This document shows positions 1 to 33,602 of a DNA stretch of 33,602 bases, one piece after another. The stretch is from a bacterium (GTDB taxonomy: Bacteria; Patescibacteriota; Saccharimonadia; Saccharimonadales; UBA4665), in NCBI GenBank assembly GCA_021851735.1, contig JAJZCD010000009.1, positions 1 through 33,602 of the forward strand. Reading direction: 5' to 3'. The notes under the pieces were generated by a model that saw only the letters and a list, made by a program, of their open reading frames with translations, was not told where the DNA came from and searched no databases. The position numbers and the translations under genes were made by a program. Within the stretch, counting starts at the first letter, position 1. Every line of letters begins with the position of its first letter.

Positions 1-9
1 CCTAAAGAT

Positions 10-37
10 GAGCCCGGCAGCCTACGCTGCCCGGCTC
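10..37. other. GC-rich hairpin at the left edge
   Basis: A 12-bp stem (GAGCCCGGCAGC pairing with GCTGCCCGGCTC, one C-C mismatch) closes a 4-nt loop (CTAC). On the minus strand it is followed by ATCTTTAGG, a weak U-tract, so it could be a terminator for leftward transcription. No minus-strand gene is visible just upstream of it, so the role is open. Confidence 0.4.
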
Positions 38-90
38 AAAACCGAAGAGCTAAGTTCGGAACGAGTGTTGCAAAAAACGGGAGCTTGACA

Positions 91-312
91 ATGGCTTCAA
101 ACTTATATATCGAAACAAAGGGTCGGTGTCTGGGGATAACGAAGAAAACACAAAGGAAGATATATATATATCTCGTAAGTGGAACTGTGGCGGTTATTGT
201 CGACAAAGACAGGAGTGAGTATATTACACCGGCAACTTTCAATATCCCCGCAAAAACATACCATAGAATTGAGGCAGTTACCGATATTGTAATGGCCCTC
301 TTTGAAGAATAG
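91..312 (+). CDS. small cupin-like protein
   Basis: This 73-residue protein resembles the second half of a single cupin barrel. The segment LVSGTVAVIVD fits a cupin strand-turn-strand, and IPAKTYHRIEA fits cupin motif 2 (PxGxxH-like) near the C-terminus. The histidines of motif 1 are missing: KTQRK sits where HxH is expected, so metal binding is doubtful. The start is placed at ATG 91 because GGGAG lies 8 nt upstream; TTG 85 is in the same frame. The frame is also open back to the window edge, so a longer gene or an N-terminally eroded cupin cannot be excluded, although the upstream translation is not cupin-like. An antisense ORF at 36-242 is treated as a shadow. Function unknown. Confidence 0.5.
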   Translation: MASNLYIETKGRCLGITKKTQRKIYIYLVSGTVAVIVDKDRSEYITPATFNIPAKTYHRIEAVTDIVMALFEE

Positions 313-399
313 TTGCTATAGCGTCTACGACGGCCCTCTAATTTGGTAATATACGATCACAGTAAGCCCTTGGGTTTAGCGAAGATACGAGGAGTCAAT

Positions 400-427
400 A
401 AGAGGTCCTCTTTGCTATGATAATAAG
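400..427 (+). promoter_or_regulatory. extended -10 promoter with palindrome, leaderless start
   Basis: TATGAT at 416-421 is preceded by TG in extended -10 spacing (TGC-TATGAT) and ends 6 nt before ATG 428, so the transcript should begin at or next to the start codon. The perfect palindrome AAGAGG-T-CCTCTT (400-412) lies immediately upstream and could be an operator. No good -35 box is visible. Confidence 0.5.
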
Positions 428-1195
428 ATGAAAATTATGACCTACAATTTGCTCAATGGTGCAGTTGATCAGTTTAATGAAGTTATCCAAGTAGTCAACA
501 CGGAGAAGCCGGACTTCCTAACTTTAAATGAAGCGAATGGATTTGATGTGGACAACAACAAAAGATTGCTAGAGTTTGCCAGCAAGACGCACTTCCCATA
601 CCATAGGCTCGCTATATGTGGAGACGGAGATAGCTATCACGTTGCAGTCTTCTCAAGGCTGCCGTTCAAATCAGTTAATACAATAAGTCCATTTGCCCGA
701 GCAGCCATTGTGGCGATAGTTGACACCCCTACTGGGGAGATCGTTTTTATCGGAACGCACCTAACACCTTACACCGAAGACCTTCGCATTCCAGAAGCGA
801 AAATGATCATTGAGACTCTGAAAAATTATCCAAAAAGTATAGTTATGGGAGATCTCAACTCATTATCACCGTCTGATGGCTACGACGAAGCAATGGTTAA
901 TGGGTTTAACGACATGCAGATTAAGAAATTTACGACGCAAGGCAAGCTTCGTTATGATGTGATGAATTTGTTTTTGGAAAACGGCTTCATAGATACGGCC
1001 GTTCTCTTTGGAAAGCAGAGAATTATCACTGCACCAACCTCACTTAACGAATATGAAGCCCATACAAATATGAGGCTCGACTATATACTTACTTCTGGGT
1101 CGCTGAAAGACAGAGTCAAAACGTACGATGTGATACAAAATGGGTTGACCGATAAATCGTCAGACCACTACCCGGTTGCAATAACTCTTGGGTAG
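428..1195 (+). CDS. endonuclease/exonuclease/phosphatase (EEP) family protein
   Basis: The 255-residue protein has the EEP (DNase I-like) fold motifs in order: TYNLLN near residue 5, the metal-binding Glu in LNEANGF (E35), GTHLTP with catalytic His near 111, GDLNSLS with the Asp-x-Asn pair near 142-144, a substrate-loop RLDYI late in the protein, and C-terminal SSDHYPV carrying the Asp-His pair. All catalytic positions look intact, so an active Mg-dependent phosphodiesterase or phosphatase is likely. The substrate (DNA, nucleotide, phospholipid or sugar phosphate) cannot be told from sequence. No signal peptide is visible, so it should be cytoplasmic. It stands alone on the plus strand and appears leaderless. 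Confidence 0.85.
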   Translation: MKIMTYNLLNGAVDQFNEVIQVVNTEKPDFLTLNEANGFDVDNNKRLLEFASKTHFPYHRLAICGDGDSYHVAVFSRLPFKSVNTISPFARAAIVAIVDTPTGEIVFIGTHLTPYTEDLRIPEAKMIIETLKNYPKSIVMGDLNSLSPSDGYDEAMVNGFNDMQIKKFTTQGKLRYDVMNLFLENGFIDTAVLFGKQRIITAPTSLNEYEAHTNMRLDYILTSGSLKDRVKTYDVIQNGLTDKSSDHYPVAITLG

Positions 1196-1221
1196 TCACG
1201 CAAATTGGTTACTGCCACGTA

Positions 1222-1242
1222 TACGATGGAGCTCCAATCGTA
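1222..1242. other. imperfect dyad after the EEP gene
   Basis: TACGAT and ATCGTA flank the core palindrome GGAGCTCC with a one-base asymmetry. It lies 27 nt after the EEP stop codon. There is no T-run after it, so it is a weak terminator candidate or a protein-binding dyad. The rest of 1196-1277 shows nothing else. Confidence 0.3.
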
Positions 1243-1277
1243 GTAATATGGAAGTCTTCTCACGAAGTCTTTTTGGC

Positions 1278-1480
1278 TTATCGGTCACTATCTAGAGTTT
1301 CTGCCAGGTTTGTAAAGAAATCTCTAGAGTATTCGTAATCATCCTTAGCTAACTCTCTGGCTGCGCCACTACTAATAGAGTCCCGCTATCGACCGTTGCG
1401 TCGCCACGTCTACGGGACCCGTAGAGGAATATAGACTTGGGGTGAAATTGTTCTAGGACTTTGAGCATAGTAGTTATCAT
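1278..1480 (-). pseudogene. decayed MNT-type nucleotidyltransferase
   Basis: Reading leftward from ATG 1480, one frame gives an N-terminal helix followed by SIFLYGSRRRGDATVDSGTL and LVVAQ. This closely follows the minimal nucleotidyltransferase signature (hhLFGSrArGdxxxxSDiDLhV). The catalytic D-x-D is gone: SGT stands where SDxD is expected. The frame then hits TAG at 1349-1351. A second frame from about 1383 continues as coding-like sequence (ARELAKDDYEYSRDFF) to a TAA at 1278. A frameshift between about 1352 and 1385 would join the two into a roughly 65-residue protein. Such proteins often pair with a HEPN partner in toxin-antitoxin systems, but none is seen nearby. It is read as a dead gene: active-site loss plus a broken frame. 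Confidence 0.65.
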
Positions 1481-1508
1481 GGGGCCAGAGTTCGCTACTG
1501 ATAACCCA

Positions 1509-1856
1509 TTACTTATTCTGCACAAACTCGACTTTGTTACCGTCTGGGTCTAGCACACTAAATTCAATAGCCCATTCTTCCTCGACTAGTTTTTTATAGA
1601 TATTGAGCCCTTTTTCTTGCGCCTTCGCATACTCGGTTTTCGCATCTTCTACGGCGAGAATGAATGTCTGCGAGCCCGGTATTTCCCGTTTTTCTGTAGC
1701 CTTCTTAAGACCTAGTTTAATGCCGTTGTCGAACAGGAATGATGCGTATTTGTCTCCACTCCAATACTCAAGCTTCAGACCAATCTGATTTGTATAAAAG
1801 TCGAGTACGGCATCAATATCATTGGTATAAAAAACTACCGCATCAAGTATATTCAT
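1509..1856 (-). CDS. VOC (glyoxalase/bleomycin-resistance fold) protein
   Basis: The 115-residue protein has the two beta-alpha-beta-beta-beta modules of the VOC superfamily: VVFYTNDIDAVLDFYTNQIGLKLEY in the first half (cut here as two runs: VVFYTNDIDAV and LDFYTNQIG), and FSVLDPDGNKVEFVQ at the C-terminus, the classic closing strand with its conserved Glu. The metal ligands are incomplete for a true glyoxalase I, so the reaction is unknown. It may be a dioxygenase-like, isomerase-like or ligand-binding member. TATAGT with an upstream TG lies 6 nt before ATG 1856, so it can be transcribed separately as a leaderless mRNA even though it follows the membrane gene by only 7 nt. Confidence 0.8.
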   Translation of the reverse strand: MNILDAVVFYTNDIDAVLDFYTNQIGLKLEYWSGDKYASFLFDNGIKLGLKKATEKREIPGSQTFILAVEDAKTEYAKAQEKGLNIYKKLVEEEWAIEFSVLDPDGNKVEFVQNK

Positions 1857-1863
1857 GCTACTA

Positions 1864-2493
1864 CTATACCAAAGGTGCTTCTTCTAATTCCGACTCTTTA
1901 TGCTTTTTACGTTTGGCCGTCAACCGCCACCTATACACCGAGCTTAGGAATACCACGAAAACGAGTAACCATAGAGCTGAATACGAGACCGTGAGCAAAT
2001 TGTATTTCTGTAACGCCACCAATATGAGGGTCAGTTTGAGCATCAGTAAGTAGTAGCTGGGAAGCGACTCAGAGTATGGGTCGTTTCTCGTCTTTCTAAA
2101 AGTTGGCACGAACGAGATAATCTCAGCAGCCGTTACAACGGCGAGTGACAGAACGGGGCGATCATTAAATAGTACGTAAGCAGCAACACCAACGACAGTA
2201 ATTGCAAGACAAACTTTGTCCATAAACACTACGTCCTTCGTACCAAACCTGAAGCAGTAGAACAATATCACACCGTCAACCGCTACTCCGAGGATGGTCG
2301 GTATGGCGCCGACTCCGGCTCCACCAATGAGCTGCAAATAGGCGACGATGGCGGTAACGAGGAAGATGCTAATCCACGTATACAAATGTGGCCTATTTTT
2401 ACCTTTGAACATATCAATCAGGTAGGGGGCGTATGCAATAAGGGCTATGCCAGTAGCTATGATAGATGCGATGATTTTTATGATATGCAGCAT
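1864..2493 (-). CDS. PQ-loop-like multi-spanning membrane protein
   Basis: The 209-residue protein has about seven hydrophobic segments and a basic tail (RRWLTAKRKKH-like). The N-terminal segment YLIDMFKGKNRPHLYTW resembles the loop-proline signature of PQ-loop/SWEET-type proteins (YxxxxxKGKxxPHxxxW), and a second weaker copy (SFVPTFRKTRNDPYSES) lies in the C-terminal half, consistent with two triple-helix bundles. PQ-loop proteins carry sugars, amino acids or cofactors; the substrate here is unknown. It starts 6 nt after the SDR stop codon with no promoter of its own visible, so it is probably co-transcribed with the SDR gene. ATG 2493 has no strong ribosome binding site. Confidence 0.7.
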   Translation of the reverse strand: MLHIIKIIASIIATGIALIAYAPYLIDMFKGKNRPHLYTWISIFLVTAIVAYLQLIGGAGVGAIPTILGVAVDGVILFYCFRFGTKDVVFMDKVCLAITVVGVAAYVLFNDRPVLSLAVVTAAEIISFVPTFRKTRNDPYSESLPSYYLLMLKLTLILVALQKYNLLTVSYSALWLLVFVVFLSSVYRWRLTAKRKKHKESELEEAPLV

Positions 2494-2499
2494 CAGGCT

Positions 2500-3174
2500 C
2501 TAATCAGGTTTGTAAAGTTTTGCGGGCCTCCGGTTGATAATAATCTCACTCACCTCCATGTTCTTAGGCAGGCCGAGGATTTGTCTCATGAACACTGCAA
2601 TATCTTCCGGATTCATCCAGTTTTCGGGGTCTGGTAGGTCTTGGCCATGTACCTTCTTAGCGATATCCGACTTGAACCCGCCAACACAGAAGCTGATAAC
2701 TCGGTTAGTGGCTTTCAGTTCGACTTGCAGGTTCTGGCTAAAGCCACGCATCGCCCACTTAGAGGAACCGTATGCTGCTTGGTCAGGATAGGCTTTCAGG
2801 CCGACTGTTGAAGATACATTAACAATGTCTGTGCCATCTTGTTTTATGCGGTCAGTAAGACCTGACACAAGGAGAATCGGTCCCTTGATATTCACGCCGA
2901 AGACTCGGTCAAGTTCACCCTCGGTTACTTTATTAAGCGGCTCGAGGCTCATCACCCCGGCACAGTTCACTAATGCTTCGAGTGGCTCGTTTACGGCAAG
3001 TATTTTTTCGGTGGCTGACGCAACAGAAGTCGCATCTGTAAGGTCAGTTAAGAAGTTATCGGTTGCGTACTTGCTGTCACGGCGTGAAATATTCACGACT
3101 CGTTTACCAGCTTCTTTGTACAGTCTTGCTATTTGTAGCCCTAATCCGTCACTTGCGCCAGTTATTACAATCAT
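2500..3174 (-). CDS. short-chain dehydrogenase/reductase (SDR)
   Basis: A classical SDR of 224 residues. It has the NAD(P)-binding TGASDGLG at residues 5-12, NCAGVM near 70 (the NNAG motif), the catalytic Ser in NVSST near 121, and the Tyr-Lys pair in YGSSK (Y135, K139). The basic residues SRR after strand 2 suggest NADPH preference. Start: an in-frame ATG exists at 3180, but TATCAT with an extended TG sits so that its +1 falls at ATG 3174, which favours the shorter leaderless form. It is first in a probable two-gene unit with the membrane protein. The substrate cannot be predicted. Confidence 0.88.
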   Translation of the reverse strand: MIVITGASDGLGLQIARLYKEAGKRVVNISRRDSKYATDNFLTDLTDATSVASATEKILAVNEPLEALVNCAGVMSLEPLNKVTEGELDRVFGVNIKGPILLVSGLTDRIKQDGTDIVNVSSTVGLKAYPDQAAYGSSKWAMRGFSQNLQVELKATNRVISFCVGGFKSDIAKKVHGQDLPDPENWMNPEDIAVFMRQILGLPKNMEVSEIIINRRPAKLYKPD

Positions 3175-3180
3175 GGTCAT

Positions 3181-3687
3181 ATGATACCACTAGCGAGACC
3201 CTACTCGTAGCCAGTTGCAATTTGTCAGGTGTAGATTCCAGTACCGTAGGGCAATGACCCTAACGAGACTCGAACGCCCATCTCAATCTGTTAGCACACG
3301 AAAATCTCAGTGTTTTGTTCGCAACTTGAACTGTTAGCGCCTCTTGAGAACGTTTTACGCCCCCTCCCCGTCATATTCAGGAAGAAGTACTATGGGGTTA
3401 TTGTGAAATGGCGAGGGTAATAAGTTCTGGGTTTGCTCTACTTGTTCCGGAAATAATTCAGCCATACTGGCATTGACACCAGCGATTGCAACATCGTGCT
3501 CGGAAATAATTATGCAGGTTTGGTATCTAGCTTCCAATTCGATGTCAGATGTTTTCTATACCGCTTATGCTTTGGCTATGGAAAAGAGACGTTGCCCAAA
3601 CTTTTTTGGAAGATTACAGGGGTCGGAACGTTGAAGCCGAAATGCAAGAAATACAACAGTTCCTGGATGAAGCGTGCTTACAGCAGA
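3181..3687. other. gene-poor stretch with ORF remnants
   Basis: No confident intact gene lies here. A minus-strand frame (3355-3552) encodes a protein-like run containing EARYQTCIIISEHDVAI and PIVLLPEYDGEGA but has only a TTG start and a TAG just upstream. A T-arm-like string (TCGAAC in reverse) at about 3268 is not followed by a foldable tRNA. CTGTTAGC occurs twice, about 44 bp apart (near 3288 and 3332). The stretch reads like eroded sequence between the SDR operon and the toxin-antitoxin pair. Confidence 0.4.
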
Positions 3688-3698
3688 TTGACAAATAG
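3542..3698 (+). pseudogene. short frameshifted ORF upstream of the toxin gene
   Basis: From ATG 3542 one frame reads MSDVFYTAYALAMEK. Around 3581-3588 the coding-like signal moves to another frame, reading RDVAQTFLEDYRG and on through an acidic amphipathic stretch to QQIDK and TAG at 3696-3698. A single-base indel in the A-rich GAAAAGAGA would join them into a protein of about 50 residues. The second frame alone is open from ATG 3549 (49 residues), so a small intact gene is also possible. No family is recognised. The -35 box of the downstream promoter lies inside its last codons. Confidence 0.3.
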
Positions 3699-3722
3699 TA
3701 TCATTTGTAATAAACTATAAGC
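3688..3722 (+). promoter_or_regulatory. promoter and operator of the toxin-antitoxin pair
   Basis: TTGACA (3688-3693), a 17-nt spacer and TAAACT (3711-3716) form a near-consensus promoter whose -10 ends 6 nt before ATG 3723, so the message should be leaderless. A perfect inverted repeat ACAAAT-N6-ATTTGT (3691-3708) fills the spacer. That is the expected place for autorepression by the antitoxin or the toxin-antitoxin complex. Confidence 0.75.
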
Positions 3723-4001
3723 ATGAAGCCATTCGACTGGAACGAGCAAAAAAACAGTTTGCTCAAAGAGACCCGAGGCGTTGGTTTCGAGGAGATCGTA
3801 AACGCTATTGCCGAAAGCCGCGTACTTGATGTTATCCGACACCCCAATACCGACAGATACCCGACACAGCAACTGTATGTAGTCGAAGTCAATAACTATG
3901 CGTATACCGTCCCTTTTGTAGAGACAGAGGAAGTCTGCTTCTTAAGGACAATTTTTCCAAGGCGAAAGTATACGAAACAGTATTTGAGAAAGAAGGATTA
4001 A
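3723..4001 (+). CDS. brnT: BrnT-family toxin
   Basis: The 92-residue protein matches the BrnT family (RelE-like fold ribonuclease toxins). It has the N-terminal FDWNEQKNSLLKETRGVGFEE, split here as FDWNEQKN and RGVGFEE, the core strand YVVEVNNYAYTVPFV, and the C-terminal basic tail FPRRKYTKQYL typical of the catalytic strand region. In characterised BrnT the toxin gene comes first and the antitoxin second, as here. The stop TAA overlaps the next start by one base (TAATG), giving tight coupling. By family it would cleave RNA and arrest translation until neutralised. Nothing in the sequence suggests it is dead. Confidence 0.85.
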   Translation: MKPFDWNEQKNSLLKETRGVGFEEIVNAIAESRVLDVIRHPNTDRYPTQQLYVVEVNNYAYTVPFVETEEVCFLRTIFPRRKYTKQYLRKKD

Positions 4002-4273
4002 TGATGCAATACTTTGACCCACAAGATTTAGATGACGAAGAGCGTGAGCTGTACGAGGCGGTTGAGGACGGCCAGTTTGTTAGCGTCCCGGATCTAGAGG
4101 CAGCAAAGGCGAAGGCTATCGCTTCAGCGAAAGCAACACTCAATAAGACCCGTAATATCAATATCCGTTTATCCGAGCGGGACCTTTATAAACTCAAGGC
4201 GAAGGCTGTTGAAGAAGGTATCCCTTACCAAACTCTGGCATCCTCGATTCTACATAAGGCAACTGCCAAGTAG
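4001..4273 (+). CDS. BrnA-like/CopG-type antitoxin
   Basis: The 90-residue protein is the cognate antitoxin. The C-terminal part, RNINIRLSERDLYKLKAKA followed by EEGIPYQTLASSILHK, is the ribbon-helix-helix DNA-binding domain found in BrnA and related CopG antitoxins. The acidic N-terminus (DPQDLDDEERELYEAVEDG) and the middle helix should wrap the toxin. Two tandem ATGs (4001, 4004) are possible starts; AGAAGGA just upstream is a usable ribosome binding site, and the one-base overlap with the toxin gene favours translational coupling. The inverted repeat in the promoter spacer is its likely operator. The gene ends 14 nt before a strong terminator. Confidence 0.85.
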   Translation: MMQYFDPQDLDDEERELYEAVEDGQFVSVPDLEAAKAKAIASAKATLNKTRNINIRLSERDLYKLKAKAVEEGIPYQTLASSILHKATAK

Positions 4274-4287
4274 CAAGGCATGTAAGT

Positions 4288-4320
4288 AAAAGGCCTACAG
4301 AGTCACCTGTGGGCCTTTTT
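4288..4320 (+). terminator. intrinsic terminator of the toxin-antitoxin operon
   Basis: A 10-bp stem (AGGCCTACAG/CTGTGGGCCT, one G-U pair, loop AGTCAC, 4291-4316) is followed by TTTTT. AAAA precedes the stem, so it may also work for the coiled-coil gene arriving on the minus strand. Confidence 0.85.
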
Positions 4321-4322
4321 GG

Positions 4323-4352
4323 TTCTCGTGGCTAGTGATAGAGGACTCGAAC
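4323..4352 (-). pseudogene. tRNA 3'-end remnant (possible attachment site)
   Basis: On the minus strand this reads as a T-loop (GTTCGAGT), 5 T-stem bases, 7 acceptor bases, a discriminator G and CCA, at exactly the spacing of the intact tRNA-Gln 400 bp away. No T-stem partner, anticodon arm or D arm follows, so it cannot be a working tRNA. The 13 bases TTCTCGTGGCTAG at 4323-4335 are identical to 4730-4742 at the tRNA-Gln 3' end, including 6 bases outside the tRNA. This is what a tRNA-targeting integration or a segmental duplication leaves behind. Confidence 0.6.
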
Positions 4353-4357
4353 TTGCT

Positions 4358-4642
4358 CTAACGAGGTAGTGAAATACCGGCTTGGTTTGCGGCAGCTAAG
4401 AGCTCCGAATTCAGCTTTAAAAGTTTTTCCTCTACGCTAAGCTTCTGGAACTGCTTGTCGGGTGAAAGTCTATTTTGAAGACCCGAAATCATATCGTAAA
4501 TTTCTTTAATGTCGTTTCGGAGGGCTTCAATCTCTCCGAAAACGGGGTGTAACTCATCTTTGACGGCTCCACGAACGCTTATGCTCAGCTCATCTTTAAT
4601 GATTTCACGTATTGCCTGAAGGTCGTCAGTGGTTAAGCTCAT
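4358..4642 (-). CDS. small helical coiled-coil protein
   Basis: The 94-residue protein is almost entirely charged amphipathic helix: an N-terminal TTDDLQAIREIIKDEL repeat-like helix, a central EIEALRNDIKEIYDMISGL with heptad spacing (coiled coil, about residues 35-58), and a C-terminal helix ending GISLPR. It has no membrane segment, catalytic motif or cysteine. Small proteins of this style are common near mobile or toxin-antitoxin regions, but I cannot name a family. TAGAAT with an extended TG ends 6 nt before ATG 4642, giving a leaderless start. It is bracketed by the intact tRNA-Gln and the tRNA remnant, so it may be cargo of whatever created that duplication. Confidence 0.65.
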   Translation of the reverse strand: MSLTTDDLQAIREIIKDELSISVRGAVKDELHPVFGEIEALRNDIKEIYDMISGLQNRLSPDKQFQKLSVEEKLLKLNSELLAAANQAGISLPR

Positions 4643-4729
4643 ATGTACATTCTAACATTTAGACAAAAGGGCTACATCTAAAGTAGTGTAATAAAAAAGT
4701 CTACAGCTCAATCTGCATACCTAGTAAAA

Positions 4730-4742
4730 TTCTCGTGGCTAG
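4730..4742. repeat. 13-bp direct repeat with 4323-4335
   Basis: TTCTCGTGGCTAG covers 6 bases beyond the tRNA-Gln 3' end plus CCA, the discriminator and the first acceptor bases. The identical copy at 4323-4335 abuts the tRNA 3'-end remnant, so the two copies bracket about 400 bp holding one small gene. Confidence 0.7.
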
Positions 4743-4809
4743 GGCGGAGGGATTCGAACCCCCGATCACGGGACCAAAACCCGTTGCCTTACCGCTTGGC
4801 TACGCCCTA
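4736..4809 (-). tRNA. tRNA-Gln(UUG)
   Basis: A complete cloverleaf on the minus strand: acceptor TAGGGCG pairs with CGCCCTA (U1-A72, typical of bacterial tRNA-Gln), D stem GCC/GGC, anticodon stem ACGGG/CCCGT with loop TTTTGGT and anticodon TTG, T stem GGGGG/CCCTC with loop TTCGAAT, discriminator G and an encoded CCA. Length is 74 nt including CCA. Confidence 0.95.
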
Positions 4810-4825
4810 ATAAATTAACAGGTAA

Positions 4826-4854
4826 ATTTTACCGTATTGTACAGATTGAAACAA
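4826..4854 (-). promoter_or_regulatory. tRNA-Gln promoter
   Basis: On the minus strand TTGTTT (4849-4854), a 17-nt spacer and TAAAAT (4826-4831) lie 16 nt before the mature tRNA 5' end. Confidence 0.6.
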
Positions 4855-4882
4855 CTGTTTCGCTGCTGTGCCGCCAACGTAG

Positions 4883-4912
4883 TTGCGTCAGTACAGTAAT
4901 TACGGGTATTAT
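4883..4912 (+). promoter_or_regulatory. promoter of the hydrolase gene
   Basis: TTGCGT (4883-4888), an 18-nt spacer and TATTAT (4907-4912), 13 nt before ATG 4926. The short leader has no strong Shine-Dalgarno sequence. This is the probable start of the plus-strand block that runs to 9277. Confidence 0.45.
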
Positions 4913-4925
4913 ATACGAAGTAATC

Positions 4926-5852
4926 ATGACAAAAGAGGTGAAAAACCCGGCCGATTTTATTGAGCCGCTTTACATAAATGGTTTGAACGGGCGTATGCTT
5001 ACTGCGCCCGCGACCAAAAAATACAAACGAGAGATTTTGCTAGTGTATGGACATCATGCGCTGCTCGAGCGATGGTGGGGATTGGTAGAGAACTTACAAG
5101 ACTTCGGTACGGTCACCATGCCTGATCTGCCTGGACTTGGGGGTATGGACAGTTTCTACAAGATAGGTCAAGCACCTACGATAGATAATTACGCTGACTA
5201 CATGGCGGCGTTTATAAAAATGCGGTATCGCAACCGTCGTGTGACCTTGGTGGGCATATCGTTTGGTTTTGTAATACTGACGCGTATGTTGCAGCGCTAC
5301 CCTGAACTGTCTAAAAAGGTAGACTTAGTCGTTAGTATCGTCGGTTTTATGCACCGCGACGATTTCTTGTTCCCGCCCCGTACTCGTAAAATATATAGCC
5401 GCGTAACACGTATGTTTTCGATACCGCCTATACCGTTTTTGATTCGTTACTGCGCGTTAAATAGATATGTAATAAAAAACCTATACGTGCGCATGCCGGC
5501 AGGTCGTCGCCGGTTCCTTGAGATGATAGCTACTGATTTTGATGAGATGATGGATTTCGAGGTGCAGTTATGGCAGCGCAATGACGTTCGGACACATTGG
5601 CGTACGACAAGTGAATTCCTGGATATAGACAACTGTAAACAACCGATAGATTTGCCGGTTTGGCATATAGTATCAAAATCGGACCACTATTTTGATAACT
5701 ATATGGTTGAGCAGCATATGCAGGTGGTGTATAGCAGCTATCACAAGTCGGTTATGAACTCACATGCCCACACGCCGAGCGTCTTAGGTACTAAGGAGGA
5801 GCTTGCTATTATGGTGCCGCCAGCACTGCGGCGTGTCCTGCGCAAGCGGTAG
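4926..5852 (+). CDS. alpha/beta-hydrolase fold protein
   Basis: The 308-residue protein follows the alpha/beta hydrolase plan: an early strand ILLVYGHHALLERWW with an HG-type oxyanion loop (GHHA), PDLPGLGG after strand 4, the nucleophile elbow VGISFGF (G-x-S-x-G), and a late VSKSDHYFD (acid candidate) followed by NSHAHTPS (His candidate). A basic, aromatic insert between them (about residues 145-210) should form the lid. No signal peptide is apparent. The position directly before two GT4 genes suggests, but does not prove, a role in lipid or glycolipid metabolism. The exact reaction is unknown. Confidence 0.82.
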   Translation: MTKEVKNPADFIEPLYINGLNGRMLTAPATKKYKREILLVYGHHALLERWWGLVENLQDFGTVTMPDLPGLGGMDSFYKIGQAPTIDNYADYMAAFIKMRYRNRRVTLVGISFGFVILTRMLQRYPELSKKVDLVVSIVGFMHRDDFLFPPRTRKIYSRVTRMFSIPPIPFLIRYCALNRYVIKNLYVRMPAGRRRFLEMIATDFDEMMDFEVQLWQRNDVRTHWRTTSEFLDIDNCKQPIDLPVWHIVSKSDHYFDNYMVEQHMQVVYSSYHKSVMNSHAHTPSVLGTKEELAIMVPPALRRVLRKR

Positions 5853-5877
5853 TGGATGCTATAATGGGATATAAGGT

Positions 5878-7020
5878 ATGAAAATTGGATTAGTGTTGCC
5901 GTACAACATCACGAAGAGTGGTGGCGTACAAGAACAAGTCTTGGCGCAGCAGGCTGAGTTAACTCGGCGCGGACATGACGTGACTGTACTGACTCCGCAG
6001 CCCCGTGATCCGTATACTTCTGACGGCCGTAAGTTTATTTTTTTGGGCACAGCAACAGATCTGAAAACGCCGCTCAATACAGTTGCGCAAGTGAGTGCTA
6101 GTGTGCTGACGGACGAGATTGACAGCGTGCTTGAATATGAGCAGTTTGATGTACTGCATTTTCATGAACCATGGGTGCCGGTGCTAAGTCGCCAGATCTT
6201 AAGCCGCAGTAAGGCCATTAATGTCGCTACCTTCCATGCCAAATTACCTGAGACGATGGTGAGCCGCACGATGGCACGGGTTATTACGCCCTACACCAAA
6301 CCACTACTACGACACATTGATGCATTTACTGCAGTATCTGAAGCAGCAGCGGAGTATCTGATGAGCCTTGCGGACGTGCCGGTAGAAATCATACCGAACG
6401 GCGTGGACATTGCTCGTTTTCGCAGGCCTGCAAGTTTAGCACAACAAAAGTCAAAACGCCAGAAGACGATTCTTTACATTGGTCGGCTTGAACATCGCAA
6501 GGGTTTAAAGTATCTACTGCGTGCCTATGCACAAGTGGAAGCAGATACGCCACAGGTATGTTTGGTCCTGGCCGGTGATGGACCGGACCGTGAAAAACTG
6601 GAGCTATATGCTAAAGATCTTGGTATACAGCGTGCTACGTTTTTGGGGTATGTTGACGATGTACATAAGCAAGAGCTGCTGCATACCGCCGACCTGTTCT
6701 GTTCTCCGGCAATCTTTGGTGAGAGCTTTGGCGTTGTACTGCTCGAAGCGATGGCAAGCGGGTTGGTGACGGTTGCCGGCGATAACCCAGGCTACCAGAG
6801 CGTTATGCAGGGCCTTGGCAGATTATCGCTCATTAATCCTAAAGATACGTCACTGTTTGCGCATCGTTTGCAGTTGCTACTCTTCGACGAAGATCTTCGC
6901 ACGCTTTGGAAGAAATGGGCCAAGGACTACGTACGCCAATTTGACTATGCGAAGATCGTCGACCGCTACGAAGTATTGTACAAAGCCGCTATACGACAAA
7001 AGAAGAAGCAACAGTCATAG
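5878..7020 (+). CDS. GT4-family glycosyltransferase (PimA-like)
   Basis: The 380-residue protein is a GT-B fold retaining glycosyltransferase. The N-terminal MKIGLVLPYNITKSGGVQ carries the Gly-rich acceptor loop (SGGVQ, as in PimA-type mannosyltransferases). The donor domain has LYIGRLEHRKG, AGDGPDREKL and GYVDD, and the E-x7-E signature in FGESFGVVLLEA. Family knowledge points to transfer of a hexose from a nucleotide sugar onto a lipid or glycan at the inner membrane face; the sugar is not predictable. TATAAT with an extended TG (5861-5866) ends 12 nt upstream and AAGGT lies next to the start. Its stop is 7 nt before a second, related GT4 gene, so the two probably act in succession. Confidence 0.9.
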   Translation: MKIGLVLPYNITKSGGVQEQVLAQQAELTRRGHDVTVLTPQPRDPYTSDGRKFIFLGTATDLKTPLNTVAQVSASVLTDEIDSVLEYEQFDVLHFHEPWVPVLSRQILSRSKAINVATFHAKLPETMVSRTMARVITPYTKPLLRHIDAFTAVSEAAAEYLMSLADVPVEIIPNGVDIARFRRPASLAQQKSKRQKTILYIGRLEHRKGLKYLLRAYAQVEADTPQVCLVLAGDGPDREKLELYAKDLGIQRATFLGYVDDVHKQELLHTADLFCSPAIFGESFGVVLLEAMASGLVTVAGDNPGYQSVMQGLGRLSLINPKDTSLFAHRLQLLLFDEDLRTLWKKWAKDYVRQFDYAKIVDRYEVLYKAAIRQKKKQQS

Positions 7021-7027
7021 AGGAAGC

Positions 7028-8149
7028 ATGAAGATAGGTCTGGTGCTTGACGACACCCTCGATACGCCAGACGGCGTGCAACAGTATGTGCTGCGCGTGG
7101 GGACGTGGTTTAGCAGCCAGGGTCATGAAGTGCATTATCTGGTTGGACAAACCAGCCGGAGTGATATACCGAACGTCCATAGTTTAAGTCGCAACCTGGG
7201 GGTGCGATTTAACGGCAACCGTATGTCTATGCCCTTGCCGGCCTCTCGCAAGCAATTGCGGCGGCTTTTAGCAGAAGTACAATTTGACGTCTTGCATGTG
7301 CAAATGCCATATAGCCCGTTTATGGCTGGGCGGTTACTCCGTTTAGCACCGGCTAGTACGGCGGTAGTCGGTACGTTCCATGTCTTGCCATATGACTGGT
7401 TTGTGCGGACCGCAAACCGTGCGCTGGCGCTCGCAAATAGCCGTACCGCCAAAAGGTTTGACGGCGTAATCGCTGGATCGCCGGCGGCGGCAGCGTTTGC
7501 GCGGAGCTGTTACGGGCTGCAATCGCGCGTTATCCCCCATCCGTTTAGCTACAAGACGTTTTTAGTCAATGCCCCCAAGAACTCAACACGCACCATCGTT
7601 TACATGGCGCGTCTGGTAGAGCGCAAGGGTGCTCAGTGGTTTTTAAGAGCCGTTGCTGAGCTTGCGCGACGCGGCGAGTTGCCTAGGGACGTTTCTATTA
7701 TCATCGGGGGCAAAGGGCCATTGCGAGATAAACTTGAAGCGTACGTACGACGTACCGGGCTTTCTCAGCAGGTTACTTTTACTGGCTTTGTTCCAGAGGC
7801 AACCAAAGCTCAATTCCTAGCACAAGCCGATATAGCGGTATTCCCGAGTGTATCGGGAGAAAGCTTTGGTATTAGCATTATCGAAGCCCTAGCGGCCGTG
7901 CGTGGCGTAGTGCTGGCCGGGGACAACCCGGGATACCGGGCAGCAATGCCCACTACCAATCAGTTACTTGATCCTACCGATACAAGCCACTTTGCTATGG
8001 AATTGGCACGTTGGCTGGCTGACCCGGCAGCACGCCGCAAAGCTGCATCGGTTCAAAAGCAATATGCTGCACGTTTCGATGCGGATACGGTATGTGCGCA
8101 AGTTGCGGCAGTTTATGCGGAAGCTTTGCAAAGCCGACGGGAGTCATGA
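7028..8149 (+). CDS. second GT4-family glycosyltransferase
   Basis: The 373-residue protein is a second GT-B enzyme related to its upstream neighbour: MKIGLVLDDTLDTPDGVQQ (acceptor loop with DGVQ), VYMARLVERKGAQW, GGKGPLRDKLEAY, TGFVPEATK and the E-x7-E motif in SGESFGISIIEA. Start is ATG 7028, preceded by AGGAAG next to the previous stop; the frame is open much further upstream (to 6773), but that part overlaps the first gene and is a shadow. Tandem GT4 genes suggest sequential sugar additions to one acceptor. The SGG of the first enzyme is PDG here, hinting at a different acceptor. Confidence 0.9.
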   Translation: MKIGLVLDDTLDTPDGVQQYVLRVGTWFSSQGHEVHYLVGQTSRSDIPNVHSLSRNLGVRFNGNRMSMPLPASRKQLRRLLAEVQFDVLHVQMPYSPFMAGRLLRLAPASTAVVGTFHVLPYDWFVRTANRALALANSRTAKRFDGVIAGSPAAAAFARSCYGLQSRVIPHPFSYKTFLVNAPKNSTRTIVYMARLVERKGAQWFLRAVAELARRGELPRDVSIIIGGKGPLRDKLEAYVRRTGLSQQVTFTGFVPEATKAQFLAQADIAVFPSVSGESFGISIIEALAAVRGVVLAGDNPGYRAAMPTTNQLLDPTDTSHFAMELARWLADPAARRKAASVQKQYAARFDADTVCAQVAAVYAEALQSRRES

Positions 8150-8161
8150 GATACTATTGGT

Positions 8162-9277
8162 ATGGCACGCTCAAACGGTGATATACCAGAAGTTGAACTG
8201 ACTGTTTCAAATCGTACTATTCTGCGGATTGTTGCCGCAGCTATCCTCGCAGTGATCTTCTTTGCCGCATTTAAGCGCAGTGCACATACACTGACTCTTA
8301 TCGCAACGTCAATTTTTCTTGCACTTGCGTTGAATGCACCGGTACGGTTACTTGCAGAACGTCTTCCTGGCAAACGTCGCGGGAGTCGCGGGCTAGCGAC
8401 CGGGCTGTCCATCGGTATTGTTGTCGTATTGCTGGGTGGGTTTCTAGCTTTAGTCGTGCCACCCCTAGTGCGACAGACGAATACGTTTATTGGACAAGTA
8501 CCAAGCGTGCTTAATCAAGTGTATAACGACAATTCAGGCGTTGGCAGATTTATACGTGATCACCATTTGCAAGGCCAGGTGGACCGAGTCTCAAAGGATC
8601 TATCTAATCATGTCGGTAATATTACGGGATCAGCAGTTACAACTGTGTCACGCATTGGCAGTAGCCTGTTCTCCCTTTTGGTTGTTATAGCACTTACCGT
8701 TATGATGCTGGCGGAGGGCCCTCGTTGGCGGCAACTCTTTGAGCGACTTACACCGGCACAACATAGTACCCGCATGCGGCGTTTGGCTCAAGATATGAAC
8801 AAGGTGATCCAAGGCTACGTCAACGGCCAAGTCCTGCTGGCAGCGATTGCGTCGGTATTGATTGTGCCCATGCTGTTCATATTGCATATACCCTATCCGT
8901 TAGCACTGATGGTTGTCATATTCATAGCGGGCCTTATACCCATGGTTGGCCATACCATTGGAGCCATTATTGTTACGATCGTAGCTCTATTCCATTCCTT
9001 ACCAGCCGCGATTATTATATTGGCCTACTACATCTTGTACCAGCAGATTGAGAACTACGTGGTGCAGCCGCGTATACAAGCTAGCACCACGCACATGTCA
9101 GCCCTCTTAGTATTTGTGGCAGTTATTCTCGGTGCCAATTTTGGCGGTCTACTTGGTGCACTGGTTGCTATTCCGCTCGCAGGCTGTTTACGAGTACTCG
9201 TTATCGACTACATGGAAGAACGAAAGCTTCTCACCCGCACCGCTGCTGAAGCTGAGCGTGGCTTCGCCGATAATTAA
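8162..9277 (+). CDS. AI-2E-family membrane permease
   Basis: The 371-residue protein matches the AI-2E (formerly UPF0118) family: two N-terminal membrane helices with a basic loop (LPGKRRGSRG), a third helix ending VVPPLVRQ, a long extracytoplasmic domain containing the amphipathic FIGQVPSVLNQVYND, then about five more helices including MVVIFIAGLIPMVGHTIGA and a C-terminal EN-x3-QPRI motif (YVVQPRIQAS), a hallmark of the family. Members transport or export small molecules or act as Na+/H+ antiporters, so the substrate is open. TACTAT lies 4 nt before ATG 8162. It closes the plus-strand envelope block and converges on cysS with a 24-nt gap that holds no terminator. Confidence 0.85.
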   Translation: MARSNGDIPEVELTVSNRTILRIVAAAILAVIFFAAFKRSAHTLTLIATSIFLALALNAPVRLLAERLPGKRRGSRGLATGLSIGIVVVLLGGFLALVVPPLVRQTNTFIGQVPSVLNQVYNDNSGVGRFIRDHHLQGQVDRVSKDLSNHVGNITGSAVTTVSRIGSSLFSLLVVIALTVMMLAEGPRWRQLFERLTPAQHSTRMRRLAQDMNKVIQGYVNGQVLLAAIASVLIVPMLFILHIPYPLALMVVIFIAGLIPMVGHTIGAIIVTIVALFHSLPAAIIILAYYILYQQIENYVVQPRIQASTTHMSALLVFVAVILGANFGGLLGALVAIPLAGCLRVLVIDYMEERKLLTRTAAEAERGFADN

Positions 9278-9301
9278 CGTCCTCCCGTTGCATGATACGG
9301 T

Positions 9302-10705
9302 CTACAAACGATACCATATAGCACCGTGCGGTGTGTCGCGTAATCCGATTCCCTGTGCTACTAGTTGTTCGCGCAATTCGTCGGCTTCTGCCCAGTCTTT
9401 ATGGGTACGGCTAGCCTCACGTTTGGCAATGAGCGCTTTCTGGCTGCTCGCAATGTCTGGCTGCTCGCTGAGCTTTAGGCCGAGCATGCTATCCACGTCG
9501 CGTAACATGGCTTCGAACTTCGCCAGATGCTCTCTGGGTAGGAGTACCGCATCTACCTGGGTGAACACCCGACTTAAGAGCGCTAGAGCTTCGGGTGTAT
9601 TGAGGTCGTCAGCGAGTGTGTCTTTGAGCTGCCCACCGACATCCGCTATAACAAATGGCGCTGTGTCGTCAGCGTGTGCTATCGTCTGCCAGCGCAGTGC
9701 TGCCATGGCGTACCAATTTTTAAGGCGGCTTTGGGCGGCCTCGAGTGATTGCCAACTGAATTTGCTCTGTGATCGATAATGGCTCTCGAGGACGTGTAAG
9801 CGAAATGCTTCAAGACTGATGCCGTGCTCAATGATTTCTTCGAGCGTAATGCCATTCTTAAGACTCTTCGATATCTTTTCGCCGTCAATCGTTATGTGGT
9901 TATTGTGCATCCAGTAGCGCGCAAATTGCTTGCCGGTTGCGGCTTCGCTCTGAGCAATTTCATTGGTATGATGCACGGGCAGATGGTCTATGCCACCGGC
10001 ATGAATATCTAGAGTCTCGCCAAGGTATTTCATTGCCATGGCGCTACATTCGACGTGCCATCCAGGAAATCCTTTACCCCACGGGCTGTCCCACTCCATG
10101 TCACGCTGGTGGTCTTTCGGGCTAAACTTCCATAGTGCGAAGTCACTTAGGTTGCGTTTTTCGGCACTGAATTGGACTCGCTTTCCAGCTTCCTGTTCGT
10201 CGAGGTCAAGCCGAGCGAAGTCCGCGTACGACGGGAACCTAGAGGTGTCATAGTAGATTCCGTCACTCGTGGCGTACGTGTAACCTTTCGTTTCCAGTTT
10301 TTGAATAAGCGTGATTTGTTCAGCTATATGGTCGGTTGCTTTTGGCAGATAGTCTGGTTGGGTAATGTTAAGTCGCTGTAGACTCTGTGTAAAATATTCC
10401 GTGTAGAATGCAGCGACGTCCCAGGCGGTTTTACCTTCTCGGCGTGCACCCTTCTCGAGTTTGTCTTCACCCTCATCGGCGTCGCTCACTAGGTGGCCGA
10501 CGTCGGTTATATTCATAACCCATTTGGGATTATATCCAGTAGCTTTTAGTGTGCGGATGAGGATGTCTTCACGGATATACGTAAACCAGTTGCCAACGTG
10601 TAAATAGTCATATACGGTCGGGCCACACGTATATACAGTCACCTCCGGTGGGTTATGTGGCTGTACGTCTTCGATGTTACGTGTTAGTGTGTTGTAGAGT
10701 TTCAT
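9302..10705 (-). CDS. cysS: cysteinyl-tRNA synthetase
   Basis: The 467-residue class I synthetase charges tRNA-Cys. Seen motifs: TCGPTVYDYLHVGNW holds the first zinc Cys (C27) and the HIGH equivalent HVGN; the second zinc Cys is in WHVECSAMAMK; HHTNEIAQSE follows the usual HHENEIAQSE with Thr for Glu; and KISKS is the KMSKS loop. The C-terminal helical domain is present. The start is ATG 10705, with AGGAAC upstream, inside the last 29 bases of the DHH phosphoesterase gene, so translation is probably coupled. An upstream in-frame extension to 10753 is not homologous. Length is normal for the family. Confidence 0.96.
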   Translation of the reverse strand: MKLYNTLTRNIEDVQPHNPPEVTVYTCGPTVYDYLHVGNWFTYIREDILIRTLKATGYNPKWVMNITDVGHLVSDADEGEDKLEKGARREGKTAWDVAAFYTEYFTQSLQRLNITQPDYLPKATDHIAEQITLIQKLETKGYTYATSDGIYYDTSRFPSYADFARLDLDEQEAGKRVQFSAEKRNLSDFALWKFSPKDHQRDMEWDSPWGKGFPGWHVECSAMAMKYLGETLDIHAGGIDHLPVHHTNEIAQSEAATGKQFARYWMHNNHITIDGEKISKSLKNGITLEEIIEHGISLEAFRLHVLESHYRSQSKFSWQSLEAAQSRLKNWYAMAALRWQTIAHADDTAPFVIADVGGQLKDTLADDLNTPEALALLSRVFTQVDAVLLPREHLAKFEAMLRDVDSMLGLKLSEQPDIASSQKALIAKREASRTHKDWAEADELREQLVAQGIGLRDTPHGAIWYRL

Positions 10706-11723
10706 CAGGTTGTTCCTGTTCAAGATTATTGAGAAGCTGTTCGGCGAACTCAATACACTCTGATTTTACTTCGTTGAATGGGCGGCCGTTCGTGACTTTA
10801 AAACCGGCGCTGTGCGGGTGCCCACCGCCGCCAAAATGCTCCGCTAGCTTAGCGGCTATAGGCGCGCTGTAATTGCAGCGCAGTTTGCCAGTGATTTTAC
10901 CGTTGTCGTAGATTTTAAATACTATAGAGATTTCTACGTGTTCAACCTGAAGCGAGTCAAACTGCACAAGTACCGCAGGGTTATAGTGTGGGCTATGCTC
11001 ATTAATCTCGGCTTGCGGGATAGCAACATGGGCAATGCGATTACCTGCGGAAAATTCCATCCGTTCAATGAGTTCGGCCTTGTAACGGAAAATACTTTCG
11101 GGCATGCGGCTGTATTCACGGCGAATTTCTTCAAGGAGCGGGCGGTTGGCACCCAGGTCCGTTAGGTCGGCCATAGCGCGGTAGGTACGTGCGGTAGTCT
11201 GGTCGTTCATAAGACCCTGCGTATCTCCTAGAATAGTACTCATGATGTGCGTGGCGGCGTCCTTGCTCACGCGCCACCCGTTTGTTCGCGCGAGCTCAAA
11301 AATGAGCTCGCCAGTCGAGGCATAAGCGCTATCTACTAATGAAACGGATGCGAAGTCCAACGGTTTTTCAACGACCGTATGATGATCAAGGATAATAGCA
11401 GGCTTGCTCCTGATGGCACCCCAATTGCCGCCTTTTTCGATCTGCTCGAACAATGTATAGGTACTAGCGTCTACGATTATACTCAGATCAAAAGTACTCG
11501 GTAACTCGTTACGTACGCGGTCCCATCCGGTAAGATATCGAAGGTATGTCGGCATATCGACGCCGCAGTACATGTACACGTCCTTACCGAGATCCCCGAC
11601 TATGTGTTCCAATGCCAGGCTACTGCCTAAACTGTCCGCATCCGGGTTGTCGGCCTGAATGACTAGAATTTTTTGTGCTTGTCCCACCAGTTGTGTAATC
11701 TGTTCTTGCATATTGATTACCAT
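10677..11723 (-). CDS. DHH-family phosphoesterase (NrnA-like)
   Basis: A DHH/DHHA1 protein of about 348 residues, related to nano-RNase/pAp phosphatases. Seen: QADNPDADSLGSS (motif I Asp-x-Asp), IIVDAS (motif II), LDHH (motif III), an Asp-containing STILGDTQG, and a C-terminal DHHA1 domain with HFGGGGHPHSAG. This set fits Mn-dependent hydrolysis of short RNA oligonucleotides, pAp or cyclic dinucleotides. Start: ATG 11723 (MVIN) is preferred because TATAAA (11733-11738) places +1 about 3 nt before it; ATG 11711 is an alternative. The gene diverges from DUF1653 and overlaps cysS by 29 bp. Confidence 0.9.
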   Translation of the reverse strand: MVINMQEQITQLVGQAQKILVIQADNPDADSLGSSLALEHIVGDLGKDVYMYCGVDMPTYLRYLTGWDRVRNELPSTFDLSIIVDASTYTLFEQIEKGGNWGAIRSKPAIILDHHTVVEKPLDFASVSLVDSAYASTGELIFELARTNGWRVSKDAATHIMSTILGDTQGLMNDQTTARTYRAMADLTDLGANRPLLEEIRREYSRMPESIFRYKAELIERMEFSAGNRIAHVAIPQAEINEHSPHYNPAVLVQFDSLQVEHVEISIVFKIYDNGKITGKLRCNYSAPIAAKLAEHFGGGGHPHSAGFKVTNGRPFNEVKSECIEFAEQLLNNLEQEQPDETLQHTNT

Positions 11724-11766
11724 TGTAACAGTTTTATAACGTAACAGTCTCTGGTAAGCTGATGGT

Positions 11767-12054
11767 ATGGACAAAATACCATATGATCAATTTGTAGACA
11801 TGCTTGCTGCAGCCCGTACTAAGGTAGAGCCAGGTACGCAGTGGCATCACTATAAAGGTGGAGAGTATACCGTAAAGGATATTGTCCTATTGGAAGAGAC
11901 GATGAGTCTCGCAGTTGTGTATACACCTGCTGCGCATCCCACTGTAGCATTTGTGCGGCCGTTGACTAGTTGGCTTGAAGAGGTGGAGTTTAATGGTCGC
12001 GTACAGCCCCGTTTTGTCCAAGCCGTATCATCTGAGCCTGCTCTCCGCGATTAA
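11767..12054 (+). CDS. DUF1653-family protein
   Basis: The 95-residue protein matches DUF1653: the core W-x-HYKGGEYTV near residues 27-37, a central LEETMSLAVVY, and FVRPLTSW followed by PRFVQ near the end. Family members are small beta-rich proteins of unknown function. TAAGCT with an extended TG ends 6 nt before ATG 11767, another probable leaderless start. The promoter region (11724-11766) is shared with the divergent DHH gene. It converges on recR, from which a 25-bp gap separates it. Confidence 0.85.
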   Translation: MDKIPYDQFVDMLAAARTKVEPGTQWHHYKGGEYTVKDIVLLEETMSLAVVYTPAAHPTVAFVRPLTSWLEEVEFNGRVQPRFVQAVSSEPALRD

Positions 12055-12073
12055 CGGTCTATCTGTTGCTGCT

Positions 12074-12093
12074 GGCAGGCTATATAGTCTGCC
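12074..12093. terminator. palindromic hairpin over the recR stop codon
   Basis: GGCAGGCTAT pairs with ATAGTCTGCC (one G-U), a 20-nt near-perfect palindrome that contains the recR stop codon (12080-12082) and lies 20 nt past the DUF1653 stop. There is no U-tract on either side, so it may block 3' exonucleases or be a bidirectional transcription barrier. Confidence 0.4.
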
Positions 12094-12685
12094 GTCCTTC
12101 AAGGGCACGACTCAAGGTAATTTGATCGGCATATTCTAGGTCAACGCCTATCGGTAGGCCGCGGGCCAAGCGTGTTATTTTGATCTTGCGATCACCTACT
12201 TGCTGCTGGATGTATAGCGCGGTAGATTCTCCCTCTACACTTGCGTTAGTTGCCAGAATGATCTCGTCGACGCTATCCTCGTCTATTCGTGCTATGAGCT
12301 CTCGAATGTGCAATTGCTCCGGGCCGACACCGTCTATAGGGCTGACCAAGCCGCCCAGTACATGGTATGTGCCATGAAAACTGTTGGTTTTCTCTAGGGA
12401 CACGATGTCAAGCGGTTCGGCAACAACGGCTACCAGCTTCCGATCACGACGCGGGTCGCTGTAAAGCGGCGAGATATCTTCATCACTACTAATCAGTGCA
12501 AACGTTTTGGGGCAGTACCGTATGCCGGGATGTAGCCCAGTCAAGGATTGGGCAAGCTGCTCTGCTTTGGCTGGCTCACGTCGCACCAAGTAATACGCAT
12601 ACCGTTCGGCAGTACGTGGGCCAACGCCCGGCAGATTGCCGAGGGCATCGATCAGTTTTATGAGAGCTGGCGGTAGTATCTGCAT
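12080..12685 (-). CDS. recR: recombination protein RecR
   Basis: The 201-residue RecR acts with RecO/RecF to load RecA on gaps. Seen: N-terminal helix-hairpin-helix LPGVGPRTAERYAYYL, then the zinc-finger region, then the Toprim domain (VVAEPLDIVSLEKT, HVLGGLVSPIDGVGPEQL) and C-terminal ITRLARGLPIGVDLEYAD with the Walker-like tail. The zinc finger is degenerate: only C58 of the usual four cysteines remains; the expected positions hold T61, S72 and Y75, although the flanking SDPRRD is kept. Start ATG 12685 is directly preceded by TACTAT. It is downstream of ybaB, the usual partner order. Confidence 0.95.
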   Translation of the reverse strand: MQILPPALIKLIDALGNLPGVGPRTAERYAYYLVRREPAKAEQLAQSLTGLHPGIRYCPKTFALISSDEDISPLYSDPRRDRKLVAVVAEPLDIVSLEKTNSFHGTYHVLGGLVSPIDGVGPEQLHIRELIARIDEDSVDEIILATNASVEGESTALYIQQQVGDRKIKITRLARGLPIGVDLEYADQITLSRALEGRQTI

Positions 12686-12768
12686 ATAGTACGAGATGCA
12701 TCTGCTGCGTAGGCGTTAACACATGCAGTCTAATGATCCCCTGTTTTCAACGCTTTGTCAGTGGCTAT

Positions 12769-13062
12769 TTATAACCCTAGATCTCCCAGAGCACCCATCA
12801 TAGGCTGCATTTTCTCAGCCGCAACTTTTTGACTCTGTTGGATGGCGTCCTTAACGGCGTCTTCAATCCAGCGCTCAAGCTGAGCGATGTCATCAAGATC
12901 TACGGCTTTAGGGTCGATGTGAACCTTTTTAATCTTTTGCTCACCGGTGATTTCAACGCGTACAGCACCATCGCCTTGTTCCACGCTTATTACCTGTTTT
13001 TCCAATTCCTTCTGGATTTTTTTGACTTTTAGTAACATCTTAGCCTGGTCGAAACGGCTCAT
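12769..13062 (-). CDS. ybaB: YbaB/EbfC nucleoid-associated protein
   Basis: The 97-residue protein is a standard YbaB/EbfC DNA-binding dimer: N-terminal helix MLLKVKKIQKELEKQ, the beta-sheet core VRVEITGEQKIKKVHIDP, and a C-terminal helix AVKDAIQQSQKVAAEKM ending in a Gly-Leu tail. A clean AAAGGAG lies 6 nt before ATG 13062. It belongs to the dnaX-ybaB-recR neighbourhood conserved in bacteria, although here dnaB and a membrane gene are placed between dnaX and ybaB. Confidence 0.93.
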   Translation of the reverse strand: MSRFDQAKMLLKVKKIQKELEKQVISVEQGDGAVRVEITGEQKIKKVHIDPKAVDLDDIAQLERWIEDAVKDAIQQSQKVAAEKMQPMMGALGDLGL

Positions 13063-13267
13063 GTGGTACTCCTTTGCTTATTAGCTAGTCTGGATTTTTG
13101 GTCGGAAATATGACGTATGTGCTCATACCTCTGCATACTGTCCAACCACTAAATCATCTCTAGTATTGTACCAGATAATTTACCTGAAAGTGTATGGGCA
13201 CATCGGATAAAGCCGGGGGATATGCTATCTCTTAGACGCTGTTTCTACGCCTGCCTACTGTCGTATT

Positions 13268-13287
13268 GCCGTAGATATCGCTACGGC
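13268..13287. terminator. hairpin over the stop codon of the membrane gene
   Basis: GCCGTAG-ATATCG-CTACGGC is a perfect 7-bp stem whose right arm contains the stop codon (13281-13283) of the minus-strand membrane gene. The minus-strand side has no U-tract; the plus-strand side has CTCTTT. It resembles the recR stop hairpin in placement. Confidence 0.4.
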
Positions 13288-14468
13288 CTCTTTAGGTCGA
13301 ACGTTTGTAGCGTTGCTACGCTGTGCGGCCATGCTACGAAATAGGTACGTATTTGGTAAACTACAGAGAAGAATAGCATGATGCAAATAACAGCTATACC
13401 GACAAATTTTGCGATAGGGTTGCGCGGGAACACCGTTAGCCACTGACTGGTTAGTTCCCGGAGTCCGTGTATGACAAACAAGTACACAATTGGGATGAAA
13501 CAGGCGAATGTAACTTCACCACCCAGGCTAATAAGTACGAGGCTCAAAACAGCCATGCTGGTGAGGAACAGCGCACGTGTTGAAATGCCGGTATGCCAGT
13601 AGCTGTAGAGGCCCAGCGCGCCAAGAACTAGCTCGGTGACGGTAAATAGTGGCGCTTTGACGAGCCATAGTAGTGATGATGTGTAGTCGTGTGTAGTCAC
13701 TGCAAATAACGCTGCGTGTACGTTATGGACAGTATGCAAGGCAGCGCTAAGGTTCTGTGGCAAACCACCTATTACAAACAAGAGATGAGGGTGTCGTATG
13801 ACGGCAATGATTAGTGGTGTAATCAGCAGCAGAAATAAGGCTGCCCAGCCGATAGTATGCTTAACTTGCGTATGTCTCCACCGGTTGCGAGCATATTTAA
13901 ATAGTATGAGCGTTCCGACAATCTCGAACCACACCATGCCAGGCACGTACCAGAGTAGCGCTAGTATAGCTGCCAGCCAGTATCCAATGAATCTGTGTGA
14001 ATGCTGCTCCCGGTGGTACCAGACCATACAGGCTATAAGCGCGAGAGTTGACATCTGCAGCACCTGGCCGGTCCCTAATCGTGCGAAGTGCAAGAATCCT
14101 GAGGAGGTGGCGAACAATAGCGTGCCTAAAAACGCGACGCGAAAACTGTACCACTGTCGGATGATGGCAAAAAACAATAATGTGAGGCCAACCCCAAAGC
14201 TAGCTGCCACCAAACGTGTGACGATTGCGTTGTGGTGGAGTACGGCTGTAAAAAGCCAGACTACTAAGGTGTACGGGGCATTTATGGGGTTGGCGGCAAT
14301 ATGGTGCCAATTAGATGCTTGTGTGTACGTCGCTAGTTCGGCGCTGCTGTAGCCGGGCAATAGTGTGCTGAGCCGGCCAAAATACAACAAGTATATGACA
14401 ACCGTTAAGCTGGCAATCAGTAGCGTTGTTCGCCAAGACCGAAAGAAAATTTTTTTTGTCGTATCCAT
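13281..14468 (-). CDS. GT-C-like polytopic membrane protein
   Basis: The 395-residue protein has about ten membrane helices. The N-terminus (short basic tail, helix, then a loop GYSSAELATYTQAS) and the long first extracytoplasmic loop with a conserved acidic residue followed by helix pairs recall the PMT/ArnT-type GT-C glycosyltransferases, which use polyprenyl-phosphate sugars. The second half has further helices (LFLLLITPLIIAVI, LFLTSMAVLSLVLISL) and ends in a short basic tail. I cannot find an unambiguous catalytic motif, so glycosyltransferase is only the best guess. TATACT lies 14 nt before ATG 14468. It sits between dnaB and ybaB, an unusual location for an envelope gene. Confidence 0.6.
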   Translation of the reverse strand: MDTTKKIFFRSWRTTLLIASLTVVIYLLYFGRLSTLLPGYSSAELATYTQASNWHHIAANPINAPYTLVVWLFTAVLHHNAIVTRLVAASFGVGLTLLFFAIIRQWYSFRVAFLGTLLFATSSGFLHFARLGTGQVLQMSTLALIACMVWYHREQHSHRFIGYWLAAILALLWYVPGMVWFEIVGTLILFKYARNRWRHTQVKHTIGWAALFLLLITPLIIAVIRHPHLLFVIGGLPQNLSAALHTVHNVHAALFAVTTHDYTSSLLWLVKAPLFTVTELVLGALGLYSYWHTGISTRALFLTSMAVLSLVLISLGGEVTFACFIPIVYLFVIHGLRELTSQWLTVFPRNPIAKFVGIAVICIMLFFSVVYQIRTYFVAWPHSVATLQTFDLKRP

Positions 14469-14580
14469 AAACTGCTCGCTTTAGTATATACCATTCAGCA
14501 TCTGTTTTCGCGGTCTCCTCGCATGGTATGTATGACGGTCATGGAAGTAGGCGGTATGCTGTAACGGTCGACTGCACCGT

Positions 14581-15939
14581 TTATCCAAATGGATCGCTAG
14601 CATGATGGGAGTCGAGCGAGCGGAAGCGCTGTTTTTCACGGTCAAAATACAGCTCTATATTGCGTAATGCGCCGTTACGGTGTTTCTTGATGAGGATGTC
14701 AGTAATATTCTGGCGTTCGGTCTCGGGGTTGTAATAATCTTCTCGGTAAATGAAGGCAACAATGTCGGCGTCTTGTTCAATTGAGCCGGACTCACGCAGA
14801 TCGGCTAGTTGTGGAATTTGTGGGCTACGGTTTTCCACGGAACGACTGAGCTGGCTAAGTGCGATGAGCGGTACGTTAAGCTCGCGGGCAACCCCTTTTA
14901 GCCCACGTGATATCTCGGCAATTTCCTGTACGCGGTTGCCGTCACCGCCAAATCGGCTGCCGCCGCTCATGAGCTGCAGGTAGTCTACTATGATTAATCC
15001 TGGAGCCCGCACATGGGCTTCGCGGCGAGCTTTGGTGCGCAAGTCGCTGAGCGTAATACCCGGGGTATCGTCTATATAGATCGGTGCTTCACCTAGCACA
15101 CCCATAGCATCGGCGAGCTTTTCGAAGTCGTTGTCTGTCAGGTTACCAGTGCGTAGTGCCCAGGCGTCGACACCTGATTGCATAGATAGTAGGCGGTCAA
15201 CTAGCTGCTCCTTGCTCATCTCGAGGCTGAATATGAGCACCGGCTCTTTGCTGTCTACGGCAATATTATGTGCCAAATTAAGTACAAACGCTGTTTTACC
15301 CATAGACGGACGGGCAGCTAAGACGAATAAGTCGGATCGTTGGAGCCCGGCCAACGTCTCGTCGATGTCCCGATAACCGGTAGGAATGCCGCGGATTTTT
15401 TTCTTATCTTTGTGTAGGTCGTCGAGTCGCTCAAAGCTGGCGGTCAGAATCTCATCGATACCGACTACGGTTTGTTTGACATGCTGCTGGCTGACAGTAA
15501 AAAGACGTGTCTCAGCCTCCTCTATAAGCTCCTTAAGCGGCCTTGATTCATCTTGACTAAGATCGGTCATCTCCGCACCTACCTGGATAAGCCGTCGGCG
15601 TAGGGCTTTTTGGGCCACGATGTCTGCATATTGCTCAACATGCGAGGCGGTCGGTACAAAATTGGTGAGCTCAGTTAAGTACGCCGGGCCTCCTACCGTG
15701 TCCAAGAATCCAGCGCCTTTCAACTGGTCGGCTAATGTCAGGACATCTATAGAGGCGCGTCGTTCGTAGAGCGCGAGTAGCGCTTCGTATATACGGGCAT
15801 GACGCGGGTCGTAGAAATCATCAGTCGTTATTCCGTCGGCAATTTTGACAATGGCGTCAGTATCGATGAGTATCGCCCCAAGCAAACTTGCTTCGGCGTC
15901 AATGTTTTGCGGTGGAGCCTGCGTGGGCAGCGTTGCCAT
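14581..15939 (-). CDS. dnaB: replicative DNA helicase DnaB
   Basis: The 452-residue helicase unwinds the fork and loads primase. Seen: N-terminal domain (PPQNIDAEASLLGAIL, residues about 9-24), linker region, then the RecA-like domain with Walker A ARPSMGKTAF, VLIFSLEMSKEQLVDRL, Walker B LIIVDYLQLM, LSRSVENR and the arginine-finger region EQDADIVAFIYRE. No intein is present and the length is normal. A Shine-Dalgarno AAGGGA lies 8 nt before ATG 15939; TAGAAT further upstream could be a promoter. It follows dnaX by 23 nt and is probably co-transcribed, placing helicase and clamp-loader under joint control. Confidence 0.97.
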   Translation of the reverse strand: MATLPTQAPPQNIDAEASLLGAILIDTDAIVKIADGITTDDFYDPRHARIYEALLALYERRASIDVLTLADQLKGAGFLDTVGGPAYLTELTNFVPTASHVEQYADIVAQKALRRRLIQVGAEMTDLSQDESRPLKELIEEAETRLFTVSQQHVKQTVVGIDEILTASFERLDDLHKDKKKIRGIPTGYRDIDETLAGLQRSDLFVLAARPSMGKTAFVLNLAHNIAVDSKEPVLIFSLEMSKEQLVDRLLSMQSGVDAWALRTGNLTDNDFEKLADAMGVLGEAPIYIDDTPGITLSDLRTKARREAHVRAPGLIIVDYLQLMSGGSRFGGDGNRVQEIAEISRGLKGVARELNVPLIALSQLSRSVENRSPQIPQLADLRESGSIEQDADIVAFIYREDYYNPETERQNITDILIKKHRNGALRNIELYFDREKQRFRSLDSHHASDPFG

Positions 15940-15962
15940 ACTTGTGTTCCCTTCTCATGATT

Positions 15963-17474
15963 CTATGGTAGCAGTTCGGCGCTGCCGAAGATATTACTTA
16001 TGGTTGTTACGTCAGGCTTATCTGCTATGGCTTCGGATGAATCTGCGAGTACGCAGATGATTTCGATTGGTTTGCTACTCAGTCGCTCAACTGTATCCGT
16101 AAAGATCTGTCGATTTTTAGCTTCATTCATTCGTTTCTGATGAAAGGCAAATTTGAAGGCTAAGGTTAGCCGTACGCCATCAAATGTCGGTTGAGCCATT
16201 CGGGCGATGCCATACAGGGTATTGTGTTGTTTCTTGATGGCTTCAAGCGTTTGGTTCCAGAGCTCAGTGACATCCTCGGCCTGGATAGGTCCATTTGTTG
16301 TTGCAGCGTCTGTTTCAGCTGGCTGTTTTGGCGAGTCTTTTGGGATATCTTTCTCTGACGCTACATCAGGGAGTGGATCAGCTGGCTCCTCTGAAGTCGG
16401 TACTGTTTTTGTCTGCGGAGCTTTGGCATGCGTGTGTACTGTTTGCGGGCTCGGTTGTTGCGCTGGAGTTGAGACGACGCTCTGTGTTTGGGGCGCCGCG
16501 ACTGGCTTGGAAGCCGTCTGTGACGGCAGCGCTATTTGCAAGAGAACGAGTTCGAGGAGCTGCTTTGGGCTGCGGGCAGCCGATATATCGAGCAGTCTTT
16601 GTAATAATTGCAGAGCGTTTTGTGGGTCAGCTGCCGTGCCATCCAGGACCTCTTGCCGTATGCGGTCTCCTAGTTGACGGGCTATGACTCCCGGCTCAAA
16701 ACCAAGCGCATATAATTCCGTAAGTGTTGTTACGATAGTTGCACTGTCGCCTGACGCCATAGCGCCCGCAAGCCGCGTTAGGTACTCGCCGGGAGCCAGG
16801 CCTAGTAGCTGCTCTATATCAACTCGTGTAATGTGATCGGCGGCAGAGCTGGCTTGATCAAGCAAACTAATACTATCGCGGAAACAGCCTTCGCCGTGTG
16901 CGGCAATGAGTTCAAGCGCATCGTCGTCAATTTTTAGTTTTTCTGCTTTTGCAATGTCTCCCAGATGAGCTACGACCTTGTCGAGGGCTACGGGGCGTAA
17001 CGTGTACCGTTGCGTGCGGCTGACGATAGTACCGGGCAGTTTATGGGGTTCGGTTGTCGCTAGTATAAAGACAACATGTTCTGGAGGTTCCTCAAGCGTT
17101 TTCAGCAATGCGTTGAACGCTTCCTTTGTGAGCATGTGTACCTCATCTATGATGTAGACTTTATACTTAGCTTCGGCCGGCGCAGTGTGAACACGATCGC
17201 GTATATCACGAATTTCGTCAATACGCCGGTTGCTGGCGGCATCAATCTCAATAATGTCCAAGTGCGGTTCGTTGGTGTACGGCAGGCTATTGATCTCGTG
17301 AGCTAATATACGGGCTATAGAGGTCTTACCGGTTCCCCGCGGTCCACTTAAGAGGTACGCATGGCTCATGCGGTCTGTCTTAAGCGCATTTGCTAGTGTT
17401 GTTGTAACGTGTTCTTGGCCGATTACTCCAGCCAGCGATGTAGGCCGGTATTTCCGGTAGAGTACTTCCCCCAT
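15963..17474 (-). CDS. dnaX: DNA polymerase III subunit gamma/tau
   Basis: The 503-residue clamp-loader ATPase has Walker A GPRGTGKTS (44-52), EIDAASNRRIDEIRD (77-91), Walker B YIIDEVHML, the linker LLKTLEEPPEHVVFILATTE and the sensor SRTQRY. The four-cysteine zinc module that normally lies between Walker A and EIDAAS is absent: only about 14 residues (HEINSLPYTNEPHL) connect them and none is Cys. The C-terminal part has a Pro/Thr/Gln-rich linker (about 325-400) and a tau-like domain (ELWNQTLEAIKKQ onward). No obvious slippery frameshift is needed. TATAAT (17484-17489) ends 9 nt before ATG 17474, giving a near-leaderless mRNA. Confidence 0.96.
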   Translation of the reverse strand: MGEVLYRKYRPTSLAGVIGQEHVTTTLANALKTDRMSHAYLLSGPRGTGKTSIARILAHEINSLPYTNEPHLDIIEIDAASNRRIDEIRDIRDRVHTAPAEAKYKVYIIDEVHMLTKEAFNALLKTLEEPPEHVVFILATTEPHKLPGTIVSRTQRYTLRPVALDKVVAHLGDIAKAEKLKIDDDALELIAAHGEGCFRDSISLLDQASSAADHITRVDIEQLLGLAPGEYLTRLAGAMASGDSATIVTTLTELYALGFEPGVIARQLGDRIRQEVLDGTAADPQNALQLLQRLLDISAARSPKQLLELVLLQIALPSQTASKPVAAPQTQSVVSTPAQQPSPQTVHTHAKAPQTKTVPTSEEPADPLPDVASEKDIPKDSPKQPAETDAATTNGPIQAEDVTELWNQTLEAIKKQHNTLYGIARMAQPTFDGVRLTLAFKFAFHQKRMNEAKNRQIFTDTVERLSSKPIEIICVLADSSEAIADKPDVTTISNIFGSAELLP

Positions 17475-17483
17475 GATGATTGT

Positions 17484-17489
17484 ATTATA
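17484..17489 (-). promoter_or_regulatory. -10 box of dnaX
   Basis: A consensus TATAAT on the minus strand, 9 nt before the dnaX ATG, with no Shine-Dalgarno sequence between them. It is the probable promoter for dnaX-dnaB. Confidence 0.6.
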
Positions 17490-17581
17490 CCCGTCTCATG
17501 CTTTGGCGTCTGCTGTAGAAATACCTACGCAACACAACACACCGTGGAACTGTTATAGAAGTACAATGCTTGATTGTGCTA

Positions 17582-18334
17582 CTAACGAATACCGCTATTT
17601 GCAGTAAGCTGTAAGTTTAGCGTCTGGCCAATTTCGTCAAATGACCATGATTGCCCGCTGACGCCAACGGATGGGTCAAGCGTTAGTGTGTAGTGGTCGA
17701 CCGGCAGGTGTAATGTAAATTGGCCCTTGCTGTTTGTTGTCGTAGTCGTGTAGGGTTTTGTTGTACACGGCACTGAGCTGCAGTTCTTGTATACGTCTAC
17801 GGTGTGGTTAGTAATTGGCGCGCTGCATGACATAGAGGGGCTGCATACCGGCTGGCTTGGATATTCACTAAAGGTACCAGTGACCAAGTACGTTGCGGTA
17901 GTCGTGGTGGTTGTTGTTGAACCACTTGAAGTGGGCGGGCCTACCCTACTTGGCGTTGAAGAGCTTGTGCTGATGGAAGTACTAGAAGTATTTTGGTTAG
18001 TCGTGTTTGTTGAAGCCGGTGCGGTTGAAGATGTACTCGAGCTCGATCCAGAAGTTGAACCTGAACCGCTAGACGTGGTCGAGCTACTGACTTTAAGTGT
18101 AGCTCCACCCGTTGTAGTAGCATGGATTGCGGCTAACGTTTTCTGGGCGTCTTGTGCGCTTTGCGTGTTTTTATTCTTGAGTGTCTGAGCATTTGTTGCA
18201 GCATCAGCTACTGGTTTACCCTTGTGCAGAGTGGCTATTTTATAACCAACGCCGCCGATTACTGCCACGACGATAACTAGGATTACAATTGCATGGAGAC
18301 TGACAAAACCGTATGATGAATTCTTCTTAGGCAT
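17582..18334 (-). CDS. membrane-anchored Ser/Thr-rich surface protein
   Basis: The 250-residue protein has a short basic N-terminus (MPKKNSS), one membrane helix (residues about 12-32), then a long Ser/Thr/Gly/Asn-rich region (about 60-145) with almost no bulky residues, a likely stalk and possible O-glycosylation target. The C-terminal globular part contains four closely placed Cys (VCSPSMSC, NCSSVPC), probable disulfides, and ends with SKGQFTLHLPVDHYTLTLDP, which fits a carboxypeptidase regulatory-like beta-sandwich. Start: AAGGA lies 10 nt before ATG 18334; the in-frame extension to 18379 is unlikely. The topology puts the sandwich outside the cell, a candidate for contact with a host cell. 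Confidence 0.75.
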   Translation of the reverse strand: MPKKNSSYGFVSLHAIVILVIVVAVIGGVGYKIATLHKGKPVADAATNAQTLKNKNTQSAQDAQKTLAAIHATTTGGATLKVSSSTTSSGSGSTSGSSSSTSSTAPASTNTTNQNTSSTSISTSSSTPSRVGPPTSSGSTTTTTTTATYLVTGTFSEYPSQPVCSPSMSCSAPITNHTVDVYKNCSSVPCTTKPYTTTTTNSKGQFTLHLPVDHYTLTLDPSVGVSGQSWSFDEIGQTLNLQLTANSGIR

Positions 18335-18461
18335 ACTAGGCTGATCCTTATTTACTGAAGTATACCTACCAATATACAAAAAACCATAAGCTCTTTCAAC
18401 AGCTGGTGCCGTACTGCTTCGTGTGCCTGGCGGCTGAGAAGAACTATTACGGTTACGTCAG

Positions 18462-19196
18462 CTAACCAACGTACGTGCGTAGAGCGGTTAGCGCGCGGGA
18501 CCAGGCATCGGTTGCGGCGGCTTGGCTGTATGCAAATTTATTGGTGTCGTTGAAGAACGCGTGTCCGGCGTTGGGGTATGTTTTTGCTTCAAAATCGACT
18601 CCTGCTGAGTTCATTTTCTGCGTGAGTTCTGGTAGATCCTGTATAAGTTGCGCGTCATTTTCCCCGTAGAATGCGCGTACTGGGCATGCGATAGCCGACA
18701 ACTCATCGGTCGTGTAGTCGGCATGCCCATAGAATGGTATGGCTAGCTTTAGCCGTGGCTCTTTGACTGCGATACCGAAGCTATATGTACCGCCAAAGCA
18801 AAATCCCATGGCTGCAACCTTTTGCTGAGCGTCTGGTAACGCGTAGAGATAGTCGAAGCAGGCCTGCAATTTACCAAGCGTAGCGACGCCAAACTCCGGA
18901 TTATGCATTGGCGTCATGAGTTCCCGTAAGCGGGGCTGTGCCGCATTTCGTTTTTCGGGATTGAACAGGTCTTCCTGTAAAGCGCCAGCTGCGGTAATGT
19001 CAATAGTGTCGCTCAGTAGATCTGGTGCGATTGCGATGTACCCTTCACGGGCTACGCGGTCCGCGACGTCTTTCGTGTGTGCAACGAGCCCCCATACCTC
19101 GTGGATAACTATGACGGCACCCCGGCATGTATCTTTCGGGCGTGCCTCATACGCTTGTACGCTTTGTTTGCTGGCGGGTATATTAATCATGCTCAT
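18462..19196 (-). CDS. dienelactone hydrolase family protein
   Basis: The 244-residue protein matches the dienelactone hydrolase branch of alpha/beta hydrolases: HEVWGL with the family Glu, the elbow GFCFGG with a cysteine nucleophile (DLH type), YGENDAQ with the Asp, and NAGHAFFND with the catalytic His. All triad positions look intact. Natural substrates in a host-associated CPR bacterium are unlikely to be chloroaromatics, so the real ester or lactone substrate is unknown. TATACT (19203-19208) ends 6 nt before ATG 19196, supporting this leaderless start over the upstream extension to 19214. Confidence 0.9.
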   Translation of the reverse strand: MSMINIPASKQSVQAYEARPKDTCRGAVIVIHEVWGLVAHTKDVADRVAREGYIAIAPDLLSDTIDITAAGALQEDLFNPEKRNAAQPRLRELMTPMHNPEFGVATLGKLQACFDYLYALPDAQQKVAAMGFCFGGTYSFGIAVKEPRLKLAIPFYGHADYTTDELSAIACPVRAFYGENDAQLIQDLPELTQKMNSAGVDFEAKTYPNAGHAFFNDTNKFAYSQAAATDAWSRALTALRTYVG

Positions 19197-19321
19197 ACAT
19201 ACAGTATAGAGCATATTGCTAGACAGCGGTCATTGTTTGCCTGAGCAATGAACGGTGGCATTATCCTCTGCGATTTAGATTTCGGTAGTGTGTTCGTTCG
19301 TACCAGCCGATACAAAAGGGT

Positions 19322-19831
19322 CTACAATGCAGCTTCGAGAGCAGCCCACTCGGCTTGTGAATCATCCTCTGGGACATTTACACTTACCTGATCGCCAGGC
19401 TTTGCCTTGAAGTATGTAACACTGGCAAGCAGTACACGGAAATTTCTACTTCCAACAGTAACGAAGTAATGGCCACCTTCCAGTTTAAGTGTGCCTACGA
19501 CTTGCTTCCGCGGGATAGGGCCGATCTGTTTGTATAAGAACGCTCCATCATCGGCAATGGTAAGCTTAAGGATGTCGCCCTGTACTAACTTTGACTTACT
19601 TGCGTAATTAGCAGGCACGGGGTATGTTTTACCATCGCTACCGACCATGTTTTGACCATCGAACACGCCCTCGATAACTTTACCAAGTATATCTTCACTA
19701 ACCTTGGCTTGAACTTTTTCGTCATCACCTACAAGGCTAATTAATAGTTCGTTGGCGGCAGCTAAGTTGGTCTCTGCCTCTTGTATGAGCGCCCGCAACC
19801 GTTTAACCTGTTTTTCTGGTACATCTGCCAT
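19322..19831 (-). CDS. conserved lineage protein of unknown function
   Basis: The 169-residue protein starts with a heptad-rich helix (QVKRLRALIQEAETNLAAA, about residues 8-35), followed by a beta-rich domain: GKVIEGVFDGQNMVGSDGK, YPVPANYASKSKLVQGD and a closing TYFKAKPGDQVSVNVP. The pattern suggests an oligomerising helix plus a small barrel. I recognise it as a type of protein conserved in Saccharibacteria and other CPR, but I know of no assigned function. There is no membrane segment or catalytic motif. GAGAA near the start is a weak ribosome binding site. It lies between the hydrolase and rplL in the same direction. Confidence 0.8.
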   Translation of the reverse strand: MADVPEKQVKRLRALIQEAETNLAAANELLISLVGDDEKVQAKVSEDILGKVIEGVFDGQNMVGSDGKTYPVPANYASKSKLVQGDILKLTIADDGAFLYKQIGPIPRKQVVGTLKLEGGHYFVTVGSRNFRVLLASVTYFKAKPGDQVSVNVPEDDSQAEWAALEAAL

Positions 19832-20067
19832 ATTGTTTCTCGTTTCTATCTCACCTCAGTGTTTATCTAAATACGTCTCCACACCTTACCCTAACCGTAA
19901 CACAACTGATTTTGCAAGTCAAAGGGTTGATTCACGATAAAATAAACTGTGGATAACTAACGGGACTGTACCTGAAATGTACAGGATCGTCTCTTTATGA
20001 TAATGCGTAGTACGCCGTTGGCCTGCGCTAATTAGTGCCGGGCTGCTAGATGTAATGCATCCGCTGT

Positions 20068-20190
20068 TTATTTGTTACGTCGGAAAATATTACCGCAGTG
20101 ATAGCATAATGGCATCTGGAACGATCTGGTCTTACTACGCGTACAGCTATTGCAATGAGTGCAATAGCTGTACCGTGTAGCATAAAACGC
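20068..20190 (-). other. possible zinc-ribbon mini-ORF without a canonical start
   Basis: The minus-strand frame between TAA 20191-20193 and TAA 20068-20070 encodes about 40 residues with YCTHCNSC near the start and PLCYHCGNIFRRNK at the end. The spacing C-x2-C-x15-C-x2-C is that of a zinc ribbon. The frame has no ATG, GTG or TTG before an ATG only 15 codons from the end, so it is either a gene remnant, an unusual start, or chance. It begins 15 nt after the rplL stop and its first knuckle coincides with the hairpin at 20141-20173. Confidence 0.25.
20141..20173 (-). terminator. 14-bp hairpin downstream of rplL
   Basis: GTACAGCTATTGCA-ATGAG-TGCAATAGCTGTAC is a perfect inverted repeat, 32 nt after the rplL stop codon. 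It lacks a following U-tract on either strand, so it may stabilise the rplJL transcript 3' end or terminate by another route. Confidence 0.45.
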
Positions 20191-20204
20191 TTAAGATGAA
20201 TCTA

Positions 20205-20585
20205 CTAAACTAGTTCAACTGTTGCGCCAGCGTCTTCGAGGGCTTTCTTTGCCTTCTCAGCGTCTTCCTTGGCAGCCTTTTCAAGTACAGCCTTTGGAGC
20301 ACCGTCGACTACAGCTTTAGCTTCGCCGAGACCGAGACCGGTCAATTCTTTCACAGCTTTGATGACTGCAACCTTTTGAGCGCCTGCATCTTTGAGCATA
20401 ACATCGTATTCGCTCTTACCTTCGTCAGCTGCGGCAGCTTCGCCGCCAGCGGCAGGACCGGCTACGGCAACAGCAGCAGCGGCTGGCTCAATGCCGTACT
20501 CGTCTTTGAGGACGTTCTTTAGTTCATTGACTTCAAGTACAGTGAGCTTAGTTAGCTCTTCTGCAAGTTTCTTTACATCAGCCAT
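20205..20585 (-). CDS. rplL: 50S ribosomal protein L7/L12
   Basis: The 126-residue stalk protein recruits translation factors. It has the N-terminal dimerisation helices ([20 protein letters not shown]), the flexible Ala/Gly-rich hinge (about 36-55) and the C-terminal domain ([38 protein letters not shown]). GAAGGAG lies 8 nt before ATG 20585. It follows rplJ by 73 nt in the same operon. The protein is Ala-rich and of typical length. Confidence 0.98.
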
Positions 20586-20658
20586 TAGAATTTCTCCTTC
20601 GTGTAATGGGTAATAATTAGAGGTCGATATTGATATTGACCTGTTAAAAATGCCTATA

Positions 20659-21183
20659 TTAGGCTGTAGCTTTTGCCTCTATGCCGTCAAGTAAGCTGTG
20701 CAAGTTGCCGGATAGACCACTGACAACATCATTGACCGGAGACAACAATGTTGCAACAACTTGAGCGACGAGCTCGTTCTTGCTCGGCAGATCAGCCAAA
20801 GCTTTGACATTTGCACTGTCTATGAATTTGCCTTCGCCAGTTAGGGCGCCTACAAATTCTAGCGTTGGATTCTTTTTAGCGAATTGGTTCAAGATCTGAG
20901 CCGGCGCAACTTCATCGTCAGCATTGAAAGCGTAGAGAAGCATACCTTGCAAGGCGCTTGTGTCAGTGTCTTTGAACGTATCACTTGTCTGCATCGCCTT
21001 GACAACCAGTCGGTTTTTAACAACTTTTACCTGGGTGCCATTGTCACGAGCCTCACGACGTAGGGTCTGTAAAGCTTTTACGGTTGTCCCTTGATATTGG
21101 GCAATAACCGTCATTTTAGAAGACTGCAGCAGGTCTGAAACCTCGGCTACAACGTCGTTCTTCTGAGTTTTGCTTAGTGCCAC
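20659..21183 (-). CDS. rplJ: 50S ribosomal protein L10
   Basis: The 174-residue L10 anchors the L7/L12 stalk on 23S rRNA. Seen: N-terminal [19 protein letters not shown], the core [20 protein letters not shown] and [12 protein letters not shown], and a C-terminal helical tail ([20 protein letters not shown], then the L12-binding helix). The start is GTG 21183 with AAAGGAG at proper spacing. Expression should be controlled by the leader upstream (L10-binding RNA and attenuator). Of normal length. Confidence 0.97.
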
Positions 21184-21259
21184 TTGGAACTCCTTTGGAG
21201 TTTACATTTTCGATTAGCGTATATTGATTTCTTAATTAATTTAGAAATAATATCGCCGT

Positions 21260-21285
21260 TCACAAAATACCGACCAATTTTGTGA
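21260..21285 (-). other. hairpin in the rplJ leader
   Basis: TCACAAAAT-N8-ATTTTGTGA, a perfect 9-bp AU-rich stem between the leader terminator and the rplJ ribosome binding site. Confidence 0.5.
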
Positions 21286-21297
21286 CTTGTTACAAAG

Positions 21298-21328
21298 AAA
21301 AAAGCTTTCGAGTTACCGAAAGCTTTTT
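21298..21328 (-). terminator. intrinsic terminator in the rplJL leader
   Basis: A 12-bp stem (AAAAAGCTTTCG/CGAAAGCTTTTT with loop of 6) followed by a run of U on the minus strand. It lies 115 nt before the rplJ start codon, so it is an attenuator, and it can also end readthrough from the peptidase gene. Confidence 0.8.
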
Positions 21329-21428
21329 ACATAGTGCTCGCAAACAAAAAAAGTTTCGCTAGCCTCGGTGGCATTCTTAAAACCATCTCACATACGTTTT
21401 GATAGTTCGCCACTGTCTTTGGTAACTA
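21298..21428 (-). promoter_or_regulatory. ribosomal protein L10 leader with attenuator
   Basis: From the predicted start near 21428 the RNA contains CCAAAGACAGTGGCG (21408-21422) and, after a stem-loop region, GCCACCGAGG (21363-21372). GTGGC pairs with GCCAC, and the AAAGACAG and CCGAGG strings match what I recall of the L10 leader that binds the L10-(L12)n complex. A strong intrinsic terminator follows at 21298-21328 before rplJ. The arrangement implies that excess L10/L12 stabilises the leader fold and favours termination. Confidence 0.75.
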
Positions 21429-21434
21429 GGAAGT

Positions 21435-21463
21435 AGTATAACAAACAGGGGTTGTGCCGTCAA
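21435..21463 (-). promoter_or_regulatory. rplJL promoter
   Basis: TTGACG (21458-21463), a 17-nt spacer and TATACT (21435-21440). The -35 box overlaps the last codons of the M20 peptidase gene. The resulting leader is about 245 nt. Confidence 0.75.
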
Positions 21464-22617
21464 CGCTTATGTGACGAGGTTGCATTGACGGCAAAAGACT
21501 GCGTTTCATGCAAAAAACGATGCATGGTTCGTAGGTAGTTTTCAAATGCTACAACAGGAATATATTCATTGTCTCCGTGTGCGTTTTCGCCGGCGATGCC
21601 AAATTCACAGGCCTCACCTCCGACGGCATTGTAGAAACGACCGTCACTGATGCCGTGCCGTCTAACATATCTGAATGATGCATTTTCCGTTGCGCTGGCG
21701 ACAGATTTGAGGGTCGTAAGAAAGCGGTTGTCTGGATTGGCGTATGTCGGGAGGATAAAATCGAGTACATGCACATCTGCTTGTGTATCGATCTCATGAA
21801 TAAAATTAGTAAATGTCCGTTCTGATGCAAAATTTGGATCCCCTTTAACATACCGCGCCACAAGCTTAATAGTGGAGCGATCGGGTAGTTTGCTGGGTGC
21901 GCCGCTATCCGCCATGGCACTGGTGACGCTAATAGTTGTCTTGTCTGTTTCCTGGTGTGGAATTGGGTAGTGTTTGTGCAATGTTTGTACGAAATTGGCG
22001 AGCTTCACGATAGCGTCGTCACCCTTCCAGGGGTACGCACTGTGCGCTGATACTCCAGAGAAACTAACGTCTGCTATGACTACTCCCTTTGATTCATTCG
22101 CAATTTCATAACTCGTAGTTGCTCTGCCTGACTCACCGCATATTACCAGATCACCATGAACGCCCTGTTGTATCTGATATTGTGTGCCGTCCCGCCCTGC
22201 ACTTTCTTCATCACTGACAATCTGAAGTCCAAGCGTATACGGCACACTATCAACGAACTCACAAAAAACATCTGCCAAGATTACGCAAGCGGCCTTCATA
22301 TCGTAGACGCCTCTTCCATAGAGTTTGCCATCGCGGATGACCGGCTTATACTGTTCAGGCTTACCTGGTACGACGTCAACATGTCCATTCAGGATTAGGT
22401 CAAACTTGTCAGGGCGTTTGTTGCCCCGATATGCTAAAAAGCTTGGCTTTCCGCCACTTTCGAATTGTTCGATGCAGATATTCTGCTTACGAGTACGTAC
22501 TAAAGAAAGCACATACTCGCATGCTGCTTGCAATCCTGCGGGGTTATGAGCGGTCGACTCAATTGCTACGAGGTCTTTAGTAGCCTGCAATAAGTGATCT
22601 ATTCGAGACAGTTCCAT
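21460..22617 (-). CDS. M20-family metallopeptidase/deacylase
   Basis: The 385-residue protein belongs to the M20 family (ArgE/DapE/CPG2 type). Seen: NGHVDVVPG (first metal His and Asp), GRGVYDMKA with the bridging Asp, SDEESAGRDG with the catalytic Glu and metal Glu, ICGESG, and the C-terminal GENAHGDNEYIPV with the last metal His. The dimerisation lid is between them (about 180-290). The family hydrolyses amide bonds of acyl-amino acids, dipeptides or succinyl-diaminopimelate; the substrate here is not clear. CTGACA-N17-TAAGAT at 22658-22686 is a good promoter and AAGGAT precedes ATG 22617. Confidence 0.9.
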   Translation of the reverse strand: MELSRIDHLLQATKDLVAIESTAHNPAGLQAACEYVLSLVRTRKQNICIEQFESGGKPSFLAYRGNKRPDKFDLILNGHVDVVPGKPEQYKPVIRDGKLYGRGVYDMKAACVILADVFCEFVDSVPYTLGLQIVSDEESAGRDGTQYQIQQGVHGDLVICGESGRATTSYEIANESKGVVIADVSFSGVSAHSAYPWKGDDAIVKLANFVQTLHKHYPIPHQETDKTTISVTSAMADSGAPSKLPDRSTIKLVARYVKGDPNFASERTFTNFIHEIDTQADVHVLDFILPTYANPDNRFLTTLKSVASATENASFRYVRRHGISDGRFYNAVGGEACEFGIAGENAHGDNEYIPVVAFENYLRTMHRFLHETQSFAVNATSSHKR

Positions 22618-22657
22618 GATTATCCTTAAAAAACTTCCAATTCAGATTAATGGGGTC

Positions 22658-22686
22658 ATCTTACTTTTCCTGGGGAGTGTTGTCAG
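22658..22686 (-). promoter_or_regulatory. promoter of the M20 peptidase gene
   Basis: CTGACA, 17-nt spacer, TAAGAT on the minus strand, about 40 nt before the start codon. Confidence 0.55.
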
Positions 22687-22767
22687 TAAAATGGGGTTCA
22701 GCTGCGTGCCCCGCCAGTAGTGGTTACTTTTGCCGCATCGCCGCTATAGAGTACTAGCGCATTGGTA

Positions 22768-22938
22768 TTATTCACTTGATGACTTGAGCGAATCTGTTGC
22801 TAGCGATCCTAGTAATTCAACGGTCGTTGGTGAGGGGGGGCATTGGCTATCTTTGTAAGATTCATTGCCCAGACCCGGTCCCGACACCACCGTGACTCCG
22901 TTAGCAGGTTGTATAGTTATTAATTCGTGATTCGCCAT
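22768..22938 (-). CDS. 56-residue small protein of unknown family
   Basis: ATG 22938 is preceded by GGAG at good spacing (CCGGAGAAAGAAATG), and the frame runs to TAA at 22768. The peptide begins MANHELITIQPANGVTVV, passes through a Gly-rich SGPGLGNES, has a single Cys (DSQCPPSP) and ends with a Ser/Leu-rich tail. It has no membrane segment. A leader-like N-terminus plus a Gly/Ser/Cys-rich tail could suggest a modified peptide, but no modifying enzyme is next to it, so this is only a note. It sits just after a terminator and before the M20 gene. Confidence 0.5.
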   Translation of the reverse strand: MANHELITIQPANGVTVVSGPGLGNESYKDSQCPPSPTTVELLGSLATDSLKSSSE

Positions 22939-22954
22939 TTCTTTCTCCGGTTCT

Positions 22955-22987
22955 TAAATAAAGTAGGCCTATCATTGAAGCCTACTT
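22955..22987 (-). terminator. terminator downstream of the ThyX fusion gene
   Basis: AAGTAGGC-N11-GCCTACTT, a perfect 8-bp stem followed on the minus strand by TATTTAAG. It ends the roughly 120-nt 3' region of the fusion gene and separates it from the small ORF. Confidence 0.65.
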
Positions 22988-23087
22988 GGTGTCAGGACTG
23001 CGCTTGGCGAGTTATGCTCGCGAGGCTTCAACCAAAGTGAAGCACAGCCCGTTATGGCTGAGGAGGATAAAATACTGCTTCACTAGG
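22988..23087 (-). other. highly self-complementary 3' region
   Basis: On the minus strand AGTGAAGCA (rc of 23079-23087 region) pairs perfectly over 9 bp with TGCTTCACT near 23030, enclosing CAGCC-ATAACG-GGCTG. A further GCGAG-N5-CTCGC hairpin lies at 23006-23020. TTGAAGCC near 23022 can pair either with the neighbouring GCTTCA-type arm or with GGCTTCAA inside the terminator hairpin. Several stems are mutually exclusive, as in an RNA switch or a structured 3' UTR. No known RNA family is recognised. Confidence 0.4.
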
Positions 23088-23107
23088 TTGATCATCAGTG
23101 TGATATG

Positions 23108-25555
23108 TTACTTGGTTGGTTTTGTCTTGTCAAGTTGTCGTAGCTTGTACTCCGTATACCGCTCTGCAGCTAGGCGACTGAGCTTAGGGCTCTCACCTTG
23201 GTTTACGAACTTCATGGCTTCAGCGAGCATAGGGTGTACTTCAGCGACTTTCTCGTGCATTTGCAGTACGAGCTTCCGGTAGCCGGGATGACCTTGCGGG
23301 CTTGTGCGCAACTCGTGTAGGTGGAATGCCTCGCGGGCGTTGTAGGTAATTTTCCAACGCATTTTATGGCCTAGTAGCGTAGCGTATTGAGCTTCTAGTT
23401 GGTGCCCGCCAGCTTGCAGCGCGCTATACAGTTGCAGACTTGCGTCAAAGCACTGTTCGAATGCGTCGGTCAGCCCAGCATCCTCGACCAGCGTAGGCAC
23501 GTCGTAACCGTAGCGGGGGCTCAGGGCTTGCCACTCAAGATCATTAACCATTCGATGTCGCTGTAGGTCGCGGAAGATGCCATAGTCGCACACTAGGTCG
23601 AAGCTATAATTAACTTTTTCTAGAGCACGTCCCGGCCGATGGCGCCGATTCAAGCGCTCCCCCATGTAACTCGTGAAGACGTCTATTTTGCGTTGGTATG
23701 GCCAGGTAGCAACTTCTTTACGCAAGTCTTTGAGTGATAGGTCGCTGTGCTCGTATAGCATGTCCGCCACGATGTCGAGCTCATTAGGCGGGTTGTAATC
23801 GACTAAAGTTACCGGTGCCGTCTCGGCAGTGTGGTTCGGTGGTAGATACTCATGAGCGAGTTTCTTGACGGCTTGGAAGGTATTAGCGCGGTACGCTATC
23901 GTGGCACCGCCACGATCAGGCTTATCGGCCCGTTCCAGGAATACTGACGCTACCTTGCGTGCCTCACCAAGGATCTGTTGACCGGTGGTTCGCGCTTCTG
24001 GCAGCTCATCGCTGAGCAAGTGCATGATTAGGCTCTCAAGTGCTTGGCCTGAGGCGTATATGCCTACGGTTGATTTGGTAGCTACAGGTAACAGCGGTCG
24101 GATAGCGTCACAGGCCTGGGCTTTGGTGGCTCGACGCCAAGCAGCATCCTGTTTAGATTTTGGCGTGTTTGTTGTGGTACGGACGTATTGTGTGAGATCG
24201 CTGACTAGCTTTGAGTAGCTGTCAAAAATCTGATCCATGGTACGGACGTATTGGGTAAGCAGCTTACCTTTTAAGCTACCCGGTGTGTAGTAGCGATATC
24301 GACCAGTTGCGTCTTTTTGGTCGAAATAGATATACCTGGTAGATTGCTCTAGATACGCCGCAAGTCTACCCCATTCCAGTTTTTTTGTGAGTAGGTTACT
24401 GGCATTCTCGACAACAATGTATTGTCCGGCCAATTGCTGTACTGAGTCGTCGCCGTATGCGGTAATGACGCGGTGTAACAATTGTTCATTTTTTTCAACT
24501 TTACCTATAAATTCATCAAGTAAGGTGGCTCGCAGGTCATCACTACGTCGAGATAAACGCGCCATAGCGGCAGCTATTGTAATGGGTGATAGCTTATCGG
24601 TGAACCCGTACACGTCGCCCGTTGTATTGGTGACGAACTGGGCAAGCTCTTCCCTGCCTGCTGCGGTGACGGTCGTAGCGCCGTCTTGCCGCTTTTTGGT
24701 CCAGGGTTCTGTGGTTCTATCTGATGTGCTAGCCGACTTCTCTCCACCCGGTGTAGCTGGATCGTCTGTTGGTTGCCGATCGCTAGAACGTACACTGTTT
24801 GGTTGTTGCTGTGCGTCTGAGTTGTCGGTTTGCGTATTGGACGGCTTGGCAGGTGTTACCTTGGTCGGCGGGTTGGCAGCAAGTACTTCAGCGACTGACT
24901 GCACCTTTGACGGTTCAGCACTGTCAGGACGAAGTGTGAGCGTGTTTGCGACATGCTGCCAAATGTGTCTGAACACCGTTCCAACGTCCTCGGTGGCATA
25001 TATAACTGGTAAGTTGCGCTGTTTGGCTTCCCATAAGTACCCAGCGCGCACTCGTTCTAAGAATGACTCATCCAAACTATCAAATCGTTCACTGGCATAG
25101 CGATCTTTGGTACGTTCGCGTAACGTCGATACCGGTGCGTCCAGTACCAGCATAAGATCGGGTTGCATATCGCCTACGGCAAAGTTAATGATGTCGTTTA
25201 TCTTGTCATAATCTTTGACATCACCTCGTCCGTAGTACTGAATGGCAAGTGTCGTTAAATAGCTGCGGTCCACTAAGCATGTAACACCATTCTCTGTCAT
25301 CTGGCGTATGACTTGTAGTGATTGCGAGCGTGCAGCGTTATAAAGCAAGACTTCAGTGCGCGTGGTCATTGGATAACGTGGATCTTGGGTTAGGTGGTGG
25401 ATGGCGCGGGCAGTCAAATCGTTTTGGCTGTCGGGCTCGTGCATGATTTTAACGGGTATATGTGCGGCTTGCAGCTGCTCGGCAACAAGGTGCACCATGG
25501 TAGACTTGCCGACGCCTTGAGCTCCTTCGATGACTATGTATTTACCGTTACTCAT
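23108..25555 (-). CDS. thymidylate kinase-tandem ThyX-like fusion
   Basis: The 815-residue protein joins successive steps of dTTP synthesis. Residues 1-205 are a thymidylate kinase-like P-loop domain: IEGAQGVGKST (9-19), DRS at 96-98 (DRY/DRH in most Tmk), VLDAP, and a lid RTKDR. A Pro/Thr/Ser/Gln-rich linker spans about 206-310. Residues 311-815 match the long ThyX-like family with two ThyX-fold repeats. The first repeat has YGDDSV (367-372) and EQSTRY (403-408), but WGR at 395-397 where RHR is expected. The second has RHR (666-668), then SPRY, and later REAFHLHELRTSPQGHPGYR-type residues. The FAD/dUMP signature is therefore split between the repeats. SD AAGGGATGA; ATG 25555 overlaps the end of dcd by 8 nt. 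Confidence 0.85.
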   Translation of the reverse strand: MSNGKYIVIEGAQGVGKSTMVHLVAEQLQAAHIPVKIMHEPDSQNDLTARAIHHLTQDPRYPMTTRTEVLLYNAARSQSLQVIRQMTENGVTCLVDRSYLTTLAIQYYGRGDVKDYDKINDIINFAVGDMQPDLMLVLDAPVSTLRERTKDRYASERFDSLDESFLERVRAGYLWEAKQRNLPVIYATEDVGTVFRHIWQHVANTLTLRPDSAEPSKVQSVAEVLAANPPTKVTPAKPSNTQTDNSDAQQQPNSVRSSDRQPTDDPATPGGEKSASTSDRTTEPWTKKRQDGATTVTAAGREELAQFVTNTTGDVYGFTDKLSPITIAAAMARLSRRSDDLRATLLDEFIGKVEKNEQLLHRVITAYGDDSVQQLAGQYIVVENASNLLTKKLEWGRLAAYLEQSTRYIYFDQKDATGRYRYYTPGSLKGKLLTQYVRTMDQIFDSYSKLVSDLTQYVRTTTNTPKSKQDAAWRRATKAQACDAIRPLLPVATKSTVGIYASGQALESLIMHLLSDELPEARTTGQQILGEARKVASVFLERADKPDRGGATIAYRANTFQAVKKLAHEYLPPNHTAETAPVTLVDYNPPNELDIVADMLYEHSDLSLKDLRKEVATWPYQRKIDVFTSYMGERLNRRHRPGRALEKVNYSFDLVCDYGIFRDLQRHRMVNDLEWQALSPRYGYDVPTLVEDAGLTDAFEQCFDASLQLYSALQAGGHQLEAQYATLLGHKMRWKITYNAREAFHLHELRTSPQGHPGYRKLVLQMHEKVAEVHPMLAEAMKFVNQGESPKLSRLAAERYTEYKLRQLDKTKPTK

Positions 25556-26261
25556 AACTCATCCCTTCGATCTTTTGCGGCAATGTACGGTGATCTTTCC
25601 ATGCTTGCGGGAGCATGAGACTAGGCGACCATGATTTGATAAGCATATCAAGATCTGTTCCCGCCTGGTACTTGCCGCTAAACCCATTATCCCGGCCGGC
25701 ACCGTACGTGTCCTCTACTGGTCCGGTTTCGTGGAAAATGATTTGCGCGATACGTTCGCCTACTGGAAGCACTACTGTTTCGCGGTTGTTTAGATTGTAG
25801 ATTTCTAATGTCAAGCGGTTGATACATCCTGGGTCTATCCATCCAGTGTCGAAGCAAACAGCAACGCCGTTTCGTCCCCAGCTGCTACGACTGCGTACTT
25901 CGCAGGCGCCCGGTGGTTTTATGCCAAAGAATTCGTGCGTGTGTGCAAGAATACGCTCACCGGGTTTGAGTGCAATGACTGGGTGGTTGTCCGGGATACC
26001 AACAATAGGCTTAAAGCCGTTTAGTGCACACCATTTAGCATGAGGCATTGCCTTGTATGGCCCATCAAAGTGTCGTTCAACATTTTCACGGTCAAATGGA
26101 TTGTAGACAGCTCGCTCAGTTGTCGTCTCGATGCGGTAGTAGTAATAACCAAGTGTAACGTCAAGGGACGCATTAGCGACGTGCTGGGGAGTAAGTGGGT
26201 GGCATACAATATGGTTTTCTGCTATAAACTGCCGAATTTGAGTATTGCTGAGTACGCTCAT
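25548..26261 (-). CDS. dcd: dCTP deaminase-like protein
   Basis: The 237-residue protein belongs to the dCTP deaminase/dUTPase trimer family. Seen: EVRSRSSWGRNG (the conserved Ser-Arg segment), DTGWIDPGCINRLTLEIYN with the catalytic Glu in LTLE, as in deaminases, and PVGERIAQIIF. It is longer than the usual 170-195 residues, with extra sequence around residues 40-85 and a C-terminal extension (KSWSPSLMLPQAW onward). It should supply dUTP or dUMP for the ThyX-like fusion with which it overlaps by 8 nt. AGGAGGT lies 11 nt before ATG 26261. Confidence 0.88.
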   Translation of the reverse strand: MSVLSNTQIRQFIAENHIVCHPLTPQHVANASLDVTLGYYYYRIETTTERAVYNPFDRENVERHFDGPYKAMPHAKWCALNGFKPIVGIPDNHPVIALKPGERILAHTHEFFGIKPPGACEVRSRSSWGRNGVAVCFDTGWIDPGCINRLTLEIYNLNNRETVVLPVGERIAQIIFHETGPVEDTYGAGRDNGFSGKYQAGTDLDMLIKSWSPSLMLPQAWKDHRTLPQKIEGMSYE

Positions 26262-26457
26262 GCTGACACTGCACCTCCTTTTATTGCGTCCCCACCGTCT
26301 ATTATTTTGACAATATTATTTCCGTAACACAAATGTAGAAAATACACCGATAGATGTATGCAGTATCATACCGCATACCTGTGCAATGTGCTGTTTTATT
26401 TTGCAGTCCAATATGACGTAGCTATAGCTAGTGCCTAGCTACTGGATCGGTAATACG

Positions 26458-26889
26458 TTAGGCTGTTTTTAATTTTGCATATGCAACACAAGCAACACCC
26501 GCGATAATAAAGACGATGCCTGCGGCTTGGATTCCAGAAACCTTTTCTTTCAGCGCCAGCCATCCAAATAGACTGCTCAGTGCAATTGCTCCGCCATAGA
26601 CGACAGGGATAACATATGCCAAGTTGCCGCCCCGGTTGAACACGCGGGCTAGTATGACTGAAAATAAGAAAATACCGATGCCGGCCAGCCCTGCAAAAAA
26701 GATTCCGCTTGCCGTAGTTTTGCCCTTAGTTCTTGACATGATATATACAGCAAATGGGATCACAGTACCAATACCGTTGTAGAGTATGGCTGCTAGCCAG
26801 TTGTCTACTTTGCCACCGGCCAGCCCTGCAAATATTGCAAATAATGTGTAAAACAAAGTACAGAGCAGGATTAAGACTATAAGCGGCAT
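26458..26889 (-). CDS. EamA-type half transporter
   Basis: The 143-residue form from ATG 26889 has about five membrane helices: MPLIVLILLCTLFYTLFAI at the start, then LAAILYNGIGTVIPFAVYI, a GIFFAGLAGIGIFLFSVI helix, YVIPVVYGGAIALSSLFGW and the closing LKEKVSGIQAAGIVFIIAG. That last pair is the EamA/DMT signature (E-x-hydrophobic turn plus final helix). It is half the size of usual 10-helix transporters, so it should act as a dimer or is a single-module member. TTGCTT-N17-TACAAT lies 10 nt upstream of this ATG, so it is preferred over the GTG at 27012. Substrate unknown. Confidence 0.7.
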   Translation of the reverse strand: MPLIVLILLCTLFYTLFAIFAGLAGGKVDNWLAAILYNGIGTVIPFAVYIMSRTKGKTTASGIFFAGLAGIGIFLFSVILARVFNRGGNLAYVIPVVYGGAIALSSLFGWLALKEKVSGIQAAGIVFIIAGVACVAYAKLKTA

Positions 26890-27059
26890 AACGTTAGCAA
26901 TTGTATGCAGTGTGCCGAGAGAAAGCAATAGCAGTGTTTTTTTTGGGGGTATTTTGCTGTGTGAAAGACTTCCGCCTTGTTGTATAGTCTGTAAGCTCGT
27001 AGCTTTTTGCACGCAACAATGAGGCCGTTCAACTGCGCGGTCTCATATATCAATGAACG

Positions 27060-27587
27060 CTAGTTGACAGTATAATGCAGGAGTATATTGTTAGGGCCGA
27101 GCGGCTTACTATCGTGCAGTGTAATCTTATTTGTGAGTGGTTCGTTGAACAGTGGGACCCCTCTGCCAAATAGTGTTGCTTGCATATCTATGTATAATTC
27201 GTTTACGAGGTTAGTGCGCATGAATGCGGTATAAATTTGTGAGCCGCCACATACTGCTAGCGTCTTCACTCCTTCGCTCTCAAGTTGCTTGACGAGCGTT
27301 GCGGGATCTTCGTTGACTGCTTCGACATTTTGGTAGCCGGATACTTTATCGGGGTTGTGGGTGTATACCAAGAGTCGTCGCCCGGGCATAGTTTTGTTGA
27401 ATACGCCTGGTGCTGCCTGGGCAATTGTCATAAACGTGGTGAGGCCCATGACCATGTTGTTAGCATCCTTCACAAGATGGGTAAACAAGTATCTATCCTC
27501 TTTGTTCGTCCAAGCCGTGGATCGATGATTGGTGCTATTACCTATGAATCCATCCGCTGTCATGGCGGCCACTATGATGACTTTCAT
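27060..27587 (-). CDS. dihydrofolate reductase family protein
   Basis: The 175-residue protein has the DHFR/RibD-C fold: VIIVAAMTADGFIG at the N-terminus, TAWTNKEDRYLF with the acid D expected at the folate site (W-x4-D-x3-F), MVMGLTTF (the MGRxT position is MGLTT, so the Arg is missing), GRRLLVYTH and VCGGSQIYTAF near the NADPH site. Both FolA and RibD-like reductases are possible; ThyA nearby needs DHF recycled, which favours FolA-like activity. Its ATG overlaps the TGA of the deaminase gene (ATGA, 27584-27587), so it is the last gene of a coupled operon. AGGAG lies just upstream. Confidence 0.82.
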   Translation of the reverse strand: MKVIIVAAMTADGFIGNSTNHRSTAWTNKEDRYLFTHLVKDANNMVMGLTTFMTIAQAAPGVFNKTMPGRRLLVYTHNPDKVSGYQNVEAVNEDPATLVKQLESEGVKTLAVCGGSQIYTAFMRTNLVNELYIDMQATLFGRGVPLFNEPLTNKITLHDSKPLGPNNILLHYTVN

Positions 27588-28543
27588 ACATGTCTCCTAA
27601 CCTTTTTGTCTGATAACTCTAGTATCTTGACGGCGTAGCCATCGGAATGATCCTCTCGATAAACGATCTCGGCAATGTCAGTTCGCGATATCATACGGGC
27701 GCAGGCTGGGCACGGCAGTAAGTTGATAAACATTGTTGTATCGTGCAGATCAATGCGTTCACGCTGAGCCTTGATAAGTAATTCAACCTCAGCGTGTGTG
27801 GTGTCATAGTAGTTCAGATCATTGGGCGGTGAAAAGTTGGTTTCCCGTGAGGCGCCATAATGCATGGCATATGTCTGATATGGCAATACGGAGTTGTAGG
27901 CGCGTGCTAGGAGTTTATACGTTGCCGTACTTCTTCGTCCTAAAGCGACCCCAGTTTGAAAGCCGTAATCGTACGAATGCTTGGCAATCCGGTCCGCTAT
28001 TTCCAGCATCCCGCGCTCATTAAACGTGCCGTTCGTCGGTATGTCTGGTAATACTGTCTGTGCAGCGAAAGCTTTTGCCTCAGCTTCATCGGTAAACGGA
28101 GATACCAGCTCGTATGGTGTATTTCGTGTCACTAGTACATAGTATGGTGTTTGTGTGTGAAACGAGTATTTCCATGAGCCGTTAATGAATACGGTCTTTC
28201 GAAAGTCAAGTTTTTCAAGGATATAGCGCAACTCTCGTTGAAAATAGTGAAGCGTATACACCTTATGTTTGCTGGTAGAGGCAGTAACCTTATCTATGAC
28301 AGCCTGCACGGTTGCTACGTCAAGCGTGCGAAATTGTGGCTGGTTCTCAAACCCAAGTACGTACGGCTCTTTGGCGAGGCCAAGTATGACGTTACCTTCC
28401 GGTAGATAGGTCTTTACAAGCTGCGCAAAACGTGGCTCACTGATCTCGCGCGGTGCGGCTATAAATGTTGCAGATAGCGAGTTGACTGGTTTTTTGCTGC
28501 CGAAAGCTAGACCGCTCCAGTCAAACGCTGTTGGGTCGGTCAT
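27584..28543 (-). CDS. cytidine/dCMP deaminase-type protein with large N-terminal domain
   Basis: The 319-residue protein ends in a zinc deaminase domain (about 180-319): THAEVELL holds the zinc His and catalytic Glu (H250, E252) and LLPCPAC the two zinc Cys (277-281), followed by AEIVYREDHSDGY as in dCMP deaminases. The first 170 residues are not part of a normal deaminase. They contain FIAAPREI, EGNVILGLAKEPYV, FENQPQFRTL and RKTVFINGSWKYSFHTQTPYY, and I cannot name the domain. The start is ATG 28543, which overlaps the TGA of the HIT-Nudix gene (ATGA). By family it would make dUMP from dCMP for ThyA. The extra domain may bind the substrate or partner proteins. Confidence 0.8.
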   Translation of the reverse strand: MTDPTAFDWSGLAFGSKKPVNSLSATFIAAPREISEPRFAQLVKTYLPEGNVILGLAKEPYVLGFENQPQFRTLDVATVQAVIDKVTASTSKHKVYTLHYFQRELRYILEKLDFRKTVFINGSWKYSFHTQTPYYVLVTRNTPYELVSPFTDEAEAKAFAAQTVLPDIPTNGTFNERGMLEIADRIAKHSYDYGFQTGVALGRRSTATYKLLARAYNSVLPYQTYAMHYGASRETNFSPPNDLNYYDTTHAEVELLIKAQRERIDLHDTTMFINLLPCPACARMISRTDIAEIVYREDHSDGYAVKILELSDKKVRRHV

Positions 28544-29532
28544 TGTAACTTCAGTACCTTTCGTAACATGGTGCGTGTGCCTGATGGTACGCGCTTGGAT
28601 TCTATTGCATATTGGATGTTCATCCAGATTGATGGTTGAGGGCCAGTGGCTGGCGTTACCTTGGCGTGATCTGCAGTTTTGTCGCACACTAGGTACGTAT
28701 TCAGTAGAAATATTTGGGGTGTGTTATATGATGTCCCAAGATGCGGCTCGTACATAGTGTGGCGTGTTCGTTCGGTGTGAGATCCTATCAACGTTAGTGT
28801 TTCCTGGTTAATGCTCAGACCGGTTTGGTCGTGGACTATACGGCCTAGTTCATTTTCTAAGGGTACGCTGAAATCCTCCACGTACCCACCGGGCAGCATA
28901 AGCGTCTTCAGGGGTAGACGAGTGTCTTGGCTATTTTCCATCAATAGCACTTCTCCATCTTTATTCATAATAATGGCGCTACAAGATATTGGTACGCTTG
29001 ATGGCTGTGCATACTTTTCATAGTATTTTGTGCTAAGTGCAACGATTTGCTTGGATTGCGCTCGATATAGCTCGGCGTTTTCGAGCGGCGTATGCTTGAG
29101 CGTGCGATAATTCCAGACGGTCATGTCGGGGCTGTCGGATGGTATACAGTGGATGTGTAGGTGGTCTTGTACAGTACTGTTTACGGCCGCACCTCCGTCG
29201 CGAATGACGTATTGCACGTCCTTGAGGCCGTGAACTTTACGGATGAGTTTTTTGGCTATGTACATCATTTTTCGGGTTGTTTGCCATTCTCTTTCAGTCA
29301 ATTCTTTAACGGATTTTATATGGCGACGGGGAATAATCATCAAGTTACCGTCGATGTACGCGTACAGTGCTACGGTCATTACCATACCGTGCTCTTCGTG
29401 GAAAATGTACTTATTCCGTAAATCGCAAAAAACACACTTGCCTACAGTTGTCCAAATCTTGCCGTAGTAGCCGCCAGTTCGTGCGTCGCGGTAGTACACC
29501 TGCTTTTTTTGCTCTTCCGGGGTGAGTTTCAT
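28540..29532 (-). CDS. HIT-Nudix fusion protein
   Basis: The 330-residue protein joins two nucleotide-hydrolase folds. Residues about 25-135 are a HIT domain with CVFC (33-36, zinc) and the histidine triad HLHIH (124-128) in an otherwise standard setting (RDGGAAVNSTVQDHLHIHCI, cut as VNSTVQDHLHIHCI). Residues about 180-325 are a Nudix fold: SAIIMNKDGEVLLMEN, LPGGYVED and GRIVHDQTGL. The Nudix box is degenerate: after GGYVED the catalytic RExxEE is GRIVHDQ, so both key Glu are lost and the domain may only bind. HIT enzymes cleave nucleoside phosphate anhydrides or transfer NMPs. The gene overlaps both neighbours by 4 nt. Confidence 0.85.
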   Translation of the reverse strand: MKLTPEEQKKQVYYRDARTGGYYGKIWTTVGKCVFCDLRNKYIFHEEHGMVMTVALYAYIDGNLMIIPRRHIKSVKELTEREWQTTRKMMYIAKKLIRKVHGLKDVQYVIRDGGAAVNSTVQDHLHIHCIPSDSPDMTVWNYRTLKHTPLENAELYRAQSKQIVALSTKYYEKYAQPSSVPISCSAIIMNKDGEVLLMENSQDTRLPLKTLMLPGGYVEDFSVPLENELGRIVHDQTGLSINQETLTLIGSHTERTRHTMYEPHLGTSYNTPQIFLLNTYLVCDKTADHAKVTPATGPQPSIWMNIQYAIESKRVPSGTRTMLRKVLKLQ

Positions 29533-30089
29533 CGGCGTTCCTTGAGAGGATCTTTGCGTAGCTCCATAAAATCCTTGAAGACGTCGCCTAGCTGGCCTCC
29601 GATAGCCCGCTGTATGATTTTAGTCGTACTCAGCGCCGTAGACTGGCGATCGACAACCTTAACCTCGCCACCATATTTAGTGACGATTTTGTATTCTTTG
29701 GACTCCTTATATGCCGACGCCCAGTCTTCTTTGACAGTAATGAATACGTCAGGCTTCAGTAACCCTAGTGCTGGGACACAGCTGGGCTCCGGTAGTATAG
29801 TGACGAAATCTACGCTTCGCAGGTAGGTGAGCATTTCGGCGCGCAGCTTTTCGTCTAGGATCGGCTTATTGGAACCCTTTACCCTACGGATGGCCTCATT
29901 ACCGCTGACGCCGACAACTAAAATGTCGCCTTCTTTCTTAGCTTCTTCCAAATACCGGCATTGACCGACGTGTAGCAAATCCCAGGAACCAGCCGTAAAC
30001 ACGACTTTTTTATTTTTTTCTTTGAGCTTTTCATGAAGCGCCATTAAGTCGCTCATAGTCACCAGCCGTTTTTTCCAGGCAGCTACCAT
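29529..30089 (-). CDS. cytidylyltransferase-like nucleotidyltransferase
   Basis: The 186-residue protein has the HIGH-superfamily nucleotidyltransferase core. TAGSWDLLHVGQCRYLEEA (32-50) follows G-x-F/W-D-x-x-H-x-G-H, but the second His is Gln (HVGQ). LVVGVSGNEAIRRVKG follows, and the C-terminal TALSTTKII fits the R-x-G-h-STT motif. Relatives are the RfaE2/HldE adenylyltransferases, glycerol-3-phosphate and phosphocholine cytidylyltransferases. Preceded by GAGGGG, 8 nt before ATG 30089, and 32 nt downstream of the kinase gene. Together with the APH-fold kinase it could form a kinase-nucleotidyltransferase pair making an NDP-activated small molecule, but this is inference. Confidence 0.82.
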   Translation of the reverse strand: MVAAWKKRLVTMSDLMALHEKLKEKNKKVVFTAGSWDLLHVGQCRYLEEAKKEGDILVVGVSGNEAIRRVKGSNKPILDEKLRAEMLTYLRSVDFVTILPEPSCVPALGLLKPDVFITVKEDWASAYKESKEYKIVTKYGGEVKVVDRQSTALSTTKIIQRAIGGQLGDVFKDFMELRKDPLKERR

Positions 30090-30121
30090 TATTATGTCCC
30101 CTCGTTATGCTTGATCATTGC

Positions 30122-31093
30122 TTATTCTAACATGGCTATTTGCGTTAGCGTGTTGCGCTTTAGTAAACAGTTGCGAGTACGAATAAAATGTTCGTTTTGT
30201 TCCAAGAATTCGTACGGGTTGTGCAGCAGGAACTTGTAAAAATCGTAGAGTAAGAACAGCTCAATGAGCGGTTTTATGGTCGCTATATGTGGTAGCTTTG
30301 CCTTGCCGCGTTTGCTATACCCAGAGTAGAGGAAGTACTTATGCACTTTATCCGGTGTCTTATACTTACAGTCGACTAGTAAGAACGCTAATGTACGCGC
30401 AATGTCAAACGCGGGATGGCCCCATGCAGCTTTTTCAAAGTCTATGATACCGGTAATCTCGTTGGAATGAATCTCGAATAGGACGTTGCCTCGAACGAAG
30501 TCCATGTGCAGTGCTTGCTGGCTTGGTAGCATTTCAAGTTTGCGTACCAGAGCTTTATAGTTTGTAAGGTTTTGCGGTGGTCGCAATGCTAGTTTCTCAG
30601 CCATAGCAGACTGCACACCGGGGTTGTTGAAATATTGTTCCATACGGCAACAAATCGCATGGTACTCGTCGGTTACTAATGGCAGAGTGTCTTTAGTAAG
30701 ATCTCTTAGAACAGCATGCGTGTCACTTAGTGCTTTGCCAAGTTGTTTGATATGTCCCATCGTGTATGCTTCCCATGGGATGGTCTTGCCGGGCAAGTAA
30801 TTGTACAGTGCGCCGTAACGCGTTCTTGCGCCAACATGAAGGCAGATTATTCTATGATCTATTGTCTGACGTACCGGGAGACCGTGCGTTGCTGCGTAAT
30901 TGGCCACGCGGTTGGCATTATTTATGCGACGTAACATGGCACGCTCATACTTGTATATAACGAGGTTTACTTGCCGTCCGTTTTTTAGCGTAGCGGCATA
31001 TGACTCATTCCGATACCCCTTTTGTGCGGTGTGTATATAGTCTGGGGACAAGCCGTATTGTTGTAGAATTCGTCTCACTACCTTCTCTGTCAT
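30122..31093 (-). CDS. APH-fold kinase/phosphotransferase
   Basis: The 323-residue protein is an aminoglycoside/choline kinase-like enzyme: LHMDFVRGNVLF contains the HxDxxxxN catalytic loop, and GIIDFEKAAWGHPAFDIAR the metal-binding IDFE and the downstream acidic region. The N-lobe has NLVIYKYERA-type Lys near residue 50. Members phosphorylate choline, ethanolamine, sugars or drugs; resistance is not implied. Start: ATG 31093; TATACT lies 4 nt upstream (leaderless). The frame is open upstream to 31252, but that overlaps thyA and is a shadow. It is first in a five-gene coupled operon and divergent from thyA with a 48-bp gap. Confidence 0.85.
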   Translation of the reverse strand: MTEKVVRRILQQYGLSPDYIHTAQKGYRNESYAATLKNGRQVNLVIYKYERAMLRRINNANRVANYAATHGLPVRQTIDHRIICLHVGARTRYGALYNYLPGKTIPWEAYTMGHIKQLGKALSDTHAVLRDLTKDTLPLVTDEYHAICCRMEQYFNNPGVQSAMAEKLALRPPQNLTNYKALVRKLEMLPSQQALHMDFVRGNVLFEIHSNEITGIIDFEKAAWGHPAFDIARTLAFLLVDCKYKTPDKVHKYFLYSGYSKRGKAKLPHIATIKPLIELFLLYDFYKFLLHNPYEFLEQNEHFIRTRNCLLKRNTLTQIAMLE

Positions 31094-31141
31094 CGTGAGT
31101 ATAGTGTACAGGATCGGTCGGCTTACGCTATACTTCCAGTC
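31094..31141. promoter_or_regulatory. divergent promoter pair thyA / kinase operon
   Basis: In 48 bp there are two -10 boxes facing away from each other: TATACT 7 nt before thyA ATG 31142 (+) and TATACT 4 nt before the kinase ATG 31093 (-). Clear -35 boxes are absent. Both mRNAs should be leaderless or nearly so, and the shared region allows common control of thyA and the operon that contains the DHFR-family and deaminase genes. Confidence 0.6.
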
Positions 31142-31954
31142 ATGACACATCCGGAGTACGAGTACCTTAAGCTCATGGTGGAAATCATCAAGAATGGTAA
31201 GAGTAAACCGACGCGTGGCATTCATGGCATTACGTCCATTTTCGGTGCGCAAGTGCGATTCGATATGCGGGCCGGCTTTCCGTTGTTGACAACTAAAAAG
31301 ATGCCGTTCAAGACTTTACTACACGAACTCCTTTGGTTTGTATCCGGGACCTCTGATGTAACATACTTGCACGAACATGGGATCAAATATTGGGATGGTT
31401 TTTTGCATGAGGGCTCTAACGATTTAGGCCGTATATACGGCGTACAGTGGCGACATTGGAAACGACCGGATGGCAGTGAGTTCGACCAGTTGCAATGGGC
31501 GATAGAGCAGCTCAAAATGAGCCCGGATTCTAAGGGTATCATTGTTAATGCCTGGAATGCCGGCGAGCTTGACGATATGCGTCTCCCTCCCTGTCATACC
31601 ATGTTCCAGTTTGATCTAACGAAGGGCAAATTGCGGTTGCAACTCTATCAGAGGTCTTGGGATGTTTTTTTGGGCGCTCCGTTCAATATTGCCCAATATG
31701 CTTTGCTTCTACATATGGTTGCGTATCTAATTGGAGCGGAGCCGCGAGAACTGATTGTGGCTGCTGGCAACGCGCATTTGTATAAGAATCATATAGCAGA
31801 CGCCAAAGAACAACTCAAGCGTAAGCCGTACCCCTTTCCAAGGCTCAAGCTGGTTGGTGACGTTGAAACCATTGATGACTTCAAGGAAGAAAACTTTATT
31901 CTGGAAAATTATCAATCACATCCCCGCATAAAAACAGATCTAGTTATCGTTTGA
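31142..31954 (+). CDS. thyA: thymidylate synthase ThyA
   Basis: The 270-residue enzyme makes dTMP from dUMP with methylene-THF. Seen: R25 in the phosphate-binding loop (TRGIHGITSIFG), TTKKM, GRIYGVQWR, the catalytic Cys in LPPCHTMFQF (C151), QRSWDVFLGAPFNIAQYALL-type segment with R171 and the dUMP-specific Asn (N182), and AHLYKNH with H212 and Y214. Asn at 182 marks a dUMP rather than dCMP enzyme. Two departures: the TGTG after R25 is GIHG, and AGNAHLY has Asn where most have GDAHLY. Length is normal. It is leaderless (TATACT, 7 nt) and divergent from the kinase-to-DHFR operon. Confidence 0.96.
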   Translation: MTHPEYEYLKLMVEIIKNGKSKPTRGIHGITSIFGAQVRFDMRAGFPLLTTKKMPFKTLLHELLWFVSGTSDVTYLHEHGIKYWDGFLHEGSNDLGRIYGVQWRHWKRPDGSEFDQLQWAIEQLKMSPDSKGIIVNAWNAGELDDMRLPPCHTMFQFDLTKGKLRLQLYQRSWDVFLGAPFNIAQYALLLHMVAYLIGAEPRELIVAAGNAHLYKNHIADAKEQLKRKPYPFPRLKLVGDVETIDDFKEENFILENYQSHPRIKTDLVIV

Positions 31955-31969
31955 TAGGCAAGCTGATAA

Positions 31970-33145
31970 CTACGTGGTCGTTAGAAGCCTACGATAGATT
32001 GCGAGATGCTCGCGACACATACGATCGGTCGTGAATTGTTGTGCAAAGGTCTTCCGGCATACTTCACGTGTAGCAGATGTTTGTTCTGCTATTGCTGTGG
32101 CAAGTGCGCGCGCGGTAGCGGTATCGTCTAACGTGCCATCCGCCTGGATAATCTTCTCTACGACATGCCCTGTTTTACCCGTTTTAATAATCTCTGGGAG
32201 AGCGCCGGAATCCAGACAAACAACTGGCGTTCCACAAGCAAGTGACTCGACGGCCGCAAGCCCGAATGGTTCCGCGAATATAGACGGTACAATAGTGCAC
32301 GTGGCATTTGCCAAGAATGTTTGTTTCGATTCATGCCGGTCCAGAAAACCGACGTACTGAATCTCTTCGTTGTCTACCAGCGGCTTAATGACTTCGTTCC
32401 AGTAGGTGTCTTTCTTGTGATCAGCGTAATGCTTGCCTGCTATCTTGAGCGTCAATGGCCGTGTTGCTTTTTTGTTGTACAGCTTGACGGCTTGTATCGC
32501 CAAGTGAACTCCCTTTGGTTGGATGATCCTACCGATGTATGCAATATAGTCGTCGGTTGGCAGGGCGACAGGATGCAGCTGATCGGTCGGGATGCCGTGG
32601 TATACATTCCCGACCCAATTGGTCTCTGCCGGCATAGTAGCTCGCTGAGCGTATGACATCGATATCCAGTTTAGTGATGCGTACTTAGGGAATACATTCT
32701 TGTATTTGACGAGAAAATTAAATGGGTCGTGGTGCGTGAATACTACAGGTTTAATGCATAACGAGGCAAATGGAAGTGCAATATCTTCCTCGTTAGTATA
32801 AATGTGTATGATATCGAATTCGTCGTTGTTGGCCATGGCGTAAGCCTTGGCAATCAACTCGCTTTGTACTTGGCGTGAGAGTGTTATAAACGTAAACGGG
32901 TGTTTCTTGAGCAAGTCGATATACGTATCGTCGCGACCGGCTAGTTCTTGCTCAAAGTATCGTAAATCTGCCGTAATGTTACGTACGGTGGTGTCGACTG
33001 GACCAGGTGAAAACAATGTTACGTCTACACCTTGTGCCTGTAAACCTTCAGCTAGCTCCAACGCAAGTTTGCCAGGAGAGAAAATTACTTTTGGCAAAAT
33101 ATCGCGGTGCATAAAAATATGCGGGACGACTAATCCGACTCGCAT
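31970..33145 (-). CDS. GT4-family glycosyltransferase
   Basis: The 391-residue protein is another GT-B enzyme, distinct from the tandem pair at 5.9-8.1 kb. The N-terminus MRVGLVVPHIFMHRDILP has a longer acceptor loop without GG, then FSPGKLALELAEGLQ. The donor domain has AYIGRIIQPKGVHLAI, KIAGKHYADHK, QYVGFLDRHESK and the E-x7-E pair in FAEPFGLAAVESLACGTPV. The substrate is unknown. ATG 33145 is 3 nt after the stop of the 34-codon acidic ORF and shares its promoter. It converges on thyA with a 15-nt gap. Confidence 0.9.
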   Translation of the reverse strand: MRVGLVVPHIFMHRDILPKVIFSPGKLALELAEGLQAQGVDVTLFSPGPVDTTVRNITADLRYFEQELAGRDDTYIDLLKKHPFTFITLSRQVQSELIAKAYAMANNDEFDIIHIYTNEEDIALPFASLCIKPVVFTHHDPFNFLVKYKNVFPKYASLNWISMSYAQRATMPAETNWVGNVYHGIPTDQLHPVALPTDDYIAYIGRIIQPKGVHLAIQAVKLYNKKATRPLTLKIAGKHYADHKKDTYWNEVIKPLVDNEEIQYVGFLDRHESKQTFLANATCTIVPSIFAEPFGLAAVESLACGTPVVCLDSGALPEIIKTGKTGHVVEKIIQADGTLDDTATARALATAIAEQTSATREVCRKTFAQQFTTDRMCREHLAIYRRLLTTT

Positions 33146-33148
33146 AGC

Positions 33149-33253
33149 CTAGTTGTCTTTCGTGTCTTCATCCAAGAAGCTTAAATCAAGCTCCTCGGTA
33201 GTGCCGTCGTCTTCGCCATAGTAACCATCGGCGTCAGCGCTATCGTTTGGCAT
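33149..33253 (-). CDS. 34-residue acidic protein
   Basis: ATG 33253 is preceded by GAAAGGGGA (spacing 4-5 nt), one of the best ribosome binding sites here, and TATACT/TACTAT boxes lie upstream. The peptide has 13 Asp/Glu of 34 residues (MPNDSADADGYYGEDDG, then LDLSFLDEDTKDN) and no hydrophobic segment. It ends 3 nt before the glycosyltransferase start, so it may be a coupled leader peptide or a small partner protein. The in-frame extension to 33352 crosses a terminator hairpin and is unlikely. Confidence 0.55.
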   Translation of the reverse strand: MPNDSADADGYYGEDDGTTEELDLSFLDEDTKDN

Positions 33254-33332
33254 GGTATCCCCTTTCAGATAGTATAGTATGCCTGGCAGTCGGATATTTG
33301 TAAATAGCACGGTACTGGCCCACGTTTGACTG

Positions 33333-33368
33333 TAAAAACCCGGCGGTCGCAAGCCGGCTAGCCGGGTT
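33333..33368 (-). terminator. intrinsic terminator before the acidic ORF
   Basis: AACCCGGC pairs with GCCGGGTT across a loop that contains CCGGCTAGCCGG. On the minus strand it is followed by TTTTT, so it ends transcription arriving from the transposase gene. Confidence 0.75.
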
Positions 33369-33415
33369 GTTCATGCTTGTACTTTAAAAAGACACACACT
33401 GTTTCCTGTCCTCTT

Positions 33416-33601
33416 CTAATATCCCTTGACAAAGATAGGTATTATGTTAGAATGCACATGATAAAATGACCCTAAATTCCGGGCAATAGTAGGACAGTCC
33501 TGTTCAGATAAGCCTTTCTCTTTCGCTAACTGTATCGCACTCTTGTAGCCGAGGCAACGCCTCGGCTTGCTGTTTATGGTGGCGACGAAGTCGTCCACCT
33601 G
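33416..33601 (-). CDS. C-terminal end of an IS30-type transposase (partial)
   Basis: The minus-strand frame is open to the right edge of the window, so the gene begins outside. The visible 61 residues include VDDFVATINSKPRRCLGYKS, which fits the IS30 C-terminal signature (hNxRPRKxLGaxTP). The following 40 residues (ending IPIFVKGY) are less typical and may come from read-through past the usual end. The DDE catalytic residues would lie outside the window. No terminal inverted repeat could be identified on this side. An antisense promoter and terminator lie inside this end. Confidence 0.6.
   Translation of the reverse strand, partial: QVDDFVATINSKPRRCLGYKSAIQLAKEKGLSEQDCPTIARNLGSFYHVHSNIIPIFVKGY
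33426..33453 (+). promoter_or_regulatory. strong promoter antisense to the transposase end
   Basis: TTGACA (33426-33431), a 16-nt spacer and TAGAAT (33448-33453) with an extended TG. It is the best-matching sigma70-type promoter in the window and faces into the transposase gene. Only a 3-codon ORF (ATG 33458) follows. Confidence 0.65.
33547..33576 (+). terminator. terminator of the antisense transcript
   Basis: AGCCGAGGC-AAC-GCCTCGGCT, a perfect 9-bp stem (33547-33567), followed by TGCTGTTTA. It lies about 90 nt downstream of the antisense promoter, within the transposase reading frame. Confidence 0.55.
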
Positions 33602-33602
33602 C

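Follow-up and report, generated by a model that had tools for sequence, protein, structure and literature searches.

A putative split-site tandem ThyX fused to thymidylate kinase and its probable displacement by a ThyA cassette in Saccharibacteria

The locus described here lies in a stretch of 33,602 nucleotides (the window; contig JAJZCD010000009.1) from a member of the Saccharimonadales and raises the question of how two apparent ways of making dTMP, encoded side by side, relate to each other. The first-pass annotation of this stretch had proposed that Dcd feeds a ThyX-like protein fused to thymidylate kinase, and that a dCMP-type deaminase feeds ThyA together with a DHFR-family reductase. 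Comparative genomics, with presence and absence counted in 60 related genomes, supports both proposals, and the two routes found are unrelated. The locus appears to encode two non-homologous and apparently intact routes to dTMP.

Organization of the locus

All the genes of the locus are open reading frames of the window at the following positions:

23108-25555, minus strand: Tmk-ThyX-ThyX fusion, 815 aa (TIGR00041 and PF02511; matches in relatives; motif pattern)
24943-25555, minus strand, limits approximate: Tmk domain of the fusion (PF02223, residues 9-198; above the TIGR00041 cut-off)
23951-24706, minus strand: ThyX domain 1 (WGRLAAYLEQSTRY and AIRPLLP; positions R80, E86, S88, R90, Y91 and R147 kept)
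23117-23890, minus strand: ThyX domain 2 (LQRHRMV and YNAREAFHLHELR; positions R78, H79, R80, N163, R165 and R174 kept)
25548-26261, minus strand: dcd, dCTP deaminase family (PF22769; orthologues in most relatives)
27060-27587, minus strand: dihydrofolate reductase of the Thermotoga maritima type, DHFR/RibD_C superfamily (1cz3; orthologue distribution)
27584-28543, minus strand: dCMP-type deaminase with an N-terminal alpha/beta domain (AF2, Foldseek, PDB profile search, conservation)
28540-29532, minus strand: HIT protein; an optional Nudix extension follows at the C terminus and is degenerate in the window
29529-30089, minus strand: nucleotidyltransferase (NTase) of the RfaE-C type, HxGQ replacing HxGH (TIGR02199; cassette-only orthologues)
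30122 to about 31093, minus strand: APH-fold small-molecule kinase (PF01636; catalytic motifs conserved)
31142-31954, plus strand: thyA, thymidylate synthase (above the NF002497 cut-off; identity to other cassettes)
31970-33145, minus strand: GT4 glycosyltransferase, convergent with thyA (orthologues near thyA elsewhere)

The dcd and fusion genes overlap by 8 bp, and 4-bp overlaps join NTase to HIT, HIT to deaminase and deaminase to DHFR. The last series takes the deaminase to start at ATG 28543, the listed GTG 28687 falling within the HIT gene; similarly, the listed TTG 31252 of the APH kinase overlaps thyA, and a start at ATG 31093 leaves a gap of about 48 bp. Chance is excluded as an explanation of the arrangement because the genes are conserved across relatives. 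Eight of them are coupled as first described, in two groups plus a divergent thyA, but that description omitted the GT4 gene. Nor do the eight make up one neighbourhood: the locus consists of two units, an order-wide dcd-fusion pair and a cassette that includes the GT4 gene, and in related genomes the cassette is conserved together but not all eight genes as one block. Most genomes that carry ThyA have a decayed ThyX part or none at all, so that the two routes are mostly alternatives.

The Tmk-ThyX-ThyX fusion and Dcd

The fusion comprises a dTMP kinase (residues 1 to about 205), a linker (about 206-283) and two ThyX domains (about 284-535 and about 556-812). The kinase part passes the equivalog model TIGR00041 (94.7 bits against a cut-off of 83.25). 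The protein matches PF02511 in two stretches (121.6 bits, gathering score 24.8) and fails the equivalog TIGR02170 (47.9 bits against a cut-off of 87.9); by its sequence, the ThyX part is classed as a divergent two-domain ThyX outside that equivalog. The match of both halves to PF02511 points to a common origin; a profile-profile comparison of one half with the other gave no significant alignment. When each half is aligned separately, domain 1 is found to keep S88, R90, Y91 and R147 and domain 2 the RHR motif, N163, R165 and R174. Roles have been reported for R174, S88, R90 and Y91 of ThyX (PMC8316439), and the whole chain holds all four together with RHR, split between the two domains. Domain 2 of close relatives has (S/T)xRY as well and could therefore hold a site alone. 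An AF2 model of the tandem built from three sequences reached a pLDDT of only 41 and was not used.

Matches to the fusion occur in 56 of the 60 relatives, and route 1 is therefore probably ancestral in the order. Since ThyA-family matches were found in only 9 of the same genomes, no second synthase is recognised in most of the order, and the tandem ThyX appears to be the sole recognised thymidylate synthase in most Saccharibacteria, as represented by this sample. It had been considered striking that a CPR bacterium should invest so densely in dTMP supply, a view that does not fit the recognisable ThyX of 55 of the 60 relatives; nearly all the sampled Saccharibacteria appear to have retained their own thymidylate synthase, and neither a ThyX nor a ThyA synthase was recognised in G057.

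The product of dcd scores above the gathering score of PF22769 (112 bits) and just below the equivalog cut-off of TIGR02274 (92.4 bits against 92.8). Its orthologues are missing from 5 of 8 ThyA genomes versus 3 of the 52 others, in agreement with the initial separation of a ThyX route from a ThyA route.

Route 1 can be pictured as follows. Dcd would produce dUTP, giving dUMP after hydrolysis; the tandem ThyX would methylate dUMP with the help of methylene-THF and FAD, and phosphorylation of the resulting dTMP would fall to the fused Tmk. The two ThyX domains most likely share one active site, with S88, R90, Y91 and R147 contributed by domain 1 and RHR, N163, R165 and R174 by domain 2, so that a dimer of the protein would amount to a pseudo-tetramer with two sites rather than four.

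The ThyA cassette

The cassette consists of seven genes (APH kinase, NTase, HIT, dCMP deaminase, DHFR, ThyA and GT4) and is patchily distributed across Saccharibacteria, being found in 6 of the 60 relatives. Its ThyA passes the curated equivalog NF002497 (335 bits against a cut-off of 327), is 60-84% identical to the ThyA of other cassettes and shows in its translation the catalytic Cys (LPPCHTMFQF) and the PFN motif (GAPFNIAQYA). The best solved relative of the DHFR is that of Thermotoga maritima (1cz3, E 2.8e-19), with family scores of 51.4 bits for RibD_C and 40.3 bits for DHFR_1, and its close orthologues are restricted to genomes with a ThyA-family gene. The deaminase carries the zinc motifs HAE and PCPAC, and its AF2 model (pLDDT 88.8) retrieves dCMP deaminases as the top 15 Foldseek matches; it is predicted to be of the dCMP type, with dCMP as the probable substrate. 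A phage origin of this protein was considered and found no support, as no relative was found in viral contigs and phage records yield distant dCMP deaminases only. In route 2, the deaminase would convert dCMP to dUMP, ThyA would methylate dUMP and the DHFR would recycle dihydrofolate.

The APH kinase, NTase, HIT and GT4 genes travel alongside this route. Close orthologues of the last three are confined, among the 60 relatives, to the cassette genomes: those of the NTase are 72-83% identical, and those of GT4, at 60-66% identity, occur only in the six cassette genomes, where the gene adjoins or lies near thyA in the mapped cassettes. The NTase scores below the TIGR02199 cut-off (118.8 bits against 181.5) and, as in all the aligned cassette NTases except L095, has HxGQ and not HxGH; on this sequence evidence it is not assigned as HldE. 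The Nudix half of the HIT protein is optional among relatives, and a Nudix activity is not supported in the window, where the catalytic glutamates of the REUXEE motif have been lost (RIVHDQ, versus REVREE in the relative G006). The kinase matches PF01636 and has conserved catalytic motifs. As a best guess, held with low confidence, the four genes may make and transfer an activated sugar or alcohol. DNA hypermodification, suggested by an HMUDK gene near the cassette of G030, was discarded as a reading because HMUDK occurs in two other genomes, G054 and G057, neither of which has the cassette; no hypermodification gene shared with the cassette was found.

Relationship between the routes and comparison with known systems

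Of the 15 genomes with ThyA, a set that includes seven selected for carrying the cassette, 13 have ThyX domains that are degraded or missing altogether. Among the 52 genomes lacking ThyA, 49 have the tandem, and its key residues are intact in all 47 of those in which domain 2 is visible. Decay is associated with ThyA (Fisher 2e-9, genomes counted without correction for ancestry). In a same-genus test, 101 unique changes were counted in the ThyX part of G002, which has a ThyA-like protein, as compared with 14 in G001; for the Tmk part the counts are 3 and 15. In G052, a single-domain ThyX takes the place of the tandem, which survives as a remnant. Because route 1 decays in most ThyA genomes, the two routes are best viewed as stages of a displacement: ThyX and Dcd were probably replaced, non-orthologously, by ThyA, DHFR and dCMP deaminase, with the window genome as an intermediate that has both. 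On acquiring ThyA, genomes would lose key residues of the ThyX domains or the domains themselves, and often dcd, while Tmk may remain constrained.

Alternatively, both synthases might be needed in a stable dual system with no transition, for example under differing supplies of oxygen, flavin or folate. Both are indeed intact in G012 and in the window genome, the same-genus test finds no relaxation in the window fusion (10 changes against 17), and the cassette ThyA is conserved and has long resided in Saccharibacteria; but only these two ThyA genomes have both routes intact, and such rare retention makes a dual system unlikely. It is highly improbable that the ThyX domains are only a structural or regulatory appendage of the kinase. 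The score below TIGR02170, the motifs divided between the halves, the poor AF2 model of the tandem and G057 would all accord with an appendage, but catalytic residues are kept where there is no other synthase and lost alongside ThyA or another ThyX, and the ThyX part decays while the Tmk part stays constrained. As for route 2, the strict linkage of the kinase, NTase, HIT and GT4 genes to ThyA and the deaminase could mean that its main output is a modified pyrimidine nucleotide or a sugar-linked product. This is quite improbable in view of a ThyA that clears its curated cut-off and keeps PFN, of the loss of ThyX and dcd where the cassette is common, which fits dTMP supply, and of the lack of any shared hypermodification gene. 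Displacement is therefore preferred. There is about an even chance that the whole picture holds, namely that a split-site tandem ThyX fused to Tmk is the only recognised synthase of most Saccharibacteria and has repeatedly been displaced by ThyA, in the window by a cassette that also carries the deaminase and a kinase-nucleotidyltransferase-HIT-glycosyltransferase pathway.

The locus points to the thymidylate synthase of bacteria that have very small genomes and live on other bacteria, opens a divergent two-domain ThyX to direct functional testing, and provides a natural experiment on the replacement of one essential enzyme by another inside a single genus. It also links to ThyA a pathway of four genes that is apparently undescribed. 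ThyX is absent from humans and has been studied as an antibacterial target (PMC3498832).

No relevant report on tandem ThyX, on ThyX with thymidylate kinase or on ThyX in Saccharibacteria or Patescibacteria was found in the openly licensed literature. The displacement principle is already known: the coupling of ThyA to FolA and the displacement of ThyX by ThyA with FolA are described in PMC9931769, and Myllykallio 2003 is cited on the displacement in that paper and in PMC11974145. The putative split-site tandem ThyX, its fusion to Tmk and the four genes linked to ThyA (kinase, NTase, HIT and GT4) look undescribed. Like ThyX of T. maritima (TM0449), both domains of the fusion match PF02511, and together they hold R78, H79, R80, E86, S88, R90, Y91, R147, N163, R165 and R174; unlike it, each chain has two diverged domains with the residues divided between them and a fused dTMP kinase, and scores below the TIGR02170 cut-off. 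A synthase of phage Tunturi_5 (PP885688.1) likewise consists of two halves of the PF02511 type, the first carrying SxRY and the second RHR, and adjoins a dCMP deaminase, but it lacks Tmk and is about 26% identical to the window protein. The window deaminase shares its fold and HAE and PCxxC zinc motifs with the dCMP deaminases of T4, S. mutans and human, from which it is set apart by an additional alpha/beta domain, about 165 aa long, at its N terminus and outside the listed PDB matches. As in known ThyA/FolA displacements, ThyA and DHFR occur together and ThyX is lost; here, however, a deaminase also replaces Dcd, four unexplained genes accompany the exchange, and the enzyme replaced is a tandem fusion whose kinase half can persist.

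Two gene units for dTMP supply

The genes described by the first-pass annotation are present and coupled as stated in the window sequence, with starts corrected for the deaminase (ATG 28543) and the kinase (ATG 31093). They lie on contig C50 of a 1.13-Mb genome that is 97.7% complete. The view of the eight genes as a single neighbourhood did not survive synteny mapping: 20 fetched regions and 11 named loci (among which L090, L092, L094 and L100 appear to be the sample genomes G006, G012, G046 and G034) show two separate units. In the mapped loci, dcd and the gene of the Tmk-ThyX-ThyX fusion form one unit, mostly close to ribosomal L10/L7 genes, while aph, ntase, hit, deaminase, dhfr, thyA and gt4 form the second. 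The recurrent order of this cassette is kinase, nucleotidyltransferase (NTase), HIT, deaminase, then dhfr and/or thyA; exceptions exist (in G012, the kinase comes after the deaminase) and dhfr is often elsewhere within the locus. Between dcd and the cassette, the window also encodes a small membrane protein resembling EamA (26458-27012), for which no match was shown at the dcd-fusion loci mapped in relatives.

Among 60 relatives, orthologues of the NTase (72-83% identity), strong orthologues of HIT and orthologues of GT4 (60-66% identity) have an identical distribution, limited to six genomes (G000, G006, G012, G030, G034 and G046). The predicted structure of the window deaminase (pLDDT 88.8) matches dCMP deaminases. 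G030 instead has a different dCMP-type domain, fused to HIT, as its deaminase, suggesting that this position of the cassette requires a deaminase. The G030 cassette adjoins a gene for a 5-hmdU DNA kinase helical-domain protein (L074:8447-9409; PF18723, E about 1e-97); such proteins were found in 3/60 Saccharibacteria (also G057, locus L149, and G054, locus L150), with no tie to the cassette outside G030.

DHFR is needed by ThyA, which oxidises folate, but not by ThyX (PMC9931769). Seven of the 60 relatives have close DHFR orthologues, every one carrying a ThyA-family gene; none was found in G037, the sole such case among eight ThyA genomes, whose assembly is fragmented. The dcd gene is absent from 5/8 ThyA genomes versus 3/52 others, which would be expected were dUMP supplied by the deaminase instead. 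As for the other cassette genes, the kinase has intact catalytic motifs, the NTase is like heptose-phosphate adenylyltransferase, yet with HxGQ, and the HIT half is similar to Ap4A phosphorylase, its Nudix extension being optional among relatives and degenerate in the window. As a guess, kinase, NTase and GT4 could jointly produce an activated sugar or alcohol and transfer it.

The tandem ThyX and its domains

The fusion has matches in 56/60 relatives and PF02511 in 55/60, and a ThyA-family match of any kind was obtained in 9/60. To judge from these searches, the fusion protein is the sole recognisable thymidylate synthase for most of the order. Tandem matches, strong to weak, also occur in other Patescibacteria (38/145 genomes across the phylum), where most open frames outside the order lack the length for a fused Tmk. 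G009 carries two copies on separate contigs (L104, L105): a stand-alone tandem that is intact and a Tmk-fused one whose motifs are broken. The window genome also encodes, on contig C33, a further 208-aa protein of the thymidylate synthase superfamily (L081:2400-3026), whose nearest family is TIGR03283, with a score far under the cut-off of that family; comparable short proteins were matched in G006 and G049.

Alignment to T. maritima ThyX (whose numbering is used) indicates that domain 1 keeps R80, E86, S88, R90, Y91 and R147, has W-G at positions 78-79 and has lost R165 and R174. Domain 2 keeps R78, H79, R80, N163, R165 and R174 and has lost R147; the assignment of E86 there, and of its (S/T)xRY to S88-R90-Y91, varies with the placement of a 3-residue insertion, both being lined up by hhalign. 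In ThyX, R174 serves to activate dUMP, and methylene transfer involves S88, R90 and Y91 (PMC8316439). Six distant two-domain relatives have lost SxRY from domain 2 and kept it in domain 1, making the division sharper. The simplest reading of these alignments is that the two halves would share one active site.

Decay of the tandem in ThyA genomes

Key ThyX motifs were read in every relative where visible. RHR is intact in 47/47 ThyA-less genomes with domain 2 visible. With the short paralogue disregarded, which leaves out G049, eight sample genomes bear a ThyA-family gene. Among them, the tandem is intact in only the window genome and G012; it is degraded in G002, G006, G030, G037 and G034 (Y91G and R174H in the latter), and G046 gave no match in the fusion and PF02511 searches. 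Of seven further genomes, chosen for carrying the cassette, six lack the tandem and G203 has RHN and no SxRY. Overall, the tandem is intact in 2/15 ThyA genomes versus present in 49/52 others, two of these running off their contigs before domain 2 is reached (Fisher p 2e-9, uncorrected for ancestry). Three genomes depart from this: G024 (73% complete), G057 (97% complete, where the ThyX, ThyA and Dcd searches all gave no match) and G052, in which the first of the following genes lies beside dcd and the second:

L080:6413-7333, single-domain ThyX of another type (THRVFSRNSASSRAVP)
L080:8022-9350, degraded 443-aa Tmk-ThyX fusion remnant

The tandem thus decays also when another ThyX replaces it.

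Within the genus, unique changes were counted at sites without variation among four outgroups. The ThyX part has 101 in G002 versus 14 in the ThyA-less G001, and the Tmk part 3 versus 15: within a single G002 polypeptide, decay affected the synthase halves and spared the kinase. The window count (10 versus 17) gives no sign of relaxation. The cassette ThyA shares only 27-36% identity with those of G002 and G037, so that tandem decay accompanies unrelated ThyAs too. The reaction of the G002 ThyA-like protein is uncertain, since in it the PFN of ThyA is replaced by PHD; this substitution is known to move specificity towards dCMP. Its gene is followed by those of DHFR and a second Dcd-like protein (L077:10744-13195), possibly a different route to dTTP.

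Comparison with known systems

The displacement of ThyX by ThyA and DHFR is already known in principle. What is unusual here is a Tmk-fused tandem ThyX, apparently with a split site, as the main synthase of the order, a displacement cassette that includes a deaminase and four unexplained genes, and a genome seemingly caught with both dTMP routes intact. A tandem ThyX match adjoining a dCMP deaminase is also found in the phage Tunturi_5 (L163, PP885688.1), a jumbo-size genome whose two-domain ThyX has as its neighbour a dCMP deaminase carrying a CBM5/12 domain.

Follow-up and report, generated by a model that had tools for sequence, protein, structure and literature searches.

Work on ThyX as an antibacterial target and as a mechanistic model has always treated it as a symmetric homotetramer. 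Double-length ThyX proteins occur in chlamydiae. In the complex of PolB, the UMP methylase of polyoxin synthesis, the substrate is contacted by R82, H83, R86 and R193 from one monomer and by E94', S96', R98' and R166' from its neighbour (PMC5003785); these contacts would correspond to R74, Q75, R78 and R174 and to E86, S88, R90 and R147, respectively, of T. maritima ThyX. In PBCV-1 ThyX, monomer A provides Q75 and R182 and monomer B provides S88 (PMC3498832), and in the T. maritima enzyme H53 is contributed by a third subunit (PMC11940539). A duplicated ThyX was noted in Chloroflexi in 2009 as uncharacterised (Valas and Bourne, PMC3224940). Our literature search, which combined ThyX with Saccharibacteria, Patescibacteria, CPR and kinase fusion and left most subscription journals outside its reach, returned no account of a split site, a kinase fusion or a series of decayed copies, and the literature searched contained no activity or structure for any tandem ThyX.

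A kinase-linked tandem ThyX gene and its relatives

The stretch of DNA analysed here (the window, 33,602 nt) belongs to a 1.13-Mb genome, 97.7% complete and in 53 contigs, whose relatives are Saccharibacteria. Positions 23108–25555 carry, on the minus strand, one uninterrupted frame with no internal stop that encodes 815 amino acids. The original prediction described this protein as a P-loop Tmk-like domain followed by a linker and two ThyX-like repeats, a layout borne out by Pfam and Thy1 searches. Pfam placed Thymidylate_kin at residues 9–198 (81.4 bits) and Thy1 in two stretches totalling 121.6 bits (gathering score 24.8), the best of them at residues 584–775. In a genome-level search each repeat was matched separately by Thy1 (PF02511), placing the fusion protein in the Thy1/ThyX superfamily through both repeats, and its score against the NCBIfam ThyX equivalog TIGR02170 was below the cut-off (47.9 vs 87.9 bits).

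The kinase domain (residues 1–205; 24941–25555, minus strand) contains the P-loop EGAQGVGKS and scores 94.7 bits against TIGR00041, above the cut-off of 83.25, as expected of a dTMP kinase. It is the sole PF02223 match in the window's genome; in the family, 33 of the 56 genomes with any PF02223 match have exactly one, nearly always the fused copy. The low-complexity linker that follows (residues 206–294; 24674–24940, minus strand) is rich in T, P, S, A, D and Q. At about 90 residues it is at the upper end of a range of ~30–90, most other relatives compared having 30–56, and its length and variability suggest tethering and not a fixed tunnel.

ThyX repeat 1 (residues 295–560; 23876–24673, minus strand) scored 56.8 bits against Thy1 and aligned with canonical ThyX in hhalign at a probability of 97.3, and the corresponding values for repeat 2 (residues 561–815; 23111–23875, minus strand) were 65.5 bits and 97.9. 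The two repeats have diverged so far that hhalign cannot align one with the other (probability 0.6%), and their kinship follows from the fact that both match canonical ThyX. An AF2 model based on a 25-row alignment had a pLDDT of 76 and a pTM of 0.75. In this model repeat 2 superimposed on T. maritima ThyX (1o26) with a Z of 13.4 over 191 residues at 2.9 Å, and residues 332–373, approximately, of repeat 1 lay in a low-confidence region; a model of repeat 1 alone, predicted without an alignment, reached a pLDDT of 41.8 and was set aside. Repeat 1 is assigned to ThyX from sequence profiles, the structural match covering repeat 2. A PDB profile search with the tandem alignment gave no match; the relatives were found via Pfam, hhalign and fold comparison.

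Full-length homologues of the fusion, 59–72% identical, are present on independent contigs in dozens of Saccharibacteria genomes throughout the order, to which nearly all fused frames seen belong (Saccharimonadales). Fragmentation of the assembly into 53 contigs might raise the concern that the fusion is an assembly artefact or a chance joining of frames, but the same architecture recurs in many independent genomes and its ThyX half is 63–77% identical across Saccharibacteria, which rules this out for all practical purposes. The Tmk–ThyX order is thus a feature of many genomes besides that of the window. Tandem ThyX as a whole, fused forms counted in, was found in about 58 of 333 phylum genomes drawn; kinase-free tandems of about 440–620 residues are scattered over the wider phylum, and one further kinase-free tandem lies on a viral contig (L102). 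A 518-residue tandem ThyX whose residues are split as described below is also encoded by Tunturi_5, a 309-kb jumbo phage of the acidobacterium Tunturiibacter (L223, 1477–3033), where the gene adjoins one for dCMP deaminase. In a Giovannonibacteria genome (L087), a 446-residue minus-strand frame near a stand-alone tandem ThyX encodes another kind of fusion, whose C-terminal part is a Tmk domain.

The fused kinase exists as two types, both matching Thymidylate_kin, that share about 69% identity within a type and about 27% between types over a partial alignment. The second, dissimilar type (FDFPQY...SSYFVREYLNGxYG) was seen at the same fusion position, the N-terminus, in L056, L060 and about 25 other loci. 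In a phylogeny built from the ThyX half, parsimony requires at least seven switches of Tmk type, a count that depends on a weakly supported backbone, well-supported branches forcing far fewer; repeated swapping of one Tmk type for another within the fusion is therefore suggested, not shown. If such exchange is true, the presence of some dTMP kinase on the synthase outweighs which one it is.

Division of the ThyX active-site residues between the repeats

Residue equivalences were taken from the hhalign profile alignments to canonical ThyX described above and are given in T. maritima numbering. The motifs on which the original prediction was built, WGR at 395–397, ExSxRY at 403–408 and RHR at 666–668, are all present. 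In repeat 1 the signature WGRLAAYLEQSTRY (residues 395–408; 24332–24373, minus strand) retains the equivalents of E86 (E403), S88 (S405), R90 (R407) and Y91 (Y408), while R78, H79 and R80 are represented by W395, G396 and R397, so that R78 and H79 are gone. Downstream, R486 (24098–24100, minus strand) is the R147 equivalent according to the profile alignment and the comparison of 34 tandems below, and the position of R174 is occupied by L513.

Repeat 2 has the opposite complement. Its RDLQRHR segment (residues 662–668; 23552–23572, minus strand) supplies R74 (R662), D663 at the position of Q75, and R78, H79 and R80 (R666, H667 and R668). Further equivalents lie in NAREAFHLHELR (residues 739–750; 23306–23341, minus strand), namely those of N163 (N739), R165 (R741), N169 and R174 (R750). 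E86 and R147 have no equivalents in this repeat, their positions being A677 and Y724, and the equivalents of R90 and Y91 are variable among relatives. The tail of the signature in repeat 2 had been described as altered; it is indeed changed, but a related SPRY (residues 679–682), with S679 and R681 at the positions of S88 and R90, survives after a three-residue insertion, as part of an SPRYG motif (residues 679–683; 23507–23521, minus strand). As a result, neither repeat on its own contains the complete RHRxxSxNExSxRY signature, repeat 1 reading WGRLAAYLEQSTRY and repeat 2, split by the insertion, RHRMVNDLEWQALSPRY, and yet the dUMP-site residues of canonical ThyX are all present in the fusion, divided between the repeats, with Q75 replaced by D663. 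The position of the folate-stacking H53 corresponds to D369 in repeat 1 and lies near P641 in repeat 2. Since H53 is kept in neither repeat, the aligned residues suggest that folate stacking or handling may differ from that of canonical ThyX.

Every residue listed above is retained in the Saccharibacteria homologues that were aligned. Among 34 divergent tandem ThyX proteins, repeat 1 keeps E86 (33/34), S88, R90 and Y91 (34/34 each) and R147 (33/34), and R never occupies its R78 position. Repeat 2 of the same proteins keeps R78 (34/34), H79 (31/34), R80 (33/34) and R174 (34/34) and has D at the position of Q75 in all 34; in place of R147 it invariably has Y, and at the E86 and R90 positions it is variable. 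The window protein shows the residue partition of the Patescibacteria tandems. Because the two retained sets match the monomer and neighbour sets of the solved enzymes, repeat 2 is expected to form one side of the dUMP pocket and repeat 1 the other. The complementary sets would leave one complete site per chain, and the reciprocal second site should be dead. A composite active site across the two repeats, as originally proposed, thus has strong support in sequence from the complementary residues of 34 tandems, and no result argues against the two halves coming together.

Exclusion of ThyA and decay of fused copies

We compared the occurrence of the tandem with that of ThyA, assigning presence by hand from score tables. 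Across the class (244 genomes), 2 genomes had both an intact tandem and a strong ThyA, 64 had only the tandem, 138 had only ThyA and 40 had neither, which places ThyA in 2/66 genomes with an intact tandem vs 138/178 without one. The phylum draw of 333 genomes gave 1, 57, 150 and 125 for the same four categories. Fisher values of 2e-28 (class) and 3e-16 (phylum) overstate the significance, the genomes being related. Even so, the exclusion is the pattern expected of two thymidylate synthases that can replace each other, and since genomes with the tandem almost never have ThyA, the intact tandem is probably the thymidylate synthase of the cells that carry it without ThyA. The two class genomes with both are that of the window and G156; ThyA is absent from the other 64 of the 66 intact-tandem genomes, and in the window's genome, given its ThyA, the synthase function of the fusion may be redundant.

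The dCTP deaminase gene (25548–26261, minus strand; Pfam DCD, 112.2 bits) overlaps the start of the fusion gene with its end by 8 nt, and a dCTP deaminase gene also lies beside the fusion in five other loci (L095–L097, L099 and L100). Six kilobases from the fusion lies a ThyA/DHFR cassette, the thyA and DHFR-like genes of which the original prediction did not mention. It comprises, on the minus strand, a DHFR/RibD_C-like gene (27060–27587; Pfam), homologues of which are found near ThyA in L093 and L094, a dCMP/cytidine-deaminase-like gene (27584–28687) and a HIT–Nudix protein gene (28540–29532), the last two identified by Pfam and compared across relatives, and, on the plus strand, a conventional, complete thyA (31142–31954; Pfam Thymidylat_synt, 334 bits; NCBIfam NF002497, 335 bits, cut-off 327). 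The combination of HIT–Nudix, deaminase, DHFR and ThyA is found beside the fusion in the window, G208 (L093) and G156 (L094), and parts of it (ThyA, HIT and deaminase) are present in G171 (L092). Between the window, G171 and G208, the ThyA proteins share about 80% identity. The cassette at 27060–31954, shared with these ThyA-bearing relatives (L092–L094), looks like an acquired thymidylate pathway. Elsewhere in the window's genome (contig C33, 2406–2759), a 211-codon frame gives a weak PF00303 match (42.7 bits) and represents a second, diverged ThyA-like protein.

An intact fused ThyX stands alongside the cassette in the window and G156. In five other ThyA-bearing genomes (G171, G208, G124, G075 and G207) the fusion is present and the catalytic residues of both repeats are lost, and the fused copies of G118 and G131, which have no ThyA and carry a separate intact tandem, are likewise catalytically dead. 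Where a second synthase is encoded elsewhere in the genome, then, the fused ThyX half has usually been stripped of every catalytic residue. All seven dead copies (L092, L093, L096 at 6131–8077, L097 and L099–L101) keep the T-P/A-R-Y-G motif of repeat 2 at 679–683 (TPRYG; TARYG in L100) and the L-GH positions L727, G729 and H730, and the kinase P-loop is preserved in each of them whose N-terminus can be read. Because of this retention, the dead copies may be under selection for something besides synthase chemistry.

Proposed function and comparison with known enzymes

We consider it likely that the fusion is a bifunctional enzyme, a ThyX-type thymidylate synthase with an asymmetric composite site joined to a thymidylate kinase. 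An ancestral ThyX would have duplicated in tandem, after which the two copies specialised, repeat 2 to provide the flavin-side residues (R78-H79-R80, R74, the Q75 position and R174) and repeat 1 to provide the dUMP-binding loop and phosphate residues (E86, S88, R90, Y91 and R147). The composite site could be built by the repeats of one chain or of two, and two chains would form a pseudo-tetramer in which two composite sites work and two are dead, unlike the four identical sites of canonical ThyX, both the pairing and the catalytic activity being predicted. The product dTMP would be turned into dTDP by the kinase on the same chain, which is the sole dTMP kinase of the window's genome, and the tandem would be the sole thymidylate synthase in most relatives. 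Direct passage of dTMP from the ThyX site to the kinase, which the original prediction considered possible, is speculative.

The presence of ThyA and DHFR within the same window raises another explanation, namely that here the ThyX half is in the course of being lost, with ThyA having taken over and the fusion being retained only for its essential kinase. Loss of the fused catalytic residues with retention of the kinase in five ThyA-bearing relatives would fit such a course, as would the similarity of the window's ThyA to those of G171 and G208, but every catalytic residue is still present in the window protein, which departs from near-invariant positions at 7 of 236 sites, compared with 9 of 237 in a ThyA-free sister; we regard this course as rather unlikely for the window's genome. 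A little less doubtful, though still below even chances, is a second, non-catalytic role of the ThyX half for the kinase (dimerisation, regulation by dUMP or dTMP, or stability), owing to which it is not simply lost beside ThyA. This would account for the motifs that the seven dead copies preserve together with the fusion itself; these copies are few and strongly diverged, however, and the conserved stretch may be mere fold core. Finally, the tandem might act on another substrate, UMP or a modified dUMP, and not make dTMP, considering that PolB, with its ThyX fold, can use UMP (PMC5003785), that Q75 has become an invariant D and that H53 is lost in Saccharibacteria. The near-complete exclusion with ThyA, the fusion to a dTMP kinase and the linkage to dCTP deaminase all point to dTMP instead and make this very improbable. 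Beyond the bifunctional enzyme itself, we tentatively propose, at somewhat less than even chances, that tandem ThyX is a widespread asymmetric synthase with half its sites dead and that in Saccharibacteria its C-terminal half has become a non-catalytic accessory of the kinase that outlives loss of synthase function when ThyA arrives.

With a single complete composite site in each chain, the tandem would be an asymmetric ThyX provided by nature, and the two sides of its site could be mutated separately. The exclusion with ThyA predicts the route of thymidylate synthesis in a large, uncultured group of host-attached bacteria, and the series of decayed copies would capture one thymidylate synthase replacing another, in action.

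The fusion shares with canonical ThyX (Thy1, PF02511; T. maritima TM0449) its fold, its catalytic residues when summed over both repeats and the link to dTMP synthesis, but the canonical enzyme has one repeat per chain and forms a homotetramer with four identical sites, whereas the fusion has two diverged repeats per chain with complementary halves. PolB likewise has the ThyX fold, and its structure supplies the subunit assignment used here; unlike the fusion, it consists of a single repeat and prefers UMP. The N-terminal domain resembles Tmk (PF02223, TIGR00041) in being a P-loop kinase that scores above the curated cut-offs, except that Tmk is not joined to a tandem ThyX and that relatives of the fusion have two dissimilar Tmk types in the same place. 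The bifunctional DHFR-TS of protozoa also joins two steps of thymidylate metabolism, but its synthase is of the ThyA type and is joined to a folate-recycling enzyme rather than a kinase. As far as can be compared by description, the duplicated ThyX of Chloroflexi (PMC3224940) differs from the fusion in that its account mentions no kinase domain and contains no analysis of the active site.
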